DNA of 64,000 bases from a virus. Positions 1 to 64,000 of this stretch are shown piece by piece. A program made the translations under genes and the position numbers. How positions within the stretch are numbered: position 1 is the first letter of the stretch; each line of letters opens with the position of its first letter. The stretch is from positions 1 to 64,000 of IMG/VR virus record IMGVR_UViG_3300030044_000016. One strand, 5' to 3'. The notes under the pieces were generated by a model that saw only the letters and a program-made list of their open reading frames with translations, did not search any database and was not told the origin of the DNA.

Positions 1-2
1 CC

Positions 3-158
3 GCCGCGAACGAACGCGCCGAGGCATACCGGAAGGTTGCGGAGGAGTTGGTAGAGGCAATGCCGATTATCCCAAGCCCCGCTCATCCAGCAGATGAGAA
101 TTATACCAAGTGGAGGAGCGCAAAAGCCAAACTCGAAGCCCTCAACCAAGGAAAGTAA
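3..158 (+). CDS. C-terminal end of a hypothetical protein (5' truncated by window)
   Basis: An open frame enters from the left edge and ends at TAA 156-158, three bases before the next ATG. About 51 codons are visible. They encode an Ala/Glu/Lys-rich, probably helical tail ending in KLEALNQGK. No domain is recognisable. The tight spacing to the next gene suggests the same operon. The true start lies outside the window. Confidence 0.5.
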   Translation, partial: AANERAEAYRKVAEELVEAMPIIPSPAHPADENYTKWRSAKAKLEALNQGK

Positions 159-161
159 TTT

Positions 162-485
162 ATGAACCTAGAAAAAACACCCCTGCAAACCGCACTATCA
201 GAATACACAGACCCATTCATATCATGTGGCGAGGGGCAGATTACAGACAGCAACGGAAACCTCATCTTAACCATAGCGGATGAACGAGAGGTGGTTCGCT
301 CCATCTTCTGCACAGCAATCGCAGAATTCCTCAATAGCCAGCAGGGGAAGAGGGATGTTTATACGGCTGGGTATAAGGGATTAAACGAGGACATAGTTTA
401 CAAAAACGAGAAGACTCTATTTGCTCATTGCATTGATATAAAAGAAGCCAAGCGATTTGCGGACGAACTCAACAAGAATGAATAA
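162..485 (+). CDS. Hypothetical protein, 107 aa
   Basis: A small soluble protein that I do not recognise. It is hydrophilic, with a central DVYTAGYKG stretch and an acidic/basic helical C-terminus, and no cysteine cluster or membrane segment. It starts at ATG 162, immediately after the preceding stop. Its end overlaps the next ORF (ATG 478) by 8 bases, which supports translational coupling. Function unknown. Confidence 0.6.
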   Translation: MNLEKTPLQTALSEYTDPFISCGEGQITDSNGNLILTIADEREVVRSIFCTAIAEFLNSQQGKRDVYTAGYKGLNEDIVYKNEKTLFAHCIDIKEAKRFADELNKNE

Positions 486-963
486 TCCATATATCAATAC
501 CTTACAGATTATAGATATTACGCACCGCCCTCTTGATTTTTACCTTACGGTGCCACATGGCTTGTTTGGAATACAAGGTGGTCTTGATTTTAGTAGAATA
601 AAGCCAATATCATTTACCGCAGATAATATCGAACATATACGAGAGGTATGCTTTAACGCATGGGGGTGTGAATCTCTCCCTATTGATAGTCAGTGTTCTG
701 CCAATCGAAATATGTATGGGTTTATTACCAGTGGTGGAACCCCACACAAAGTAATGACCAGATTAGCAGCCATAATTAATGAGAATATTACTATGGTATC
801 TTATAATCCACACGGTGAAGATTGTTATATACTATCAGTGTTTCCAAGGACTAGAGAGTTGCAAATTTTTCCAAGTCAGTACAGAGACCTCACTAGGTTT
901 GATATCCAAATGATAGATAGAATATATGAAAGAAATGAAAATATGTTTACAAATAACAACTAA
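478..963 (+). CDS. Hypothetical protein, 161 aa
   Basis: I prefer ATG 478, overlapping the upstream stop, to the in-frame TTG at 457. The protein is mixed alpha/beta in character, with aromatic-rich segments (LDFYLTVPHGLFGIQGG near the N-terminus) and no signal peptide or known motif. The coding DNA is visibly AT-richer than its neighbours, so it may be a recently acquired cassette. Function unknown. Confidence 0.6.
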   Translation: MNNPYINTLQIIDITHRPLDFYLTVPHGLFGIQGGLDFSRIKPISFTADNIEHIREVCFNAWGCESLPIDSQCSANRNMYGFITSGGTPHKVMTRLAAIINENITMVSYNPHGEDCYILSVFPRTRELQIFPSQYRDLTRFDIQMIDRIYERNENMFTNNN

Positions 964-978
964 AACAAAGGAGGAACA

Positions 979-1245
979 ATGAAACACTACCAAGCAAAAG
1001 TAGAGGTAATGACGGGCAACCGTCTACTCAGTGGCATGCTCAAGAATGCAGGACTAGGTATTGAGTATGCTGCAAAAAGGGAACTCTTTATTATCGACTA
1101 CAAGCCTGGCGAGCAGGTCGATAGCGAAAGAGTGTGTAACGCCATTAAGACGACAATGGAGAGATTGGACAAGGAAGGAGCTCAGATGAAGATCTACAGC
1201 TTTGAGGTTGTCTCAATCCTGCTGGTTGACTCTAAGAAGGAATAG
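979..1245 (+). CDS. Hypothetical protein, 88 aa
   Basis: A strong ribosome-binding site (AAAGGAGGAAC) precedes ATG 979, so the start is secure. The 88-aa product is amphipathic and mixed-charge, with a hydrophobic C-terminal strand (FEVVSILLV). No motif is recognised. The A/C-rich leader plus GGAGG resembles leaders used repeatedly at 32-39 kb, suggesting the same class of accessory cassette. Confidence 0.65.
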   Translation: MKHYQAKVEVMTGNRLLSGMLKNAGLGIEYAAKRELFIIDYKPGEQVDSERVCNAIKTTMERLDKEGAQMKIYSFEVVSILLVDSKKE

Positions 1246-1248
1246 CAT

Positions 1249-1641
1249 ATGCAAAAAAGTATCTATCCACCACCTACGGCTGGGATATGCAGGGAATGCG
1301 GTTGCAAATTCTCCGTAAACAAACACAACAAGGTTGTTGGGAAGCGTGTCCACGGATGTACCTCAGCGCATTGGTTTCTCGAGGACATAAAGCCAAGTGT
1401 GCCCATTAAGCCTTCATGCAATGAGTACGACGAAGACTACTTGCTGAAAGAAATAAAGATGAGTGATCTCAACCTTGATAGGGTTCCTGACGCCATCGCT
1501 GCTTTGGAAAGAGTGTATGAACTCTCCCTCATGAATCCTGCCCCAGCGGGAAGTATTCAGAGGGTCTGTTCCTATGCACTAGCTAAAGTAAAAACACCCA
1601 AACCCAATGGAGACACAAGTACAGAAACCGATAGGCACTAG
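1249..1641 (+). CDS. Small Cys-containing (zinc-binding?) protein, 130 aa
   Basis: The N-terminus carries CRECGC followed about 20 residues later by a Cys (HGCTSAHW), which could form a small zinc site. The rest is helical without a known motif. It starts three bases after the preceding stop, and its 3' end overlaps the next gene by 35 bases. The neighbour also has CGC and CxxC motifs, so the two may be diverged relatives. Function unknown. Confidence 0.6.
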   Translation: MQKSIYPPPTAGICRECGCKFSVNKHNKVVGKRVHGCTSAHWFLEDIKPSVPIKPSCNEYDEDYLLKEIKMSDLNLDRVPDAIAALERVYELSLMNPAPAGSIQRVCSYALAKVKTPKPNGDTSTETDRH

Positions 1642-2080
1642 GACTCAACACAAGTGTGGATGCAAGTCCTGGATGAACTATTACCAACGATTGGTTTGGC
1701 TTCAGGGCAATGACTGCCACAGCAATCACACCTACAAAGAACTCATGGAAGCAAAGAACGAAAGTTTACAGACAAAGCCTGAGGCAGTGAGGCCACCTGG
1801 TTCCAGGTGTGCAGCATGTCACTACTGGGGATATCATGCACTAGATTGCAAAGCTATCTCCGTAGATGAAAGGCTAGAGGGCTACAAAGAGGCTCTCAGG
1901 CTTGCATTGTCTCGGGAAGATCACAGAAGCAAACTCGCCAGGGAGAACTTCACAAGGATGCTTGGCAAGATGGCTGTGCTGAGGGTCGAGAACAATGCCC
2001 TGAGGAAAACTAACCAGAAGCTTAGGAAAGCAGAGAGGGAGCGCGAGATTATGCTCGAGCTTCAATCCCCTTCTCAGTAG
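1607..2080 (+). CDS. Cys-rich N-terminus plus C-terminal coiled-coil protein, 157 aa
   Basis: Residues 1-40 contain HKCGCKSW and a later Cys/His pair. Residues 68-80 contain CAACHYWGYHALDC, a plausible zinc-knuckle arrangement. The last 60 residues are strongly helical and charged (LRVENNALRKTNQKLRKAERE), a probable coiled coil. It is the last gene before a clear terminator. A nucleic-acid-binding role is possible but unproven. Confidence 0.65.
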   Translation: METQVQKPIGTRTQHKCGCKSWMNYYQRLVWLQGNDCHSNHTYKELMEAKNESLQTKPEAVRPPGSRCAACHYWGYHALDCKAISVDERLEGYKEALRLALSREDHRSKLARENFTRMLGKMAVLRVENNALRKTNQKLRKAEREREIMLELQSPSQ

Positions 2081-2085
2081 AGATC

Positions 2086-2143
2086 AAAAGCCCCTGTCGG
2101 GGAACTCCCTTTAGGGAGTTCCTCGCTCAGGTTGGCTTTTTTT
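2086..2143 (+). terminator. Rho-independent terminator
   Basis: A perfect 10-bp hairpin, GGAACTCCCT-TT-AGGGAGTTCC (2101-2122), lies inside an outer AAAAGCC/GGCTTTT pairing (2086-2092 with 2134-2140) and is followed by a T run. It ends the left-hand operon. The T run continues into TTTTTTTAGCTACCAG, a string that recurs after two other terminators at 39372 and 53706. Confidence 0.9.
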
Positions 2144-2157
2144 AGCTACCAGGTATC

Positions 2158-2186
2158 TTGACTTACCTTAACCTTACTCATATTAT
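2158..2186 (+). promoter_or_regulatory. Sigma70-like promoter for the first tail-fibre operon
   Basis: TTGACT (2158-2163), a 17-bp spacer and TATTAT (2181-2186) match the bacterial housekeeping promoter layout. They sit 11 bases before the first ATG of the fibre operon and just after a terminator. This is the clearest sigma70-type promoter in the window. Confidence 0.75.
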
Positions 2187-2197
2187 AGAGAACACGA

Positions 2198-2491
2198 ATG
2201 AGAACAACACTAGCGCTATTCCTATTTTTAGTTGGAACTGCTTTTCCCCAGACTGCCCCAAAGTATAATCTTGGTGCTAACTCTTCGGTAAATACAACTA
2301 ACTTCAGTACCAACACGCTCAACTACCTCAGGTCCAATGCATTATCTGGATTCAATGCGCTTGGATGGGTAACCCCTCCCAGCGCTACTAACTCTACCGG
2401 ACTTCCAGGTGCCCTCTCTTATACAAACAACTATCTCTACATATGCGTTGGTACCAACGTGTGGAAGAGGACTATCCTAGGATCTTGGTAA
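2198..2491 (+). CDS. Small tail-fibre-associated protein with apparent signal-like N-terminus, 97 aa
   Basis: The first 18 residues (MRTTLALFLFLVGTAF) look like a cleavable signal peptide. The remainder is Asn/Thr/Ser-rich, and its end, YICVGTNVWKRTILGSW, resembles the short beta motif that often closes phage fibre proteins. TAATG overlap with the long fibre gene implies coupled translation. It could be an exported surface protein or a fibre subunit; the signal peptide is odd for a cytoplasmically assembled virion part. Confidence 0.65.
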   Translation: MRTTLALFLFLVGTAFPQTAPKYNLGANSSVNTTNFSTNTLNYLRSNALSGFNALGWVTPPSATNSTGLPGALSYTNNYLYICVGTNVWKRTILGSW

Positions 2492-5400
2492 TGGCAACAG
2501 GTGATTTTACAGTACAGGAGCTTCAGTCTGATGGTTCATACAAGGAGTTTACATATACTCCCCCCAATCAACCCTTAAGTACGACCAGTTCCCCTACCTT
2601 CGGTGGACTGACTGTTGGAGGGCTTGTTGTTGATTCCTATGGGAACATAGTTCTTCCAAGCGTAGGACTTACAGGCGGTGGTAGCGATACACTCCACGAC
2701 TCGAGCGGACTCCACTATGGATCGCAAGTCGTAGCCATGCAGGGTATTGGAGTTAGTCATTTTTCTAATGACTCTGGTTATCTCACTACTGAATATAACT
2801 ATTTCAATCAACTTCTCAATACAACCAATTCCCCTACATTTGCGGGAGTTTATTTAAGTGGAGGAAGTGAACTTCATGATTCCAGTGGACTAAAGTATGG
2901 TTCAAGCACGGTAGCCATGCAGGGTATTGGAGTTAGTTATTTTTCTAATGACGCTGGCTATCTCACTACTGAATATAACTATTTCAATCAACTTCTCAAT
3001 ACAGGAAGTTCACCGACTTTCGCTGGACTGACTGTCGGAGAGTTTATTATTGATGCTTATGGAAACCTTACTCTTGGGACTACGGGTGGGTTTACACACC
3101 TCAATGCTGATGGATCTGCCTCTTTTGCCAATGGTGCTGCTACTATATCCAATAATGGGATCCTCCATTCTGCGCAAATAACCACAGCATATATAGCTTC
3201 TGCCTCCGGTGCAGCTATAGGAAATGGTGCCGTTATAACTGGAGGACTGTCAATGTCAGGAACTCTAGATCAGACTGGCACTTCTTACTTTGAGGGGATT
3301 ACTTATCTAGGAGGAAGATTAGGTACGGGATCTGGGACTGAGGTTGATAGCAGTGGTAACGTTTCGGCTGTATCTCTCTTTTCCTATGGAAATCTATCTG
3401 TAGGAACAGGTCCGACAAAGGCAGTAATCCATGCATCTGATGGATCTGCCTCCTTTGCTGCTGGGACTGCTACCATATCTGCTGCAGGTCTTGGTACGTT
3501 CTCTGGTATTAGTGTACCTAGTTTTAGCACTGGGACTGTTACCGCGACTAGCCATCTTTATGCCCATGACGCTGGTATTGGTTGGAATGGTACTAGCTAT
3601 AACACAGTTTTAAATAATGATGGTTCTGCCTCTTTTGCTGATGGAGCTACTACTCTAGGCAGCTCTGGGAACGCTTCATTTGGTAGCAACGCTATTCAAT
3701 TTTATGTTGTTAGTGGTGGGGGTGAGGCACTTTTCCATGTCCCTGTCTATGTAGATTCTGGGGTAATACTAGGCACCCACTATTCTAGTTCTATTTCCGG
3801 AGAAGTTTCTGCCGAATTTACTGGAATAATTTATGCCCCATCACTCTATGTTTCACAGTTTTCTTATGTTGGCACAGGGAGTTTTTTTAATGGTACCGAT
3901 TATTCAGGCGAAAATGGCGTTAGCTTGTTCTCTTATCGGGACCTCATTGATGATAGTCCAGGTTACGAGCTCAACTGGCAGGGTGGAAGGCTCATAAGTA
4001 TTACTGGAGGAGATTCAACCGGTACGCCGCAAAACCTATATCTTGACTCTCCATTAATACTCCCTTACTCGCAGCTTAACCTAGATGGCTCTGCCTCTTT
4101 TGGCAATACCGGAGCAACTATCGATTCATCAGGAAATACTGTGGTATCTAGCCTAGCTTTCCCTGAGAGTGATGGAGCGACCCTCTATGACGATGGTGGT
4201 CTGCAATACGGATTTCAGAGTGTAGCTATGGTTGGGATTAATGTTTCCAACTTTGCTAATGACATGGGGTATCTCACTAGCGAGTACAACATTTTTGACC
4301 AGTCTCTCAACACGACCGATTCTCCCAGCTTTGCAGGGCTAACTGTCACAGGCATCTCTACCTTTGGAGGCGGGGCTACTATTGATGCGCTTGGTCACCT
4401 CTCCGCCACTAATTTCTACTCCATGAATCAGGCAGTGGGAACAACCTCTTCTCCCACCTTTGCAGGAGTTTATTTAAACGGAGGAAGTGAGCTACATGAT
4501 TCTAGTGGGTTGAAGTACGGAACTTCAACTATTGCAATGCAGGGAATCGGGCTAAGTCACTTCACAAATGACTCTGGCTATCTCACTACTGAATATAATT
4601 ATTTCAATCAACTTCTGAATACAACCTCTTCCCCTTCATTTGGTGGATTAACTGTAAGTGGAACCACCTCTTTTACTGATGTTGAAGTTCATTCTACATC
4701 AAATGGAGGACATCCCCAAGTTTGGGCCATGAATAGTGGCGGGGAGATCGCTGTAAGTGTCAGCGGTACGCACAGAGCATCATTATCTTTTGATGATTCT
4801 CTCGGGTTATTCAATTACTACAACGCCAGCTCCCTAGCTTGCCAGCAGCTTGCAGATGATGGCAATATCTACATAGGTAACTACTACGGCAGTAAGGTTA
4901 ATATAGACCCTTCCTGCAATATGATTGGGCCTGCTTCGAACTGGGTCTTAAATGCGGACGGGTCGGCTGTGTTTAGTGGTTATGCAGCCACTATAAATGT
5001 TGATGGCTCGGCTTCTTTCGCAGTAGGACAATCGGTTATCGGGAGTGATGGATCAGCAAGCTTCTCCTCAGGGCAGGCAATCATTGACCCGTATGGTAAC
5101 ACGGTAGTCCCTAGTCTCGGGTTTGCGGGAACATCCAACACCCTCTTTGATGACAGCGGGTTGCAGTATGGTTCTCAGAGCGTGGCAATGGTGGGAATGA
5201 ATGTATCCAGCTTCTACAATGATGCGGGGTATTCAACTGGTGGTGGTGACCCATTCGACCAGTCGCTGAATACCACCGACTCCCCTACCTTCGCGAGCCT
5301 TGGAGTCAATGTGGGTGCGATCTCTCTAAATGCAGACGGCAGTGCTGGGTTTGCTTCAGGTGGGGCAGGAGTGGATGGAAACGGCACGGTCTATGCTCAA

Positions 5401-5862
5401 AGCGGGAGCGTGTCCTATGGTGGCCTTGGGTACTCTTTTACCGAAAACACTAATGTTGGATTTGCCACCGATGGAAACAACCTTAGTTTCTATACGGGTT
5501 CCACTTTAGCCTTAAACATCACCGACGACATCAAGCAGGTCAGGGTTCCTGCTGATTATATTTTCTCGTTTTCATCGTGGACGAACAACAACAATGTGGC
5601 TGATACCTTTTTTGGCAGAGCCTACGCTGGAGGACTCTACACCCCTGGAAACTTTATTGTTGGCAGCACCGTCGATGACGGCTCAGGCCTAGCCCTTCAA
5701 GCTCCAAGTGCTTCGTTCGCTGGCGGTGAAGGCGGTTTTGATTCTGGAGGCTCTCTCTATTGCAACAACTCAGTAGTCACAGAAACGATTACCTGCGACA
5801 GCACCATCGAAATAGTTGTGGGTGGCAGCACCTACAAGATTCCCGCACAATTTATATCATAG
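2491..5862 (+). CDS. Long modular tail-fibre protein, about 1123 aa
   Basis: I chose ATG 2491 (MATGDFTVQEL), overlapping the upstream stop, over the earlier in-frame ATG at 2443. The protein is built from repeats. A roughly 60-aa module (LHDSSGLxYGS, VAMQGIGVS, GYLTTEYN, FNQLLNTTxSPTFAG) recurs at least five times, interspersed with NADGSASFA motifs. The composition (Gly/Ser/Thr/Asn) suits a trimeric beta-fibre contacting the host surface. Several modules, including YELNWQGG and LYLDSPLxLP, are shared with the second fibre gene at 8711. No chaperone domain is evident at the C-terminus. Confidence 0.85.
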   Translation: MATGDFTVQELQSDGSYKEFTYTPPNQPLSTTSSPTFGGLTVGGLVVDSYGNIVLPSVGLTGGGSDTLHDSSGLHYGSQVVAMQGIGVSHFSNDSGYLTTEYNYFNQLLNTTNSPTFAGVYLSGGSELHDSSGLKYGSSTVAMQGIGVSYFSNDAGYLTTEYNYFNQLLNTGSSPTFAGLTVGEFIIDAYGNLTLGTTGGFTHLNADGSASFANGAATISNNGILHSAQITTAYIASASGAAIGNGAVITGGLSMSGTLDQTGTSYFEGITYLGGRLGTGSGTEVDSSGNVSAVSLFSYGNLSVGTGPTKAVIHASDGSASFAAGTATISAAGLGTFSGISVPSFSTGTVTATSHLYAHDAGIGWNGTSYNTVLNNDGSASFADGATTLGSSGNASFGSNAIQFYVVSGGGEALFHVPVYVDSGVILGTHYSSSISGEVSAEFTGIIYAPSLYVSQFSYVGTGSFFNGTDYSGENGVSLFSYRDLIDDSPGYELNWQGGRLISITGGDSTGTPQNLYLDSPLILPYSQLNLDGSASFGNTGATIDSSGNTVVSSLAFPESDGATLYDDGGLQYGFQSVAMVGINVSNFANDMGYLTSEYNIFDQSLNTTDSPSFAGLTVTGISTFGGGATIDALGHLSATNFYSMNQAVGTTSSPTFAGVYLNGGSELHDSSGLKYGTSTIAMQGIGLSHFTNDSGYLTTEYNYFNQLLNTTSSPSFGGLTVSGTTSFTDVEVHSTSNGGHPQVWAMNSGGEIAVSVSGTHRASLSFDDSLGLFNYYNASSLACQQLADDGNIYIGNYYGSKVNIDPSCNMIGPASNWVLNADGSAVFSGYAATINVDGSASFAVGQSVIGSDGSASFSSGQAIIDPYGNTVVPSLGFAGTSNTLFDDSGLQYGSQSVAMVGMNVSSFYNDAGYSTGGGDPFDQSLNTTDSPTFASLGVNVGAISLNADGSAGFASGGAGVDGNGTVYAQSGSVSYGGLGYSFTENTNVGFATDGNNLSFYTGSTLALNITDDIKQVRVPADYIFSFSSWTNNNNVADTFFGRAYAGGLYTPGNFIVGSTVDDGSGLALQAPSASFAGGEGGFDSGGSLYCNNSVVTETITCDSTIEIVVGGSTYKIPAQFIS

Positions 5863-5963
5863 TAAACCAACCATCTACTCGATACACAAAAGCACTTGAC
5901 AATATATGGTTGTTTTCTCAAACTAGTTGAAGATCTTATTTAAACCTGACAACTCTTTAGTTA

Positions 5964-5983
5964 TCCCAATTGATCAATTGGGA
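5964..5983. promoter_or_regulatory. 20-bp perfect palindrome, possible operator
   Basis: TCCCAATTGATCAATTGGGA is a perfect 20-bp inverted repeat in the 187-bp gap between the fibre gene and the next small gene. A TTGACA (5896-5901) lies upstream, but no convincing -10 follows it. It could be a repressor operator or, in RNA, a short hairpin. The rest of the gap shows nothing else distinct. Confidence 0.45.
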
Positions 5984-6049
5984 GTTACAAAGAACTCAGA
6001 ATTTAGAAAGTAACCCGGAAGACTACCGATCAAAGAGTCAAAAAAAACA

Positions 6050-6310
6050 ATGCCAATCGCAATTACCGCCGCTGCTCGTGCAGCCAACACCGCCGCCAGC
6101 CTTGCAAACCAAATTAGTGGAATCGCTACCAATGCTAGTGGTGTCCTTGCTAATGGTGTACCAGCTCAGGGCCCAAACCCAGCTGTTGCTGCTGCTGACA
6201 TCGCTACAGCTCTCGGTACCCTTGCTGTCGCTCAGATCAACCTCATCGTTGCCTCTGCTAACGCTACAGACGCTACCAAGCTCGCTGCTGCTCTTGCAGC
6301 TCTTGCCTAA
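6050..6310 (+). CDS. Small Ala-rich protein, 86 aa
   Basis: About one third Ala, with heptad-like hydrophobic spacing (AITAAARAANTAASLANQI) and a Pro-containing turn in the middle, suggesting two amphipathic helices. It begins at ATG 6050 after an A-rich stretch without a clear Shine-Dalgarno site, and is followed by a strong terminator. A competing overlapping frame (5970-6323) was rejected. It might be a small virion or coiled-coil accessory to the fibres; function unknown. Confidence 0.6.
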   Translation: MPIAITAAARAANTAASLANQISGIATNASGVLANGVPAQGPNPAVAAADIATALGTLAVAQINLIVASANATDATKLAAALAALA

Positions 6311-6332
6311 TACTTTAGGTTAGAAATCATTT

Positions 6333-6373
6333 GGGCCCAGCCTGATACCCCAGGTTGGGTCCTTTTTCTTTTT
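6333..6373 (+). terminator. Rho-independent terminator
   Basis: GGGCCCAGCCTG (6333-6344) pairs with CAGGTTGGGTCC (6351-6362), including GU pairs, with a 6-nt loop and then a T-rich tract. It closes the fibre/Ala-rich gene unit and insulates it from the structured segment that follows. Confidence 0.9.
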
Positions 6374-6389
6374 AGTGTTGACGAGCATT

Positions 6390-6830
6390 AGGAAATGTAA
6401 GAAAGTAGTAGCAACAGAGCCCCCAAAGCTTATTAACAATGCTCAAACCTGGGGGCCGCTCTTTTACATTCTGAAAACTGTGGTTGTGCACTCGCCCGAT
6501 AAGTAGTGCAGCTTTTATCACAGGTGGCTGGGGCTGGTGCTCCGACGACGCTCATACTGTCGTGTCAGGATTTCGATTATCCTACCTGTCACCAATGTAG
6601 CACTTGCGTTCGGAATCATCTCCTTGCTCGCATGTGTGTTTCCGGTGACCGGATGAATTGGTCACTAGCCGTTTTCCTATCTTGGGTTCTCCCTGGATAG
6701 GACCAATTCCTCTTCTGGGAGATCCTGGGGGAGGTCTCAACTCGAATCGTATTGCGTATGCGGTGCTTTCCTATACCTAGGATAGAGTTGGGAGATTTTA
6801 AAGAACTTACAGCGATGACTAGACCTTCGG
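6390..6830 (+). ncRNA. Candidate large structured non-coding RNA, about 440 nt
   Basis: This stretch has no credible ORF but many nested complementary arms. AATGTAA (6394-6400) pairs with TTACATT (6464-6470), enclosing AGAGC/GCTCT and CCCCA/TGGGG. CTGTG (6478-6482)/CACAG (6519-6523) encloses TGCACT/AGTGCA. Further hairpins are ACGAC/GTCGT (6545-6563), AGGAT/ATCCT (6567-6583) and CGGAA/TTCCG (6611-6644). GAATTGGTC (6655-6663) pairs with GACCAATTC (6701-6709) and competes with GTGACC/GGTCAC. CCTATC/GATAGG lies inside. TCTCAACTC (6735-6743) pairs with GAGTTGGGAGA (6785-6795), enclosing TCCTA/TAGGA. It lies between a terminator and tRNA-Thr. It does not look like tmRNA or a group I intron. The family and exact ends are unknown. 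Confidence 0.55.
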
Positions 6831-6887
6831 CTGGAATTCATGACAAGACAGAAGAACTAGTGACTATCGGGAGAGACGATCAAATTT

Positions 6888-7019
6888 ATGAGTACAGAAC
6901 CAAACCAAGAACCCACAGAAGAAGTAAGTAAAGACCAGTCAGAGTTTGACTTTGAGTTGGGTGAGCGACCAGAAGCTACTGAGAGATGTAGTGGAGAGGT
7001 CTGCGAGAGTTGCCAATAA
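6888..7019 (+). CDS. Small acidic protein, 43 aa
   Basis: ATG 6888 opens a 43-codon frame rich in Glu/Gln/Asp (MSTEPNQEPTEEVSKDQ) and ending in a CSGEVCESC cluster of three cysteines. Its stop is 5 bases before the SET-domain gene start, consistent with an operon. There is no strong Shine-Dalgarno site. It may be a small partner of the SET protein, but it could also be a chance frame. Confidence 0.5.
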   Translation: MSTEPNQEPTEEVSKDQSEFDFELGERPEATERCSGEVCESCQ

Positions 7020-7024
7020 TAGAT

Positions 7025-7429
7025 ATGGACTCCCCTATCATAGAGGATGACAATGCCCCAGATGCGGTAGTTAAGCCGTCCTCTATTGAGGGGTGGGGCT
7101 TATTTGCAGGTCGCAACTTTGCTGTTGGCGAGACTATTATTGATTACAATCTGTTCCAAGATGGTTGGTATAAACTAAAATACACAGATCTTACTGAAGA
7201 GCAGATTAGGAAGAGTTGGTATGTGATGATTGATAATGAGTGGTGCGTCACCTGTGATCGGTGGAGTAAGTTCTCATATATAAATCACTCTAGGAATCCA
7301 AACTGTTTATGGCTCTTGCAAGATAGATTGGTTGTTGCTAGTGTAGATATCCCTGAGGGTGAAGAGTTGTTTATCGACTATCGCCTGGAGCCTCGTCCAA
7401 CTAGGACAGAGTATCCATCATGGGTTTAA
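7025..7429 (+). CDS. SET-domain protein (putative protein-lysine methyltransferase), 134 aa
   Basis: I chose ATG 7025 over an in-frame TTG at 7010. The SET-domain signature is clear. GWGLFAGR (residues 23-30) matches the N-terminal SET-N motif. INHSRNPNC (86-94) is the NHxxxPN S-adenosylmethionine/active-site motif. EELFIDYR (113-120) holds the catalytic Tyr. The protein is compact, essentially a bare SET domain without pre- or post-SET cysteine clusters. SET proteins transfer methyl groups from SAM to lysines; the target here is unknown and could be a host or virion protein. It sits just upstream of tRNA-Thr. Confidence 0.85.
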   Translation: MDSPIIEDDNAPDAVVKPSSIEGWGLFAGRNFAVGETIIDYNLFQDGWYKLKYTDLTEEQIRKSWYVMIDNEWCVTCDRWSKFSYINHSRNPNCLWLLQDRLVVASVDIPEGEELFIDYRLEPRPTRTEYPSWV

Positions 7430-7430
7430 T

Positions 7431-7505
7431 GCTTCCGTAGCTCAGCGTTAGAGCACTCCCTTTGTATGGCAGATGTCGCGGGTTAAAATCCTGCCGGAAG
7501 CTCCA
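7431..7505 (+). tRNA. tRNA-Thr (anticodon TGT)
   Basis: The acceptor stem GCTTCCG/CGGAAGC pairs perfectly. The D-arm contains GCTC...GAGC, the anticodon loop TTTGTAT gives TGT, and the T-arm stem is GCGGG/CCTGC. A CCA end is encoded (7503-7505). The anticodon stem has one C-C mismatch. Codons read: ACA and possibly other ACN. Confidence 0.9.
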
Positions 7506-7564
7506 CTTTCCTATTGCACTGTATAAACACCAGTGTTAATACTCTTGTTCAACAAATGCACACT

Positions 7565-8191
7565 ATGGGAATGTTCGACTATTTTTACTTCAAGAAAGAT
7601 TTACCACTCACAGATGAGATCCGGTCATCTTTTCCCGATACAGACTGGAAAGAAGTAAAATTCCAGACCAAGGACTTCGACAACACTATGTCGAAGTACA
7701 CTATCGAAGAGGATGGAAATCTGTACACTGAGGTTGTCCACGGAGAATACATTGAGGATTCTCCAGAGGTTCAGACTGAGAGAAGAAAGAAGGATAGATT
7801 CTATTGGCCAAGACACTTTGTAGAATCTAGCAGGGAGACTATGAGAGAGCACATAACTGCTACTGTAGACTTCTATGATCTTAAGAAAGATAAGGATGGC
7901 AATGAGTGGTGGATTGAGTTTCGTGCCACACTTGTTACCGGAGAGCTAAAATCCGTAGAGTTGTTAAAGGCAGAGATCCACTCTACCAAGGCTGAGGTAG
8001 AAGAGAGCCACTCTAGGCTCAGAAAGATGATATCTGACCACGAGAATCATCCCTGGACTAAAACTAGAAACATTTTGAACAAGGTTACGTTCGGTGGATA
8101 CAGGAAGTCGGTACAAAAGATCAGTAGGTTGATCCTAAAGGCTGGATCTTCTGTCAACGATGTAGGGTACTGGTTCACTAGGACATTTTAA
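7565..8191 (+). CDS. Conserved phage hypothetical protein, MGMFDYF-type, 208 aa
   Basis: I place the start at ATG 7565 (MGMFDYFYFKKDLPL) because the GMFDY opening and the following FQTKDF..YTIEEDG pattern resemble a family of uncharacterised phage proteins that begin this way; an upstream TTG at 7514 and ATG at 7556 are also in frame. The C-terminal third is basic and helical (residues ~150-208). No catalytic motif is seen. Function unknown. Confidence 0.7.
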   Translation: MGMFDYFYFKKDLPLTDEIRSSFPDTDWKEVKFQTKDFDNTMSKYTIEEDGNLYTEVVHGEYIEDSPEVQTERRKKDRFYWPRHFVESSRETMREHITATVDFYDLKKDKDGNEWWIEFRATLVTGELKSVELLKAEIHSTKAEVEESHSRLRKMISDHENHPWTKTRNILNKVTFGGYRKSVQKISRLILKAGSSVNDVGYWFTRTF

Positions 8192-8201
8192 TTATAAATA
8201 T

Positions 8202-8456
8202 ATGAGTGCACACATGAGAGCAAAACTACGAATCACCTCTGTTGAAAAATATGCTGGAGGCCACGAGGTACTTAACTTCTGTGGTGTCTGTAAGAAGGGG
8301 ACATACCCAGCTGATGGGACGGATGAGGACAATACACTTGCCACATACTCTCCATCAGTATCCTTGAAGATGACTGTTACTAATCCAGCACCAGCTGGGA
8401 AGTTCAATCCAGAGGATACCTTCTATGTAGACTTCACCCCAGTACCTGTTGAATAA
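8202..8456 (+). CDS. Conserved small phage protein, 84 aa
   Basis: A small beta-rich protein with the layout AKLRITSVE...NFCGVC...YPADGTDEDNTLATYSPSVSLKMTVTNP, which I recognise as a recurrent phage hypothetical family. ATG 8202 is followed by a second in-frame ATG at 8214, so the exact start is uncertain. The family may be virion-associated, but no function is established. Confidence 0.7.
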   Translation: MSAHMRAKLRITSVEKYAGGHEVLNFCGVCKKGTYPADGTDEDNTLATYSPSVSLKMTVTNPAPAGKFNPEDTFYVDFTPVPVE

Positions 8457-8459
8457 CCC

Positions 8460-8648
8460 ATGAAATCTAAAAAAATCAGAAATATCCTAAAGAGTGGTGA
8501 GCGCCCACTTACCAAGCCAGAGTACACAGCCCTCATTAAGAGGGGTATTGTTGTGGATACTGGAGATAAGCTGGTATTCACCCTAAAGGCCAATAGGCAG
8601 TTTGGCAAGATTCAGAAATTTGAAGTAAGTAGGGCAGCTAGGGTGTAG
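8460..8648 (+). CDS. Hypothetical small basic protein, 62 aa
   Basis: Three bases after the preceding stop, ATG 8460 opens a Lys/Arg-rich 62-aa frame (MKSKKIRNILKSGERPL) with no recognised domain. Position and spacing support a three-gene unit with the two upstream genes. It is basic enough to bind nucleic acid, but this is speculation. Confidence 0.55.
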   Translation: MKSKKIRNILKSGERPLTKPEYTALIKRGIVVDTGDKLVFTLKANRQFGKIQKFEVSRAARV

Positions 8649-8667
8649 AATAATTGGACTAAGATAC

Positions 8668-8706
8668 TTGGCATAGCTGTTGAGTCCTGCAATAATAGGG
8701 ACTCAA
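8668..8706 (+). promoter_or_regulatory. Promoter with overlapping inverted repeat before second fibre gene
   Basis: TTGGCA (8668-8673), a 17-bp spacer and AATAAT (8691-8696) form a sigma70-like promoter. An 8-bp inverted repeat, TTGAGTCC (8680-8687)/GGACTCAA (8699-8706), brackets the -10 and ends 4 bases before the fibre ATG. It could be an operator or an mRNA hairpin affecting translation. Confidence 0.5.
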
Positions 8707-8710
8707 CACT

Positions 8711-10630
8711 ATGGCTGACGTAATTGAAATTTCAGGAGATATAATCCAGATTGAGTCCCCTGGACCACAGGGGATAGCTGGTGGTAGGGGTCCAACAGGA
8801 CCAAGGGGGCCAACAGGACCACCTGATGGGGATCCAGGACCAACCGGCCCAACTGGTCCTAGTGGATCTGGGGAATCTTACAATCAATCCCTAAATACAA
8901 CCAACAGCGTTGAGTTTTTGTCCATAGACTTGGCTGGTGGAATTGTCCACGTTAATAGGTATGGAGAAATTATCTTTGGTGGTGGAGCCGGCAATATCGA
9001 CCCAACAGGAACTGGATGGTTTTATGCACTCAATGTAGAGAACGCCGCTAATTTTGGTGGAGGTACCAACTTCGACGCCAGTGGAAATCTCACAATAGCT
9101 GGTAGCTCTGGTATCTACAGTAATGGTGCTGTACTGGTAGGGACTAACGGAGAATCAGGGTTTTACACTCAACTTAGCTACGATGGGTCAGCCCTATTTG
9201 CTGGAGGGGACCTTCAAGTCAATACTGATGGATCTGTACATCTCATCTCTAATGGGGTTGGAGACTTCTTTATAGATCTCAACGCTGATGGCACTGCATC
9301 ATTTCTAAATGGGAATGCTATCCTGGATAATGGAGAATCTGGACAGCCCACTCTAACTCTCGGGGGATCTATTCTTACTGCTCCTTGGCCTGGCATCTTC
9401 TATATGCAGACGGATGCCTTGTGGATCGACAATGGCGTCTATGTCCCAGGTGGTGGACTAAACTCAGATGGTTCTGCTCAGTTTGCAGGAGGATCTGTTG
9501 AAATTAGCACTTCTGGAGTTGTTGGGATAGCAGGATTAATCTCCCTTAATCCTGATGGCTCTGCTAGTTTTGCTAACGAAGGGGCTACTATCGATTTATA
9601 CGGTAATACCATCCTTGCTTCCCTTGGCTTCCCTGGGGCTGATGGCGGAGCATCACTCTATGATGACTCTGGCTTGCAGTACGGGAGTCAGTCAGTAGCG
9701 ATGGTTGGTATGAATGTCAGTAGTTTCTATAATGATGCAGGATACTCAACTGGCGGTGGGAATCCCTTCGATCAGTCCTTAAATACTACAGACAGCCCTT
9801 CATTTGCATATGGAATGGTAAGTATTTATTCTAGGTGGGATGGGTACAACAATATTGGAATGATCTCTCTTGGAGATACCGGTGATGGGCTTGGCGGTAT
9901 TGTATTTGATGGCTATTACGGCAGTGCTGTTTTTGCTTGGGGTAACGCTGGGGTTGATTTATATGGAAATGTCAGTGGGGAAAATTTTTCCCTACCTAAC
10001 GGGACTTCTCTTAGGGTTGGTAGCTTTGACAATAGTACTGGTGGAGCTAATGGACTAGGTCTAATCTGCACAGTTGGATATGAACTCAACTGGCAGGGAG
10101 GTCACTTAAAGAATATTCTACAGGGAGATTCTTCTGGTTCACCAGAACCACTATATCTAGACTCCCCATTGGTACTACCAGCAGCTCAGCTCAACCTAGA
10201 TGGATCAGCCAGCTTTTCATCTGGCTACGCTACTATAAACAACGACGGTTCTATTTATCTTTCTAATGGGCAGGCGGAAGTAGATGGTAATGGTAATGCG
10301 TTATTTAGAAGTGCTGGTTTCTTGGGCGGTGGCAGCAATGCCCTCTACGACGATGGTGGACTTCAATACGGTTCTCAGTCCGTGGCAATGGTGGGAATGA
10401 ATGTTTCCAACTTTGCTAATGACATGGGGTATCTGACGACGGAGTACAACATTTTCGACCAGTCGTTGAATACAGGGGATTCGGCGGGGTTTGGAAGCCT
10501 CAGCATTAATGGCGGCGCTGCTACGATCCAATCAGATGGCTCTATTGACGTTGGTGGAGGATCTTCTGGAATTGGAGGTTTGACCTCTGATGGAACACAT
10601 TTATACTGGAAAGGCACTTTACTCGCCTAA
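8711..10630 (+). CDS. Collagen-like modular tail-fibre protein, 639 aa
   Basis: Residues ~15-55 form a Gly-X-Y collagen-like segment (GPTGPRGPTGPP, GPTGPTGPSG), typical of trimeric fibre necks. The remainder repeats the modules of the first fibre gene: NADGSASF, LYDDSGLQYGSQSVAMVGMNVS, FDQSLNTTDSPSF and ELNWQGGHLKNI..GDSSGSPE.LYLDSPL. It ends with GGLTSDGTHLYWKGTLLA, a beta-strand motif common at fibre tips. Probably host-binding; the two fibre genes look like recombining paralogues. A glycosyltransferase follows after two bases. Confidence 0.85.
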   Translation: MADVIEISGDIIQIESPGPQGIAGGRGPTGPRGPTGPPDGDPGPTGPTGPSGSGESYNQSLNTTNSVEFLSIDLAGGIVHVNRYGEIIFGGGAGNIDPTGTGWFYALNVENAANFGGGTNFDASGNLTIAGSSGIYSNGAVLVGTNGESGFYTQLSYDGSALFAGGDLQVNTDGSVHLISNGVGDFFIDLNADGTASFLNGNAILDNGESGQPTLTLGGSILTAPWPGIFYMQTDALWIDNGVYVPGGGLNSDGSAQFAGGSVEISTSGVVGIAGLISLNPDGSASFANEGATIDLYGNTILASLGFPGADGGASLYDDSGLQYGSQSVAMVGMNVSSFYNDAGYSTGGGNPFDQSLNTTDSPSFAYGMVSIYSRWDGYNNIGMISLGDTGDGLGGIVFDGYYGSAVFAWGNAGVDLYGNVSGENFSLPNGTSLRVGSFDNSTGGANGLGLICTVGYELNWQGGHLKNILQGDSSGSPEPLYLDSPLVLPAAQLNLDGSASFSSGYATINNDGSIYLSNGQAEVDGNGNALFRSAGFLGGGSNALYDDGGLQYGSQSVAMVGMNVSNFANDMGYLTTEYNIFDQSLNTGDSAGFGSLSINGGAATIQSDGSIDVGGGSSGIGGLTSDGTHLYWKGTLLA

Positions 10631-10632
10631 GA

Positions 10633-11274
10633 ATGATACTCGACACTTTCGACCAAGCTTTTCTCATCAACCTAGAGAAGAGACCTGACCGGCTGCAGCA
10701 GGCTCAGGTGGAGCTACACAGAGTTGGGATACAGGCACAAGTACTCAGAGGGATAGAAACTAAAGAAAAGGGTAACTATCACTCTGCTGGAGCTAGGGCT
10801 TGCCTCCTGACTCACCTCAGGGCTCTCTACATAGCCAGTGCCAAGAGATACAAGAGTGTACTTATCATGGAGGACGACGTTGTCTTCAGGAACGACTTCA
10901 GTGCGTATTGGAAGGATCTACTCAGAGAGGTGAAGAGCAAGCCATGGGATATACTCTATGGATACTGTTGGGACAACAAAAACCAATTCTCCCCTCCAGA
11001 GTACATGCATCTCTATAGGACGCTGTTCAATCCTTGCTGTCACTTCTGGGCGATCAGGGATACTGCCTACGACTACATCATTGATAAGATAGAAGAGAAT
11101 GACAAGTCAGATACTCCTACTGTCCTGGATAATATCTTTACAGATGATAAGAAGTTGATGATGTACTGTCCGAACTACAACCTTGTGGGTCAAAGGGTTA
11201 ACGAATCTGATACAGAGTCTAGGTGGCAGGATATTGCTATTCCTCAATATAATGGGGTCTATTGGCACGGATAA
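10633..11274 (+). CDS. Family-25-like glycosyltransferase, 213 aa
   Basis: The N-terminal FLINLEKRPDRL and the SHxR-like ACLLTHLRAL segment, followed by LIMEDDVVF (metal-binding acidic triplet), match glycosyltransferase family 25, known for LPS biosynthesis and collagen-type glycosylation. Start ATG 10633 lies right after the collagen-like fibre stop, so co-translation is likely. I infer it may glycosylate the adjacent fibre or modify host surface glycans; no direct evidence selects between these. Confidence 0.8.
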   Translation: MILDTFDQAFLINLEKRPDRLQQAQVELHRVGIQAQVLRGIETKEKGNYHSAGARACLLTHLRALYIASAKRYKSVLIMEDDVVFRNDFSAYWKDLLREVKSKPWDILYGYCWDNKNQFSPPEYMHLYRTLFNPCCHFWAIRDTAYDYIIDKIEENDKSDTPTVLDNIFTDDKKLMMYCPNYNLVGQRVNESDTESRWQDIAIPQYNGVYWHG

Positions 11275-11276
11275 TT

Positions 11277-11305
11277 TTGTTGACTACTATCACAAAAGGT
11301 ATATT
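11277..11305 (+). promoter_or_regulatory. Putative sigma70-like promoter
   Basis: TTGTTG (11277-11282), a 17-bp spacer and TATATT (11300-11305) lie in the 39-bp gap upstream of the small lipoprotein gene. The -10 sits inside AAGGTATATTT, a string also present just upstream of genes at 23298 and 60399. Confidence 0.45.
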
Positions 11306-11313
11306 TTCGAGAG

Positions 11314-11523
11314 ATGAAGACGTTCATTCTCGGCTCCGCTATTGCTATCCTGGCACTCTCATTGATTAGCTGTATCAGCATTCCCATACCGCCAACAGGA
11401 AGCAATCCTGGATCACTTGGAAAGATCAATATTCAAGTAACCTACTCTCCAGCATCGGATTCGTCATTGTCATCCATGTTTGGCGTAGCTCAACCCAAAC
11501 CCAAGTCAGTAACCCAAAAATAA
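11314..11523 (+). CDS. Small Pro-containing lipoprotein, 69 aa (outer spanin-like candidate)
   Basis: A Lys-bearing, 20-residue hydrophobic signal ends in the lipobox LISC (Cys20), indicating lipidation. The mature part is about 50 residues and contains Pro/Ser-rich stretches (ISIPIPPTGSNPG). Small Pro-rich lipoproteins in phage lysis regions are often outer spanins (Rz1-like), and a holin-like gene follows 4 bases downstream. No overlapping inner-spanin gene is found, so this role is tentative. Confidence 0.7.
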   Translation: MKTFILGSAIAILALSLISCISIPIPPTGSNPGSLGKINIQVTYSPASDSSLSSMFGVAQPKPKSVTQK

Positions 11524-11527
11524 AACC

Positions 11528-11914
11528 ATGTCCCTGTCCCTACCACCAGCAGTTGAAACTGCTATCGTCAAGGCTGCTCTCTCTAAGAGTGGACCCATTA
11601 TCCAGAAAGGAGTTGCTTTTGCAGCTGCCGCTATCGCCACCCTCCTTGCGAAGGAAATCCCTGGCATTGACCAGTACATCAATACCCCAGTACTCATTGG
11701 AGTAATCTGGACAATCGTTGATGCTGGCCTCAATGCCATCCCAAACACTATTATTAAGAAGTACAACACTGAGATTCAGACTGTACTTGTTAGTGCTGGA
11801 GCGAACATCAAGGTTGATGGTCTCGCTCTTTCAAACACAACCGCCGCTGTCGTTGCTACGGCAGAGGCTCCCGCAGTTCCACCTGGAGTGATCCAGACTG
11901 CACTCGGTAAATAG
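11528..11914 (+). CDS. Holin-like membrane protein, 128 aa
   Basis: Residues ~28-45 (GVAFAAAAIATLLAKEI) and ~52-72 (NTPVLIGVIWTIVDAGL) are hydrophobic and could be two membrane helices, followed by an Ala/Val-rich tail. The size and the lysis-region neighbourhood (lipoprotein upstream; peptidase and lysozyme downstream) fit a holin. There is no family signature I can name, so holin is an inference; a virion membrane protein is the alternative. Confidence 0.55.
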   Translation: MSLSLPPAVETAIVKAALSKSGPIIQKGVAFAAAAIATLLAKEIPGIDQYINTPVLIGVIWTIVDAGLNAIPNTIIKKYNTEIQTVLVSAGANIKVDGLALSNTTAAVVATAEAPAVPPGVIQTALGK

Positions 11915-11928
11915 CACAAATACAAACT

Positions 11929-12288
11929 ATGTCAGCAAACGTCGCACTATCAGAAAAGAAAATGTCCCGTCCATCCATTGGATCCAATGCAGCAGGTATA
12001 GGGCCTGTAACTCAGTCAGTTAAGCTATCACAGAAGAATTCCTTCCCTACAGCCTCAGAGCTGCTGGCAGAATCTTTTAGTAGCGCAAAGCTAACAGACG
12101 AGCTAATCACATCCCTTTATGAAAGGCTTAGCCCAATCTTGGATGCTACTGAGCCACCACTCAGTGCCCCTGAGGCTACAGTGCAGAATTGGTATCCACC
12201 CTTTTCTTGTCTTATTAGGGAGGTAGACGATCTGTCTCGTAACAACAATGATCGGCTATCTCATTTGCTTGGCATTATCACCCTCTAA
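11929..12288 (+). CDS. Hypothetical protein, 119 aa
   Basis: A soluble helical protein starting at ATG 11929, 14 bases after the preceding stop. The N-terminal 40 residues are Ser/Lys-rich and probably disordered; the central part (ELLAESFSSAKLTDELITSLYERL) is amphipathic. Not recognised. Confidence 0.6.
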   Translation: MSANVALSEKKMSRPSIGSNAAGIGPVTQSVKLSQKNSFPTASELLAESFSSAKLTDELITSLYERLSPILDATEPPLSAPEATVQNWYPPFSCLIREVDDLSRNNNDRLSHLLGIITL

Positions 12289-12300
12289 TACCCAAACAAT

Positions 12301-12654
12301 ATGGAAGGAAAAGTATTTCAGGTTCTAGTAGAGATCAACTCTTCGGAGTTCTTTACTGTATATGGAGCAGCAGACGAGCACGAGGCTACTCTAGCTGCAT
12401 CAGGTCTGGGAGTATTCCCAGATCACATTGGTGTTGAGAAGAGTGGTCGCACCTATTCATCTTCATACCAAGTCCAAGATCTCACAGACGACTCAGGGGG
12501 GCCTATTGTTGGAGAAGAGGAGGATCCTATCGACGAAGAAGTTCAGGATCTAATAGAAGAGGAAGAGTATCTCTTTGGAGAGGACGAAGAGGATGAAGAA
12601 GAGTGTCCAGAAGGTGAAAGCTATTGTGATGGCTGTGGTTGTTGCCACGAATAA
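12301..12654 (+). CDS. Hypothetical acidic protein with Cys-rich tail, 117 aa
   Basis: The N-terminal half is a small alpha/beta domain (VFQVLVEINSSEFFTVYGA...EATLAASGLG). Residues ~70-105 are extremely acidic, with runs of Glu/Asp, and the end carries CDGCGCCHE, a possible metal-binding motif. It is the last gene before a terminator. Function unknown. Confidence 0.6.
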   Translation: MEGKVFQVLVEINSSEFFTVYGAADEHEATLAASGLGVFPDHIGVEKSGRTYSSSYQVQDLTDDSGGPIVGEEEDPIDEEVQDLIEEEEYLFGEDEEDEEECPEGESYCDGCGCCHE

Positions 12655-12694
12655 TTATCAGGTGTAGAGTCGGACGTATAAGCCGTTAAGAGTA

Positions 12695-12732
12695 AGGTGT
12701 AGTTCTCTCTGTAGAACTACACCTTTTCTCTT
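12695..12732 (+). terminator. Rho-independent terminator
   Basis: AGGTGTAGTTCT (12695-12706) pairs perfectly with AGAACTACACCT (12713-12724) around a 6-nt loop and is followed by a T/C-rich tract. It ends the 11.3-12.65 kb unit. Confidence 0.9.
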
Positions 12733-12756
12733 TAAAGGATTGAGTTTTATCTGTAA

Positions 12757-13122
12757 ATGCTGTTTAATAAGTGCACTATGTTGCCATACTTATCACTTAA
12801 TGTACTTGAGTTCGCTAAGACCTTCGGGTTGGGCATAGCTGTTTTGCTATTCTGGCTTTTTTCTTTGCTAAAGGACATAGCTGAATATAAAATAAGGGAA
12901 AAGAAACAGGCAGAAGATCTTTTAGAAATTATCAAAGAAAACATCGAGACCATGACTTCAATGACCAATTTGATTGAAGCTATAGCACCAGCCCTATCAG
13001 CTAGTACTCAGGAAACCCGTCACCAGATTGATGCAGGGGTTGAGAGACTGAAAGAACATATTACTGCCAGTACTGAAATATTAAAAACTGCTATAGGCGG
13101 GAGGCGCAGAGGTGATCAATAA
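12757..13122 (+). CDS. Membrane-anchored coiled-coil protein, 121 aa (inner spanin- or holin-like)
   Basis: One N-terminal membrane helix (residues ~20-37, GLGIAVLLFWLFSLL) is followed by a long charged helical region to the C-terminus (KQAEDLLEIIKENIETM, RHQIDAGVERLKEHI). A single anchor plus a periplasm-sized coiled coil is the architecture of an inner spanin (Rz-like), and it lies in the lysis region. Topology was not calculated. Its 3' end overlaps the cupin gene by 11 bases. Confidence 0.6.
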   Translation: MLFNKCTMLPYLSLNVLEFAKTFGLGIAVLLFWLFSLLKDIAEYKIREKKQAEDLLEIIKENIETMTSMTNLIEAIAPALSASTQETRHQIDAGVERLKEHITASTEILKTAIGGRRRGDQ

Positions 13123-13597
13123 ACTAAAGCAAGATCTATCAGATGCACACGCCAGGTTGAGGGCTTCTGCCCACAATACGGCCATTGAGATTACTAAGGA
13201 TATCCGTGTTATGCGTTCCCATGAGGGGGACCCATCGGATATTGTTGAGCGTTATTTGTATCGCGGTTCTTGGGTTGAGCTAGTGTCAGGTTTGAATATC
13301 ATGTTAATTGATGATTCTTCCTCTGGGACAAGGGCATTGGTTGAAGGATCTGGATCCCTTCCAGAACACTACCACACATTTTCTGAGACACTGAATGTTC
13401 TTACTGGTGAGGCTGTAGACGTTGCTTCTGGTCGAGTCTACTACTCTGGGATGACTATTACCCACGCCCCCAACGAAGTACATTGTACAGAGATACGTGG
13501 TCTTGTAATGGTTACTTGGCATCCCCCACTCCCTCTTATCGCTACTGAGACATCTATGGCAGAACCCCTGGTTTTGCACTTGACTAACAAAGCCTAA
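13112..13597 (+). CDS. Cupin-fold protein, 161 aa
   Basis: It starts at GTG 13112 with a GGGAGG ribosome site inside the upstream gene. Residues ~85-150 show a cupin pattern: SGSLPEHYHTFSE (metal-type HxH...E), LNVLTGEA, then GMTITHAPNEVHCTE as the second motif, and WHPPLP. Cupins bind metals or small ligands; what this one binds is unknown. The N-terminal 60 residues are helical. Similar cupins occur in phage structural and regulatory contexts. Confidence 0.65.
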   Translation: MINKLKQDLSDAHARLRASAHNTAIEITKDIRVMRSHEGDPSDIVERYLYRGSWVELVSGLNIMLIDDSSSGTRALVEGSGSLPEHYHTFSETLNVLTGEAVDVASGRVYYSGMTITHAPNEVHCTEIRGLVMVTWHPPLPLIATETSMAEPLVLHLTNKA

Positions 13598-13686
13598 AAT
13601 AATAAATTTACATTGGAGAGTGCGGACACAATCTCTCCTTCAGTTTTCGGTTGTGTTGTTTGTTGGTGTAGTGTTCGTGTGTGTGG

Positions 13687-13722
13687 GCTGCTCCCTGAGA
13701 GATTGGGGAGCAGCTTTCTATT
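13687..13722 (+). terminator. Terminator-like hairpin before tRNA-Cys
   Basis: GCTGCTCCC (13687-13695) pairs with GGGAGCAGC (13706-13714) around a 10-nt loop, followed by TTTCTATTT. A second small hairpin, GGAGAG/CTCTCC, lies at 13615-13638. No credible gene occupies 13598-13724. Confidence 0.65.
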
Positions 13723-13724
13723 TA

Positions 13725-13800
13725 GCTTCGTTGTCCGAGTGGTAAAGGAACTTGTTTGCAAAACAGGATTTTGTAGGTTCGATTCCTACACGGCGCTCCA
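13725..13800 (+). tRNA. tRNA-Cys (anticodon GCA)
   Basis: The acceptor GCTTCGT/ACGGCGC pairs with one mismatch and one GU. The anticodon stem is CTTGT/ACAGG with loop TTGCAAA, giving GCA. The T-arm is GTAGG-TTCGATT-CCTAC, and the CCA end is encoded at 13798-13800. The imperfect acceptor stem may indicate divergence, but all arms are present. Confidence 0.85.
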
Positions 13801-13803
13801 ACA

Positions 13804-13842
13804 AAAAAGGCCCAGGTATTTCTACCTGGGCCATTTGTTTTT
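13804..13842. terminator. Bidirectional terminator between convergent genes
   Basis: GGCCCAGGTA (13809-13818) pairs perfectly with TACCTGGGCC (13823-13832) around a TTTC loop. It is flanked by an A run on the left and a T-rich run on the right, so it can terminate both the tRNA unit and the minus-strand lipoprotein gene. Confidence 0.9.
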
Positions 13843-13851
13843 ACTTTTAGA

Positions 13852-14322
13852 TTAGTTACCAGCGATTGTCGATGCAGTAGAAGACTGCAGGGACTCAGCA
13901 ATAGTATTCACGACTTGGATAAGCACTTTTGTGTCTCCACCAGCCTGGGCGAAATAGCCACTGTACAGTGAAGTGATGCTGTCGATCAAAAAACTCCAAT
14001 GTGATACTCCAGCTGGGACTGCGTTATTCAGGGCAGTATTTACATCTGCTACTGTAGGCGCTGTACCGGTGGATAGTTTGTAGAGGGCTGCTCCAACGCC
14101 ACTGATGATCTTAGCTTTCTGAATCTTGTCTGCAGGGCTTGTTGCTTCGTTTAGTACAACATCAACTGCAACATAGGTGGCAGTAGAGATGTACGGGAGA
14201 CTAGCCTGAACAGTCTGACCAACCGATCCTTCTGTGGTATTGAGTTTCTGGAGTTCTGCGCATCCGGTGAAGGAGATAAGTGCAGTAACCATTAGTAATG
14301 TGATGATGAGTTGTTTCTTCAT
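13852..14322 (-). CDS. Lipoprotein on the minus strand, 156 aa
   Basis: I start at the ATG whose complement is 14320-14322, because it gives a textbook lipoprotein signal: MKKQLIITLLMVTALISFTGC with lipobox FTGC. The longer upstream frame overlaps the peptidase gene and is unlikely. The mature part is Ala/Thr/Ser-rich and helical. It is one of only two minus-strand genes here and is flanked by its own divergent promoter and terminator. This moron-like arrangement suggests independent, possibly early or lysogenic-type expression and a cell-surface role such as superinfection exclusion; that role is inference. Confidence 0.75.
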   Translation of the reverse strand: MKKQLIITLLMVTALISFTGCAELQKLNTTEGSVGQTVQASLPYISTATYVAVDVVLNEATSPADKIQKAKIISGVGAALYKLSTGTAPTVADVNTALNNAVPAGVSHWSFLIDSITSLYSGYFAQAGGDTKVLIQVVNTIAESLQSSTASTIAGN

Positions 14323-14328
14323 AAGGAT

Positions 14329-14367
14329 TAAATCATGTCTTGACCTTTGCTCTGGGTCAACTATAAA
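14329..14367. promoter_or_regulatory. Divergent promoter region with palindromic TTGACC/GGTCAA
   Basis: On the + strand TTGACC (14340-14345), 16 bp and TATAAA (14362-14367) face the peptidase gene. On the - strand TTGACC (complement of 14355-14360), 17 bp and CATGAT face the lipoprotein gene. The two -35 boxes form an inverted repeat, so both directions could be regulated together. Confidence 0.5.
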
Positions 14368-14395
14368 TTGTTGAAGTAGTTTTAATATACATACC

Positions 14396-15073
14396 ATGGC
14401 ACAAGACAATACTGGCAAATCCGAACACCCATTAGTGGGAAAAGGGCTGATCTTTAAGAGCGACATCAGAAACAATGCGTTTCCTATGTACGCTATGCAA
14501 CCCAAGCTCAGCGACGACATGAGACAATCCTGGGCAATTGGTCCAGTACTCAATCAAGGTCAGAGCAGCCAGTGTGTAGCCTATGCATGGACTCAAGCCC
14601 TACAGACCTCTCCCTGGGCTGAGTCTAACCTACTGACTCCAGCTGATCTATATGCAGATGCTCAGGCAACTGACGGCATGGAAGGGGCTGAACCAACCCA
14701 CTACGGTACTACAGTAAAGGCAGCTGCAGATATTCTGCTAAAAAAGGGATTTATCCCAACATATGTGTGGGGAACAACCGTAGAGGACGTAGCCAAGTAT
14801 ATCTTTGAGAATGGGCCAGTTGTTGCAGGCACCAACTGGTACACAGGAATGTCCTCTCCAGGATCTGATGGATTTGCTAGACCTACATCTACGTTTGAGG
14901 GTGGACATGCTTGGCTTATCTATGGTGTAGATGTACAGTGGGAGACATTCTTTGCTGTGAACAGCTGGGGGACTACCTATGGGAAGAATGGGAGATTTTT
15001 CGTTAAATTCAGCGACTTCGACAAGTTGCTACAACAGGGAGCACAGGTATGCGCGGCATCAAAATCACAATAG
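14396..15073 (+). CDS. Papain-like (C1 family) cysteine peptidase, 225 aa
   Basis: The catalytic constellation of papain-fold peptidases is complete: Gln54 and Cys60 in NQGQSSQCVAYAW (six residues apart, as in papain), His171 in GGHAWLIYGVD, and Asn189 in VNSWGTTYGKNG. There is no signal peptide and no propeptide of the usual length, so it may be active without processing. In a phage it could be a virion-associated peptidase, an anti-host factor or a peptidoglycan cross-link hydrolase acting with the nearby lysozyme-like gene. ATG 14396 follows the divergent promoter. Its 3' end overlaps the next lipoprotein gene by 25 bases. Confidence 0.88.
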   Translation: MAQDNTGKSEHPLVGKGLIFKSDIRNNAFPMYAMQPKLSDDMRQSWAIGPVLNQGQSSQCVAYAWTQALQTSPWAESNLLTPADLYADAQATDGMEGAEPTHYGTTVKAAADILLKKGFIPTYVWGTTVEDVAKYIFENGPVVAGTNWYTGMSSPGSDGFARPTSTFEGGHAWLIYGVDVQWETFFAVNSWGTTYGKNGRFFVKFSDFDKLLQQGAQVCAASKSQ

Positions 15074-15300
15074 CACTAATTTCACTACTAGCCCTAGGAG
15101 CATGTGCGTCAGATGTAGAGAGGGTAAAGTACAATGCAGACATCCAGGAGATGGACAATCACGGCAATGTACTTAGGGTGTGGCATCCAGTAACTGGGTC
15201 TATCACCTACGACGACTCCATTGGGGAGGTAGAGTTCAAAGACTCTATTAGTGGTGGTACTATCTACATTGAGCGGAGTTATCGTATAATCAAGAAGTAA
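15049..15300 (+). CDS. Small lipoprotein, 83 aa
   Basis: A signal with lipobox LGAC (ITIALISLLALGAC) is followed by about 64 mature residues rich in beta-strand formers (GSITYDDSIGEVEFKDSISGG). It overlaps the peptidase gene by 25 bases, implying coupling. It is a candidate outer-membrane partner (spanin, exclusion or anti-receptor lipoprotein) in the lysis/surface block. Function not established. Confidence 0.75.
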   Translation: MRGIKITIALISLLALGACASDVERVKYNADIQEMDNHGNVLRVWHPVTGSITYDDSIGEVEFKDSISGGTIYIERSYRIIKK

Positions 15301-15301
15301 G

Positions 15302-16738
15302 ATGAGCTGCACAAATGATCAGCTTTGGCCCTGGCGAACTTTATTTAGTTCATCTTCGTTCTACGAGGCAAACGTTGGAGATTGTGTAAAATGGGGTATC
15401 CCCGGATCAGGTCATTTTATATATGATACAGGGGGTGGAACCGGACTGATGTTGCTTAGAGTGATGTATAATGAGGTTTGGGATCTACTAAATAACGAGA
15501 CCGGAGCTGGAAGAAATGGAACGCATGTGAAGTATGGATCTGCTGGCAATCAAGAGCAGATAGAAGAGCTTGCCACCATAAAGGGTTTCTTTAGTGTAAA
15601 ACTGGACATCACTCATACAGTGCAAGAGGTATACTTCATCATCACTGGTGGGACTATTTTAGACAGGATAGATGAAATTGGGACTAATTATTCTTACGTG
15701 TCTGGTGGGATCTTTGGCGATTGGATCGTCTACCTAAATGACCCTTGCTTTGGTTGCACTGGATTTAAATTTAATCAAGTGGTGCCAACATACCCCAGAA
15801 CAGTGCAGTACAACGGTGAGGAGATTAGTGATCCTACTACATATAGAGTTCAACCCATCACCTCTTCATCCGTTCCCGCACCACCACTTACAAATAGCGG
15901 TAGCATATGTAATATGAATGTTGACTGGGGGGCAACACCAGATGAGCTAGATGCTATGAGTAAGACTGCTGTAGCTATAGCCCAAAAGTATTCAAAGTGC
16001 TATCCCTTAGGGGATAGCAGTTTTACACCAGAAGAGCCATTTGGTTGTGGTGGCTCAGTTTCTGCCACTGGGATATTAACAGAAGCGATATCTGGTACTC
16101 CACCAGCGACTTGTCCAACAGGAAGTGTTTATAGGTGGGTTGAGTTTGTGAACATCGGAGCTGATGCCGCATTCGTTGGTGTTGTCACCCAAGAAATAAA
16201 AGCCGCTCATCTTGGAGATATTTGGGATGGGCTATCTGGAGCTGGTGGTCAGCTAAGGAATCCAGCCCTACTGACGTGTGTTGGTGAGTCCTATCTTTTA
16301 TCTGACTCAGACGACTATTATACTGACCCTGATGTTATTGCCCTTGATCCCCGTTATCTTTTTTTGTACGGGGCTTATATAGGGTTATCAGATCTTGCAC
16401 AGAGGTGGAGTTCTGGGACAGGGGCTGGTTCGATTTGTTCTACTTGTGCTGAAGGACATCCATCCTCTTCTACAGATATATGTGCCTGCCAATGGAACGA
16501 ACTGGTGAAAATAATGAGCTTGCTGGTTACTCCGTGTAGTGGGACTGGAGGAATTTCTTATACCCCAGACGTTTCTGCATTTGGCCCGATCGACACTTAT
16601 AACTGTGTTATTGGATTGTGTTGTACGGACGACCCTGATACGAGCGACGATAATTCATTCGCTGGCTGTATGGCAGTTGGTGGTACGTGGACACCATATC
16701 CTGATGGTGTTCCTTTAGACGCATTCTGCCCTCCATAG
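15302..16738 (+). CDS. Cys-rich hypothetical virion-type protein, 478 aa
   Basis: Starts at ATG 15302, one base after the lipoprotein stop. The sequence is Gly/Ser/Thr- and Cys-rich (more than twenty Cys, several as CxxC or CC, e.g. CSTCAEGH, CACQWNE, GLCCTDD), with no signal peptide. Composition and length resemble a structural or tail-tip protein, but no domain is recognised. The clustered cysteines could bind metal or form disulfides after release. Confidence 0.65.
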   Translation: MSCTNDQLWPWRTLFSSSSFYEANVGDCVKWGIPGSGHFIYDTGGGTGLMLLRVMYNEVWDLLNNETGAGRNGTHVKYGSAGNQEQIEELATIKGFFSVKLDITHTVQEVYFIITGGTILDRIDEIGTNYSYVSGGIFGDWIVYLNDPCFGCTGFKFNQVVPTYPRTVQYNGEEISDPTTYRVQPITSSSVPAPPLTNSGSICNMNVDWGATPDELDAMSKTAVAIAQKYSKCYPLGDSSFTPEEPFGCGGSVSATGILTEAISGTPPATCPTGSVYRWVEFVNIGADAAFVGVVTQEIKAAHLGDIWDGLSGAGGQLRNPALLTCVGESYLLSDSDDYYTDPDVIALDPRYLFLYGAYIGLSDLAQRWSSGTGAGSICSTCAEGHPSSSTDICACQWNELVKIMSLLVTPCSGTGGISYTPDVSAFGPIDTYNCVIGLCCTDDPDTSDDNSFAGCMAVGGTWTPYPDGVPLDAFCPP

Positions 16739-16760
16739 TCTTATTTAAACCACGATATAT

Positions 16761-17231
16761 ATGAAATTTTCATACGCAGCATTAGTTAAAAAAGCCGAAT
16801 CAAGGCCTCCTGGGTATCTTGAGGAGATTCTGTCCTTGGGAACAAGAGATGGTGATCACGTAATTCTAACTGAAGAGAATTATGCCATAATGTACCAGAA
16901 ATATAATTCTGGTGCCGTACCACCTCCAAAGATTGCGAGTGCGACTCAAGCCGCTCCTGTGGTGTCAAATATACCACCAAAGTACCCAGCAATTACTACC
17001 CAAGCTAAGAGTGCTGCAACAAGTGTTGCTAATTGGGCAACTTCTGGATTTAGGCTTACTACTCCTGAGGAGTACCAGGCTAGACTGGAAATCTGCAAGG
17101 GGTGTGAGTTCTGGGATGCTGAAGCTTTATCTGGAACTGGACGCTGCAAGAAGTGTGGATGCTCTACTAAAGCAAAACTAAAAATGGCTACTGAAAAGTG
17201 CCCAATTGACAAGTGGGGGAAAATCGTATGA
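16761..17231 (+). CDS. Protein with C-terminal zinc ribbon, 156 aa
   Basis: Residues ~110-152 hold four spaced cysteine motifs, CKGCEFW, GRCKKCGC and EKCPIDKW, a zinc-ribbon-like module I have seen recurrently in phage proteins. The N-terminal half is helical with a Pro/Ala-rich linker. The stop overlaps the next gene's ATG (ATGA). A binding or adaptor role is plausible; partner unknown. Confidence 0.7.
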   Translation: MKFSYAALVKKAESRPPGYLEEILSLGTRDGDHVILTEENYAIMYQKYNSGAVPPPKIASATQAAPVVSNIPPKYPAITTQAKSAATSVANWATSGFRLTTPEEYQARLEICKGCEFWDAEALSGTGRCKKCGCSTKAKLKMATEKCPIDKWGKIV

Positions 17232-17920
17232 ATAATTTCTGGACAAACTTACTGGCTGGGTTAAATATCTTTGGTAAGAATACTGAGTCAACACCTCAGG
17301 CTACAATTCAACCTACACCTCAAGTCCCTACTACAGTGCCTGCTCAAATCCCAATCAGATCTATTATCTATTCTCAGACAAGTACTGAGTACATCAACCT
17401 ATTCAACACAGCTGTTGTTGCAGACCCAGATGGAGCTGATGTGGTTGTAGATAAAATCGTAAAGTATAAAAGTATCTACGAAGAGGTAGGTATTGCCCCT
17501 TGGTACTTTGTTGGATGTCTCCATCACATGGAGTGCGATCAGGACTTTACTGCTCACCTGTACAACGGGGATCCACTCACCGCTCGCACGGTAGACGAGC
17601 CAGTTGGACGACCCATCGCTCCTCCTGACACACCAAATGGGTATAGCTGGCTATTTAGTGCAAAGAGCGCACTCATTGAGGATCATTGGGACACATGGTC
17701 TGATTGGTCTATCCCTGGTGGACTCTACAAGATGGAGGCGTACAATGGCTGGGGATATAGACTATATCATTCTATTTTTTCTCCATATCTCTGGTGTGGT
17801 ACTCAATACTACAAAGCTGGAAAGTACGGATCTGATGGTCACTTCGACCCATCCCTTGTGTCTGACCAGATTGGAGTTGCCTGCATCATCAAGAGGATGC
17901 AGGATAGAAAACTAATCTAA
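17228..17920 (+). CDS. Lysozyme-like endolysin, 230 aa
   Basis: The ATG at 17228 overlaps the previous stop. After a roughly 45-aa Pro/Thr-rich N-terminus, the domain PWYFVGCLHHMECDQDF...HLYNGDPLTARTV...GRP..., ending in SPYLWCGTQYYKAGKYGSDG, matches a lysozyme-superfamily group found in phages and bacteria. Glu102 in HHMECDQDF is the likely catalytic acid. It is expected to cut peptidoglycan glycan strands at lysis. No signal peptide is evident, so release would need a holin, consistent with the candidate at 11528. It could alternatively be a virion-associated lysin. Confidence 0.75.
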   Translation: MNNFWTNLLAGLNIFGKNTESTPQATIQPTPQVPTTVPAQIPIRSIIYSQTSTEYINLFNTAVVADPDGADVVVDKIVKYKSIYEEVGIAPWYFVGCLHHMECDQDFTAHLYNGDPLTARTVDEPVGRPIAPPDTPNGYSWLFSAKSALIEDHWDTWSDWSIPGGLYKMEAYNGWGYRLYHSIFSPYLWCGTQYYKAGKYGSDGHFDPSLVSDQIGVACIIKRMQDRKLI

Positions 17921-18792
17921 TGTCACTAGCGCAAGATATCAGGGATGCTGTACAGAGGGCATCTGTAGTTGATACTCCATATGACATAGACGGATGGGCT
18001 TCATTTGCCGGTAATAATACGTACATAGATAGTATGGGGAATCTATCGGCAGCTCTTTCACAAGATGACGTGAGATTACCACAACTCTCCCTTGCGATAG
18101 ATAATGCACAATTTCAGCCTATTGACTATCAGCGCCTACTTGACTTTGCTTCCTTGCAACAAGGAAGTACTACGGGGCTGTGGAGGATCGCTGCGTCAAA
18201 TGCTGAGATCTACCCTACTATGCAACAAGTCCCAATACAACAAACCCATTCTGGTACTTGGTTCCAAGAGCTAAAGAAAAGTGCCAATGCTGGCTCTACT
18301 GAGATCGAAGCTCCAGGCATGGTTGTGCGGAACAGGAGTAATGCCTTTGAGTCGTTCATGAGTGGCATAAAGGGCTTTGTGAGGTCCTTCCTCTCTACTG
18401 GAGAATTCAAGGTACATCAAACTCATCAGGACTCTAAGAAGAGAGTAAAGTATTGGGCATCCAGGATGTTCGAGCCTACTAAGTTTAGATTCAGCAGGAT
18501 AGTCTATGTCAATTCCTCTGTGGATGGTACATCCAAGATCGACACCAAGGATGTGAACAATATATTTGAGGTAGTTCCAATTGGATTAGACATCTGGACT
18601 ACACTTGGAGAGATGGGTGGCAATGGCACAATGGACTGGGACAAAACAATGTTCTTCTTTATCCCATCCAAGCCCCTCTTGGAGGTACTAGGTAGGAACG
18701 ATATCCCATTTGCTTTTGCTATGGCATCTAGTATTAAGATGCCGACTTCTGAAGACCTAGAAGAAGAACAACCTAGACACATTGATCTTTAA
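17920..18792 (+). CDS. Hypothetical protein, 290 aa
   Basis: TAATG-type overlap with the endolysin gene indicates one operon. The protein is soluble, mixed alpha/beta, with a basic central part (GEFKVHQTHQDSKKRVKYW) and an acidic C-terminus (EDLEEEQPRH). No motif is recognised. Confidence 0.65.
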   Translation: MSLAQDIRDAVQRASVVDTPYDIDGWASFAGNNTYIDSMGNLSAALSQDDVRLPQLSLAIDNAQFQPIDYQRLLDFASLQQGSTTGLWRIAASNAEIYPTMQQVPIQQTHSGTWFQELKKSANAGSTEIEAPGMVVRNRSNAFESFMSGIKGFVRSFLSTGEFKVHQTHQDSKKRVKYWASRMFEPTKFRFSRIVYVNSSVDGTSKIDTKDVNNIFEVVPIGLDIWTTLGEMGGNGTMDWDKTMFFFIPSKPLLEVLGRNDIPFAFAMASSIKMPTSEDLEEEQPRHIDL

Positions 18793-19030
18793 AACCCTAT
18801 TTGCGATATTTTCTATTTTGTCCCACGTCAACTTCCAGTATGGAATGATGGGGGACCACGATCCTGATTACCAAAGAAGAGTCGCAACGGGTGAGAATGG
18901 GATTGACTCTCCTATCAAGTTCTACTACAAAAGTACACCTATTGTGATAACAAGTCACCAGATAGAAAATCCACAGAATTACAACCGACCCAATACTTCC
19001 GCCACTGGCGTACAGGTCTGGGGATGGTAA
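18782..19030 (+). CDS. Hypothetical small protein with hydrophobic N-terminus, 82 aa
   Basis: The longest frame starts at TTG 18782, overlapping the previous gene by 11 bases, and gives a hydrophobic N-terminus (MIFKTLFAIFSILS) that could be a signal or anchor. An internal ATG at 18845 would give a soluble 61-aa form. The C-terminus (RPNTSATGVQVWGW) is unremarkable. The start is uncertain and the gene is only moderately supported. Confidence 0.45.
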   Translation: MIFKTLFAIFSILSHVNFQYGMMGDHDPDYQRRVATGENGIDSPIKFYYKSTPIVITSHQIENPQNYNRPNTSATGVQVWGW

Positions 19031-19045
19031 CAACACAACACACAC

Positions 19046-19609
19046 ATGTCTTCAGTATCAAAATCACCAATGGAGGGATATGCCCAAATCAAACCGGCAA
19101 ACCAACAGATTGCAGAAATGCAAAACGCTGGGGTTAGTGAGTTTGAGGTTTGGGATGTAACTAAGGGGACTAGAGAGACTATTGAAGCTCCAACTCCTCC
19201 ACCAGAACTACTGCCCACTACTAGGGCGAGAAGGAAGAGGAAACCACAACCTGTGATCTCTCCATCCCTTCCTGAAGAATATACAGAGGATGTATCTCTA
19301 GATACAAGCGACGAGGTCACATTTGAAAAAAAGAGAAGGCTACTTAATCCTATGGAGGATGTTGTGTTTGTCACCCCATGGACAGAAGTGTCTATAGCTA
19401 CTCTTGAGATCTATAGGGACGCCAATGTATTCTCTATTATCACTCCAGAAGAGGACAGGGTTAAGGTACGACCCAAAAGAGGAGCTACACTTGAGGTAAA
19501 GTATAGGGGGGAGACGATTGATATCTACGCCTCTGGTATTTATATCCCAGTGTCTGAACTGGGAGCTGTTCTGTCTGTGTTCTTTATTGTTACGCCTGAA
19601 CAAGCATGA
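19046..19609 (+). CDS. Hypothetical protein with proline/basic linker, 187 aa
   Basis: The N-terminal ~60 residues are followed by a Pro-rich and then Arg/Lys-rich linker (TPPPELLPTTRARRKRKPQP), an acidic stretch and a C-terminal beta-rich domain (FVTPWTEVSIATLEIYRDANVFSI). It overlaps the downstream glycosyltransferase start by 4 bases (ATGA). Possibly an adaptor; unrecognised. Confidence 0.6.
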   Translation: MSSVSKSPMEGYAQIKPANQQIAEMQNAGVSEFEVWDVTKGTRETIEAPTPPPELLPTTRARRKRKPQPVISPSLPEEYTEDVSLDTSDEVTFEKKRRLLNPMEDVVFVTPWTEVSIATLEIYRDANVFSIITPEEDRVKVRPKRGATLEVKYRGETIDIYASGIYIPVSELGAVLSVFFIVTPEQA

Positions 19610-20364
19610 AGTACGAACCCAAAATAGACGCAATCATTACTTGTGTCGATTATCCAGACTTTCTTAAAGTAACACTACCTGTTGCCAAGAAGGAGCTTGA
19701 TCACGTGACTGTTGTAACGTCGCCTAGGGATAAAGCCACCCAACTAGTGTGTCAGGATCTTGGGGTAGACTTTCTAGTCACAGACAAATTCACTAGAAAT
19801 GGTGCAGTATTTAATAAGGGCGCTGCTACAAACCTTGGGATTCAGAACATAAAGTACAATGATTGGATTATGTGCTTGGATGCAGACATCCTTCTTCCGA
19901 CTGGACTAAAATCTAAGCTGTTTGAGAAAGTGAGCGACACGAGCACCCTATATGGATTCGATAGATTTGACATTACTGGATATGATCAGTATGAAAAGCT
20001 GCTAGAGTCTGGAGATCTGGATAGGCTCTATTGGTGGTATGAGATCCAGGAGTGGCAGAACTTTGTTAAGCTCCCGTATCCAGTGATGCCTAGATTCCAG
20101 GTTAGGGGGATAAACGGAGATGTACCACTAGGATTTTTGCAGTTGTTTCATTACAACTACATGATTAAGTCAAAGATCAGATATCCAGAGTTGCGTACTG
20201 GTGCTGAGTGGAGTGACGTAGAATTTGCCCTTTTGTGGCCCATGGAGCAGAGACAGATTTTAGACCAGGCCGTAGTATTCCACTTGTCTAGCGAGATTGC
20301 TAACCTCGGGCACAACTGGTGGGGCAGGAAAACAAAACCATTTAAACCAAAAAGAAAGAAATGA
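19606..20364 (+). CDS. GT-A-type glycosyltransferase, 252 aa
   Basis: The N-terminal IDAIITCVDYPDFL and the metal-binding DxD (Asp92-Ala-Asp94 in MCLDADILLPTG) fit a nucleotide-sugar-dependent GT-A fold; KGAATNLGI (71-79) fits the usual helix before the DxD. The C-terminus is strongly basic (GRKTKPFKPKRKK). It may modify virion proteins or host surface sugars. It is the second glycosyltransferase in the window, about 9 kb from the first. The stop overlaps the next ATG. Confidence 0.75.
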   Translation: MKYEPKIDAIITCVDYPDFLKVTLPVAKKELDHVTVVTSPRDKATQLVCQDLGVDFLVTDKFTRNGAVFNKGAATNLGIQNIKYNDWIMCLDADILLPTGLKSKLFEKVSDTSTLYGFDRFDITGYDQYEKLLESGDLDRLYWWYEIQEWQNFVKLPYPVMPRFQVRGINGDVPLGFLQLFHYNYMIKSKIRYPELRTGAEWSDVEFALLWPMEQRQILDQAVVFHLSSEIANLGHNWWGRKTKPFKPKRKK

Positions 20365-20651
20365 AATATAGAAAGAAACCAGTAATTATTGAAGCAGTGA
20401 GATTTGTATACTCTCCCAAAGGAATAAAGGAGCTCAAGGAGTTCTGTGGAGAAGCTCTTGGCAATGTCGTGAAGGCAAGACATCCAACTGCTAAGGGAGA
20501 GGCACAGATCAAGACTCTTGAAGATGGAGCAGTCCTAAAGGTTGCACACATTGCTACTGAGGGCGACTGGATCATTAAAGGTGTCCAAGGTGAGTTCTAT
20601 GCAATCAGGAATGAGATCTTTCTTGAGACGTATGAGGAATTAGTGGACTAA
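20361..20651 (+). CDS. Conserved small phage protein (MKYRKKPVxIEA / GDWIIKG type), 96 aa
   Basis: The opening MKYRKKPVIIEAVRF and the later GDWIIKGVQGEFYAIR are the hallmark of a very common small phage protein family of unknown function (PGDYG-type). ATG 20361 overlaps the glycosyltransferase stop. No catalytic role is known. Confidence 0.8.
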   Translation: MKYRKKPVIIEAVRFVYSPKGIKELKEFCGEALGNVVKARHPTAKGEAQIKTLEDGAVLKVAHIATEGDWIIKGVQGEFYAIRNEIFLETYEELVD

Positions 20652-20678
20652 ATAGAAAATACCAATTATCATTAAAAA

Positions 20679-20984
20679 ATGAACGAAACACTTCAAAAAT
20701 TCCCGTTTTCTGTCGAAATACTGGATAAACTAGCTTTTCCTACACAAAAGGAAGCAGATGTACTTTCTGATACCAACACTCCAGACACCGTTAATAAAGA
20801 ACATCAGGGGGAAAACCACGGTGGTCCTGAGTTAGAGCTCCAAGACTTAAACGAGGGTGGTGGAGACTTTAGTCAAAACCTGGAATCTTTCCTTACGCAA
20901 AAAAAGCCAGATGGCAAGCACGAGGAGAAAGAGGAGAAAGCTAAACAACTTGGAATGGTAGAACCAGAACAACCAAAACAATAA
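20679..20984 (+). CDS. Hypothetical hydrophilic protein, 101 aa
   Basis: The N-terminal 20 residues (MNETLQKFPFSVEILDKLAF) are amphipathic and resemble the short tags of other virion-region proteins. The rest is highly charged and likely disordered (KKPDGKHEEKEEKAKQL). It lies directly upstream of the portal unit and could be a scaffold-like or packaged protein. Function unknown. Confidence 0.6.
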   Translation: MNETLQKFPFSVEILDKLAFPTQKEADVLSDTNTPDTVNKEHQGENHGGPELELQDLNEGGGDFSQNLESFLTQKKPDGKHEEKEEKAKQLGMVEPEQPKQ

Positions 20985-20985
20985 T

Positions 20986-21171
20986 ATGGACAAACTTGCC
21001 ATCATAAGAGAAGACCTAACCCCCGAAGAGGAATTTGAGGGAAATGACAAAACCGCTTCTGACTCTCCATCCTTCAAGATCAGTCAGGCTGGTACAGTTA
21101 ATCGCGGTACAGAAAAGATTTTTATCAGACTTTTAGAGGTAGATGGCGTCGACGGCAAGGCGTCCGAATAA
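20986..21171 (+). CDS. Hypothetical small protein, 61 aa
   Basis: ATG 20986 is one base after the preceding stop. The short protein starts MDKLAIIREDL, again tag-like, followed by an acidic, Ser-rich segment and a short beta region (EKIFIRLLEVDG). It precedes the portal gene by 18 bases. Confidence 0.55.
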   Translation: MDKLAIIREDLTPEEEFEGNDKTASDSPSFKISQAGTVNRGTEKIFIRLLEVDGVDGKASE

Positions 21172-21189
21172 TCTAGAACTTAACACACC

Positions 21190-23013
21190 ATGAATTTAGA
21201 TATTATTTCATCCCTGTCCGGGGGGTCTTCAGATCCGTCTGGATTCATGAACCCATGGATTGACCTTGCATCTACCTATGCCCCTAGGACTATAGTTAGC
21301 GCCCTTGAGCTAAGTGAATTTCTGTATGTCAACGACTCTACATACAAAATGGCCTCTGAGCGCATTGTGAGTTATTTCCTGTCCGAACTGAAGTTCATGG
21401 GTCAGGCTGACGAAGAGCGTAAAAAGTTTGAGGACCTTATCAAGAACGATGTTGATCTAATTGGTAATATGCAGGCTGCTGGCAATGATCTAATGACATA
21501 CGGGAATAGTTTTACAACTATCTCCATGCCATTTACTCGTGTGCTGATATGTGGTGAGTGCAAAAGAGAGACGAATATCGAGCACATCCCATTTAAGTAT
21601 AATTCAAGTGAGGCTACGTTTTCCACCTATTGCCCCAAGTGCAAGGTGGATAAGCGACACTTTGTAAAAGACTATAAGAAGAAGGATTCAAAGGGAATTG
21701 AGTTGGTACGATGGAATCCAAAGTTTATTACAATCAAGGCCAATCGCCTGACCCACAATACTGAGTATTGGACTGACATTCCTCATGAGATCAAGTCTGG
21801 AATTACCACTGGTGATCCATTCTACGTAAGGACAACCCCTCTTCCATTCCTTCAGGCCATCAAGAAGGACACCCAGTTTAAGTTCAAAGAAGGGCATCTA
21901 TTTCACATGAAAGAGCCCCACCTTGCTGGTCTTTGGCTTGGTGGTTGGGGTCTCCCATCTATTCTATCTTCCTTTAAGAACTTCTTTAGGCTTCAGGTTC
22001 TTCGTCGCTACAACGAGGTACTGATGATGGATTACATTGTTCCCATTCGTATCATCTCTCCCAAGCAGGGGTCATATCAGGACGGGAATAGCATCTATAA
22101 CAATATGATGCGTACCTGGACTAATGAGATGCAGAATGCAGTGGTTAGACACCGATCTGATGGAACTGATTGGAACTTCTTCCCATTCCCTGTGGAATAC
22201 CAGCCAATCGGTGGAGAAGGGACTCAGCTAGCTCCTACTGAGATGATCAAGGATGAAGAGGACCGAATGCTCAATGGGCGCGGTATACCTCCAGAGTTGT
22301 ATCGCTCATCTATGACACTACAAGCTGCTCCAGTTAGCTTGCGTGTATTTGAGCGTGGATGGTCGCATCTAGTGCGTGGGCTCAATCTACTTGCTCAAGA
22401 GTCGGTATCCAAGATTTCCTCTTATATGGGTAGTGGCGACTACGAGTGCGAGCTCGAAAGTGTCAAGATCATCGACGATCTGGAAAACAAGGCTTGGAGA
22501 CTCCAGGCCATGCAGGCCAACCTAATCAGCAAGGCAACTGCTATGGGCCCGATGGGCATTTCCGATCCAGAAGAGGAGTACAAGAAAATCCTCGAGGAGC
22601 AAAGCAAAGAGCAGGAACTTTCCAAAGAGACTCAAGAAGAGGCCCAGATGTCTCAGATGGGGCTTATCAATCCTCAAGACCCAAATGGTCAGGATCAGCA
22701 AGGTGGTGGAGCTACTCCAGAGAACGTCAATCAAGAGGCCGATGACATGGCTCGCAAGCTTCTCCAGATGCCTGACTCAGAACGTCGCCGCCAACTCACA
22801 TCTATCCGAAGCAGCAACGATACGCTGCATGCTCTCGTCCTTAAGAAGATGGAGCAGCTTCGCAATCAAGCTCGCTCGGTTGGTGGAGAGCAAGCTCTTC
22901 CTAGTATTGTACAGAATGGTGCAATCCCAGCTGGTGGAGGAGACCCATCTGTACAACCAGAGACAGATGGAGCAACTCCTCAACAGGGGACTCCTGCTCC
23001 ACCACCACAATGA
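21190..23013 (+). CDS. Portal protein with zinc-finger-like insertion, 607 aa
   Basis: Overall length, the conserved-type segment GRGIPPELYRSSMTLQAAPVSLRVFERGW (cited in part: PPELYRSSM, near residue 375) and the long C-terminal helical region are those of a tailed-phage portal, the dodecameric ring through which DNA is packaged and ejected. Residues ~120-155 contain CGECKR and, about 25 residues later, CPKC, a four-cysteine zinc-binding insertion unusual for portals. The C-terminus (residues ~490-607) is Gln/Pro/Gly-rich and probably disordered. It is followed by virion-type genes, supporting the call. Confidence 0.8.
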   Translation: MNLDIISSLSGGSSDPSGFMNPWIDLASTYAPRTIVSALELSEFLYVNDSTYKMASERIVSYFLSELKFMGQADEERKKFEDLIKNDVDLIGNMQAAGNDLMTYGNSFTTISMPFTRVLICGECKRETNIEHIPFKYNSSEATFSTYCPKCKVDKRHFVKDYKKKDSKGIELVRWNPKFITIKANRLTHNTEYWTDIPHEIKSGITTGDPFYVRTTPLPFLQAIKKDTQFKFKEGHLFHMKEPHLAGLWLGGWGLPSILSSFKNFFRLQVLRRYNEVLMMDYIVPIRIISPKQGSYQDGNSIYNNMMRTWTNEMQNAVVRHRSDGTDWNFFPFPVEYQPIGGEGTQLAPTEMIKDEEDRMLNGRGIPPELYRSSMTLQAAPVSLRVFERGWSHLVRGLNLLAQESVSKISSYMGSGDYECELESVKIIDDLENKAWRLQAMQANLISKATAMGPMGISDPEEEYKKILEEQSKEQELSKETQEEAQMSQMGLINPQDPNGQDQQGGGATPENVNQEADDMARKLLQMPDSERRRQLTSIRSSNDTLHALVLKKMEQLRNQARSVGGEQALPSIVQNGAIPAGGGDPSVQPETDGATPQQGTPAPPPQ

Positions 23014-23255
23014 TGAAGGTAGAGTTTGATCACGAAGGGTGGTTCTTGTTCTGTCCTGTGTACTTTCGTATGCAGGACAACTTTGTATATCCTAAGCACA
23101 AGCTGCACTTTGTCCTGGAGGTAGCCATGCTACTCCAGGAGTTCAGGAACTACTGCTTGTCCATGGTTGATCCAGATCTTGCATTCTATCCATTTAAACT
23201 AAAGGAGTTAAATCCTCCAAGGGTTATTGAAGTCCCAGATGAGGAAATATTTTAA
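23010..23255 (+). CDS. Hypothetical protein, 81 aa
   Basis: Overlaps the portal stop by 4 bases. Short, aromatic-rich alpha/beta protein (WFLFCPVYFRMQDNFVYPKHKLHFVLE) without a known motif. Coupled translation suggests a virion- or portal-related role, but nothing further can be said. Confidence 0.65.
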   Translation: MMKVEFDHEGWFLFCPVYFRMQDNFVYPKHKLHFVLEVAMLLQEFRNYCLSMVDPDLAFYPFKLKELNPPRVIEVPDEEIF

Positions 23256-23297
23256 TTTTGTTGAATTTACTCTGTGTCGGTTTATCATATAAGGTAT

Positions 23298-23990
23298 ATG
23301 CGACTCGAACTCACTCCCGAATTTTCTGCTAAGGTCTTTGAAAAGGTTGGAGCACTCTCCAAGACAGACTTTGATCTTTCAACTCCCCAGCAGCAATCAG
23401 ACTTCTGTGTTGGATTTATTGATTATCTACACAAAGAAGCAAACATGGATCCCTTCATGGCTGTCGGGTTTATCCGCTACCTGGCTGAAGAGGGGGCCAA
23501 TTGGCAGGAGCGCGAAGGACTCACAAAGAGCGCATCAGAGGACATGGATAAGATCGCTGATTGGTACAACAATATAGTGGGTGGCATTGGCAAGGGGATG
23601 GGTTGGTTGGCAAGCAAAGGACCTACTTCTATGCAACAGGGTGCAGCTCAGGGGTTTGCATCTGGAGAGGGACAGAATTTTATGAACAATACTGGAGTTG
23701 GAAAGTGGCTTCAGTCCAGTGGTGTTGCCAATCAGGCTGAAAAGGCTTGGGATTGGCTCAAGCAGCCAGAGCACTACAAGCCAATTGCTGGACTTGTGGC
23801 TGGTAGTGTTGCCGGAAGTCTCATTCCTAAACTATGGGGTGGTGGGACTGGTCAGTCAGTTGTTGGAGCTGGTGCTGGTGGACTCCTTGGTATGTACACA
23901 ATGAATGGTGGAAAAGACCTAGGTAGCGCATGGCAGGCTGTTCAAGAAAAGCTTCGCGGTCAAAACTCAGCAGCTATTGCTAACGCATAA
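23298..23990 (+). CDS. Glycine-zipper virion-type protein, 230 aa
   Basis: I prefer ATG 23298 (MRLELTPEFSAKVFEKVGAL) to an upstream GTG at 23274. Residues ~160-215 contain GLVAGSVAGSLIPKLW and GAGAGGLLGMYTMNGG, small-residue hydrophobic stretches able to form packed helical hairpins or insert into membranes. The N-terminus resembles the tag-like starts of other genes in this region. TAATG-type overlap with the next gene. Possibly an internal or ejected virion protein; this is inference from context. Confidence 0.65.
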   Translation: MRLELTPEFSAKVFEKVGALSKTDFDLSTPQQQSDFCVGFIDYLHKEANMDPFMAVGFIRYLAEEGANWQEREGLTKSASEDMDKIADWYNNIVGGIGKGMGWLASKGPTSMQQGAAQGFASGEGQNFMNNTGVGKWLQSSGVANQAEKAWDWLKQPEHYKPIAGLVAGSVAGSLIPKLWGGGTGQSVVGAGAGGLLGMYTMNGGKDLGSAWQAVQEKLRGQNSAAIANA

Positions 23991-25471
23991 TGCCAAGCCC
24001 CCTCCTAAGCGACAAAGATGTAGGATCTCTCCTGGCCCCAGTCAATATGGGGTCATTTGTCGTTTCTCCGATGCAGGGGTCGAGACAGAGCTTTAGTGGC
24101 ATCCCTAAGATCGACAAGTCCAAGATGTGGGACTATGCAATGACTGAGGATAGTGACAAGAGACGCATCCTATCATTCTTGCTGGACAATAGAGCTGTCA
24201 ATTTCCGCCTGGAGAAGCCAGAGAAAGAGGGAGCTCCTATTAAGGCAAAAAGATTGCCAGATTCAGAATCTCAAGACTTTGGAGTGGGAGGAAACTCCAC
24301 AAAGGGAAGGGCACAGATACACAAAGCTGATTCAGGTAAGATTACCGGTACATTCCAGACTGGCAAGACCAATACAACTTTCGACATAGCCAAAGCTTCG
24401 GACAACGAAGAAGATTGGCACATTGTTCCTCGAAAGAACCCCGAGCACGATGTGGACACTTTTGTGAGTTCTATTATGGACACACACAAGAAAAAGGCGT
24501 TTGACCTAACATCAATACAGGGATTGGCTAATCAAGAGAGTCAGAATCTTGGCTCAAACCTACAGGGTAGCAACATCCCTACAGTAGCTTCTGGATATGA
24601 AGATAAGTTAAAGTCTATTGTGCCGGCCCCAGAGAAGCTCCTATACCCACTTGGTGGGACTGATGACAACGGGAGTATGTTGAAGTCAGTTGGAATTGCT
24701 GGAGGTATTGGGGCTGGGGTGATGGGGCTGAGGAATATCATCCAGAGGCTCTTTGGACAGAATCACAACGCTCTTGCTAGCGACATGTTCCTTGGTGGTG
24801 CTGGTGGTGCTGGCATCTCAGGTTTGTATCATGCTCTTGGGAATACATCTGGATTGTCTCCACAAGACAGGAAGATCTATGCTAATGGATGGAAACCTGG
24901 GGTTATGCCCCAGATCCCATCCTCTTATTCTAAGTATCCAACGACACTAGACGTTGTCAATGCTGCTCCTACTCCAGACAAGATAGGTTCTGACGAGGAG
25001 GAATTAACCAAGTCTGCCATCATCAGGAAAGAGGATGGCAAGTGGAAGTTGTACACAAAGGATGGGAAGAGAGTTCTTGGAACCCATGCAGATGCTCACG
25101 GAGCGTATGCACAAGAGTCTGCTATCGAGCACAGCTTGAAAGAGAAGATGGAGAAGGAGGCAAACCAGACCGTTGATCTAATTTCACTTCAGGGAATTCT
25201 TGGTGCTGACCCGAGTCTTACTCCTGGGGACAGGAACATTCTGCTTCAGCAAGCCCGTACAGCAATGAACTCTTCTGGTGGACAGACATCTGTCAGTAGG
25301 ATTGAAAATCTTGGCCTAGGAATGCTTTCTGGATATGTTCTGTCTAAGTGTATGGGATTTGGTGGAGCTGGAACAATTGCTTCTATGGCTATTGGTGGTG
25401 CACTAGGCAGCAGCATGGGGAACAATAACTCTGGACCTATCTGGAACAATGATGGGTATATGACCTATTGA
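23990..25471 (+). CDS. Virion-type protein with glycine-zipper segments, 493 aa
   Basis: ATG 23990 overlaps the previous stop. The N-terminal ~190 residues are hydrophilic. Hydrophobic Gly/Ala-rich segments follow at ~228-245 (SVGIAGGIGAGVMGL), ~262-280 (FLGGAGGAGISGLYHAL) and ~443-475 (LGLGMLSGYVL, TIASMAIGGALGSSMG). A DGKWKLYTKDGKRVLGTH segment (~350) looks like a small beta motif. No enzyme motif. Probably structural or ejected. Confidence 0.65.
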   Translation: MPSPLLSDKDVGSLLAPVNMGSFVVSPMQGSRQSFSGIPKIDKSKMWDYAMTEDSDKRRILSFLLDNRAVNFRLEKPEKEGAPIKAKRLPDSESQDFGVGGNSTKGRAQIHKADSGKITGTFQTGKTNTTFDIAKASDNEEDWHIVPRKNPEHDVDTFVSSIMDTHKKKAFDLTSIQGLANQESQNLGSNLQGSNIPTVASGYEDKLKSIVPAPEKLLYPLGGTDDNGSMLKSVGIAGGIGAGVMGLRNIIQRLFGQNHNALASDMFLGGAGGAGISGLYHALGNTSGLSPQDRKIYANGWKPGVMPQIPSSYSKYPTTLDVVNAAPTPDKIGSDEEELTKSAIIRKEDGKWKLYTKDGKRVLGTHADAHGAYAQESAIEHSLKEKMEKEANQTVDLISLQGILGADPSLTPGDRNILLQQARTAMNSSGGQTSVSRIENLGLGMLSGYVLSKCMGFGGAGTIASMAIGGALGSSMGNNNSGPIWNNDGYMTY

Positions 25472-25501
25472 AACTTTTTAAAAACTAACTATAATCAAAC
25501 A

Positions 25502-25867
25502 ATGGACAAGATTGCAGAACTAATTATCAAAGGAGACGACACCGAACAAGCATTCCAGGCGGTTAAGCTTGGATTTTGTAAGGCTATGAGCGAGTTTGGA
25601 CTCTCTCCTAAAACAGCAGAGGGTTTTATTCAGGGTGGAGTGGACATCTCTAAAGAGCTGATGATGCTTGGCATCGCTAGTGGAGCTGGACTTGGAGTTG
25701 GTTCCGCTATGCTTCGTCACAAGATGGAACAGACAGCTGATGAGTCAGAGTCCCCTCAGATGAGAGCAACAAGAGCAAAAGTAGATACGTACAAAAAAAT
25801 GCTTGCAAACGCTCAGGATCAGCAGATATTCAATGGTAACCAGCAAGCCAGTGACGGCGCTGTGTAA
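25502..25867 (+). CDS. Small glycine-zipper protein with tag-like N-terminus, 121 aa
   Basis: Begins MDKIAELIIKGDDTEQAFQ, matching the [LIF]xE-containing tag pattern of neighbouring virion-type proteins. A single Gly/Ala-rich hydrophobic stretch (LMMLGIASGAGLGVGSAML, residues ~58-76) could span or insert in a membrane. The rest is charged and helical. An A/T-rich TATAAT string lies just upstream (~25488). Function unknown. Confidence 0.6.
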   Translation: MDKIAELIIKGDDTEQAFQAVKLGFCKAMSEFGLSPKTAEGFIQGGVDISKELMMLGIASGAGLGVGSAMLRHKMEQTADESESPQMRATRAKVDTYKKMLANAQDQQIFNGNQQASDGAV

Positions 25868-25878
25868 TCCACTGAACA

Positions 25879-26430
25879 ATGCCAAGAAAATCTACTAAGG
25901 CCGCTGCGGCCCCAAATCCAGCACTACCCCCAAAAGAGCCAGTCCCTAATCCACTGGATGATCTCGTCCCAGATGACGTGATGGAATCCTTGAGGGTTGT
26001 TATGGGGCACAAGCCAACATCTTTTGCCCAAGAGTTTACAGGTCAGGTAGACCCCAAAAACAAAGTATCCAAGGATCAGACATTTACTGGTGCTGGATTT
26101 GCTGGTGAGTCTGCTCAGCAAGAGTTTATTAAAAGGAAGGATCCTGTTGAGCAAAAGATAAAACTCACCAAGAACAAGATCTATGTATTTGATCTCACCA
26201 ACAAAGATGATCTAGATAGGTATGAGCAAATCATAGATAAGGCATTTGATCCAGAGTCTGGCATTAAGTTAGCAGAACCACTAAAGGACCCTACTGTCCA
26301 CATAGACGAAAAGGCCCCTCTTGGATATAGAGCCATTGTTGTGGTTAAAACCACTAAGCCTGTGGATTATGTGGTTAGGAAGGGTACTGGATATAATGTG
26401 GTCAAAAAAGCTTCCGAGACGCAGAAGTAA
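25879..26430 (+). CDS. Hypothetical protein, 183 aa
   Basis: A Lys/Ala/Pro-rich N-terminus (TKAAAAPNPALPPKEP) precedes a soluble alpha/beta domain containing KIYVFDLTNKDDLDRYEQII and GYRAIVVVKTTKPVDYVV. It lies within the portal-to-RNA-polymerase unit, 11 bases after the previous stop. Not recognised. Confidence 0.6.
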   Translation: MPRKSTKAAAAPNPALPPKEPVPNPLDDLVPDDVMESLRVVMGHKPTSFAQEFTGQVDPKNKVSKDQTFTGAGFAGESAQQEFIKRKDPVEQKIKLTKNKIYVFDLTNKDDLDRYEQIIDKAFDPESGIKLAEPLKDPTVHIDEKAPLGYRAIVVVKTTKPVDYVVRKGTGYNVVKKASETQK

Positions 26431-26469
26431 GTGATAGACTTGCTCTAGTAGTTTTCTTATACTGTAACC

Positions 26470-27504
26470 ATGAACAAACTTTCTGCTGACACTATAGTCC
26501 CTGGCTTGACGCTGGATCTCATCAAGGATCGACTTATGCGATTTGGACCTCCAGCCTTTGCAACTGGAGCTGGTCTTGCAGCTGTGTCTCACTTGATGTC
26601 TCTTCATAGCAATGCCGTTGATCAGCAGGACGCTCAGAAGAAGGATAACACTCTGGTCATTCAGATCCCTCAGAAAACTGCCGGACCATCTTTTGGACAG
26701 TACGCATGGGATGCCCCTCTTGTCGTTGGTTCTGCTATGGCTGCTGGTGGTGCTGGATATGCAGTTATTGACTCTATCCTGAAGAAGTACCGACAGAAGC
26801 AGATGGATGATGAGCTTGGTTCGGTTAAGAAACAGTATGCTGGGTATCTTGGTCAGGAACTCGCTCCCAAGCAGGCTTCTGAATATCCGACACTTGATGG
26901 AATACTTTTGGCTGTAACTGAGCAGATTAAGGATGCTCCAGTTGAGCCTACTCGCAAGGAAGCTGCTCTCAACATTCTTAAAAAGACAGCAGTTAGCCAG
27001 CCTACTGCCGGCACGATGTTTGCCTCACTTTCTACTGTACCAGCTCTACTGGCTGCAGTTGCTGCCCATCAATACTACTACAGTCGCCAGAAGGACGTTG
27101 ATCGCGCCATTGAGGACGAAGAGGCTAAAAAGATGCAGAAGACTCCACAGTATGTTAAGATTGTGTCTGCACCTCAACAGCCCGACCAGCTCTCAGACCC
27201 GAATCAACCAAAGATGGCTGGAGAAGAGGGTGGAATCCTTGAGGGGGCTATCGCCGCCTCTCTTATGGGTAAGGGGCACAAACCCGAACCCGCTGTGGGA
27301 GCAGACCCAACTGAAACAAATCCCCACAAGCGCCCAATCTTCTCGGATAGAGATGTGACTGAGATTAGCCCACAGACTACTGTTCTGCAGACTAATGGTG
27401 GAGATGTCCAACTTGACGCACTTGATCCCCAAGCCCTTGCTGCTCTCGAGAAGCACAAAGAACAAATCCTCAAGAGCTTTGCTCTCGGAGCAAATACACA
27501 ATAG
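26470..27504 (+). CDS. Virion-type protein with two or three hydrophobic segments, 344 aa
   Basis: Likely membrane-active segments are at ~34-50 (AFATGAGLAAVSHLM), ~82-100 (PLVVGSAMAAGGAGYAVI) and ~181-198 (FASLSTVPALLAAVAAHQYYY); the remainder is charged and helical. Start ATG 26470 follows a TTGCTC...TATACT string that might be a weak promoter. Its stop overlaps the GTG start of the beta-N RNA-polymerase gene (TAGTG), tying the two into one translational unit. Confidence 0.65.
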   Translation: MNKLSADTIVPGLTLDLIKDRLMRFGPPAFATGAGLAAVSHLMSLHSNAVDQQDAQKKDNTLVIQIPQKTAGPSFGQYAWDAPLVVGSAMAAGGAGYAVIDSILKKYRQKQMDDELGSVKKQYAGYLGQELAPKQASEYPTLDGILLAVTEQIKDAPVEPTRKEAALNILKKTAVSQPTAGTMFASLSTVPALLAAVAAHQYYYSRQKDVDRAIEDEEAKKMQKTPQYVKIVSAPQQPDQLSDPNQPKMAGEEGGILEGAIAASLMGKGHKPEPAVGADPTETNPHKRPIFSDRDVTEISPQTTVLQTNGGDVQLDALDPQALAALEKHKEQILKSFALGANTQ

Positions 27505-28934
27505 TGGACATCCCATCCCCCAAAGGAGTTACCCTCCGTGGGTTTGACGATCCAGAGGGGCTGAGGCAGGACATTCTGGACAGGACTCTTGGTGCCTATC
27601 AGGCTAAGTTCCCCATGGAGAATGAAAAGGTTGTTATTAGTGCCAAGGATCTGCACTACGACCAGAAGAAGCCATATGGTGTGCACGACGAAAAGAAAGC
27701 ACTCCTAACAGGAGGTAAGCTATCTGTACCCATTAGTGGGACAATTACTTTGCACGACAAGCTAACCGGTCAGAAGCTTGATGAATTTAAGGGGGTGGTT
27801 TCTAGGGTGCCCTGGATGACCCACAGGGGGACTTTTATCAACGGGGGTAGTGAGTACAGCCTTGTGGCTGGACAACAACGCCTGAAGCCAGGTATCTACG
27901 CTAGGCGCAAAGACAGTGGCGAAATAGAAAGTCACATAAATACAATTAGCGGCACGGGCCAAGGAATGCGACTTTTTATGGAGCCAGATACTGGTGTTTA
28001 TAGAGTCATGATCGGTAAAAGCCGCATTAAGCTATATCCAGTCCTTAAGGGAATGGGTATGGATGATGGGGAGATTATGAAGTATTGGGGTCCACAACTT
28101 TTGGACGCCAATAAGAGCCATGATGACGACAAGTCATTTGGCAAATTCTATGATAAACTCATGGGCCGAAAGGCAACGCCTGGCGCAGACGACAAGCAAA
28201 AAAAGAAAGAGCTCCTCGAAGAGCTTGGCAGAGGTGAGGTTGATCCTGAGGTTACTCAAAGGACGCTTGGCGTCGCTGATAAGAACCTTAGTCCTAGGTT
28301 GATTCTTAGGGCTAGCCAGAAGCTGCTCAACATCAATAAGGGGCTTGAGGAGGAGGATGACCGTGATAGCATGGCCAACAAGAACTTCATGGGCCCAGAG
28401 GATCTCTTTGAAGAAAGGGTTAAGAAGGATGCCGGCCAACTAGCAAGGACACTTCTGCATCGCTCTACTTACAATAGGACATTGAAGGGAATTCGTCCTG
28501 GATACTTTACTCCGCAACTAGATGGATTAATTGTCGGCAATAGCTTGAGCAACCACATCTCTGGGATTAATCCTATGGAGATCTACGACTACCAGAAGAG
28601 AGTTGTGCAGACAGGTGAGGGAGCTATTACTTCAATGGATGCGGTGCCGATGTCCAGTAGGGCAGTGTCCCCATCTCAAGCAATGGTGCTGGATCCTATT
28701 AGATCCTCTGAGTCCAAGAACATTGGTGTCGATCAGCGCTACTCCTCAGTAGCTAAAAAAGGAAGTGATGGAAACATCTACTTCCCAGTAATGAACAAGC
28801 GCACTGGAAAGCCTGAGTACATCAATGCTATCCAGATGAGCCAGTCGGTTGTTGCATTCCCTAGGGGCAATAAGATCCCTGAGCACAATGCTATCCCTGC
28901 TCCTGTTGGTGCAGCGTCGCTCCTAAAGGTATAG
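27504..28934 (+). CDS. RNA polymerase beta subunit, N-terminal part (split gene), 476 aa
   Basis: GTG start overlapping the upstream TAG. Residues ~100-160 (GTFINGGSEYSLVAGQQRLKPG, IYARRKDSGE, INTISGTGQGMRL) correspond to the beta segment around [20 protein letters not shown] in bacteria. Residues ~345-430 (LSNHISGINPMEI..KRRV-like region, SSRAVSPSQAMVLDPI, SSESKNIGVDQRYSS) align with bacterial beta LSQFMDQNNPLSEITHKRR through HYGRVCPIETPEGPNIGLI. The gene stops roughly at E. coli beta residue 620; the rest of beta is in the fusion at 39795. A hairpin (28957-28973) follows, without a good T run. Two beta pieces must assemble with the other products. Weak conservation is typical of phage multisubunit polymerases. 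Confidence 0.85.
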   Translation: MDIPSPKGVTLRGFDDPEGLRQDILDRTLGAYQAKFPMENEKVVISAKDLHYDQKKPYGVHDEKKALLTGGKLSVPISGTITLHDKLTGQKLDEFKGVVSRVPWMTHRGTFINGGSEYSLVAGQQRLKPGIYARRKDSGEIESHINTISGTGQGMRLFMEPDTGVYRVMIGKSRIKLYPVLKGMGMDDGEIMKYWGPQLLDANKSHDDDKSFGKFYDKLMGRKATPGADDKQKKKELLEELGRGEVDPEVTQRTLGVADKNLSPRLILRASQKLLNINKGLEEEDDRDSMANKNFMGPEDLFEERVKKDAGQLARTLLHRSTYNRTLKGIRPGYFTPQLDGLIVGNSLSNHISGINPMEIYDYQKRVVQTGEGAITSMDAVPMSSRAVSPSQAMVLDPIRSSESKNIGVDQRYSSVAKKGSDGNIYFPVMNKRTGKPEYINAIQMSQSVVAFPRGNKIPEHNAIPAPVGAASLLKV

Positions 28935-29004
28935 TCCTTTAGTGTTTTCTTTAGATACTAGCTGTGCGCTAGTGTGCATTTATGGGTGGGTCAAAAGAGG
29001 GCTT

Positions 29005-29025
29005 GTTTTCGCCATAATGTAATGG
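29005..29025 (+). promoter_or_regulatory. Putative promoter, CATAAT-type motif
   Basis: TTTTCGCCATAATGTAATGG lies 46 bases upstream of the first NPEK-repeat gene in the 136-bp gap after beta-N. The same core, [CG]CATAATRTWATG, occurs upstream of genes at 37468 and 52669, and a weaker form lies upstream of 39439. No consistent -35 is seen. A short GGAT/ATCC hairpin follows. Confidence 0.45.
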
Positions 29026-29070
29026 AATGGATTCTTTATCCATCCGTAAAATTCAACCAACGGAGGTAAC

Positions 29071-29490
29071 ATGAAAAAAGTTCTTACTGAGGAAGAACGT
29101 AAGGAGAGGAGAAGAGAGAGTTATAGGAGATACTACCACAAAGGGGTGGCTGAAAATCCCGAGAAATTTTTAGAGAGGAGAAGGGAGATAGGGAGAGAGA
29201 CCTACTACAGGCTTAAGGCTAAAAACCCTGAGAAGCTTTTGAAGCAAGCTCGAGAGTCCCAAAGGAGATACTCCGACAAGCTTAGGGCTGAAAATCCTGA
29301 GAGGTTTCGGGAAATGCTAAAAATAAACTCAGTCAAATGGAGAGCCCAAAACCCTGAGAAGTCCCGTGAGCATCAAATAGCTTTTAATGCCAAGGCTAGA
29401 GCTAAAAAACACTCAGCTCTTTGTGTCAAAGTATTCTTCCAATCATCTCTATTAGTGTCAGGAAACATTCAACCAACGGAGGTAACATGA
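29071..29490 (+). CDS. Basic NPEK-repeat protein, copy 1, 139 aa
   Basis: A strong ribosome site (ACGGAGGTAAC) precedes ATG 29071. The protein consists of four imperfect ~19-23-aa basic repeats of the type [KA]xNPE[KR]xxExxRE..RRYxxKLK, ending in ARAKKHSALCVKVFFQSS. It is very Arg/Lys/Glu-rich and helical, and probably binds nucleic acid. Similar NPEK repeats accompany some phage HNH/homing-type proteins, but no nuclease motif is present. It is followed immediately by a close paralogue. Confidence 0.7.
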   Translation: MKKVLTEEERKERRRESYRRYYHKGVAENPEKFLERRREIGRETYYRLKAKNPEKLLKQARESQRRYSDKLRAENPERFREMLKINSVKWRAQNPEKSREHQIAFNAKARAKKHSALCVKVFFQSSLLVSGNIQPTEVT

Positions 29491-29990
29491 GAAAAGTTTT
29501 TACTGAGGAAGAGCGTAAGGAGAGGAAAAGTGAGAACTCCAGGAAACGCTACTACAAACTTAAGTCTGAAAATCCCGAGAAATTTCGGGAGATGATCCAG
29601 ATGGCTCGAGTACATTACGAAAAAAGTAAAGCTAGAGATCCTGAGAAGTTCTTAGAGAGGAGAAGGGAGGCATATAGAAGGTGGTGGAAAAAAAAGAAAG
29701 CTGAAAATCCTGAGAAGCTTCGGAAGGAGCGTCGAGAGAGACGAAGGAGATACTGCGACAAGCTTAAGGCTGAAAATCCTGAGAGGTTTCGGGAAATGCA
29801 AAAAATGCACTCAATCAAATGGAGAGCCCAAAACCCTGAGAGGGCTCGGGAGCATCAAATAGCTTTAAATGCCAAGGCTAGAGCTAAAAAACACTCAGAG
29901 CTATGCGTCAAAGTATTCTTTCAGTCCAGCGCATTAGTGTCAGAAAACAACCCGCCAGAAATGGCACAACCAAACAACCGAAATGAATGA
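29487..29990 (+). CDS. Basic NPEK-repeat protein, copy 2, 167 aa
   Basis: Starts at ATG 29487 (MRKVFTEEERKER), overlapping the stop of copy 1, and preceded by the same ATTCAACCAACGGAGGTAAC leader as copy 1. It has five repeats against four, otherwise the same plan and the same C-terminus (KKHSELCVKVFFQSS). This is a direct tandem duplication including the ribosome site. Function unknown, nucleic-acid binding likely. Confidence 0.7.
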   Translation: MRKVFTEEERKERKSENSRKRYYKLKSENPEKFREMIQMARVHYEKSKARDPEKFLERRREAYRRWWKKKKAENPEKLRKERRERRRRYCDKLKAENPERFREMQKMHSIKWRAQNPERAREHQIALNAKARAKKHSELCVKVFFQSSALVSENNPPEMAQPNNRNE

Positions 29991-30603
29991 AGTAGTAGAA
30001 GTAGCAGAAACAATGGATGAGGCTCGGCAAAAAGCCATCACACAGTTTAGGCAATTACTGTCCCAAGCTGTTAGAAATCTTGCAGAGGCAGGAAACGTCT
30101 GTGTCCATATGATGGACAATCTTGGGATGAGCGCACAGGAAGTTGCTGAACAGTCTGGTGGAGGTAAGGATGTAATCATCCAGCTCGAGAGGATTGGACG
30201 CAAGCAGCTCAACCCAATCCTATTGACGGTGAACTACCCAGCCTGTTCATACATGACTCGCATTGCGAAGAGTGATCAGGACCGATTGCTGAGTGGTCCA
30301 CTTGAGGTATTAATCGTCGGCAAAAACGATGAAGTATCTATCCTGCAGATTGACGCAGAGAACCTTACGTTCGATCAGTGCCGCCAGGTATTTGATAGGA
30401 ATAAGGTCCGTGACATCCCTGCCCAAAGAGCTTGGATCGAAAGCCAAAAGGCAAAGGCCATTCGCAATGCAACTCCAGGGAATCCCTCTCCCTACAGTAT
30501 CGATGGCAAGTCTGTCATCATCCACTACGCATCAACTAGGTTAACACCAAAGCAGTTGGTAAGGATGCTTAATGAGATGGGTGTCAGTCTCAAGGAGGAG
30601 TAA
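29983..30603 (+). CDS. Hypothetical protein with possible helix-turn-helix, 206 aa
   Basis: Overlaps copy 2 by 8 bases. Residues ~47-75 (NLGMSAQEVAEQSGGGKDVIIQLERIG) have the spacing of a helix-turn-helix, and the C-terminus (RLTPKQLVRMLNEMGVSL) is another short helical pair. The middle is alpha/beta (PLEVLIVGKNDEVSILQI). A DNA-binding regulator is plausible but not proven. A hairpin repeat follows the gene. Confidence 0.55.
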   Translation: MNEVVEVAETMDEARQKAITQFRQLLSQAVRNLAEAGNVCVHMMDNLGMSAQEVAEQSGGGKDVIIQLERIGRKQLNPILLTVNYPACSYMTRIAKSDQDRLLSGPLEVLIVGKNDEVSILQIDAENLTFDQCRQVFDRNKVRDIPAQRAWIESQKAKAIRNATPGNPSPYSIDGKSVIIHYASTRLTPKQLVRMLNEMGVSLKEE

Positions 30604-30621
30604 TTAACTAAATACACACAG

Positions 30622-30666
30622 CCCCTCCGTATGGAGGGGCATTGTGGTTATTTTTAACAATCAACA
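30622..30666 (+). repeat. Hairpin leader repeat, copy 1 (45 bp)
   Basis: CCCCTCC-GTAT-GGAGGGG hairpin followed by CATTGTGGTTATTTTTAACAATCAACA. A copy differing at two positions is at 31489-31533. Each copy lies directly upstream of a gene leader, and the hairpin could act as terminator for the gene before it and as 5' leader for the gene after it. Confidence 0.8.
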
Positions 30667-30675
30667 AAAAGGAAA

Positions 30676-31431
30676 ATGAAAATGAACTTTACCGTGGTAC
30701 AAATAGAAAAGGCGCATGGTGTTGCGGACAACTGTCCACCTCCGTGGCAAGATCTAGAGGACAAACTTGAGCTGGATTTTTTAAAGATGTGCTTATGTAA
30801 GTTATCTAAGAATCAAGCCACGGTTTTGTCTATGGTGTATGGACTTGGAGAAATGCCGCCAATTCCTATCTCAGAGGTTTATAGGCATTGCGGGTTCCCC
30901 CACCGTACTGCACTAAGATATTTAAGGGAGGGCATTAGTTTTATAAAACAATTTTACAACAAAAAGTTTTACATAAATTCCCCAACTGGAATTGCAAATT
31001 TTAAAATTCAGCTAAAGGAGTTACAAAAAAGTCGTAAGAGTTTTTATGCAGAAAATCTTTATACTACTCGTGCTTTTAGGTTTTATCGTAGTGGATATAA
31101 AAAAGAAGTAGGGCTTTTTGCTATGATTAAGTTTTATTCGGGTACTGGGGAGCGATGGATAGCTTCAGCGCCTGGCAAGCATTGGTCGAGGGTGGTTGAT
31201 TTTATTATTGCTGGTGTCGGGGGGCGTCTGGTAATGAGGCACTTGGCTATTAATCTTAATGTTTTGGAGGGGAAGCTGGTTTACAGGATCTATTCTCCAT
31301 CTCGTGAGAGCTTTGCTGTTGATTTGAGGTTTGCCCCCCATACTGCCTATCTATTTGCTATGCAGCTGAAACAATTCTTAATATCAGAGGGACTATTTGT
31401 CGTGGAATGTGGTGTAAAAAAGGAGTCCTGA
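30676..31431 (+). CDS. Sigma-factor region-4-like protein, 251 aa
   Basis: Residues ~34-92 read LDFLKMCLCKLSKNQATVL, SMVYGLGE, PISEVYRHCGFPHRTALRYL, REGISFIKQFY. This follows the sigma70 region-4 plan (L..RE..VL.MRYGL....TLEEVG...GVTRERIRQIE..AL..L), with the HTH recognition helix at PHRTALRYL. No region 2 is visible, and the 150-residue C-terminal part is unrecognised. It could be a promoter-specificity subunit for the phage RNA polymerase or a regulator binding -35 DNA. GAAAATG start with an AAAAAGG ribosome site. The AT-rich coding sequence differs from its neighbours. Confidence 0.6.
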   Translation: MKMNFTVVQIEKAHGVADNCPPPWQDLEDKLELDFLKMCLCKLSKNQATVLSMVYGLGEMPPIPISEVYRHCGFPHRTALRYLREGISFIKQFYNKKFYINSPTGIANFKIQLKELQKSRKSFYAENLYTTRAFRFYRSGYKKEVGLFAMIKFYSGTGERWIASAPGKHWSRVVDFIIAGVGGRLVMRHLAINLNVLEGKLVYRIYSPSRESFAVDLRFAPHTAYLFAMQLKQFLISEGLFVVECGVKKES

Positions 31432-31488
31432 TAAAAATTAAAGGTAGGCACACAGAATAGATTCTTGTGTAATAGTCAATCATCACAT

Positions 31489-31533
31489 CCCCTCCGCATG
31501 GAGGGGCTTTGTGGTTATTTTTAACAATCAACA
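31489..31533 (+). repeat. Hairpin leader repeat, copy 2 (45 bp)
   Basis: Same element as 30622-30666 (CCCCTCC-GCAT-GGAGGGG then CTTTGTGGTTATTTTTAACAATCAACA), two substitutions. It sits in the 137-bp gap between the sigma-like gene and the next zinc-finger gene. Nothing else is seen in that gap. Confidence 0.8.
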
Positions 31534-31568
31534 GGAGAAAAATCAATTTGGTTAAAATTGAGTAATTT

Positions 31569-31901
31569 ATGAAAGGAGTCAAGGGCCTCGGCCCAACAAA
31601 TGGGGTAGTAGACAAGATCCTAAAGGAAATTGGACTACCACCCAAAGATGTCCCCATTGAGCTGATCGAATCTCTCGGACCTAAGTTCGAGAAGAAGAAG
31701 AAATGCCCAACTACGGGAAAAACAATGTATCCATCGGAAGGTGGGGCAAATGATAGTAAGAATCACTTACTAAGAACAAAGAAAGGAAATACATCAGCTC
31801 TGAGAGTGTACATGTGTGAGCATTGTTCACACTGGCACATATCGAGCTCCTTTCATACAAAGAAACTAAAAGAACAAGATGCAGCAGCGAGATCAAATTA
31901 G
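31569..31901 (+). CDS. Small zinc-finger-like protein, 110 aa
   Basis: Residues ~48-98 contain KKCPTTGKTMYPS and, later, VYMCEHCSHWHISS, a possible zinc site (CPxT...CEHCxxWH). The rest is basic and helical. Its end overlaps the next gene by 23 bases. Possibly nucleic-acid binding. Confidence 0.65.
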   Translation: MKGVKGLGPTNGVVDKILKEIGLPPKDVPIELIESLGPKFEKKKKCPTTGKTMYPSEGGANDSKNHLLRTKKGNTSALRVYMCEHCSHWHISSSFHTKKLKEQDAAARSN

Positions 31902-32361
31902 TTCAATAATCACAGTAATTCAAAATGCAATGATAATGTCTGTGGATGGCGGAGCGAAAGCGATGGCACACTGTATTATCCCAATTCATGTGTATCAGTC
32001 TAAGTACTTCAAGCAGCAGCTTAAGACTATACTCTCATTCCGTCTAGATGTACCAGTAAAGGCTAGAATAGGAAACTGGTTTTCTGATAGTGAAATGGGG
32101 CTTATGGATATTATTATCTATAAACATGACTGGGTGTTTGAATTGTTCAAAGACTGTTTTTACCGTATTGATCCATTCTCGACAGATTTAGATAAAGAAG
32201 AAAAGAACTGTGCTATGGCCCAGCAAGTGCTTGGGTTTTTGTTTGGGTATGCAGTAGACAAGATAACTCCTGTTTATTTAATCAGTACCCCTCCAATATC
32301 ATATTGTCGGTACACACCGGAATTCATAGAAGGGGTAGACCCTTTTGAAATAGCAGAATGA
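31879..32361 (+). CDS. Hypothetical protein, 160 aa
   Basis: Soluble, aromatic-rich alpha/beta protein (LKTILSFRLDVPVKARIGNWFS) with a His/Cys-poor core and no recognised domain. It overlaps both neighbours (23 bases before, 4 bases after), consistent with an accessory operon. Confidence 0.6.
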   Translation: MQQRDQISSIITVIQNAMIMSVDGGAKAMAHCIIPIHVYQSKYFKQQLKTILSFRLDVPVKARIGNWFSDSEMGLMDIIIYKHDWVFELFKDCFYRIDPFSTDLDKEEKNCAMAQQVLGFLFGYAVDKITPVYLISTPPISYCRYTPEFIEGVDPFEIAE

Positions 32362-32573
32362 AAATAAAAGACATCAAGAGTCAGTATCGTCGTGATTTTA
32401 CAGCAGTGTACATATGTCACTGCGGTTACGAGCAGGAAGGCGGTGGTTATGATGACCACCACTTCCACAGGCACGTCATTCCAAAGATGAAGTGCGAAAA
32501 GTGTGGCGAGATAGCTCCTCCAGAGGAGTACAGACCACTAGAACCCAAATACGCGGCAAATGCCGTTGTATAA
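32358..32573 (+). CDS. Small zinc-ribbon protein, 71 aa
   Basis: CHCGYEQEGGGYDDHHFHRHVIP followed by MKCEKCGEIAPP (cited in part) gives two CxC/CxxC knuckles with intervening His residues, a typical small phage zinc-ribbon. Starts at ATG 32358 overlapping the previous stop (ATGA). Role unknown, possibly nucleic-acid or protein binding. Confidence 0.65.
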   Translation: MKIKDIKSQYRRDFTAVYICHCGYEQEGGGYDDHHFHRHVIPKMKCEKCGEIAPPEEYRPLEPKYAANAVV

Positions 32574-32591
32574 CAACAAAGGAGAAAAACG

Positions 32592-32852
32592 ATGAGTGGA
32601 AAGAAAAGAAGAAAAAGTTTTGGAGAGAGGTTTGCAGACTTCTTCGATACAACAGCAATGACTGCAGCTTTGCTAAAGGCAGAGATTGAAGACCTTGAGG
32701 AGTGGATCAAGGATGCATCCAAAGCAAAGGGGAAGACCAAGTTGGACAAGGAGGATATCGCAGAGACAGAGAAAACTGTCCGAGACCTAAAGGCTGCTCA
32801 CAACTACTTCTGCGACCGGGGGGATGAGTACTCAGAAGGAGGTGGATCATGA
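32592..32852 (+). CDS. Hypothetical helical protein, 86 aa
   Basis: Preceded by an AACAACAAAGGAGAAAAACG leader with a clear GGAG site. The protein is Lys-rich at the N-terminus and strongly helical (IEDLEEWIKDASKAKGKTKL..), a possible coiled coil. Overlaps the next gene by 4 bases. Unrecognised. Confidence 0.6.
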   Translation: MSGKKRRKSFGERFADFFDTTAMTAALLKAEIEDLEEWIKDASKAKGKTKLDKEDIAETEKTVRDLKAAHNYFCDRGDEYSEGGGS

Positions 32853-33130
32853 AAGATAGAAGATGGAGCCCAGCTGATATAGAGCTTTTGCTACATATAT
32901 ACTATTCCAATGAAGAACCCTCAGAGTCCCAAAAGGTGGCATGGAAACATTCCTCGCATCAGCTAATAGGACAGGATCTTATCGCTGCTATGGCGGGGGA
33001 CAAAACGGGAACGAAGTTCTATCTCACCGACAAAGGCAAGGCGATGGTTTACTCTCTATTGAGGGTACCACTGCCTAAGTCTGTATTCATAAATCCAATT
33101 ACAGGAGAAATGCTAGGTGAGGATCCTTAA
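32849..33130 (+). CDS. Hypothetical protein, 93 aa
   Basis: Small alpha/beta protein; WSPADIELLLHIYYSNEE is helical and DKTGTKFYLTDKGKAMVYSLL resembles the wing of a winged-helix domain (LTDKGK motif), so a small winged-helix DNA-binding protein is conceivable. ATGA-coupled to the previous gene and overlapping the next by 14 bases. Confidence 0.6.
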   Translation: MKDRRWSPADIELLLHIYYSNEEPSESQKVAWKHSSHQLIGQDLIAAMAGDKTGTKFYLTDKGKAMVYSLLRVPLPKSVFINPITGEMLGEDP

Positions 33131-33308
33131 GCGCTTCATCTATCAGGGTGGGCACGTAGTCTCGGTATTGGAATTTGCTGATACCATTGAGGTAGAGTGC
33201 CCACCCGAGCTGGACAAGGAGGCCGTCATACGTTACCTCGAAGAAGAGGGAATAATGGACGAACTACTTGGGCCAGATAACGACAGTAAATCAAAGTTCA
33301 CACTATAG
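33117..33308 (+). CDS. Hypothetical small protein, 63 aa
   Basis: GTG start at 33117 inside the end of the preceding gene, with AGGAG-like bases (ACAGGAGAAA) upstream. Acidic C-terminus (EEEGIMDELLGPDND). No motif. Its 3' end lies 7 bases before the next ATG. Confidence 0.55.
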   Translation: MRILKRFIYQGGHVVSVLEFADTIEVECPPELDKEAVIRYLEEEGIMDELLGPDNDSKSKFTL

Positions 33309-33315
33309 GAGGAAA

Positions 33316-33585
33316 ATGGCAACAACAGAAGAAGAAGAGTCGAGGCTCGAGAGGATGCATAGGCACTTGAAGAATTTCGAGGCTGCACTAGCTGGCATCA
33401 ACGAGCTGAACAAAAAACACCTCTTGAATTTACCAAATGACTCAACGAGGTATTTGATATTAGCAAGGGAGTCCTTGGAAGAGGACACAAGCAAGCTAAA
33501 GCTGGCTATTGCCAGTGTTAGTGAGGAAGAGCGAGAGAACAAACGATTGGCTGATCTGGGAAAAATTCCAGCTCAGTCCAAGTAA
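33316..33585 (+). CDS. Hypothetical helical protein, 89 aa
   Basis: I use ATG 33316, which has a TAGGAGGAAA ribosome site, not an in-frame TTG at 33268. The protein is Glu/Lys-rich and helical throughout (TEEEESRLERMHRHLKNFE), a probable coiled coil. Function unknown. Confidence 0.65.
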   Translation: MATTEEEESRLERMHRHLKNFEAALAGINELNKKHLLNLPNDSTRYLILARESLEEDTSKLKLAIASVSEEERENKRLADLGKIPAQSK

Positions 33586-33602
33586 CAACAAACACACCAA
33601 CA

Positions 33603-33887
33603 ATGATTAAATCAAAAGAAGACTTGGCGTATGCCGCCAAGGAAATGGCAGAATTCATCGAGTCCCAGATGGGAGCGAAGGAGGGGCTTGCCCTTGCTAC
33701 AACCGTCACTGCCATTGGCAATGCCGTCTGTGGTGCAGGACAGACCAAGGATGAGGAAAAGGTTATTGAGGCGGTGATCGGAATTTTCTCCGATGAGCCA
33801 CTCCACCAACCAGCCTCAGATCAGTCTGCACCCCAAACCACAGCAATGTGGAAGGGCCAGAACGAAGCGCCGGATATCGACGCTTAA
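33603..33887 (+). CDS. Hypothetical protein, 94 aa
   Basis: Preceded by an A/C-rich AACAACAAACACACCAACA leader, lacking a strong Shine-Dalgarno site. Helical N-terminal half (SKEDLAYAAKEMAEFIES), Ala/Gly middle, Pro/Gln-rich tail. Unrecognised. tRNA-Arg starts 13 bases after its stop. Confidence 0.6.
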   Translation: MIKSKEDLAYAAKEMAEFIESQMGAKEGLALATTVTAIGNAVCGAGQTKDEEKVIEAVIGIFSDEPLHQPASDQSAPQTTAMWKGQNEAPDIDA

Positions 33888-33899
33888 TTAGTTTTTAGT

Positions 33900-33974
33900 G
33901 TGCTCGTAGCTCAATGGAAGAGCAGCTTTTTTCTAAAGAGCTGGTTATAGGTTCGAGTCCTGTCGGGCACACCA
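33900..33974 (+). tRNA. tRNA-Arg (anticodon TCT)
   Basis: The acceptor GTGCTCG/CGGGCAC pairs fully (one GU). The D-arm is GCTC..GAGC, the anticodon stem GCTTT/AGAGC with loop TTTCTAA gives TCT, and the T-arm is ATAGG-TTCGAGT-CCTGT. CCA is encoded (33972-33974). It reads AGA/AGG, codons that are frequent in this phage's genes. Confidence 0.9.
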
Positions 33975-33987
33975 ACTAACAACAAGA

Positions 33988-34341
33988 ATGGATATACTAA
34001 GACAAATACTAATTGAGCCCACCAGGCTCAAGATGGTAGAAGCTATCAAGGTGATAGATCCCAATGTCTTTGACATGGATTTACTCTTTGATGACGACAG
34101 CATCTCACATGGTGAGGAAGTTGACGAGGGCAAGTACCCCGAAGTGTATGCCTTTCAGAAAGAGGCTGTAGATGGTATGACGGAAGCTGCTGAAGAGAAA
34201 GATACAAAAGTCACTATTTCCAGCACTAACCCTGTTTACTCATTAGACAAAACACACTTTTTGGTCCTTGTCCATGTCCTTCAGGAGGACAAAACTTCAA
34301 CAGTTAATGTCTTCAAATACAAAATCAAAAAGGAGGAATAA
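33988..34341 (+). CDS. Hypothetical acidic protein, 117 aa
   Basis: ATG 33988 follows the tRNA within 14 bases after an AACTAACAACAAGA leader. Asp/Glu-rich (DMDLLFDDDSISHGEEVDEG) with a C-terminal beta strand region (HFLVLVHVLQEDKT). A stop-to-TTG junction with the next gene. Unknown. Confidence 0.6.
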   Translation: MDILRQILIEPTRLKMVEAIKVIDPNVFDMDLLFDDDSISHGEEVDEGKYPEVYAFQKEAVDGMTEAAEEKDTKVTISSTNPVYSLDKTHFLVLVHVLQEDKTSTVNVFKYKIKKEE

Positions 34342-34713
34342 TTGAATCCAATTATCGAATACAGTGCAGCACTTGATGAGACCAGTAGGCAGTTCTACAT
34401 AAACCAGTTCGAGTTCGCGTTTTACACAGACCTGATTGTAGCGTTGTTTGCATTCTCTGGGGTTATGCTATTTGGATGGCTAGCTGTGGGGAGTGTCATT
34501 TCGCTTATTGAAAATGCGCGGCCAAGCATGGTTAAAAGGGTCACGACATCCCAGCAACAGAGAGACACTTTAGTAATGATTGCCGCTATCCTTACAGTGG
34601 TGTTTGGTGCGCTAGCGCTATTGTCTACAGCCGGGGTGGTCAATAGGTACAGTAAGTGTGTCAACGATCATGCGCAGATCAAGTGGTTATCAGATCAAAA
34701 GATCAGTCAGTAA
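34342..34713 (+). CDS. Membrane protein with two transmembrane segments, 123 aa
   Basis: The start is TTG 34342, preceded by an excellent AAGGAGGAATAA site, so a non-ATG start is credible. Hydrophobic helices are at ~26-48 (FYTDLIVALFAFSGVMLFGW) and ~78-98 (LVMIAAILTVVFGALALLSTAG), joined by a basic loop. Holin-like size and topology, but located far from the lysis genes; role unknown. Confidence 0.65.
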   Translation: MNPIIEYSAALDETSRQFYINQFEFAFYTDLIVALFAFSGVMLFGWLAVGSVISLIENARPSMVKRVTTSQQQRDTLVMIAAILTVVFGALALLSTAGVVNRYSKCVNDHAQIKWLSDQKISQ

Positions 34714-34744
34714 ACAACAAACCAAAACAAGCAAACAAACAAAA

Positions 34745-35044
34745 ATGAAGAAGGTTGTGCAGTCCAAAGAAGAATACTTCATCCAGTTCAGTGATGAAGA
34801 AGTGGCAGAATTGGGAATCGAATGTGGGGATAAGTTCACCATTCGAGCTAATCAGGATGGGTCAATAACTCTGGTGCCTTGGGTGCCGGTTGAGATTAAC
34901 CTTGATGCTTTAACTATTGTGCAACTCAGAAAGCTGATTTCACAATCCATTCAGGAGGATGTTTCCATTGGAGATATCTTGCGAGATGCCATATCGAGAG
35001 GACTACACGCAGACGACCTGCCACAACAGCAGGATCTCGTCTAA
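34745..35044 (+). CDS. AbrB/MazE-like DNA-binding protein, 99 aa
   Basis: I start at ATG 34745 after a long A/C-rich leader. FSDEEVAELGIECGDKFTIRANQDGSITLVPW follows the swapped-hairpin AbrB pattern (cited in part: ELGIECGDKFTIRANQDG), as found in AbrB regulators and MazE-like antitoxins. The C-terminus (LISQSIQEDVSIGDILRDAI) is helical. No toxin partner is seen next to it. Likely a small transcriptional regulator. Confidence 0.6.
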   Translation: MKKVVQSKEEYFIQFSDEEVAELGIECGDKFTIRANQDGSITLVPWVPVEINLDALTIVQLRKLISQSIQEDVSIGDILRDAISRGLHADDLPQQQDLV

Positions 35045-35074
35045 CACAAAAACAACAAACAAAGGAAAACGAAA

Positions 35075-35551
35075 ATGTTTAAACTAAACACATCAGTAAC
35101 GGACAAAGCAACTGGTATCAAGGGGCGCTTGACTCACAAGCATGTGAGCCTGAGTGGAAATGAAAGCTATATCTTTCAGCCAAAGGGGCTAAACCCCGAG
35201 ACCCTTCAGCCTCTGAAACCCGAGTACATTGCTGCCTCCAGGATCAATGGTGGCACCCTTGAGGAAGATTTGATGCCACGTCAAATCCTAGGCACAGAGG
35301 TCGAGGATGAGGCTAGCGGCTTCAAAGGAATGGCAATCGGCCTCACCGAACACACCAATGGGTGCGTTCACGTACTTGTTCAGCCCAAGGGTACAATCCC
35401 AAAGACTGGCGAGATGATCGACCCTGCAGACTTCGACATACGTCGTCTAAAAGGTAAAGCGATCCCCAAGATGACACAAAAAGCGAAGGATGAGTCGAGA
35501 AGGACAACTCCCTCTCCTGCTGGTCTTCCAATGGGTCGCCCCCCCCAGTAG
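35075..35551 (+). CDS. Protein with two tandem small beta-domain repeats, 158 aa
   Basis: Two related ~65-aa halves: TSVTDKATGIKGRLTHKHVS...YIFQPKGLNPE (residues 6-60) and TEVEDEASGFKGMAIGLTEH...VLVQPKGTIPK (residues 74-125). This xVxDxxSGxxG...xQPKG family occurs in many phages without known function. The tail is Pro/Arg-rich. GGAAAACGAAAATG start; a hairpin follows. Confidence 0.7.
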   Translation: MFKLNTSVTDKATGIKGRLTHKHVSLSGNESYIFQPKGLNPETLQPLKPEYIAASRINGGTLEEDLMPRQILGTEVEDEASGFKGMAIGLTEHTNGCVHVLVQPKGTIPKTGEMIDPADFDIRRLKGKAIPKMTQKAKDESRRTTPSPAGLPMGRPPQ

Positions 35552-35565
35552 AGTAACAATCAAGT

Positions 35566-35591
35566 CTGCTCATCCCTATAGGGGTGGGCAG
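35566..35591 (+). terminator. Hairpin, possible terminator or leader element
   Basis: CTGCTCATCCC (35566-35576) pairs with GGGGTGGGCAG (35581-35591), with GU pairs, around a TATA loop. There is no T run, so it may be an mRNA-stability or attenuator hairpin upstream of the following gene leader rather than a true terminator. Confidence 0.5.
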
Positions 35592-35628
35592 CTATTGGAG
35601 GTTAACAACAAACAACAAGAGGAGGCAT

Positions 35629-36195
35629 ATGTTTGATAAGCGGTATTGGGCTAAGATTAGGGACAGCTTGTCGATGTATCAAGACAAGCCAGTTTCTCTA
35701 ACTAGGATAGAACACCTTAATCTCAATTATCCCTATGAGCAAAAGACCAGAAGAAAGCCCAGGGGGATTTGGTTCTCACACGGAACCGAGTGGTTCGACT
35801 TCCTAGTTGGAATCAAAGACGATGACTGGGGGGAAGAAAGGTTATCTATATACAAAAGGGTTCTACTTTTTGAGTTCCACAAACAAGACTTCTTGGTACT
35901 CAATACAATTGAGGATGTAAGTGATTTTGTCCGGGAATTCATGGTAGATCCATTTGAATGGGATAAAGCTGACAAAGATGGGTGTAGTGAGCAAGACTTT
36001 GCGGCTCGAGTTGGAATAACTGATTGGAGTAGGGTAGCAGCCCAACACAAAGGAATAGTTGTGGCAAATCCCAAGCTTTTGCACTCTTCAGATACTGGTG
36101 ACTATATATCTCCATTTTGGGGGTGGGATGTCACTGGGGGTTGCGTATGGGACCTGTCTGCAATTAAAGAGTACGAACAGATAGCGGTAGTATAA
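35629..36195 (+). CDS. Hypothetical protein, 188 aa
   Basis: ATG 35629 has an AGAGGAGGCAT ribosome site preceded by the AACAACAAACAACAAG leader; an upstream TTG at 35584 is rejected. The protein is Trp/Asp-rich (GTEWFDFLVGIKDDDWGEERL) and ends in a GWDVTGGCVWDL region. No domain is recognised. Confidence 0.65.
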   Translation: MFDKRYWAKIRDSLSMYQDKPVSLTRIEHLNLNYPYEQKTRRKPRGIWFSHGTEWFDFLVGIKDDDWGEERLSIYKRVLLFEFHKQDFLVLNTIEDVSDFVREFMVDPFEWDKADKDGCSEQDFAARVGITDWSRVAAQHKGIVVANPKLLHSSDTGDYISPFWGWDVTGGCVWDLSAIKEYEQIAVV

Positions 36196-36215
36196 CAACA
36201 AACAAGGAGGTAAAA

Positions 36216-36554
36216 GTGAAACAAACTGAGGCTACAACAGAGAGACCACCATCCAGAATAAATGGGAAGCCAAATCCTGCTTACAGAAAGTGGTGGAGTG
36301 CTACAGAAGCTGGCAAGAAGTACATCAAAGACTGGAGGCAGTCCGAGTCTGGGAAGAAGAGCGCGAAGAGGTACTTCAAGTCTGCTAAGGGGAAGGCAGC
36401 TTTGTGTAGGGCGAAAGTCAAAAGGGTCAGCAAGGTCCTCAAAGAGAAACCAGAATCATATGCTGACAATATCATCAGGACACTTGGATCCAGCATAAAC
36501 TCAATAGACGACCCCTATCATGGGAGTCAAATTGATGTTGGATTCGACTGGTAA
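36216..36554 (+). CDS. Basic hypothetical protein, 112 aa
   Basis: GTG 36216 with an AAGGAGGTAAAA site. Strongly basic, with two related segments (GKKYIKDWRQSESGKKSAKRY, then FKSAKGKAALCRAKVKR, cited in part). The composition suggests nucleic-acid binding. It superficially recalls the NPEK-repeat proteins at 29 kb but lacks their signature. Confidence 0.6.
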   Translation: MKQTEATTERPPSRINGKPNPAYRKWWSATEAGKKYIKDWRQSESGKKSAKRYFKSAKGKAALCRAKVKRVSKVLKEKPESYADNIIRTLGSSINSIDDPYHGSQIDVGFDW

Positions 36555-36578
36555 AAACAACAAACAAAAGGAGGAATT

Positions 36579-37235
36579 GTGAAAAAAGGAATCATACCGC
36601 CGATAAAGGCGATTTTAAGTGAGGATAACCCCATTCGCACACTTGCTGCGTTGTGGGGTCTTACCTGGACTACAACAATAGAGGGGGATGGTAAGATTGC
36701 GATTGGACGTCGCAGACGACTAGTTCCAAAACACACCAGTGTAATTGGGAGGTTTGGGCCAAGCGGGATAGTCCTGCAGGAGCATGGGTTGAAGGCAATT
36801 GCTGGTGTGGGTAGCGCCACTATAACGGAGCTAGTGTATCACCTAAGAGGGGTTCTTGAGGTCCGTGGGTTTAGCGTGTTGTTGATCCCCAAGACAGACC
36901 CAGCATATAGTTGCTGGGGGGTAGATAGGGATTCGCTGGATTCTCTAATAGGGCATTTTAGTAAAGCCAAAAGGGATGCAGACGCTTATCAAAAAGAGAA
37001 CTTCCCCTCCATTAACGTGAGCTTTCATGGGACTTCTTTGCTAGTCCGTAGTTTGCCTCGTGAAGCTGGACTCGATGCGATTAGAAAAAATCGCAACATA
37101 GCGGCTGCATTGGGGTATAGCCCAGAACGTGTTGAGTATCTCATTAATGGGGTAAAGCCTGCTGAGGACTATCTCTTTAATGATGGTGACGTCGTTAGTG
37201 TCCAGTACGTAGCTCATAAAAAGTGCGGGTACTGA
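36579..37235 (+). CDS. Hypothetical protein, 218 aa
   Basis: GTG 36579 with an AAAAGGAGGAATT site after the A/C leader. Mixed alpha/beta; contains GRRRRLVPKH near residue 43 and a C-terminal PERVEYLINGVKPAEDYLFNDGDVVSVQY, which resembles a ThiS/MoaD- or ubiquitin-like beta-grasp ending (VNG..V...L.DGD.V), a tentative similarity only. Confidence 0.6.
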   Translation: MKKGIIPPIKAILSEDNPIRTLAALWGLTWTTTIEGDGKIAIGRRRRLVPKHTSVIGRFGPSGIVLQEHGLKAIAGVGSATITELVYHLRGVLEVRGFSVLLIPKTDPAYSCWGVDRDSLDSLIGHFSKAKRDADAYQKENFPSINVSFHGTSLLVRSLPREAGLDAIRKNRNIAAALGYSPERVEYLINGVKPAEDYLFNDGDVVSVQYVAHKKCGY

Positions 37236-37284
37236 TTAAGATAATATTCGACTTGGTAAAACAACAACAAACAAAAGGAGACTT

Positions 37285-37356
37285 ATGGGATTAAGCAACG
37301 GAGAAAGACTTGCAAGACTGGTGTGGGGAGTAATCACGGTGGGGAGGGGGGTATAA
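37285..37356 (+). CDS. Micro-ORF, 23 aa
   Basis: ATG 37285 has an AAAAGGAGACTT site and the standard A/C leader; the frame MGLSNGERLARLVWGVITVG... ends at TAA 37354. Its last codons and stop lie inside the terminator stem, so translation and termination would interact. It could be a real amphipathic micropeptide or a leader peptide for attenuation. Confidence 0.4.
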   Translation: MGLSNGERLARLVWGVITVGRGV

Positions 37357-37371
37357 AATACCCCCCTTTTT
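37346..37371 (+). terminator. Rho-independent terminator overlapping a micro-ORF stop
   Basis: GGGGGGTAT (37346-37354) pairs perfectly with ATACCCCCC (37358-37366) around an AAA loop, followed by TTTTT. It separates the 32-37.3 kb accessory unit from the next promoter motif. Confidence 0.9.
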
Positions 37372-37386
37372 GCCATAATATTATGA
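37366..37386 (+). promoter_or_regulatory. Putative promoter, CATAAT-type motif
   Basis: CTTTTTGCCATAATATTATGA begins at the terminator T run and matches the motif at 29005 and 52606. It lies about 80 bases upstream of the membrane-protein gene at 37468. The intervening 37387-37467 carries A/C-rich leader sequence and no gene. Confidence 0.45.
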
Positions 37387-37467
37387 GTCGATTATTAAGT
37401 TATTTTTAGTATCGACCAACAAACAAACAACCTGATGCTCAACAGACCAAAGCCGAGCAATTGAAAT

Positions 37468-37884
37468 ATGAACTATAGAATGATGAGTATATCAACGTCC
37501 ATGTTCCTTACCCTAATTTGGGGTATGGTGATTTGGGCTGCTAGTTTGGTAGCCGGCAGTGTCATAGTAGGCACTGCTGTGATTGGGAGTATTGTGCTAG
37601 TTTTGTCCATAACATCCTTGGTATGGACATTTAAGGCGCTTGGTGGCTTCTCTTATCCAGGCGAGCTCTTCGAGATGCAATGGGCGAACGCCATGTACTC
37701 TCTTGTGGGGATTATCCCAGGAGCAGCTATCATAAGCTTCCTGAGCGTCCCAATAGCATTTGGGGTGCTGATATCCACGATTATCCCAGGAGCCATAGTT
37801 ATGGCGATACTCCTCACAGCCTTCTTGGTCAAACCAATGAAGCTGGTTAGGGATGGTGAGTGGAGTCTTCAGGATAGTCTCTAA
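37468..37884 (+). CDS. Multi-pass membrane protein, 138 aa
   Basis: Three or four hydrophobic helices are visible (MFLTLIWGMVIWAASLVAG, IVLVLSITSLVWTFKAL, YSLVGIIPGAAIISFL, FGVLISTIIPGAIVMAILL, cited in parts), with little soluble sequence. Not recognised. It might be a small permease-like or membrane-modifying protein expressed early, judging from its own promoter motif and terminator-bounded position. Confidence 0.7.
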   Translation: MNYRMMSISTSMFLTLIWGMVIWAASLVAGSVIVGTAVIGSIVLVLSITSLVWTFKALGGFSYPGELFEMQWANAMYSLVGIIPGAAIISFLSVPIAFGVLISTIIPGAIVMAILLTAFLVKPMKLVRDGEWSLQDSL

Positions 37885-37890
37885 TCAAAG

Positions 37891-37930
37891 TTCCTGGGTC
37901 TTTAAAACCAGGACAATTTTCGGTAAACAA
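37891..37930 (+). repeat. TCCTGG hairpin leader repeat, copy 1
   Basis: TTCCTGG...CCAGGA hairpin followed by CAATTTTCGGTAAACAA. Copies recur at 38251-38291 and 38425-38464, each between small genes and each leading into an A/C-rich leader. Probably a combined weak terminator and 5' leader. Confidence 0.8.
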
Positions 37931-37967
37931 ACAACCTGAGGCCAAACAGTAAAGAGGCACAAACAAA

Positions 37968-38240
37968 ATGAACGAAAAAGTAAAAGAGATCAGGGACGAT
38001 GGGCTGAAGCTTATCGACAAGATCGAAGAGATAGCAGAGCTGGTGTCTAGTTTCTCGCTAAAGGTCGCTACCTATAGCGACCCAGTCAAGCAAGAGGAGG
38101 TAGACGGAGCTAAGCAACTTCAAATCGACCTGAAGGAGAAGATAGATAATCTGCGTCAGCGCTCTGCACAATTTGATTGGGAATCGGCAACCCCCAATGA
38201 GATCAAGAAGATCCTTAGTGATCTGGTATCTGAGGATTAG
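37968..38240 (+). CDS. Small coiled-coil-like protein, 90 aa
   Basis: Entirely charged and helical (KVKEIRDDGLKLIDKIEEIAEL, KQLQIDLKEKIDNLRQRSAQF, cited in part), likely a coiled coil. The leader CCTGAGGCCAAACAGTAAAGAGGCACAAACAAA is nearly repeated before the gene at 38963. Unknown function. Confidence 0.6.
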   Translation: MNEKVKEIRDDGLKLIDKIEEIAELVSSFSLKVATYSDPVKQEEVDGAKQLQIDLKEKIDNLRQRSAQFDWESATPNEIKKILSDLVSED

Positions 38241-38250
38241 TAGATTTAGT

Positions 38251-38291
38251 TTCCTGGAGTTCTTAAAACCAGGACAATTTTCGGTAAACAA
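38251..38291 (+). repeat. TCCTGG hairpin leader repeat, copy 2
   Basis: Same element as 37891-37930, with one inserted base in the loop (TTCCTGGAGTTCTTAAAACC). It leads into an ACAACAAACAAAAGGAG ribosome leader for a micro-ORF. Confidence 0.8.
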
Positions 38292-38312
38292 CAAACAAAA
38301 GGAGACACACAT

Positions 38313-38387
38313 ATGAACTATGTTATCCTGAACGATGGTTCCGTTATTTCCACTGCAGAGTGGAAGTCGGACATCAGTTCAAAGTAG
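38313..38387 (+). CDS. Micro-ORF, 24 aa
   Basis: ATG 38313 has a strong AAAAGGAGACACACAT leader and encodes MNYVILNDGSVISTAEWKSD plus four residues. A hairpin, GTAGAGAGC/GCTCTAC with one bulge, overlaps the stop region (38384-38410). The well-formed leader argues that it is translated; function unknown. Confidence 0.45.
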   Translation: MNYVILNDGSVISTAEWKSDISSK

Positions 38388-38424
38388 AGAGCAATCACCA
38401 CTGCTCTACGTCGGATAATCAAAG

Positions 38425-38464
38425 TTCCTGGATCTTTAAAACCAGGATAATTTTCGGTAAACAA
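38425..38464 (+). repeat. TCCTGG hairpin leader repeat, copy 3
   Basis: TTCCTGGATCTTTAAAACCA followed by GGATAATTTTCGGTAAACAA, differing from copy 1 at only two positions. It precedes the XRE-like regulator gene. Confidence 0.8.
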
Positions 38465-38483
38465 CTAACAAAGGAGAACAATA

Positions 38484-38876
38484 GTGAACATACTTGAACT
38501 GAAGCATAGCCCACCAAGTCCCAGGGAGGTAAGAGATAGTATCGGGTTGAATCAGGTACAATTTGCAAATCTGATGAATGTGTCTCAGGCTACGGTCTCT
38601 CGATGGGACAGCGGAGAGGTTGATATAAACTCTCTCAACTATAAGAATGTTTTAATCTTGCACGCTATATTGCGTGCTGATGAATCTGGGACGGTCTATA
38701 TAGATCTAGCAAAAACAAAACCAGGGCTCGCTGCTCTGGCTGGGGTTATTGCCCTTGTGAGGATGGAATATGGGGATCACCCACAGTTGCATTCTTACAG
38801 GATGCGGATCGAGACGCAATATCTAGCTGAGCTAGAAAGCTCAGCATTATTGGCAAAAACCATAATGGATCAATAA
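38484..38876 (+). CDS. XRE-family helix-turn-helix regulator, 130 aa
   Basis: GTG 38484 with an AAAGGAGAACAATA leader. Residues ~16-50 (VRDSIGLNQVQFANLMNV, SQATVSRWDSGEVDI) are a clear Cro/C1-type HTH, with Q-x-x-F-A and S-x-x-T-V-S-R-W landmarks. The C-terminal ~75 residues are helical and could dimerise. Probably a repressor or activator of nearby cassettes. Confidence 0.85.
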   Translation: MNILELKHSPPSPREVRDSIGLNQVQFANLMNVSQATVSRWDSGEVDINSLNYKNVLILHAILRADESGTVYIDLAKTKPGLAALAGVIALVRMEYGDHPQLHSYRMRIETQYLAELESSALLAKTIMDQ

Positions 38877-38887
38877 CAACACAAATT

Positions 38888-38916
38888 GCCATGGGGGCTT
38901 TCCCCCATGGCTTTTT
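38888..38916 (+). terminator. Rho-independent terminator
   Basis: GCCATGGGGG (38888-38897) pairs perfectly with CCCCCATGGC (38902-38911) around CTTT, then TTTTT. It directly follows the XRE regulator. Confidence 0.9.
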
Positions 38917-38962
38917 GGTAAACAACAAAACTGAAGCCAAACAGTAAATAGGCACAAACAAA

Positions 38963-39343
38963 GTGAATTGCAAATATGAAGAGCAAATTCGGGGGCTGGA
39001 TAGTTCTAGCGAAGCATTCATTGCTGCGCAAGGACTCCTCCAAACCCTAGCTGAGCATCAGGGTGATTTTGAAACCATGGGGCTGATCGATAGAAACGTC
39101 AGCCAAGTGACGGATGCCAATCTGGAGCTCAAGTCAGTCTTGATTAGACTGCAAGATGGAAGGGATATTCCTGCTGAAGAGTTAGATTCCATATGGAAGA
39201 ATATGGAACAGGTTCACGCAGAGGTCAGCAAAATGCTTGATGAGTATTCGGCTCGTCTAAAAGGGGATGGCAAGCCAGAGCTGGAAGTAATTGCTCTGGG
39301 GAATAATGGCGGCATTATATTCCTAGAGAAGGTTACTGAGTAA
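38963..39343 (+). CDS. Hypothetical helical protein, 126 aa
   Basis: GTG 38963, in a leader nearly identical to the one before the gene at 37968 (CTGAAGCCAAACAGTAAATAGGC). Helical, Glu/Asp-rich (NLELKSVLIRLQDGRDIPAEEL), ending in ALGNNGGIIFLEK. Unrecognised. Followed by a terminator. Confidence 0.6.
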   Translation: MNCKYEEQIRGLDSSSEAFIAAQGLLQTLAEHQGDFETMGLIDRNVSQVTDANLELKSVLIRLQDGRDIPAEELDSIWKNMEQVHAEVSKMLDEYSARLKGDGKPELEVIALGNNGGIIFLEKVTE

Positions 39344-39352
39344 TACAAGAGG

Positions 39353-39378
39353 CGGGAACTAACAATTCCCGTTTTTTT
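39353..39378 (+). terminator. Rho-independent terminator
   Basis: CGGGAA (39353-39358) pairs with TTCCCG (39366-39371), followed by seven T. It marks the end of the accessory region; the T run runs into the recurrent AGCTACCAG string and a TATAAT (39407-39412) that may drive the RNA-polymerase unit. Confidence 0.85.
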
Positions 39379-39438
39379 AGCTACCAGCTATGTACGCTCT
39401 TGTCTTTATAATATGGTCAAGCTAGACTTTAAAAGGAC

Positions 39439-39795
39439 ATGAACAAGTACGCCTCTATTTATTTTGACACGCTTGAGAAGCAATCAGATCTTCAGACTAA
39501 TATACAGGGAGAAGATGCAACCCACTTGATTAAAAGACTTTACGAAGGAAATGTTGATGTAAATAAGATGCTAGATAATGCTAGCCACTCTCATCTCAAT
39601 GTCCCAGGTCTTAGTCCATTAGTGGCAAATGCTCTTAAGCCTGCAGTAATTTCTGGGATTAAGACCAATCAACCCCACTACATGGAGTTGCTGAAGACAA
39701 AGATTCCCCAAGACACTCTAAAGAAGTTTATCGACAAAAACCCTCATGTGTTTGATAGTGTATCTAATGCCCTGCCACCACAACCAATCGCCTAA
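39439..39795 (+). CDS. Virion-type protein with MNKYA tag, 118 aa
   Basis: Begins MNKYASIYFDTLEKQSDLQ, the same opening pattern as proteins at 51213 and 56030. The rest is helical, with a His-containing middle (DNASHSHLNVPGL). It is TAATG-coupled to the RNA-polymerase fusion gene, so the two are probably made together. A packaged polymerase-associated protein is plausible; unproven. Confidence 0.6.
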   Translation: MNKYASIYFDTLEKQSDLQTNIQGEDATHLIKRLYEGNVDVNKMLDNASHSHLNVPGLSPLVANALKPAVISGIKTNQPHYMELLKTKIPQDTLKKFIDKNPHVFDSVSNALPPQPIA

Positions 39796-42700
39796 TGGAT
39801 CTTTTTGAACAGATGTTCCCTGGCCTCCTAAAAGAGGCTGGAGCTTTTGATGCGCACTCTGCAGAGTTTATCCCTGCAATGAGACGGGGCAAGCTGACCT
39901 ATGCCTCCCCCAAGGAGGTAGACTACGAGATCATGTCTCCTAGTCATTTGTATACTGAGGCCTCTAATTTGTCTCCAATGGGGAGTACCATGGCAGGCGC
40001 TAGATTGTTCATGGGGTCGAAGTACGTAAATCAAGCTCTGCCGCTCAAGGATCCAGAGGCTGCGCTAGTCCAGGTATTGGATGATGATACAGGCAAGCCG
40101 CTAGAACAAGTGATTGGATCTAAGGTTGGCTTAGTCAAGTCTCCTGTGCATGGGACTATAAAGAGGGTAGACAAAGAAAATGTACTAATAGCTGGCGCTG
40201 ACGGCAAAGAGCACAACGTAGAACTGAGGAACTTCTATAGCCATAACAGGAAAACTCAAACTACCGATACTCCCTTGGTGAAGGAGGGGGATGTTGTTAA
40301 GCCTGGTCAGTCATTGGCTCACTCTAATTATGTGATGCCGGATGGCACTCTAGCTCTAAGTAAGAACCTCAGGGTAGCGTTCATGCCAGGAAAGGGTGGT
40401 GGTACATTTGAGGATGCCATTACAGTGAGTGAAGGTGCTGCTAAGAAACTTACGTCTAATCACATGATTGGATTTGATGTCGACCATAAGGGGGGTGTTG
40501 TGTCGGACAAGTCGAAGTTTATGCAACTGTTCCCAAACAGGTACACAAAAGATCAATTGGATAAGATCGGAGAGAATGGAATGGCCAGAAAGGGCGTAAC
40601 ATTGCAAACTGGAGATCCAATATTTTTGTCTTTGTCTCCTAGGGTACTTAGGGCTGAGGACCGCGCCAAGGGCAATCTACACAAGATTCTTAAAAAGTCA
40701 TTCTCTGATAAGAGTCAGACCTGGGAAAAGTCGGTTCCTGGTGTGGTGGCAGATGCCGTAGAGACTAGGCATGGTCTATCTGCAAATATTTCTGCTGACT
40801 TCCCACTAAGTCAGGCTGATAAGATTTCTTCTAGGGCTGCGGCAAAAGGCGTAATTGGGTCTATTGTTCCAGATCACAAGATGTTTAGGGATAGTGATGG
40901 GAACCCTATTGATATTTTAATTAACCCAGCGGCCCTAATCGGCAGAAAGAATCCCATGATGGTTTTCGAGGCAATGCTTGGTAAGATAGCCCACAAGACT
41001 GGACAAAAGTATGTAATGCCCTCCTTCTCCACTGATTCATTCCACAAGTTCGTCTCGGGGGAACTAAAGAAGCACGGCGTATCCGATACAGAAGATCTAT
41101 TTGATCCAGAGACTGGCAAAAAAATTCCCAATGTTCTTACTGGTATTCAGGCGTTTTACAAACTAGAGCACACAGCTGATACTAAGTGGAGTGCTATTGA
41201 TGAGGGTGGGGTGGATCAAAATTTTCAGCCCACAAAGCCAGGCGGAACGAGTAGCGCAAAAAGAATCGGAAACCTTGACGTAACTGCCTTACTGTCTCAT
41301 GGCGCAGTAAAGAACTTGTATGATATCCAAAACTATCGTACTGGAGGCGACCCAGATCTTTGGCGTGCAATCCGTATGGGTCACCCACTTCCCGCCCCAA
41401 AGGTCCCATTTGTGTATGATAAGTTTATTAATACGCTTAAGGGGGCTGGTATTAATACAGAGAGGAAGGGATCAAAGATTTTTATCAAAGCGCTAAAAGC
41501 TAAGGATATTGATGAATTGGTTGGACAGAGAGAGGTAAAGAATTCTGAGACTATTGACCCTAGTAGTGGCCAACCCATACCAGGTGGATTAATGGATCAA
41601 TCTCTGCATGGAATTGATGGAAAGAGATGGAGCTATATTAATCTTGGGGAGCCAGTACCAAATCCGATCCTTGAGGAGCCACTTAGGAAGATACTTGGGC
41701 TGACTGAGAGCGAGATGCGCGACATTCTATCCAACAAGGGACAGATCAATGGCAATACTGGGCCCAAAGCGTTGATTGATGCCTTGGGGTCTCTTGATCT
41801 AGACAAGGAGGAGCAAGACCTTAGAAGCAAGATTCGCAATGGATCTAGCACGACTAGGAATAGCGCCGTACAGAAGCTAAATATTATTTCTGGAATCAAG
41901 AAACAGGGTATTGGGAAGGAAGATTTCTTTATGACTAAGGTTCCGGTTTTACCCGCCGCATATCGCCCTATTTCTATGGCTGGGAGGATGATGCTGAGTG
42001 CTGACTCCAATTATCTATACAAAGACCTAATGACAGCCAGGGATCTTCACGAAAAATCAAAACAAGATTTTGGTGATCAAGAGGCTGGCAATGAGAGACT
42101 TGCTGTGTACGACTCGCTTGCTGCTGTTATGGGGCTTGGTGACCCGCTTCATCCCAAGCTTGTGCAGAAGGGAGTTAAAGGGTTTATTCGCCAGCTAGCG
42201 GGGAGTGGAGGACCCAAGACGGGATCTCTCCTGGGGAAGGTTATTGGTCATACAGTGGGGACTGTTGGGAGGGGGGCAATTATCCCGAGCGATGAGCTAG
42301 ATATGGATCAGATCGGGGTCCCAGAAAAGATGGCGTGGAAGATGTATTCTCCGTTTGTCATGAGGCGCTTGGTAAAGCACGGAATGCCATCTAGTCAGGC
42401 AGCTCTGAATGTGGAGAGAAAGACCGATTATGCAAAGAGGTTTTTGTTGGAGGAGATGAAGGCTAGGCCGGTCATGTATAGTCGAGCTCCATCTTTGCAC
42501 CGGTTCAACATAATGGGAGCAGAGCCACAGATTGTGACTGGCGATTCAATTAGGATCAGTCCATTAGTTGTAAAGCCCTTCACTGCGGACTTTGACGGCG
42601 ACGAACAGGTTGGTAAAGTGCTTATTTTAAGGAGTTTGCAAAAAAAATGCACAAATAGTAAAAATCATTTGACACATCCATCACTATTGTGCGGTAGTGA

Positions 42701-44807
42701 AGACATGTTCAAGGATATCACACTACCACATTACAATCCCACCACTCATGAAGTATCAGTTGTTGACCTAGAGGACTTTCCTCGCGGAGAGTTTACGAAT
42801 CGCAACGAGAACGGTAAGAATGGTCCAATAGATTTCTTTTCTGTCCCAGAGGATATAATGGTCTTAGCACTCGACGAAAAGACAAACAAGCCTGTATGGG
42901 CGCAAGTTGCGTTTTATAGCAAGCATTACCAAAGGAAAATAGAGATTGTAAATTTGCTGGCTGGTAGGCAGATCATTACAGACGACGACCCTCGCGCTGT
43001 TTATGGAATGGATCCATCAAGACCAGAAGACGGCCTTATTCGCTGCACTCCAACTGAAGCGCTAAACCGTAAGATTTGTGTACCATATTCCCCCCACGCT
43101 GGAGCTGCTGTGAGCCAGTTGCCAGAAATTTCTGAGATCACAATAACAGATCGAGAGGATTGTATCTTCAAGAAACTCCCACTCACTAGGGAATTAGGGT
43201 ATTTGCTTGGTGCCCTATGTGGTGATGGGTGGTGGGACAAAAAAGATTATGAATATTACCACAAGCGAACAGATATGTTTGGTTCTAGAAATATTAATAT
43301 GGCAGATCTAAAGGGGTATAATGCCTTATCTATAAAGAAAATATTGACAGACTTGTTTTTAAAGTCTGGGCCTCTTTATCATTATTCGATAGAGACGCTC
43401 AAAGCAAACAACCCATCCAGATACGGAGATACCGTCAAGCACACTTTTAACTTCAAGCACAGCGAGTTGTTTGCAGAATTTCTTTCTACTCACTTGGGTG
43501 GCGAGGGGGACGAAAATACCGCTGGTTCTGGCAACAAGCACCTATCTGGGTTTATGTATCAAGCTCCACGGGAGTTCCGAGAGGGACTTCTTTGTGGACT
43601 GGTCGATACTGATGGATCCTGCTCGGTGTCGCACGCAAAGGAAAAGCCACAGCTACTATGTGCTTTTTCTAGCACGTCACTCAGGCTTGTTCGCGATGTT
43701 AAATTTCTTGCATCTACTCTTGGGATTAATTCTACAATCACCTGGTCCAAAACCACTACCGCAGGAAATGATTCGTGGATACTGGCATTTTCCTCTGTTG
43801 ACTGTAAGAGACACAATATTTTTGTGAATCTTGAGTGCCCCTGGAAGAAAGAGGCATTTTTGACCACGCCTGTCAGAGATGACTCCCCTGTGCTTGGTAA
43901 GTACGATACAGTATTTATACCGCATAGTCTTGCGAAGGAGTTTTCGAGGCAACTTGGTAGCCCACAGATTACCTCTGACCTTAAAAAGATTGGTGGGGCT
44001 GCTCTCGAAGAGACTCTTGATAAGAAGGCCGTTTACAGAAATATTTGGGGAGGAATTGCCAGAGGAGCTGTCTCTAGGAATTCCGCCTACAGGGCAATTG
44101 ATCAGATTAGGGAGACCTATCGTCGCGACGGAGCAATCATAGAAATCGCTCTTGAGGTAGCCAATAAGTGCCGTGATTCTGGCAAGCTGGATATGAAGTC
44201 CGCTCAGCAGATTAGGGCTGGAATCGTTCGGGTTGCTCCAGCTGGAACCCCCAACTACAAATTGGTGAAGAATGTGTATAGCGGACTGGACAGGCCAATC
44301 AAGACTGGTAAGTTGCCAGAGTCCACTGCTGATCGCATTATCAAATTCCTGGCCGAAACTGAGCGCCCTCAATGCTACGTGGACACTCCTGAATTCCTGG
44401 AATGGTCTGAGAGGTTCCTAGAGAACAAATCTATCAATTGGTCCCCCGTCGACTCTGTAGAAAAGACTGGAGTGTTAGAAGATGGATACGACCTAACGGT
44501 TCCAGGATATGAGACCTTCATGGCCGCTGATGGAGTTATTCTATCTAACACCATGAATGTACACGTCCCTGTATCTGATGACGCAGTGAAAGAGATTAAA
44601 GACAGGCTCATGCCATCTCAGAACCTTCTCTCCATTAAAGGAAGAGATGCCCACTATACACCATCTCAGGAGTTCGTCCTCGGGTTGTACAACACTACTG
44701 CTGTGGATCATAAGAAACCCAAGACTAAGTTCAAGAGCGCCGAAGATGTTATTGCTGCCTATAGAAGAGGGGACTTAAATATCGACAGTCAAGTTGATAT
44801 TGGGTAA
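39795..44807 (+). CDS. RNA polymerase beta(C-terminal)/beta'(N-terminal) fusion containing an intein, 1670 aa
   Basis: Residues ~58-84 (NLSPMGSTMAGARLFMGSKY..NQALPL) match beta [28 protein letters not shown]. Residues 191-213 (NLRVAFMPG..TFEDAITVSE) match [22 protein letters not shown]. Residues ~449-530 match the beta C-terminus (KLEHTADTKW, KPGGTSSAKRIGNLDVTAL). From ~609 beta' begins: WSYINLGEPVPNPI, VPVLPAAYRP (~716), RAPSLHRFN (~896) and TADFDGD with the Mg-binding Asp triplet at 932-936. An intein (937-1585) interrupts here; the C-extein TMNVHVPVSDDAVKEI continues QMAVHVPL and ends ~85 residues later. Mature product about 1021 aa. The first 14 residues (MDLFEQMFPGLLKE) resemble local virion tags. 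It must join beta-N and beta'-C. Confidence 0.93.
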   Translation: MDLFEQMFPGLLKEAGAFDAHSAEFIPAMRRGKLTYASPKEVDYEIMSPSHLYTEASNLSPMGSTMAGARLFMGSKYVNQALPLKDPEAALVQVLDDDTGKPLEQVIGSKVGLVKSPVHGTIKRVDKENVLIAGADGKEHNVELRNFYSHNRKTQTTDTPLVKEGDVVKPGQSLAHSNYVMPDGTLALSKNLRVAFMPGKGGGTFEDAITVSEGAAKKLTSNHMIGFDVDHKGGVVSDKSKFMQLFPNRYTKDQLDKIGENGMARKGVTLQTGDPIFLSLSPRVLRAEDRAKGNLHKILKKSFSDKSQTWEKSVPGVVADAVETRHGLSANISADFPLSQADKISSRAAAKGVIGSIVPDHKMFRDSDGNPIDILINPAALIGRKNPMMVFEAMLGKIAHKTGQKYVMPSFSTDSFHKFVSGELKKHGVSDTEDLFDPETGKKIPNVLTGIQAFYKLEHTADTKWSAIDEGGVDQNFQPTKPGGTSSAKRIGNLDVTALLSHGAVKNLYDIQNYRTGGDPDLWRAIRMGHPLPAPKVPFVYDKFINTLKGAGINTERKGSKIFIKALKAKDIDELVGQREVKNSETIDPSSGQPIPGGLMDQSLHGIDGKRWSYINLGEPVPNPILEEPLRKILGLTESEMRDILSNKGQINGNTGPKALIDALGSLDLDKEEQDLRSKIRNGSSTTRNSAVQKLNIISGIKKQGIGKEDFFMTKVPVLPAAYRPISMAGRMMLSADSNYLYKDLMTARDLHEKSKQDFGDQEAGNERLAVYDSLAAVMGLGDPLHPKLVQKGVKGFIRQLAGSGGPKTGSLLGKVIGHTVGTVGRGAIIPSDELDMDQIGVPEKMAWKMYSPFVMRRLVKHGMPSSQAALNVERKTDYAKRFLLEEMKARPVMYSRAPSLHRFNIMGAEPQIVTGDSIRISPLVVKPFTADFDGDEQVGKVLILRSLQKKCTNSKNHLTHPSLLCGSEDMFKDITLPHYNPTTHEVSVVDLEDFPRGEFTNRNENGKNGPIDFFSVPEDIMVLALDEKTNKPVWAQVAFYSKHYQRKIEIVNLLAGRQIITDDDPRAVYGMDPSRPEDGLIRCTPTEALNRKICVPYSPHAGAAVSQLPEISEITITDREDCIFKKLPLTRELGYLLGALCGDGWWDKKDYEYYHKRTDMFGSRNINMADLKGYNALSIKKILTDLFLKSGPLYHYSIETLKANNPSRYGDTVKHTFNFKHSELFAEFLSTHLGGEGDENTAGSGNKHLSGFMYQAPREFREGLLCGLVDTDGSCSVSHAKEKPQLLCAFSSTSLRLVRDVKFLASTLGINSTITWSKTTTAGNDSWILAFSSVDCKRHNIFVNLECPWKKEAFLTTPVRDDSPVLGKYDTVFIPHSLAKEFSRQLGSPQITSDLKKIGGAALEETLDKKAVYRNIWGGIARGAVSRNSAYRAIDQIRETYRRDGAIIEIALEVANKCRDSGKLDMKSAQQIRAGIVRVAPAGTPNYKLVKNVYSGLDRPIKTGKLPESTADRIIKFLAETERPQCYVDTPEFLEWSERFLENKSINWSPVDSVEKTGVLEDGYDLTVPGYETFMAADGVILSNTMNVHVPVSDDAVKEIKDRLMPSQNLLSIKGRDAHYTPSQEFVLGLYNTTAVDHKKPKTKFKSAEDVIAAYRRGDLNIDSQVDIG
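42603..44549 (+). other. LAGLIDADG-type intein in the beta' DFDGD motif, 649 aa, non-canonical ends
   Basis: Removing residues 937-1585 restores DFDGD-TMNVHVP, matching canonical DFDGDQMAVHVP, which fixes the boundaries. Endonuclease motifs are LGYLLGALCGDGWW (~1133-1146) and LLCGLVDTDGSC (~1265-1276). Splicing-domain features are divergent: the first residue is Glu, not Cys/Ser/Ala; the block-B region reads GRQIITDDDPRAVYG with Asp where the TxxH His is expected; block F/G reads YDLTVPGYETFMAADGVILSN, with Ser in place of the penultimate His; and the +1 residue is Thr. There are ~90 residues before the first recognisable splicing-fold segment. Whether it splices is unknown. Confidence 0.85.
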
Positions 44808-44820
44808 TATTCAGAGAGAT

Positions 44821-45441
44821 ATGGACACACCCAAAACCATTTTGTTTGACAAGAAAGCTGCTTCTCCAGAGATTATAAAGAGCATCTTGGATCATTTAGG
44901 TAAAGCGGCTCCTGCTGCTATTGGAGCAGTTGGTACTGCTGGAGCCCTGGATGCTGTACAGAACAATGGTAATTACAAAAACTTCGATACTGGCAGATTA
45001 GTGAACCTTGCCCTTAATGCTGGATTGGGTGGAGCTGGTAGTCATATGCTATCTAAAGGCAATATGCATGGTATTGAGGTGATTGCAGGAGCCCCCCTAA
45101 AAGACATGGCTGTTAACATTGCTGCAACATCTAGAGATGCCAGCAGGTACATGAAGGAGAATCCAGTCGGAAAGGGATTTTCTCCACTCCAGAGAGACCT
45201 ACTTGTCGGAGGGGGTGCTGCGGCAACCACTGCTGCTATTCCAGCCCTCATGAACATCAGTTCTGCTGCCAAGAGAATTGGTAGTGGTCACGCTGTCAGA
45301 GTTAGCACAAGCGTACGACACAACAAGAATCACAACGACGATCCAGCCGACACGGACCCACAGGTACCTATTGTGGTCGAGGAGGCTCCTCCTGCTCCAG
45401 AGAAGAAGCCAGGTCTGATTAGTCGACTACTTCACTGGTAA
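44821..45441 (+). CDS. Glycine-rich virion-type protein, 206 aa
   Basis: ATG 44821 lies 13 bases after the polymerase stop with an AGAGAGAT site; the earlier in-frame ATG at 44794 overlaps the polymerase gene. Gly/Ala-rich hydrophobic segments (PAAIGAVGTAGALDAV, NLALNAGLGGAGSHML, GGGAAATTAAIPAL) are followed by a charged Pro-rich C-terminus. Possibly packaged/ejected; unrecognised. Confidence 0.6.
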   Translation: MDTPKTILFDKKAASPEIIKSILDHLGKAAPAAIGAVGTAGALDAVQNNGNYKNFDTGRLVNLALNAGLGGAGSHMLSKGNMHGIEVIAGAPLKDMAVNIAATSRDASRYMKENPVGKGFSPLQRDLLVGGGAAATTAAIPALMNISSAAKRIGSGHAVRVSTSVRHNKNHNDDPADTDPQVPIVVEEAPPAPEKKPGLISRLLHW

Positions 45442-45443
45442 AT

Positions 45444-46067
45444 ATGGGTGCACCAATTTTAGGAGATCAGCAGTTTGTACCAAACGCTCTGACTCCCAAT
45501 TACATCTCTAGGTTTTTTAGAGACCCAGTGTCCGGGTTGCTTTCTACACAGTTTAGTACAGATGGTGGGAATACGTGGGGGCAGATGGCTGCTCAGCCAC
45601 CCTCTGGTGTTGGCGCTGGTTGGGTACCAACATGGGATGGTATTAACAGCATTGTGTGGAAGCCTATTTCATCTCTGATTGGCATACCTACCCAAACATC
45701 TGGTGGTACGACTCAGTCCTGGGCTGAGTTCCAATATCCAGCAGCACTATCTACTGGAAATCAATTTGGGTACTTTCAGGTTCCAAGCGGGACTACTCTC
45801 TCTTGTTATGGGGCTCAGGCTAGTGTGTTTACTCCATCAACTGGCGCAGATATTGTTGTGTATCTTGTCCAGATTGTTAGTGGGATCCCACAGGTTCAGT
45901 CTACGAGCTTCCGTCTAACACAAAACTCCCTTTCTGTAAGTTCAATCTTTTTTCAGCCGATAACAATGACACCCAACACTTCTTGGGCACTAATCTTGTC
46001 TTCAGTAGGAACTACTGAGCCAGGTGAGTTCTTGTCTTGCCGTTTACTGTTTAATACCTCAGAATAA
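45444..46067 (+). CDS. Virion surface/fibre-like protein, 207 aa
   Basis: ATG 45444 two bases after the preceding stop. The N-terminus (RFFRDPVSGLLSTQFSTDGGNTW) resembles a BNR-like or fibre-attachment motif. The remainder is a Ser/Thr-rich beta-sandwich-like region (GTTLSCYGAQASVFTPSTGADIVVYLV). No enzymatic motif. Probably an external decoration, tail-tip or carbohydrate-binding protein. Confidence 0.6.
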   Translation: MGAPILGDQQFVPNALTPNYISRFFRDPVSGLLSTQFSTDGGNTWGQMAAQPPSGVGAGWVPTWDGINSIVWKPISSLIGIPTQTSGGTTQSWAEFQYPAALSTGNQFGYFQVPSGTTLSCYGAQASVFTPSTGADIVVYLVQIVSGIPQVQSTSFRLTQNSLSVSSIFFQPITMTPNTSWALILSSVGTTEPGEFLSCRLLFNTSE

Positions 46068-46076
46068 TAGATCCTC

Positions 46077-46631
46077 ATGAAAGAATCCTTTAACAAAGCC
46101 CTCCTCGCTGAAGTGATGGGAAACCTAAGCAAGAAAGCATTCGTTGCTTCTCCCGCCACTCAAGTAGCTGTATCCACAGCCCAGCAATCTGGACAGATCC
46201 CCCAGCCTCCTCCTCCACCTCCAGGCTCGGACGAGCAGCCAGTAATTGGGTTTCCAGAAATTTCTCAGATGCTAAATCAAGGGTTCCAGAGCATAGATCA
46301 GGGATTGCAGCAATTAGCTCAAATGCTCCAGCAGATCCAACTTGCTCAGCAGCAGGCTGCAGCATCTGCCCCAGCAGAAGGTGGTGAGGGTGGGGGAGAG
46401 AAGAAAGAAAAGAAGCTGAGTGTTACAGAGCGAATCAACAAACTGGAACAGCTAGTGCAGCAGGCTATGGGCGGCGGTGGTGCTCCATCTCCTGGTGGCG
46501 ACCCAAGTGCACAACAGCAGCCACCCCCAGATCCCTCTCAGCAAGCTCCGCAAGATCCTAGTCAGGGCCAAGATCCTGCCGCTGCCGGACAGACAGCTCC
46601 AGATCCTTCTCAGCAGCCGCCACAGGGGTAA
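46077..46631 (+). CDS. Gln/Pro-rich virion-type protein with tag-like N-terminus, 184 aa
   Basis: MKESFNKALLAEVMGNLSKKAF shows an LAE site similar to the tags of other virion-type proteins (cited in part). A Pro run precedes a Gln-rich coiled-coil (QGLQQLAQMLQQIQLAQQQ), and the tail is Pro/Gln/Asp low-complexity (repeats of DPSQQ). Scaffold or internal-core-like composition; function unproven. Confidence 0.6.
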   Translation: MKESFNKALLAEVMGNLSKKAFVASPATQVAVSTAQQSGQIPQPPPPPPGSDEQPVIGFPEISQMLNQGFQSIDQGLQQLAQMLQQIQLAQQQAAASAPAEGGEGGGEKKEKKLSVTERINKLEQLVQQAMGGGGAPSPGGDPSAQQQPPPDPSQQAPQDPSQGQDPAAAGQTAPDPSQQPPQG

Positions 46632-46861
46632 TGGCAACAGACAATTCATTGAGGGTTATTGCCAGAAATGGACCATTGTCCGAACCACTCCTCGACTCCA
46701 GGGAGGTAACTAGTCTGGAGCTACGGGACACCGATGGTAATCTTGTGGCGCTTGTAATAATGGTCCCAGGACATCCTGTGTGGATTGTCTCAAAAAGTGA
46801 GCAAGATGACTTCTCTTCGTTCGCTGCCAATATGGGCTTTGCCTTAAAAATTAAGGATTGA
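46631..46861 (+). CDS. Hypothetical small protein, 76 aa
   Basis: TAATG-coupled to the previous gene. Small beta-rich protein (SLELRDTDGNLVALVIMVPG) without a motif. Encodes a short domain possibly shared by virion assembly factors; no evidence beyond context. Confidence 0.6.
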   Translation: MATDNSLRVIARNGPLSEPLLDSREVTSLELRDTDGNLVALVIMVPGHPVWIVSKSEQDDFSSFAANMGFALKIKD

Positions 46862-46873
46862 CGCAAAAAGTAC

Positions 46874-46902
46874 TTGCACAATCGATTCTGGCAGCGTAAG
46901 AA
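46874..46902 (+). promoter_or_regulatory. Putative sigma70-like promoter
   Basis: TTGCAC (46874-46879), a 17-bp spacer and TAAGAA (46897-46902) sit 11 bases upstream of the metallophosphoesterase ATG in a 52-bp gap. The -10 is imperfect. Confidence 0.4.
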
Positions 46903-46913
46903 TTGAACTTCAT

Positions 46914-47930
46914 ATGAGCAACATAGACAAAAAACCTGTCAGTTCTAATTGGGGCCAGATCGCCCACAGAAGTTCAGAAGCTGAGCACAGCAATGAAATC
47001 AAAGCCCTTAAGTTGGCTTTACAAGCGGAGCGAAAAGCTCACGAACAAACAGCAAAAGCCCTAAAGTCTGCTCGATCTTCGAGCGAAAGTGTGGTGGTCG
47101 CTCCAAGACCCAAAAAGACTTTGGCTAGCAAGGGTGATATAGTCGAGGTAATCTTCTCGGATGTTCACGGCAACAAACATGACCCACTGGCTTTTTCGGC
47201 ACTACTAGGAGATCTAAAAACGATCAGGCCGGATAGAATTATTATCGGCGGTGACCTTCTAGACTGCTCGGGATTTCTTGCAGAACATCATACGCTCGGG
47301 TATCTCGCTGAGACTGAGGACTCATACGAGGACGACGTAAAGGTAACCAATATATTGTTGGATCAAATCCAAAAACACTCTTCGTGTGAAGATATCCACT
47401 ATATTGAGGGTAATCATGAGTGGCGTGTAGAGCGCTGGGCCGTTAATCAAAAGCTAGCCCATCATAAAGACGTAGAGCTTCTACGCAACACATTTTGTGC
47501 AGAGCATGTCCTGGGTCTTAAGGAAAGGGGTATCCAGTATTATCGGCAAGGTATGACTCACGGAGACTGTATTACACCTGGTTGGGTTAAGTTTGATAAG
47601 GTGTCTTTTGTTCACAAAATCAGCAATGCTACTGACGCCGCTGAGGTTGCCCTTTCCAAGGCTGCAGGGAATATTGTATTCTTCGATTCACACAGGGCTA
47701 CATTCAAGCCAAAGTTTTTGCCCAATGTTGGGCTTATCGCCGCATGGAATCCTGGGTGCTTGTGCAAACGTCAGCCCCACTACGCAAACACCAATCCGAC
47801 CACCTGGACACACGGGTATCTAGTACGAGTTATTTCCAGATCTACTGGGAACTTTCAAATGATGAATGTCACGATCAACAATGGCGAATCCTTCGCTGGT
47901 CTTCTATTGAAGAACAGAGAGGAACAGTAA
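46914..47930 (+). CDS. Calcineurin-like metallophosphoesterase, 338 aa
   Basis: The dimetal phosphoesterase signature is complete: SDVHGNKHD (Asp83, His85), IIGGDLLD (112-117 region), and GNHEWRVERW (Asn167/His168), with later His residues in MTHGDCI and DSHRA supplying the remaining ligands. The N-terminal ~70 residues are charged and helical. The family includes nucleases and phosphatases; here a DNA/RNA phosphodiesterase, nucleotide phosphatase or virion enzyme are all possible. It lies between virion-type genes and beta'-C. Confidence 0.85.
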   Translation: MSNIDKKPVSSNWGQIAHRSSEAEHSNEIKALKLALQAERKAHEQTAKALKSARSSSESVVVAPRPKKTLASKGDIVEVIFSDVHGNKHDPLAFSALLGDLKTIRPDRIIIGGDLLDCSGFLAEHHTLGYLAETEDSYEDDVKVTNILLDQIQKHSSCEDIHYIEGNHEWRVERWAVNQKLAHHKDVELLRNTFCAEHVLGLKERGIQYYRQGMTHGDCITPGWVKFDKVSFVHKISNATDAAEVALSKAAGNIVFFDSHRATFKPKFLPNVGLIAAWNPGCLCKRQPHYANTNPTTWTHGYLVRVISRSTGNFQMMNVTINNGESFAGLLLKNREEQ

Positions 47931-47951
47931 ACACAAACACAATACACACAC

Positions 47952-48458
47952 ATGACAAAGAAATGGGTTAAAATATACGAGAGCCAGTCCTCCAAGCAAT
48001 TTACTGCACCAGAGGGGTGGGACTCTCAAGAGGTTGTAGCAAGTGAATTGCAGTGCCCCTGCAATAAGGTATCTGAGATACTTTCTTATGCAATCAAGAG
48101 CGGGGATATCCTAACAAAAACATTCCCAATTTGGGATGAAAGAACCGCTAGGGTTGTTAGAAAGACCTTTTACAAAGAGAATCCCGCAATATCTGGAGAT
48201 GTTGTCATTAGCCCAGATTGGGCAGAGTCAGAGGAGGAACCAGAGGTTGAGCTATTTACTCAGCAATCTGATCCCATTGATGATGTGTCTGAGGTTGTTG
48301 ATGTTTTCCCCCATAAGGTAGGATGCCGTGTTTATTCCAGATGGCGCTGTATCGAGGGTACGTTACAGGACAGTGGTGAAGTCCACTGGGACAACGGGAA
48401 GACCTCCACGCTCACAGTAAGTATGATCAAGAAAGGCGATGCTAAGTTCATCTCTTGA
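47952..48458 (+). CDS. Hypothetical protein, possible winged-helix N-terminus, 168 aa
   Basis: Residues ~18-60 (APEGWDSQEVVASELQCPCNKVSEIL, then SYAIKSGDILTKTFPIWDE, cited in part) look like a winged-helix DNA-binding fold. An acidic linker follows, and the C-terminal part (VYSRWRCIEGTLQDSGEVHWDNGKTSTL) resembles a small SH3/Tudor-like barrel. It directly precedes beta'-C, so a transcription-related role is attractive but unproven. Confidence 0.55.
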   Translation: MTKKWVKIYESQSSKQFTAPEGWDSQEVVASELQCPCNKVSEILSYAIKSGDILTKTFPIWDERTARVVRKTFYKENPAISGDVVISPDWAESEEEPEVELFTQQSDPIDDVSEVVDVFPHKVGCRVYSRWRCIEGTLQDSGEVHWDNGKTSTLTVSMIKKGDAKFIS

Positions 48459-48489
48459 TTTTTGATTGTTATTAGTGCAACATTAGACG

Positions 48490-50850
48490 ATGGCCTCGAC
48501 TACTGTTGCACGACTAATTTTTGACTCTATTGTTCCCGAGAAGTATAGGGCTGATCTACCCCCCGATCAGCCCATCGGGAGCAAAGAGGTCAAAGATATC
48601 CTTCAGCAAGTAGCTGAGCAGGATCCTGATAAGTATCGGGACATTTCTTTCAAGCTCTTGCGCCTTGGGTCAAAGGGTGCGGTTGAGACTGGCAGCTCGT
48701 TCTCTATGAACGACCTTGCATCCCCCATCGACAAAGACAAGTTGATGGATGAGGTGTCCCAGAAGGAGCGTGGTATCTTTGGAGACAAAGGTCTGGATCA
48801 GGACAAAAGAGAGCAAGCCCTCGTAAAGCTCTACGATCACTACTCCAACAAGATGCCAGGGATGATCTTTGATGCATCTATGGCAAAGGGATCAAACCTT
48901 GCTAGGATGGTTGCATCAGGTGCTCGTGGTAATAAAGCCCAGCTCAATAGTAATATTGGATCCGATTTCTTGGTGGTTGATCAAAACAACAAGCCAGTAC
49001 CTATTGGTATTAAGAATTCCTACACAGAGGGATTGAACCCTGCTGAATACTTTGCTGCGTCATATGGAACTCGTGCTGGCCTAATATCAACGAAATTCTC
49101 AACAATGCATTCAGGATTTTTGAGTAAACAACTCAATTCTTCAATGTTAGATCTTATAGTGACGCAGCATGATTGCGGCACCAAGACTGGGATTCCAGTA
49201 GATATAGATGACGGTGATAACATAGGGTCAGTACTAGCCAAAGATACGTCTGGGCATAAGGCTGGTACCTTACTAACTTCAAAGATTATTGGTGACATAA
49301 AAAAATCGGGTAAGGATAGAATTGTTGTAAGATCTACCTTGACCTGTGAGTCACCTAATGGAATATGCGCAAAGTGTGCTGGGACAAGAGAGAGAGGTGG
49401 GTTCCCTGCCCTTGGAGAAGCAGTTGGGCTGTCTGCTGGATCTTCTGCATCGGAGCCTTTAAGCCAAATGCAACTATCTAAAAAGCACTGTTTATCAAAA
49501 GGAACATTGGTTAGGATGGCAGATTGGACAACAAAAGAAATACAAGACGTTCGGACTGGGGATTTTGTCCTTGGATCTGATATTAATGGCAATACATTCC
49601 CATCTGAGGTGCTAAATGTTTTTGATAATGGGAATAGAGTGTGCCAGCGGTACACGTTCAGCATAAACAATCTCGGAAGGACAAGTGTTGTTTGTACGGC
49701 TGACCACAAGATTCTATCTCGTTGGTACAAAAGTATGTGTGCTGGGGATGACCTAAATTGGACAAATCAAGTTTTGCCTATTGGTACTAAGACCAATAAG
49801 TTTTATGGAGTATTACCAATGGGATTTACTTCTGTCGGATTGAGAGATGAACCATTTGATTGTGTGGTAGATTGCAGAAAGCTCAGGCGCGTTGGCATTG
49901 AGGAGATGGGTAGTGTACCTACATTTGATATAGAAGTGGGTCACCCAGATCACCTATTTGTTCTTGCAAATGGACTTGTTGTTTCTAATTCAGCAGGCGT
50001 TGCCAACTCGTCCAAAGCTACAGGATTCAAGGCTATCAATGCTTTGTTTCAAGTCCCAGACACTTTCCCAGACAAAGCCTCTCTGTCGGAACACGATGGA
50101 CAGGTTGACAAGATCGAAACGATGCCACAGGGTGGGTTCAATGTATCTATTGGTGGGCACAAGCACTATGTATCTCCAGACCACCAGGTTCTGGTAAAGC
50201 ATGGTGATAAGTTAGAGGCTGGGGACAGAATTTCTACCGGTACAATTAATCCATCTGATGTTGTTCGACTGAAGGGGATCGGAGCGGGACGTTTAAATCT
50301 CTTAAAGCAGGTACAAGACACTTTCAGCGAGAGTGGAATTCCTATGCTCAGAAGGAATGCTGAGGTGTTGGTTCGTGGCATTGTAGATCACGTCAGGATC
50401 AACGACTCTGACGAGACAAACTCCTATCTGCCCGATGAGACAGTTGAGTACAGTGCCTTCAGCAAGGACTACAAGCCCCACAGGGATTCTGTTGTCATGC
50501 ACCCAACCAAAGCACTCAATCACTATCTAGAGGCTCCTGTGATGCACTACAGCATCGGTACAAGGATTACTCCTAGTGTTGCCAAGAATCTTGGAGACAT
50601 GGGTGAGGATCAGGTTCTAGTTAGCCATCACAAGCCAGCCTTTGAGCCTCACATGGTTCGACTGATGGAAAACCCATCCCACGACAAGGATTGGATGTCC
50701 CAGATGGGTACGTCCTATGTGCAGAAGAATCTCAAGAAGAACGTCATCAGTGGCGATGTCTACTCAGACATCCACGGGACAAACCCAATCCCTGCCCTCG
50801 CGTACGGGAAAGAGTTTGGAAAGCCACCCAAAGGTACAGTAGGGTACTAA
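48490..50850 (+). CDS. RNA polymerase beta' subunit, C-terminal part, with mini-intein, 786 aa
   Basis: TTVARLIFDSIVP (4-16) matches beta' TTVGRAILWMIVP. SGARGNKAQ (~143-151) and EGLNPAEYFAASYGTRAGL (~181-199) match the bridge-helix region. All four zinc-site cysteines are kept (Cys229; Cys286, Cys293, Cys296 in CESPNGICAKC). GEAVGLSAGSSASEPLSQMQ aligns with [20 protein letters not shown]. The sequence then reaches LSKKH, whose His aligns with trigger-loop His936 of E. coli. An intein (334-500) follows, then SAGVANSSK and the C-terminal jaw/clamp part (DVVRLKGIGAGRLNLL, AEVLVRGIVDHV). Mature product about 619 aa. With the fusion protein it reconstitutes beta'. Confidence 0.92.
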   Translation: MASTTVARLIFDSIVPEKYRADLPPDQPIGSKEVKDILQQVAEQDPDKYRDISFKLLRLGSKGAVETGSSFSMNDLASPIDKDKLMDEVSQKERGIFGDKGLDQDKREQALVKLYDHYSNKMPGMIFDASMAKGSNLARMVASGARGNKAQLNSNIGSDFLVVDQNNKPVPIGIKNSYTEGLNPAEYFAASYGTRAGLISTKFSTMHSGFLSKQLNSSMLDLIVTQHDCGTKTGIPVDIDDGDNIGSVLAKDTSGHKAGTLLTSKIIGDIKKSGKDRIVVRSTLTCESPNGICAKCAGTRERGGFPALGEAVGLSAGSSASEPLSQMQLSKKHCLSKGTLVRMADWTTKEIQDVRTGDFVLGSDINGNTFPSEVLNVFDNGNRVCQRYTFSINNLGRTSVVCTADHKILSRWYKSMCAGDDLNWTNQVLPIGTKTNKFYGVLPMGFTSVGLRDEPFDCVVDCRKLRRVGIEEMGSVPTFDIEVGHPDHLFVLANGLVVSNSAGVANSSKATGFKAINALFQVPDTFPDKASLSEHDGQVDKIETMPQGGFNVSIGGHKHYVSPDHQVLVKHGDKLEAGDRISTGTINPSDVVRLKGIGAGRLNLLKQVQDTFSESGIPMLRRNAEVLVRGIVDHVRINDSDETNSYLPDETVEYSAFSKDYKPHRDSVVMHPTKALNHYLEAPVMHYSIGTRITPSVAKNLGDMGEDQVLVSHHKPAFEPHMVRLMENPSHDKDWMSQMGTSYVQKNLKKNVISGDVYSDIHGTNPIPALAYGKEFGKPPKGTVGY
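49489..49989 (+). other. Mini-intein in the beta' trigger loop, 167 aa
   Basis: Residues 334-500. Block A begins with Cys1 (CLSKGTLVRMADW, then VRTGDFVLG), block B is VVCTADHKILSR with a proper TxxH, and blocks F/G are FDIEVGHPDHLFVLANGLVVSN; the +1 residue is Ser. No LAGLIDADG or HNH motif, so it is an endonuclease-free mini-intein. The penultimate residue is Ser instead of His, as in the other intein. Excision joins LSKKH to SAGVANSS, restoring the trigger-loop alignment. Confidence 0.92.
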
Positions 50851-51179
50851 GCCTTAAACAAGTGGGCTATGGCAGACGGGAGGCTTTCCTCGAATTTTGC
50901 CCTAAGAACAGCATTAGATCTAGTTTCTGGATAGTTGAACTGAGGGAAGTTCTTCTCTAGGTGAGAGATATATGTATGGGCGTGTCTAGCTGCTTCCTCT
51001 AGGAACTGAAGGGAAGAGTGTCCCCCTGTTGATATCTGATCTATGTTATGGAGAGTGGCAGATGGGGTTGGGTGGTAAAATGCCTGAACTGAATCTTTGA
51101 ATACTTTTAGGGCATTTTCAGCATTTTCTCTTTGGGGTATATAAGGATCTGGATCGCTAGGAAGAAAACTGGTTTGCAT
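50847..51179 (-). CDS. Hypothetical minus-strand protein, 110 aa
   Basis: Convergent with beta'-C; the two stop codons overlap (TAG complement 50847-50849 against TAA 50848-50850). The protein is His/Pro-rich and helical (RENAENALKVFKDSVQAFYHP, FLEEAARHAHTYISHLEKNF, cited in part) with no known motif. No + strand gene fits the 360-bp gap, and the frame is open across it, so it is probably real. Its start would face the MNKYA gene at 51213 divergently. Confidence 0.6.
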   Translation of the reverse strand: MQTSFLPSDPDPYIPQRENAENALKVFKDSVQAFYHPTPSATLHNIDQISTGGHSSLQFLEEAARHAHTYISHLEKNFPQFNYPETRSNAVLRAKFEESLPSAIAHLFKA

Positions 51180-51212
51180 TTCTCTATATTAATAGATAAT
51201 ATTTAAAAATCC

Positions 51213-52586
51213 ATGAACAAATACGCCCATACCTACTTCAGTGAGGTGACTACAAAGTTGGCGGGGGTCGCAGAGATTTTATCAAAAGCCATTCCCGCTA
51301 TTACCTCTGGAGGATTTAAGGCATTTGATTCTGTGGGTAGGGCGATTGGGGAAAACCCAGGACTAGAGCAGAAGCTTAGGGGAATTAGTCAATACAGTTT
51401 GGTAGACAAGACCAATCAGCTAAAAAATACAATTGGTGGGGCTGTGGGCATGGGCACCCTTGGGGCTGGTATATCTGGAGTGGCAAATACCCCAAGTATA
51501 CTTTCTAGCGATGAAGACACAATGAGCAAGGCAAAGTCCATAAGTCAATCTATTGGAAGTGGATTTGCTGAGGGGGCAGTTCCTGGCGCTCTGGCTGGTA
51601 GATTCTTACCAAAGGTGATCCAGCGTGGCATTGGAAGGGCTATGACCAACTCCATTGTACCTATTTCCTATGAGGCGGAGGAGCACGCCAAGAATGTTGC
51701 TGGATCAAAGCCCATGGATTACCTAAGGGCCTTTTTAAAAGATCAGCCAATGGATCATGTAGTGAATAGCCCAGAGAGTGGTGCATGGAACTTTGGATCT
51801 GCTGGGTATGGTGACAAGGATTCTATCTACAGAATGGGGGCTAGGCATCAGATGTATAGAGACATGTTCGACCTTCCGGCTAGAGAACAATCGCTTGGCG
51901 CATTAAATCTGAGTAGGGTGGAGCCTAGTGGTAGTAAGGTGTACGGATTTAATCCTAATGACCCAAGAGGAAGGTATGCAATAAATGAGGTGAAAGAGAA
52001 TCTGCAGGAAGGGTTCGGCACAGCACATGGTACGAGAGATTACGTTGGTAACAAGGCCGTAGCAGGCAATCCGCTATTTGCGACACAGTCTACGATGGGG
52101 GGATATCACATCGCCCCAGATGGCACCTACAGAGACGAATGGGATATTGGATTGGGGGACGGCAATAAGATAGACAGTGGGACAAATCTCCTTAGAGGAA
52201 TTGCCAATATGTTTACTCAGCCAAGTGCCATAGAGGGCAAAACTATTTCCCAGGGTGAGGCACTCTCTAAGTACAAAGGGGAGCTTGGATCACTTGATGA
52301 TTCGTTCTATAAGAACCCATCTGACGGCACAGACATTAGGGACCTAATAGCCAAATCAAACAATACTGATCGTACAAATGTAAACAATTATATCTCTAAT
52401 ATAGATATGACTGGTAATGCAGGCAGGAAGGCTAAGATCAGGGCGCAGCTCGTATCAATGCTCGGGAAAAAAGATTTTGACCCCAAAGGGATCAACTTGG
52501 GCAAGAGAATTTACACTTCTCCAGAAGATGACTTGCTAGAAGACCCTAGTGAGACCCAAGAGATAGATGATTGGGCTGACAAGTAA
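51213..52586 (+). CDS. Virion-type protein with MNKYA tag, 457 aa
   Basis: Starts MNKYAHTYFSEVTTKLA, nearly the same as the starts at 39439 and 56030. Gly-rich hydrophobic segments at ~73-90 (GGAVGMGTLGAGISGVA) and ~115-135 (GSGFAEGAVPGALAGRFLPK), then a long soluble part with Gly/Asn/Asp-rich character (SGSKVYGFNPNDPRGRYA). Possibly an ejected virion protein. The upstream gap is AT-rich (TTAATAGATAATATT) and could hold divergent promoters. Confidence 0.65.
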   Translation: MNKYAHTYFSEVTTKLAGVAEILSKAIPAITSGGFKAFDSVGRAIGENPGLEQKLRGISQYSLVDKTNQLKNTIGGAVGMGTLGAGISGVANTPSILSSDEDTMSKAKSISQSIGSGFAEGAVPGALAGRFLPKVIQRGIGRAMTNSIVPISYEAEEHAKNVAGSKPMDYLRAFLKDQPMDHVVNSPESGAWNFGSAGYGDKDSIYRMGARHQMYRDMFDLPAREQSLGALNLSRVEPSGSKVYGFNPNDPRGRYAINEVKENLQEGFGTAHGTRDYVGNKAVAGNPLFATQSTMGGYHIAPDGTYRDEWDIGLGDGNKIDSGTNLLRGIANMFTQPSAIEGKTISQGEALSKYKGELGSLDDSFYKNPSDGTDIRDLIAKSNNTDRTNVNNYISNIDMTGNAGRKAKIRAQLVSMLGKKDFDPKGINLGKRIYTSPEDDLLEDPSETQEIDDWADK

Positions 52587-52605
52587 GGGTAGGTAATTTA
52601 AGCCC

Positions 52606-52628
52606 ACTTTCGGGCATAATATAATGGA
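52606..52628 (+). promoter_or_regulatory. Putative promoter, CATAAT-type motif
   Basis: CTTTCGGGCATAATATAATGG follows a small GCCC/GGGC hairpin after the previous gene and precedes the small-gene cluster at 52669. It is the closest match to the motif shared with 29005 and 37366. Confidence 0.45.
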
Positions 52629-52668
52629 TATAGCTATTATTTGAATAGCTACTAACAACCACCATTAT

Positions 52669-52809
52669 ATGAGAATACTTATTGGTATGTCAGCACTTGC
52701 CCTCGCGATAGGGGGCGTAATCATTTCCGCTGTCTTTGTTTCTTGCCCCCATATTCCTGGGATCGAACCGTCTAACCCTAAAAATAAAAATGGCAACAAA
52801 AAAGGCTAA
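52669..52809 (+). CDS. Small lipoprotein-like/membrane protein, 46 aa
   Basis: ATG 52669 encodes a 46-aa frame with a hydrophobic helix (ILIGMSALALAIGGVIISAVF) and VSC, a near-lipobox, then a short Pro/Asn/Lys tail. Overlaps the next gene by 20 bases. Probably a lipidated or membrane-anchored micro-protein; the Phe at -3 makes lipidation uncertain. Confidence 0.5.
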   Translation: MRILIGMSALALAIGGVIISAVFVSCPHIPGIEPSNPKNKNGNKKG

Positions 52810-53047
52810 GAAGCCAATAGCAAAAAGGAAGCCGGTCAAGGAAGATGATGAATCTGTTGCTGGGCCATTCGACACACCATTTGATATGTGTGTGAGAGGG
52901 CTACAGAGAACTGCAGAAATTTTGGACCCATATACTCCAGGTGGAATGGATTACGTGAAAATCAATGTCATTGCTTTTTGCGTCATTCTACCTATCGTAT
53001 TGGCAACATCAATCGGTATAAACATCCACTACATAACAAAAAAGTGA
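52790..53047 (+). CDS. Membrane protein with basic N-terminus, 85 aa
   Basis: I use ATG 52790 (MATKKAKKPIAKRKP), not the in-frame TTG at 52736. A Lys-rich N-terminus precedes an amphipathic part and one C-terminal membrane helix (INVIAFCVILPIVLATSIGI). Its last codon region overlaps the next gene's GTG (GTGA). Confidence 0.55.
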   Translation: MATKKAKKPIAKRKPVKEDDESVAGPFDTPFDMCVRGLQRTAEILDPYTPGGMDYVKINVIAFCVILPIVLATSIGINIHYITKK

Positions 53048-53262
53048 ATACATTAGTAAAAATCGCAACAAGCATCGGACTAGTGATTCTTGCGATCTAC
53101 GTAGTCGGTATAGTCATCACTGCCTTTATAAACATCGTAGCCGGATTAGCCATGGTGGCGTTCGGTGTAGTTATATTGATAGCAATCTATGCATTGGGAG
53201 CTGCGGGTGCAGCTCTACTAAACAAAAACACAACAAACAACCCAACAAGCACAAATGAGTAA
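53044..53262 (+). CDS. Small two-helix membrane protein, 72 aa
   Basis: GTG 53044 overlaps the upstream TGA. Nearly all hydrophobic (IGLVILAIYVVGIVITAFI, then IVAGLAMVAFGVVILIAIYAL), with a polar Asn/Thr tail: two membrane helices. Holin-like size; no evidence for function. Confidence 0.6.
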   Translation: MNTLVKIATSIGLVILAIYVVGIVITAFINIVAGLAMVAFGVVILIAIYALGAAGAALLNKNTTNNPTSTNE

Positions 53263-53440
53263 ACTACTCGCAGTCATATTTGGATTGGCAGCATCCGCAT
53301 CAGTCCCCGGCATCAAGGTCGCTAAGAGGTGGTCGAATACCGGAGGTTATGGCTCCGGCAAGTCGGTCACTAAGACCAAGCGATACGAAAAAGGTCGTCG
53401 TAAGATGGCCAAGATGTCCAAGAGGGCAAACCGTCGATAA
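53255..53440 (+). CDS. Small basic protein, 61 aa
   Basis: Overlaps the previous gene by 8 bases. A short hydrophobic N-terminus (LLAVIFGLAASASVPG) followed by a strongly basic tail (TKTKRYEKGRRKMAKMSKR). Could be an exported or membrane-interacting DNA-binding peptide. Unrecognised. Confidence 0.55.
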   Translation: MSKLLAVIFGLAASASVPGIKVAKRWSNTGGYGSGKSVTKTKRYEKGRRKMAKMSKRANRR

Positions 53441-53445
53441 CCATT

Positions 53446-53670
53446 ATGGAATACGACGAGCTAAACCAACTTGGTGCACGAAAGCAAAATGGATCCTGCG
53501 TTTCCATAGCAATCGAGGAGGGGTATGCTCCTGATCGCCGTGGGGGTGTAGATACCACTAAGATGAAGGAAAAGATGAACGAGCGACTTGAGAAATCTGG
53601 CGTTCAAGGAAAGACCCCCATGAGGATGGGCCACTTCGGCAACCGAAAGGGAGCCAAGAAGGAGGAGTAG
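53446..53670 (+). CDS. Hypothetical small protein, 74 aa
   Basis: ATG 53446, 5 bases after the preceding stop. Hydrophilic, with Gly/Lys-rich C-terminus (MRMGHFGNRKGAKKEE). Last gene before a terminator. Unrecognised. Confidence 0.55.
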   Translation: MEYDELNQLGARKQNGSCVSIAIEEGYAPDRRGGVDTTKMKEKMNERLEKSGVQGKTPMRMGHFGNRKGAKKEE

Positions 53671-53682
53671 GTTCAAAAAAGA

Positions 53683-53713
53683 GCAAGCGAGGTTTTCTCG
53701 CTTGCTTTTTTTT
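53683..53713 (+). terminator. Rho-independent terminator
   Basis: GCAAGCGAG (53683-53691) pairs perfectly with CTCGCTTGC (53697-53705) around GTTTT, followed by eight T. The T run continues into AGCTGCCAG, the third copy of the post-terminator string. Confidence 0.9.
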
Positions 53714-53784
53714 AGCTGCCAGCTAAGATAGGAAAAGAAATACCTTTTATGCCGATCACTGTTAGTGCACAATAATCTCAAACC

Positions 53785-56028
53785 ATGCCATCTCCACTCC
53801 AACAAGTCGAAACAAACCTAGCAGAAATTGCGGTTTCTCAGGTCTCAGAAAAGAATCCTAATCTTCTTAATTACTACCTCGGTTTCGATCTCATCGACAA
53901 GAACGATGATGGGACTAGGGCTGCTGGAATTATGGGGTTTAAGATCGGTGGCCAGTTAATTTATATTCCAGTATTCTTCCTAAATGGCAAGGTTCGCGGC
54001 ATGGAGGTTATGTATCTTAAAAATACCGACACCTTTGTTGCTAACAACGAACAGTGGGTGAACTACATTGCTTCTCAGAACCCAACCGACATCGGAGGCC
54101 CTTCTGACAGCAAGAGCAAGAACACTAGCGGAGAAACAAACAACTCCCTTCGTATCTTCTCCCGCCCTCCTGCTAGTGCAAACAGCAAGGCTGCTTCTGT
54201 CGAGAACATGTTCGATCTCTCTGTCGAAGACTTCATCGACACCAAGATTGCTCTATCTAAACCAGAGCACGATCTGGTTGACTTCCTCAAGCAGGCTGGT
54301 TGGAATACATATAAGAATTTTGTAAAGATGGCTACGGATGAGCCAAGGATCTTCCAGGCTGTATCTAACATCTACAATCTTGATGATCTAAAAATTCAGT
54401 TCCCCGCAGACAAGATTGCTGCCAATCAGTCAGGCGTTGAGACAAACAAGCGCAGTGTTAAAACTATCACCCTTGTTAGCTCTAGTGACATAATGGGTTG
54501 CCCAGAAGACTATTGCGACATGGACAGCAAAGAAAAGGAGAAGGTTGTCTCTAAGGGCTACTCCATCAAAGATTTGCGTGCAGAAGAGGAGAAGAGCGAC
54601 CTCTACCTCGGAGACTTCCGAAAGGAATTCAACCAAGTCACAGAGAGTGGTTACTATCAGATTCTCAACAAAAACTCCCAGCTTGTTAAAGCCCTGGTGT
54701 TTGTTAATGTATCACCTATTAGTGGTCGCCGCGTTCACAACTCCAAGGGGTTTGAGCCCCAGCTTGTAATTGACCCTAAGACCGGGGCACATAACTGGTC
54801 TAAGCAGCCAGTTTATTTCCGAAGTGGAGTTTCAACAGATAAGATCGAAGAGGATGCAAAGTCCGAGATTTTGGACAAGAGTGGAGAAAAGGTCAAAGAC
54901 GCAGAGGTTGGCAAAACCTATGTGATCATTGATTCAAAGCTTGGAGTCTACGGCCCATTTAAGGTTATCAACAAGACTACAGACAAGGGTAAGGTTACTT
55001 TTGTTGGTCGTCAGGAGCACATCAGCTATCCATCTCATTGGCTACTTAGAGATGCAGGTAGCCCTAGTTATGGATGCTACTCAGAAGATTATTCTGATGA
55101 GGACCACGACAGCAAAATCTCTATTAAGCTTGTAGACAGAGAAACAGGCCCAGTTGAATACTCCAGGCACATCGTTTATGTTCCTAAGGACGCAAAGGTT
55201 GTTGAACTTAAGAACGCACATGACTTCTCTAGCATGGAGCAGGGGCATGAGATTACAGACCTTGTTGAGCCAGGTTGCGACGCTGCTCTATATTCTGCCC
55301 TATCCTCCAATGACGGAGCAATGGTGGTTATTGAGAAGTCCGCCAGCTTCGATGTTAAGGTTTGTCTCTATGATGTGAGCAAGACCTTCCGTGAGCGCGG
55401 AGAAGTTGTCCTAGACCTCATGAGCCGAGCCAACCTCTCAGAGAGTGCTGCTGAAAAGTTTGCCGCTGAAATTTTTGAAAAGAAAGCTGGAAGAGCTACA
55501 GGATGGACCCTACCCCGCTCTCAAGTTAAGTTTGCTTATCCAGACATGATGGACCCTCAGGGGTACATGGGCGCTGGGCGAGATGGGACTCCAGAGCAGA
55601 CAGAACAGGCTGAACGTCAGGAGATGATACCAGCCAGCACAGGGCCTCAGCCTGCCACAGAGCAGGGCATCGGAGACTGGAATCAACCATCTGCTGACGA
55701 CATCGACTTCCTACAGAGAGCAAGCGACAGCAACTCCCGTCAGGTCTTTGATCCAGCTATGATCGGTGTGATGGTTCGTACTTCTCGCTCTCAAGCGATT
55801 GTTGCGGATTACATCCCAGAGCTGGTTGATAACCTTGACCGTATGTGCCGACTCATTCTTCTGTTCTATTGGCACAATGCTGAATTTGCTGACGAGTATG
55901 GAATTGACGAAATGGCCGACTTCGAGGATCTGATTCTGTCTACCATCAAGTCTACCTCCAAGGTTGTTCTGTTCTTGAAACAGAAGGCTGTTGAAAGCTC
56001 CACAGGACAGACTGACGTTCTCGAATAA
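53785..56028 (+). CDS. Large virion-type protein, 747 aa
   Basis: Starts ATG 53785 after a TTAGTGCACAATAAT region resembling that before 48490. The N-terminal domain (GIMGFKIGGQLIYIPVFFLNGKVRG) is beta-rich, the centre is alpha/beta and charged, and the C-terminal ~190 residues are helical. No enzyme motif. Size and position in the virion cluster suggest a structural or internal protein. Confidence 0.65.
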   Translation: MPSPLQQVETNLAEIAVSQVSEKNPNLLNYYLGFDLIDKNDDGTRAAGIMGFKIGGQLIYIPVFFLNGKVRGMEVMYLKNTDTFVANNEQWVNYIASQNPTDIGGPSDSKSKNTSGETNNSLRIFSRPPASANSKAASVENMFDLSVEDFIDTKIALSKPEHDLVDFLKQAGWNTYKNFVKMATDEPRIFQAVSNIYNLDDLKIQFPADKIAANQSGVETNKRSVKTITLVSSSDIMGCPEDYCDMDSKEKEKVVSKGYSIKDLRAEEEKSDLYLGDFRKEFNQVTESGYYQILNKNSQLVKALVFVNVSPISGRRVHNSKGFEPQLVIDPKTGAHNWSKQPVYFRSGVSTDKIEEDAKSEILDKSGEKVKDAEVGKTYVIIDSKLGVYGPFKVINKTTDKGKVTFVGRQEHISYPSHWLLRDAGSPSYGCYSEDYSDEDHDSKISIKLVDRETGPVEYSRHIVYVPKDAKVVELKNAHDFSSMEQGHEITDLVEPGCDAALYSALSSNDGAMVVIEKSASFDVKVCLYDVSKTFRERGEVVLDLMSRANLSESAAEKFAAEIFEKKAGRATGWTLPRSQVKFAYPDMMDPQGYMGAGRDGTPEQTEQAERQEMIPASTGPQPATEQGIGDWNQPSADDIDFLQRASDSNSRQVFDPAMIGVMVRTSRSQAIVADYIPELVDNLDRMCRLILLFYWHNAEFADEYGIDEMADFEDLILSTIKSTSKVVLFLKQKAVESSTGQTDVLE

Positions 56029-56029
56029 T

Positions 56030-57409
56030 ATGAATAAATACGCAAAACTATATTTTGGTGAAGTACACAACAAAGTTGCCGCTGGTCTGGGTACTGCATT
56101 AGCGGACGGAGCGGAGGTGGCTGGCAGGTATGCGCTTAGTCATCTTCCACAGACCTCTAAGTGGGTTGGAGCAGCCACTAAGGGTTTTGGTGGACTAGCT
56201 AGTGATGTTGGACATTCCATTTGGAACAACTCAAAGGGGGTGATTAATTGGGGGGCTAATGCAATAGCCAATAAGATAAAGCCACTTACCGCCGCCGCAG
56301 ATAGTTTGGTACCAGATGCTGCACCAGCAGTAGCAACCGGCGCAGTAAAACCTGCTCCATTCGCTGCCTCGCCAGAGATGGGAGCTGGAGGAGCGAAGCC
56401 TGCTCCTGCTCCTGCAGCCCCAGCCGCCGCTGCTGCTCCGGCTCCATCTGTTGCGTCTATATCTCCATCTGCTGGTAGGCCACTACCCAAAACTCCATTT
56501 CTGAGTACTCGTGCTTCAGAGTGGGGTGTTCCTGCGAGTCAGCATATGCCAAACGCCATCATGACCCCTGGGGAACTACTAGAGATGCCCAACTCTGGTC
56601 TTACGACTGGGACTGGAATCAATAGGGCCTCTGGTGCTAACGCTGCTGCTACTAAGTTGAAGCAATTACAGGAATCTGGTAGCTCATTGCCTGAATATGT
56701 TCATCCTGGGTCAGAGAGAGAGGCCGCGATTGCAGGTCGTCCATTTAAGCCAACGCTTGACCCTAATGCTAGGCCAGCAGCTCCTGAAGTAGCAGCAGCT
56801 CCAGATCCTACCGCCCCCAAGGCAACCGCTCCAGATCCTACCGCCCCCAAGGCAACCGCTCCAGAACCTCAAACTGGTGCCAAGCCTATGCCCAACAAGG
56901 GGATTCTTGGCAAAGGTGTTTCGGCACTGCCAGTTGCTGGTATTGCTGGTATTGCTGGTGCCACTGCTCTATCCGATGGTTCAATTCCCAATCTAGCCCC
57001 TAATCCTGCCACATCACAAGCCGGTGGAACACCAGGTGGATCGTTTGGAGAAAATCCTTTTAGTAAGCCATTTAATCAAGGGGTTACTCAGCCTGCTGCT
57101 CCTGCTGGAGATAATGGGCTAAGTAAATTACTTGCCGACTCTCAGGCACAGAACGATCAAGCAAGAGCCTTGCTGAACAAGCCTCGATCCTCTGCTCCAA
57201 TAGAATCTACTAGACCAACTCTTGCCCCTCAGTCCCAGATTGCCCCTCCCCCTCAGCAGAATGTGAGGCCCAATAGTCAGTATGGTGGGGTAGAGGGTAC
57301 TGCCTCCAATGCAATTGGAAGAGCTGGTGATTCCATGAAGCATCTTTTTCAGGGGACCTTAGGCCAGCACCAAGATTATAGAAATACATCATTCTTGCCA
57401 GGAGCATAA
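56030..57409 (+). CDS. Pro/Ala-rich virion-type protein with MNKYA tag, 459 aa
   Basis: I use ATG 56030 (MNKYAKLYFGEVHNKVA); a frame start at 55991 lies inside the preceding gene. Long low-complexity Ala/Pro regions (PAPAPAAPAAAAAPAP; repeated PDPTAPKATA) flank a short hydrophobic segment (LPVAGIAGIAGATAL). Likely elongated or disordered, packaged with the genome or part of the tail. A 24-bp tandem DNA repeat encodes the PDPTAPKA units near 56808-56860. Confidence 0.65.
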   Translation: MNKYAKLYFGEVHNKVAAGLGTALADGAEVAGRYALSHLPQTSKWVGAATKGFGGLASDVGHSIWNNSKGVINWGANAIANKIKPLTAAADSLVPDAAPAVATGAVKPAPFAASPEMGAGGAKPAPAPAAPAAAAAPAPSVASISPSAGRPLPKTPFLSTRASEWGVPASQHMPNAIMTPGELLEMPNSGLTTGTGINRASGANAAATKLKQLQESGSSLPEYVHPGSEREAAIAGRPFKPTLDPNARPAAPEVAAAPDPTAPKATAPDPTAPKATAPEPQTGAKPMPNKGILGKGVSALPVAGIAGIAGATALSDGSIPNLAPNPATSQAGGTPGGSFGENPFSKPFNQGVTQPAAPAGDNGLSKLLADSQAQNDQARALLNKPRSSAPIESTRPTLAPQSQIAPPPQQNVRPNSQYGGVEGTASNAIGRAGDSMKHLFQGTLGQHQDYRNTSFLPGA

Positions 57410-57412
57410 TCC

Positions 57413-59239
57413 GTGGACAGACTAACTAGAGTCTATATTGAGGGGATTAAAAAGATCGCCCTCTCTCCAGGTCAAGTTGCCCCACTAGGCACAGAAGCAT
57501 CGAGTACTAGTGCCCAACTTATTGGAGCCGGTGCAAACATTATTTCAGATGTTGTTGCGGCTAAGTACAAGCCAAATGTATCCGGAAGCTCAGCGATTAA
57601 TTCAGCGTTCCAAAATGGTGGTGGAGGTGTTTTAGGATCAAATCTATTGAAAAACACTAGTGGACTTGTCCGTGGTGGAGTGGGAATTGGTGCTGGCATA
57701 GGGGCTCAGTATCTTGCTCAAAAAGGGCTGGACTATGTTGTGCCAACCAAGGGAGATGGATCTAGCTTCGTTGACGAAATGAAGGGTTTTGGCAAAAGCG
57801 TTATTTCTGGTGCTGCTGGTGGATATACTACTGGTGGTCCATATGGTGCAGTAGTAGGTGCTTTCGGGAGTGGTGTGGGAGATGTTGTTGGAAAGGGTGT
57901 TAGAATTTATAATGGATTGAATGCTATTACAAAGCAAAATGAGGAAGGGCCTAGGGCCATGTTTGATTCCCAAGAGCATCTAAATGACATTAACGGAGCC
58001 AGAAACATTGCCAAGCACAATGCAATGTTACCAAAGCCAGCTACGCCACCTCCCCTAGATACTGCCAATCCAATGACCAAACAATCTGATTTTATCGGTT
58101 CAGGCCTATCTGCTATCCCCATGATGGGTGGTGCTCTTTCTGGGTCTTGGTCCCCTATGAATGGAGAGAGCTCGATGGAGAGCGAGAACAAGCTTAAGCC
58201 ATATTCTATTGGTGGAACTGCCGCTGGTCCAATTGCTCACTTGATTGGAAGATCCTCGAGTGTAAAGAATGGGCTAAAAAGAATGTTTCTGGAGGGAAAA
58301 GCTCCAACAACCAAAGCCGGGCTAAAGGGATTTTTACTTCAATCCCTTCTAGCAGCATCTGCTGGTTCAGCTGCAGGAACTGCTATCGGGAGAGATTTTG
58401 AGACCAAACACTTTGCTGGTAAGTATGGAGAGGAAAAGATTGCTGATCATGGGATTATGAGCATGCTCGGGAGTGGCGTGAAGAACATAGGTTCCAGCAT
58501 AGGAAATTTCGGCAGTGAAGTTGTTAACGACCCCTGGCAGGCAGTAAAAGACACTGGCTCCCTAGTTGGAGATGGGGCTAAGATGTGGTTCGTTGACCCA
58601 TTCCTAAATGCAGGACAAGAGGCAAAGAACTCCATGGGACTACTTGCTTCAGGAGATTATCAAGGTGGAGCTGGAAAGTTAGTTTCTGCCGCTGGTGATG
58701 CTGCGTTTGGTATTGCCAACTTCATTCCAGGTGCTGGTGTGTTGGGTAAGGGGCTTGGTCTTGGTGCCAAAGCAATTGGTGCCGGAGCTAGGTTGATGAA
58801 TTTGGATAGAGCTGGTGAGGGGATTGAAGCTGCTGGAAGGGTTGCAAAAGGAGTCCTTAATATGCCCAAGGATTATGTAAACAACACCCCAGGTATTGGG
58901 CATATAATTGGAGAGCACAAGCTGGTCCCCCCAAATGCAGCTGATGGGGCTTTTACTAGGGGGATTAAACATGTGGGCAATTATGCCCCCAATATTATTG
59001 CTACACAGGGCCTAAATATTGCGGGAGACCATATGTACGACACTAGCGACAGTGGCCGTATGGATCAGATTGCACAGAGCCCAGTCTTAAATAAATACTT
59101 TGGAGATAGCTTCTCTAATCAGGTTCAGGGGTTGTCTCCAGCAGACAAGTTGAATGTTTATAGAAAGCTAAAAGATAATGGGGCAACAACTCAGCTTGCA
59201 GATCTGGATCAGAAGTACTATGATTCTAATCACGGTTGA
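57413..59239 (+). CDS. Glycine-zipper virion-type protein, 608 aa
   Basis: GTG 57413 (MDRLTRVYIEGIKKIAL), tag-like. Repeated Gly/Ala-rich membrane-active stretches (GGVGIGAGIGAQYLAQ; GAAGGYTTGGPYGAVVGAFG; FIPGAGVLGKGLGLGAKAIG), suggesting helical hairpins able to insert in membranes, as in ejection proteins that form trans-envelope channels. Its stop lies in the right-end sequence of a TnpB-type relic, so the natural C-terminus may have been altered by insertion. Confidence 0.65.
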   Translation: MDRLTRVYIEGIKKIALSPGQVAPLGTEASSTSAQLIGAGANIISDVVAAKYKPNVSGSSAINSAFQNGGGGVLGSNLLKNTSGLVRGGVGIGAGIGAQYLAQKGLDYVVPTKGDGSSFVDEMKGFGKSVISGAAGGYTTGGPYGAVVGAFGSGVGDVVGKGVRIYNGLNAITKQNEEGPRAMFDSQEHLNDINGARNIAKHNAMLPKPATPPPLDTANPMTKQSDFIGSGLSAIPMMGGALSGSWSPMNGESSMESENKLKPYSIGGTAAGPIAHLIGRSSSVKNGLKRMFLEGKAPTTKAGLKGFLLQSLLAASAGSAAGTAIGRDFETKHFAGKYGEEKIADHGIMSMLGSGVKNIGSSIGNFGSEVVNDPWQAVKDTGSLVGDGAKMWFVDPFLNAGQEAKNSMGLLASGDYQGGAGKLVSAAGDAAFGIANFIPGAGVLGKGLGLGAKAIGAGARLMNLDRAGEGIEAAGRVAKGVLNMPKDYVNNTPGIGHIIGEHKLVPPNAADGAFTRGIKHVGNYAPNIIATQGLNIAGDHMYDTSDSGRMDQIAQSPVLNKYFGDSFSNQVQGLSPADKLNVYRKLKDNGATTQLADLDQKYYDSNHG

Positions 59240-59286
59240 CATCCTCACCGGCCTGAAGGCGCGGGGATTCCTTGAATACAAATATG
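59240..59286 (-). mobile_element. IS200/IS605-type right-end-like sequence (relic)
   Basis: On the minus strand, right after the tnpB relic stop, CAAGGAATCCCCGCGCCTTC followed by AGGCCGGTGAGGATGTCAAC has the form of the right end/omegaRNA scaffold region of TnpB-carrying elements (CCCCGCGCCTTCAGGCCGGT imperfect hairpin then GATGTCAA). It lies against the stop of the preceding phage gene. No left end is seen. Confidence 0.6.
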
Positions 59287-59472
59287 CTAGACATTTGCAG
59301 AGCTAGGTTGGTTGACACTTCGACGAGCATTGCGCGCCGAGGCCGAAGCCTTGGCGTGACTGATATGCTCTCCATGTCCTTTAACCGGCTGTCCACCGGC
59401 AAATTGAAGAATGTTTTTCGCGGCATTCTGATCTCTGTCCAAATGCTCGCCGCAGTTTTCGCATATAAATAT
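59287..59472 (-). pseudogene. tnpB: TnpB C-terminal fragment (IS200/IS605 or homing-type relic)
   Basis: Minus-strand translation reads FICENCGEHLDRDQNAAKNIL, the hallmark of the TnpB C-terminus: second CxxCG half of the zinc finger and the RuvC-III Asp (DRDxNAAxNIL). It continues with ~45 residues to a stop at 59287. Everything upstream (RuvC-I, RuvC-II, first zinc half) is absent; the frame upstream of 59472 runs into the next phage gene. It is a decayed remnant and cannot be an active nuclease. A retained omegaRNA-like sequence follows. Confidence 0.85.
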
Positions 59473-59482
59473 CCGAATTAGT

Positions 59483-60379
59483 ATGAGCATAAAGATGTAC
59501 TCTCGGGACTTTAGTTCCGACCCCAATTATACACCAGCATGGAGGGCGCAGCAGGCGCTAGAGTATCGTCGTGCTTACCAAGAGGCTCAGCAGCGTGGGG
59601 AGCAAAATCCATCTGTAATACCACTATCGGAAGACGACAAGTATGTCATAGATTTTTATTCACTGCTTGTACATGGTGCGTGTCACTACCCAGAGGTCAG
59701 GTACGCATATTCCTGTTTTTGTGGCAATGTTAACAATGGGCTTGGGACTACAATACAGGCTATGTTTCTTGGCGGTAAAAATATAGAAGACATAGCAAAA
59801 AGCTTTAGGACTAAACGAAAGAATATTGATTGCTACCTGAAGCTATTTTTTGATGTAGAAGAGTATTTGGATTGCGATACACTTATTTACTCCCTTATTT
59901 CTCCATACAATAAGTCTGAGCAGCTTACTGAAGATGTTGCAGCTACTTGTCTTTGGTTGGGACTTTCGTATGCCTTTGGGTGGCAGATTTCAAGGAACCT
60001 GCTACAGAGGAGAATGAATGTGGCTACGGATGTTTCAAAGAAGATATCTGAATCAATGAGGCAGTCTCTTGAAATGCAGGCTAGTGAGTTTGTACTTGGT
60101 GCAAGAATGACTATGAAGGCGAGGCCTTGTGACTTTGAGCGGCACATCTCTCTCACCAATGCCATGAGTATTGCTGAACAAAACAAAACAGCAGAGGGTG
60201 CTATCGCAAATGGGGATTACTTCAGAAAAGCTCTTTGGGGTGGGATCAAGGAAGTGTCTTCTAGTCTTGACTATAATGATCCAGTGAGGAAAATGATTGG
60301 AGATAAAGAGAGGGAGTTGTCATTAAAGGACAAGCAGGAAGTTAAACAAATTGAATATTCTGCTCCACAAGCCCTATAA
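59483..60379 (+). CDS. Hypothetical protein with possible HTH, 298 aa
   Basis: ATG 59483 begins exactly where the TnpB relic ends; a second ATG is at 59495. Residues ~100-125 (GKNIEDIAKSFRTKRKNIDCYLKLFF) have HTH-like spacing. Long helical regions follow, including LEMQASEFVLGARMTMKARP. Could be a DNA-binding virion or packaging factor; not recognised. Confidence 0.6.
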   Translation: MSIKMYSRDFSSDPNYTPAWRAQQALEYRRAYQEAQQRGEQNPSVIPLSEDDKYVIDFYSLLVHGACHYPEVRYAYSCFCGNVNNGLGTTIQAMFLGGKNIEDIAKSFRTKRKNIDCYLKLFFDVEEYLDCDTLIYSLISPYNKSEQLTEDVAATCLWLGLSYAFGWQISRNLLQRRMNVATDVSKKISESMRQSLEMQASEFVLGARMTMKARPCDFERHISLTNAMSIAEQNKTAEGAIANGDYFRKALWGGIKEVSSSLDYNDPVRKMIGDKERELSLKDKQEVKQIEYSAPQAL

Positions 60380-60398
60380 CATAAGGTATATTTGAAAC

Positions 60399-61832
60399 AT
60401 GATCTACGAGCGCATCGAAAACGCACTAAATAGTGCTATCAAGCTACACAACAGTGGACTCTCTGCAAACGAGAGCATTGTTAAGGTAGCCCAGGAGCAG
60501 GAGCTCAACCCAGAGACAATTAGCAGAGTTGTTGAAGCCTTTAATATTGCTAAGACAAAGGCTTATGTAAAACTGGCTTCTGATAAGACAGCTGACTTTG
60601 ATATTGCTGACAAGAAGGAGATCATCAAGCAATCATTTGCTCCAACTACTAAGCAGGATAAAACAGCATCTTTCCAGTCTTTTGATGACGACTTTAACGC
60701 AGTATTCACTGGTAATGTTGTTGAGGATAATTACTCTGTATCCAGCACTTCTGAGAGGCCACTAGCTTCTCGAATTAAAGAGGCTTACCACGCCATTGGT
60801 GAGCAGGACAGGGAACTGTCTGAAGCTCGTGATTCTGTCGTGGAGGCTAAAGAAAATTTTACCTCGGCCCTGAAGGAAGCAACCGACCTTCTACAGTACA
60901 CTCACGAGAGAGAAAAAATTGCAGACTATGCAGCTCAGATTTTCTCAGAGTACTCTGATACACCAAGGGCCGGAAAGATCCTTGGCTTGGTAGCCAAATG
61001 TAACGGGATCTCTATGTCAGAGATGACACCCAAGATTGCTGCTCACGTACCATACAAGGTTACGTCATTTATGGATGCTTTTGAGAAAATGGTAGAGGCT
61101 GACTCTAGGTACTCCACGCATTCTGCTCAGTTCAATAACTCCCTGGAAGAGGTTAATTCTAAGCAGGCAGAATTAAAGTCTTTGGTAAGGAAGGCTGGAA
61201 ATATCGTAGAGCAAAAATCCAATGCTTCTGATCTTCTTTGGGGTGGATCATCCAACAAGAAGGTCGCATCTCACAAGTTTGCTGAATTCCCAGTTGATTT
61301 GGTTAGTGATATCTCGTATTCCCTTTTTTTTGAAAAAGAAGGGGCAGAAGATGCCCCTGCGAAACCAAAGCCATCTAGTGGTGGATTTAAAGCCCCTAAG
61401 ATCCCAGGTATCCTTGATACCCTAGTGGATGGACCAGCTAAGACTATCTCTGGAGTTTCTGGTTTGGTTCCCGCTCACAGCTCTGAGGACGATCTTGCCA
61501 GTAAGGGCTATGAGCTTAAGCTAAAGGGCAATTCTCATCCCAAGATCAAAGCCCAGGCTGACCACGATGTTGAAAACATCAAGAGAGAAGCCATCCTCCG
61601 CGAGCTTATGCATGACGAGATTATCTCTCAGCAGGATCCTGCAGAGGTAGCTAATGCTTACAATGCAATGTCAGAACTTGCTCCTCACGCAAGTATGATC
61701 AAGGATGTTGTTCGCTCGGTTCTCCGTCAGGGGACTGCCCAAACTATTGATCCTCACTTTGCCAACTCCCTTGTGGAGTTGGAGCACAATCTCCTGAAGA
61801 CCAAAAACTTTTCTGCTACCCAAGGTAAATAA
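60399..61832 (+). CDS. Helical virion-type protein, 477 aa
   Basis: ATG 60399, preceded by CATAAGGTATATTT, a string shared with upstream regions of 11314 and 23298. Mostly charged helices and probable coiled coils (EAKENFTSALKEATDLLQYTHEREKIADYA), with a short Pro/Gly-rich hinge (KPKPSSGGFKAPKIPGIL). No enzyme motif. Possibly internal core or tail component. Confidence 0.65.
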   Translation: MIYERIENALNSAIKLHNSGLSANESIVKVAQEQELNPETISRVVEAFNIAKTKAYVKLASDKTADFDIADKKEIIKQSFAPTTKQDKTASFQSFDDDFNAVFTGNVVEDNYSVSSTSERPLASRIKEAYHAIGEQDRELSEARDSVVEAKENFTSALKEATDLLQYTHEREKIADYAAQIFSEYSDTPRAGKILGLVAKCNGISMSEMTPKIAAHVPYKVTSFMDAFEKMVEADSRYSTHSAQFNNSLEEVNSKQAELKSLVRKAGNIVEQKSNASDLLWGGSSNKKVASHKFAEFPVDLVSDISYSLFFEKEGAEDAPAKPKPSSGGFKAPKIPGILDTLVDGPAKTISGVSGLVPAHSSEDDLASKGYELKLKGNSHPKIKAQADHDVENIKREAILRELMHDEIISQQDPAEVANAYNAMSELAPHASMIKDVVRSVLRQGTAQTIDPHFANSLVELEHNLLKTKNFSATQGK

Positions 61833-61834
61833 TC

Positions 61835-62200
61835 ATGAAAATCAGAGTTATTAAATATGTAGCTGACGACAAGTTCTTTGTAGATATCAAGAACGAAGAG
61901 TTTTCCCAGGACGATCTTGCTGCAATGCAGAAGTTCGGAGAGCCCCAGGTTGATGTTGGTGGATTCTATGGCAACGTAGATGATGACACTACAAGCACCT
62001 GGACCCTTCCAGATAGGTATGTATATATTCGCAAAGGGTTTCAGCCATTTACATTCTCCTTTGATGGAGGAACATATTCCAACGCTGCTGCCAGGTCCTC
62101 TGCTCTAGCTGCTATCCTAGTGACTAGAATCACTACAGCACTAACAACTCTTAGGGCACTGTCTGATACATTTTCTGGAGAGGCTGTTACCAACGTATAA
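61835..62200 (+). CDS. Small virion-type protein, 121 aa
   Basis: Two bases after the previous stop. A beta-rich protein containing DRYVYIRKGFQPFTFSFDGG, with an Ala/Thr-rich helical C-terminus (AAARSSALAAILVTRITTAL). Size and setting suit a minor capsid or head-decoration protein; I do not recognise the family. Confidence 0.6.
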   Translation: MKIRVIKYVADDKFFVDIKNEEFSQDDLAAMQKFGEPQVDVGGFYGNVDDDTTSTWTLPDRYVYIRKGFQPFTFSFDGGTYSNAAARSSALAAILVTRITTALTTLRALSDTFSGEAVTNV

Positions 62201-62203
62201 TTT

Positions 62204-63052
62204 ATGGACTTCACTGAACTTTTTAAACGAGTAGACCAAAAACTTGCATCTCAGCCAAATGAGAAGCTCTTGCTTCAGTGCTTCGATGCACAGATTGGAG
62301 ATCTTGCTCTTACTTGCGTGAAGAACGCTGGTATCAAAGATGAGATCCTCAACGCTCTTGGGAAAGCTACAGACACTGCCTCTACTGCTTTCCAAAAGAA
62401 TCCATCACTAGTACCTGCTGCTACTGGACTTGCCGGAGCTGGGCTAGGTGCTGCTATTGGTAGCCAGACCGGTTCTCAGGGGGAATTTGAAACTGACGAC
62501 GACTTCAAGTCTCGCAAGAGAAACTCAATGCTCACTGGAGCTGCCGCTGGAGGCGTTGCTGGACTAGCTGCTCCTGCTGCCGTCTCTTCTGTTGCTAAGA
62601 TGGTAGGGGCTGGCCCTGATCCAGTTCCTAGTGTATGGGACAAAATTAAGTCTTTCTCGATCAACCCAACTAGCGCTGTAGCTGGTGCTGGTGCTCTTGG
62701 TGGTGCTGGATTGGCTCACCTTGATAAAAACATTGCAATGAAGAATTATGCAGCCGCTGGAACTGCTGCCCAAGGAGCTGGTGTTGGACTAACTGCTGCT
62801 GCTGACAATTACGACAAAGCAATGAATCAGGGAGAAGGAGAGGATAGGCTTAAGGAATTAAAAGATCTTCTAGCTAAGGCTACTAAAAACAACTCAATGG
62901 CTGCAGACGTTCAGGCTGCTACCAGATATCGCCCAGGGATTAAATCCCTTGGAGGAGTGAGTAAACACCTTGTTGGTGGATTGGGTGGAGCCGCTCTGAC
63001 AACATTTCTTTATCAGGCGTTTGCCAATCGTCCCGCCTTTCAGAACTCATAA
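62204..63052 (+). CDS. Glycine-zipper virion-type protein, 282 aa
   Basis: MDFTELFKRVDQKLA is tag-like. Hydrophobic small-residue segments at ~70-85 (ATGLAGAGLGAAIGSQTG), ~108-130 (MLTGAAAGGVAGLAAPAAV) and ~163-175 (SAVAGAGALGGAGLA) alternate with charged linkers. It overlaps the next gene by one base (TAATG). Likely internal/ejected; inference from composition and context. Confidence 0.65.
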   Translation: MDFTELFKRVDQKLASQPNEKLLLQCFDAQIGDLALTCVKNAGIKDEILNALGKATDTASTAFQKNPSLVPAATGLAGAGLGAAIGSQTGSQGEFETDDDFKSRKRNSMLTGAAAGGVAGLAAPAAVSSVAKMVGAGPDPVPSVWDKIKSFSINPTSAVAGAGALGGAGLAHLDKNIAMKNYAAAGTAAQGAGVGLTAAADNYDKAMNQGEGEDRLKELKDLLAKATKNNSMAADVQAATRYRPGIKSLGGVSKHLVGGLGGAALTTFLYQAFANRPAFQNS

Positions 63053-64000
63053 TGAGAAAATTAGTATTCAACGATTCCTTTGATTATCCAGAGGCAGAGC
63101 ATCTTGTAAAGATTGTCGACGACCCTAAGGACCGTCGTAAGATCGCTAGTGCTGTTACGGATTCGTGGGGTGAGATTACTCCCATCAAGGATCATACACT
63201 AATTCACCTGATTGCACTTGGTGCTGGCGAGAAAACTGGGTCAAACCTTAATGCAGATTTTTTCCCAGAAGCTATCTGCCGTAATTCTCACGACACTTTT
63301 GTTAAGAAGGCAAATCTTTATCGCAACCACAACAGCAAGATCCCGCGTGAGCAGAGGGACGGAGATGTGATCAGATCTGCCTACAACGAAAAGATGGGTA
63401 GAGTCGAACTCCTAATCGCTGCAAGCCACGACAAGTGTGCTGATTGGCTTGGAAACCTAGAGAAAGGGGGAGAGGCGAAGTTCAGTATGGGTTGGCATTG
63501 CGATCACGACACGTGCAGTATTTGTGGGAACATCAGTAAGACCGCTAGTCAGTATTGTGAGCACCTCAAGAAGAAGGCCAGCGCTCCCTTTGGAAGAAAC
63601 AGAATTTTACCTGATGGACGTAAGTGCTACATGATCAACGAATCTGGATATTGGAATGATATCTCTAAGGTTGACCGTGGCGCAGACATGATTGCTATGG
63701 ATCTTGCAAAGGTTGCAGGAATTGACTCCTCTGAGGTACTAGGTGGGGCTGATCTTGCCGAGCTATTGGAGAATAGAATCCTCTCTACTTCTAAGTTGGC
63801 TATTGCACAGAAACTATCTGAGATGCAAAAGCGTATTGATGCTATTGGGGTTAAGTCCATCAACAGTCCAGTGGATCACATTGACCTTTCTGAGTCTGCT
63901 GTGCGAGAACTCCAGGATAAATCACCGAAGGAAATGTTTGGGGCTCTTGCAAAGAGTGGGTCCATACTATCATTTAAAAACTTCTTCAAACTAGCTTCTG
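63052..64000 (+). CDS. Putative prohead maturation protease (3' truncated by window), at least 316 aa
   Basis: ATG 63052 overlaps the previous stop; the frame is open to the window edge. The region GEKTGSNLNADFF...FVKKANLYRNHNSK...GDVIRSAYNEKMGRVELLIAA...AKFSMGWHCD follows the herpes/HK97-type prohead-protease plan, with a candidate catalytic His in YRNHNSK (~98) and Ser in KFSMGW (~145). A Cys/His cluster (CDHDTCSICG...YCEH) after the Ser could bind zinc, unusual for these proteases. It would trim scaffold and tagged internal proteins. Called from motif shape only. Confidence 0.55.
   Translation, partial: MRKLVFNDSFDYPEAEHLVKIVDDPKDRRKIASAVTDSWGEITPIKDHTLIHLIALGAGEKTGSNLNADFFPEAICRNSHDTFVKKANLYRNHNSKIPREQRDGDVIRSAYNEKMGRVELLIAASHDKCADWLGNLEKGGEAKFSMGWHCDHDTCSICGNISKTASQYCEHLKKKASAPFGRNRILPDGRKCYMINESGYWNDISKVDRGADMIAMDLAKVAGIDSSEVLGGADLAELLENRILSTSKLAIAQKLSEMQKRIDAIGVKSINSPVDHIDLSESAVRELQDKSPKEMFGALAKSGSILSFKNFFKLAS

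Follow-up and report, generated by a model that had tools for sequence, protein, structure and literature searches.

The question raised by this locus is what lies at positions 6390–6830 of the window (the whole 64,000-nt stretch of viral DNA that was analysed), for which the earlier note had proposed one large, ornate RNA of about 440 nt with a conformational switch. Analysis of this region indicates a different organization: it is a structured, non-coding cluster of small RNAs and not one RNA of about 440 nt (Table 1).

Table 1. Features found in and around the RNA cluster, with positions in the window; E-values refer to the whole record.
Feature	Position	Strand	Evidence or remark
Intrinsic terminator (stem-loop and T-run)	6333..6362	+	12 pairs, 8 GC, T-tail
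abiF RNA (RF03085)	6420..6456	+	43.4 bits, cut-off 37, E = 4.6e-8
Hairpin without family	6478..6523	+	MFE structure; 3′ side competes with the tRNA-like acceptor stem
tRNA-Met(CAU)-like element, encoded CCA	6519..6594	+	ARAGORN
Hairpin without family	6600..6637	+	Folding
Mutually exclusive pairings GGTGACC/GGTCACT vs GAATTGGTC/GACCAATTC	6644..6709	+	Folding
Hairpin without family CCTATC...GATAGG	6675..6702	+	Pair probability 0.99 (6676–6701), very stable
11-bp hairpin without family, directly 5′ of the DUF3800-IX element	6709..6734	+	Folding
DUF3800-IX-like RNA (RF02968)	6733..6799	+	34.8 bits, cut-off 36.8, E = 5.4e-7
SET-domain gene	7010–7429	+	E = 4.4e-14; directly 5′ of tRNA-Thr
tRNA-Thr(TGT)	7431..7505	+	3′ of the SET gene

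The region had been described as lacking a credible coding frame, and this was confirmed: its open reading frames gave no PHROG match below E = 0.4, and the protein-coding reading was dropped for that reason. The strong terminator that bounds the RNA locus on its 5′ side is present as well and closes an upstream gene of 86 aa. The structured character of the locus was borne out by folding, since the whole region was more stable than its shuffled versions (z = −2.34, with 2 of 100 shuffles equally stable); for the sub-regions 6595–6720 and 6700–6810, z was −2.95 and −2.88, respectively. The proximity to tRNAs also held, with the tRNA-Thr on one side and a tRNA-like element within the region itself. 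A search with Infernal against all Rfam families, which the earlier note had suggested as a check, placed an abiF RNA above the curated cut-off and a DUF3800-IX RNA 2 bits below it. No match to GOLLD or ROOL was obtained, in line with the reluctance of the note to assign the RNA to either, and both identities were dropped. The hairpins without family listed in Table 1 had no match in the same scan. The two elements that were recognized match Rfam families whose bacterial members go with toxin genes or putative defence genes. Two large proteins with many NADGSASF-type repeats (window positions 2443–5862 and 8711–10,630) flank the cluster, and the second of them has a collagen-like start. A relative of the SET protein with 67% identity was found in another locus (L002), which does not have the RNA cluster.

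The abiF RNA has a fully paired 6-bp outer stem (CCCCCA/TGGGGG), AGC/GCT inner pairs and all of the conserved loop and junction letters AAC-A-ATGCTCAAA. It contains a single abiF motif. Its membership in the family is indicated by the covariance model score and by the outer stem, which is kept by covariation family-wide in phages. No Abi_2 (PF07751) gene was found next to this RNA or elsewhere in the 103,653-base record. The window locus has neither an adjacent AbiF gene nor an adjacent DUF3800 gene, so that both RNAs are orphan; a complete type III toxin–antitoxin module is not present here, as the toxin gene is missing (neither Abi_2 nor DUF3800).

The element at the other end of the cluster consists of a 9-bp outer stem and two inner hairpins forming a three-way junction, with CGAA, GTAT loop and TAG motifs and a TTTT tail. 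The junction, motifs and tail are the same as those of DUF3800-IX RNAs (RF02968), while the window copy has small insertions in the first hairpin and stands without a DUF3800 gene. Its score does not reach the Rfam cut-off despite the low E-value, and it is probably a divergent relative of RF02968 rather than a confirmed member. Its nearest relative among the fetched loci (L198; 57.5 bits) has the same three-way junction. The outer stem covaries: in 13 copies including that of the window, 107 of 143 cells were paired, whereas none of 1000 shuffles gave more than 93, and the observed count was lowered by the 3′ arm of L198 being set at a wrong TAG. Ten viral DUF3800-IX copies scored above the Rfam cut-off. 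The DUF3800 gene is absent from this record and from 11 of the 13 viral records that contain a copy or a candidate. DUF3800-IX RNAs are also situated near tRNAs in a few cases; the DUF3800-IX-like candidate in L128 is flanked by tRNA-Ala and tRNA-Ser, from which it is separated by spacers about ten bases long. When 46 viral abiF loci were surveyed for other antitoxin-type RNAs, the matches were limited to abiF, tRNA and tmRNA and to cis-regulatory elements of known kinds, among them manA, wcaG and glutamine riboswitches; the pairing of abiF and DUF3800-IX RNAs is therefore so far known only in this window.

Between these two RNAs, ARAGORN called a tRNA-Met(CAU) with a canonical T-arm (AGGAT TTCGATT ATCCT), a CTCATAC anticodon loop and an encoded CCA. 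The sequence has a C1-C72 mismatch and an abnormal D-arm, and we term it tRNA-like because the Rfam tRNA model reports nothing even at E ≤ 10. As a conjecture, it could supply a tRNA or answer a tRNA-cutting defence.

To compare the window copy with other abiF RNAs, the conserved-core pattern AAGCN5AACRATGCTCAAA was used. It was found in at least 119 viral stretches, 98 of which, among the matches listed, have a complementary stem, and in 120 stretches of bacterial and archaeal genomes; since the viral set was chosen by this core, the core letters are no independent evidence. The gene downstream of the RNA was compared for loci with at least 900 nt of downstream sequence. An AbiF gene was located directly after the RNA in 42 of 67 cellular loci versus 1 of 80 viral loci, and no Abi_2 gene was found beside 79 of the 80 viral RNAs (all among the matches listed). 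Nearly all viral abiF RNAs sampled are thus without AbiF, a statement to be read with the fact that viral records may be fragments. The AbiF protein group of the cellular loci corresponds to Abi_2 and matches the solved structure of PbAbiF (PDB 8vz6) at 613 bits. The home-made AbiF profile was built mostly from Bacteroidota loci and could miss a very divergent AbiF; a Pfam search served as an independent check and detected Abi_2 in none of 50 other viral records that carry an abiF RNA and were searched in full. Prophage copies and divergent toxins are candidates for the 25 of 67 cellular loci without a following AbiF. The outer stem of the viral RNAs is maintained by covariation, with CG, GC, TA and AT pairs all in use: its six positions pair in 59–73 of 84 unique viral sequences (among the matches listed), compared with shuffled means of 38–56. 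The weakest of them is position 1 (59 paired versus 48 shuffled).

Among isolated phages, five phages of Synechococcus and Mycobacterium carry an abiF RNA above the cut-off, and Arthrobacter phage Mimi has one below it (33.0 bits). No AbiF was annotated within 3 kb of these RNAs. A cited title credits a region of Lactococcus phage sk1 with protecting phage 712 against AbiF. The search for an abiF RNA in sk1 was negative, and an explanation of this protection through such an RNA was dropped. A second tRNA, missing from phage 712, is located at positions 27,645–27,717 of the sk1 sequence (L351).

The viral abiF RNAs are closely linked to tRNAs. A tRNA was found within 600 nt of the RNA in 54 of the 98 viral loci among the matches listed, whereas 18 would be expected if points were placed at random in these loci; none of 87 cellular abiF RNAs had a tRNA so close. 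In 37 of the 98 (again among the matches listed), the hairpin nearly touches the tRNA, which often starts 4–5 nt after it. This statistic is weakened by relatedness, as the 98 loci form only 33 single-linkage clusters by shared proteins; per cluster, a tRNA lies within 600 nt in 12 of 33 and in near-contact in 3 of 33 (among the matches listed). In the isolated phages, the abiF RNAs are mostly inside tRNA arrays. The RNA precedes the next tRNA by about 4–5 nt in Synechococcus phages S-SZBM1, S-CREM1 and S-SRM01, lies 4 nt from tRNA-Lys in Mycobacterium phage Douge and 270 nt from a tRNA in Mycobacterium phage Redno2, and stands between tRNA-Tyr and tRNA-Lys in the phage Mimi. The arrangement in the window is looser than in many viral loci: the abiF RNA and the tRNA-like element are 62 nt apart and have no contact. 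In six loci (L034, L051, L060, L062, L078 and L089), the abiF hairpin is fused 4–5 nt upstream of an unusual mini tRNA-like element of about 68 nt that lacks CCA and has a D-stem of 3 bp. Matches to tmRNA-type Rfam families (cyano_tmRNA and permuted tmRNA) were also observed in viral contigs carrying abiF RNA (L071, 3937–4152; L046, 2919–2989).

These characteristics allow us to propose, with some confidence, that the locus is a phage-borne cluster of orphan antitoxin-type RNAs, which probably act as decoys for AbiF-type systems of the host and perhaps for those of the DUF3800 type. We infer this function by analogy; a decoy action is suggested because each RNA stands without its partner gene. 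AbiF is a toxin of the HEPN family that is toxic in E. coli and C. difficile, and abiF RNA neutralises it by binding to it directly, in cis as well as in trans, and needs its stem to do so (PMC12373285). Single-stranded bulge letters of the Prevotella RNA inhibit the RNase (reviewed in PMC12737573). In the proposed scheme, the cluster would be transcribed by the phage during infection and the abiF hairpin would be released, plausibly by tRNA processing, many phages having it beside tRNAs. The released RNA would bind the HEPN ribonuclease of a putatively AbiF-bearing host in place of the host antitoxin; the bound AbiF would stay inactive and abortive infection would fail. The DUF3800-IX-like RNA might do likewise to a putative DUF3800-type system, with less support. 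Its decoy role is the weaker one because the DUF3800 protein has a predicted RNase H fold and a link to putative ncRNAs (PMC10910872), and the antitoxin role of DUF3800-associated RNAs is itself putative. The CAU tRNA-like element and the hairpins without family could be further counter-defence or tRNA-supply elements, again with less support.

A comparison with known systems shows both likeness and difference. The bacterial abiF RNAs, such as RCd22 of the C. difficile phage phi027 (PMC12373285) and AbiFr of PbAbiF (PDB 8VZ6, PMC12737573), have the same stem, loop and junction letters. In contrast to them, the window copy is an orphan in a phage and is located beside a tRNA-like element and another RNA family, with a single motif where RCd22 has two. 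The phage PhiTE escapes ToxN, the type III toxin of the ToxIN system, by means of pseudo-ToxI RNA (PMC3475682), which is likewise a phage antitoxin mimic without a toxin; for the window, we infer the mechanism, and the RNA families and toxin types are different, with two families per cluster and no repeats. Phage tRNAs that defeat tRNA-cutting defences (PMC11555353) are another case of phage tRNA loci acting against host immunity, and the window also has a tRNA-like element; those loci supply tRNA, whereas neither the abiF nor the DUF3800-IX element is a tRNA. Another known case is the abiF sRNA of Synechococcus phage S-CREM1, located in a phage tRNA array with no AbiF annotated nearby (PMC9964418). 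In the accessible part of that paper, the sRNA is named from Rfam and regulation of host metabolism is proposed for it, rather than a role as an orphan antitoxin against AbiF. The abiF family, the principle of antitoxin mimicry and the abiF sRNA annotation in S-CREM1 (PMC9964418) are already known, while the pairing of two such RNA families and the general orphan, tRNA-linked pattern of viral abiF RNAs appear to be new. In the literature searched, which was mostly open-access, neither phage abiF RNAs as orphan antitoxins nor their contrast with bacteria was found.

A wider form of this proposal is more doubtful, although it deserves mention. Phage tRNA loci might double as RNA counter-defence arrays, in which orphan antitoxin mimics, each directed against a different host RNA–protein defence, would be released with the tRNAs. 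The abiF and DUF3800-IX RNAs would be two of them here, and the hairpins at 6600–6734 would mimic antitoxins of undescribed systems.

It could also be assumed that the RNAs are relics, left from toxin–antitoxin or defence modules after the loss of the protein genes and now functionless. In favour of this, the protein gene that usually accompanies each family is missing here, the score of the DUF3800-IX copy is a little low and the tRNA-like element has a degenerate appearance. However, relics would decay, while the stem and the invariant letters are intact and covary over many unrelated phages without the gene; moreover, with two orphan families next to each other, the partner genes would have to have been lost twice, independently. 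We consider this origin unlikely. Somewhat more improbable is a role within the phage itself, in gene control or the processing of RNA, instead of one related to host defence, with the RNAs as terminators, processing signals or ligands of phage proteins. A U-run follows 25 of the 98 viral abiF hairpins (among the matches listed), which makes termination possible; the C. difficile RNA also attenuates its gene (PMC12373285), and the frequent closeness to tRNAs could reflect processing. But conserved loop letters are not required of a hairpin that serves in termination or processing, and the window copy retains the bacterial core together with the stem.

The single large RNA with a switch is very improbable, even though the region beats its shuffles and contains many arms. 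Both of its ends are explained by compact known RNAs that fold independently: when all 441 nt were folded together, the ensemble gave pair probabilities of about 1.0 for the abiF outer stem and 0.99 for the DUF3800-IX outer stem. The tRNA acceptor stem was not formed by the energy model alone. The competing pairings that had been taken for a switch can both be drawn and are mutually exclusive, but in the full-region ensemble the probability of either is at most 0.01. One or the other turns up when shorter pieces are folded alone, which leaves the switch doubtful at best, and the two can also be written as a pseudoknot. The large RNA and its switch were dropped on these ensemble probabilities and the two independent family matches. 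No relative of the whole was found either: BLASTN against phage isolates gave none, nhmmer with each segment against 2.8 Mb of loci gave nothing beyond abiF loci and, for the DUF3800-IX end, L198, neighbour-protein searches led to a few distant loci without a relative of the cluster, and a search with the RNAP protein led to none. Finally, the 103,653-base record may be a fragment and a toxin elsewhere in the genome is conceivable, but it is hardly credible that matching toxins outside the record make the RNAs ordinary antitoxins of the phage's own modules, as in bacterial loci the AbiF frame of about 300 codons begins right after the RNA, where the window has the tRNA-like sequence, the second RNA and the SET gene.

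AbiF has been proposed as the ancestor of Cas13 (PMC12737573). If phages do carry decoys of the kind proposed here, AbiF would be a real anti-phage pressure across many hosts, including Synechococcus, Mycobacterium and others. DUF3800 systems would likewise be pointed to as defence. The spacers of tRNA arrays, which are mostly ignored, would then be worth searching for RNA inhibitors and for the defences that these answer.

As for the phage itself, the record encodes multi-subunit RNA polymerase proteins, for which the best isolate match was Salmonella phage Arash with 28% identity. The corresponding PHROG matches lie on the + strand of the window at positions 39,795–44,807 and 48,490–50,850; these are large proteins to which those of isolates are only distantly related. 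In addition, an ORF of 79 aa on the − strand (positions 59,287–59,526 of the window) matches the Cas12f1-like TNB (TnpB) domain (E = 5e-7) and looks like a TnpB-type fragment.
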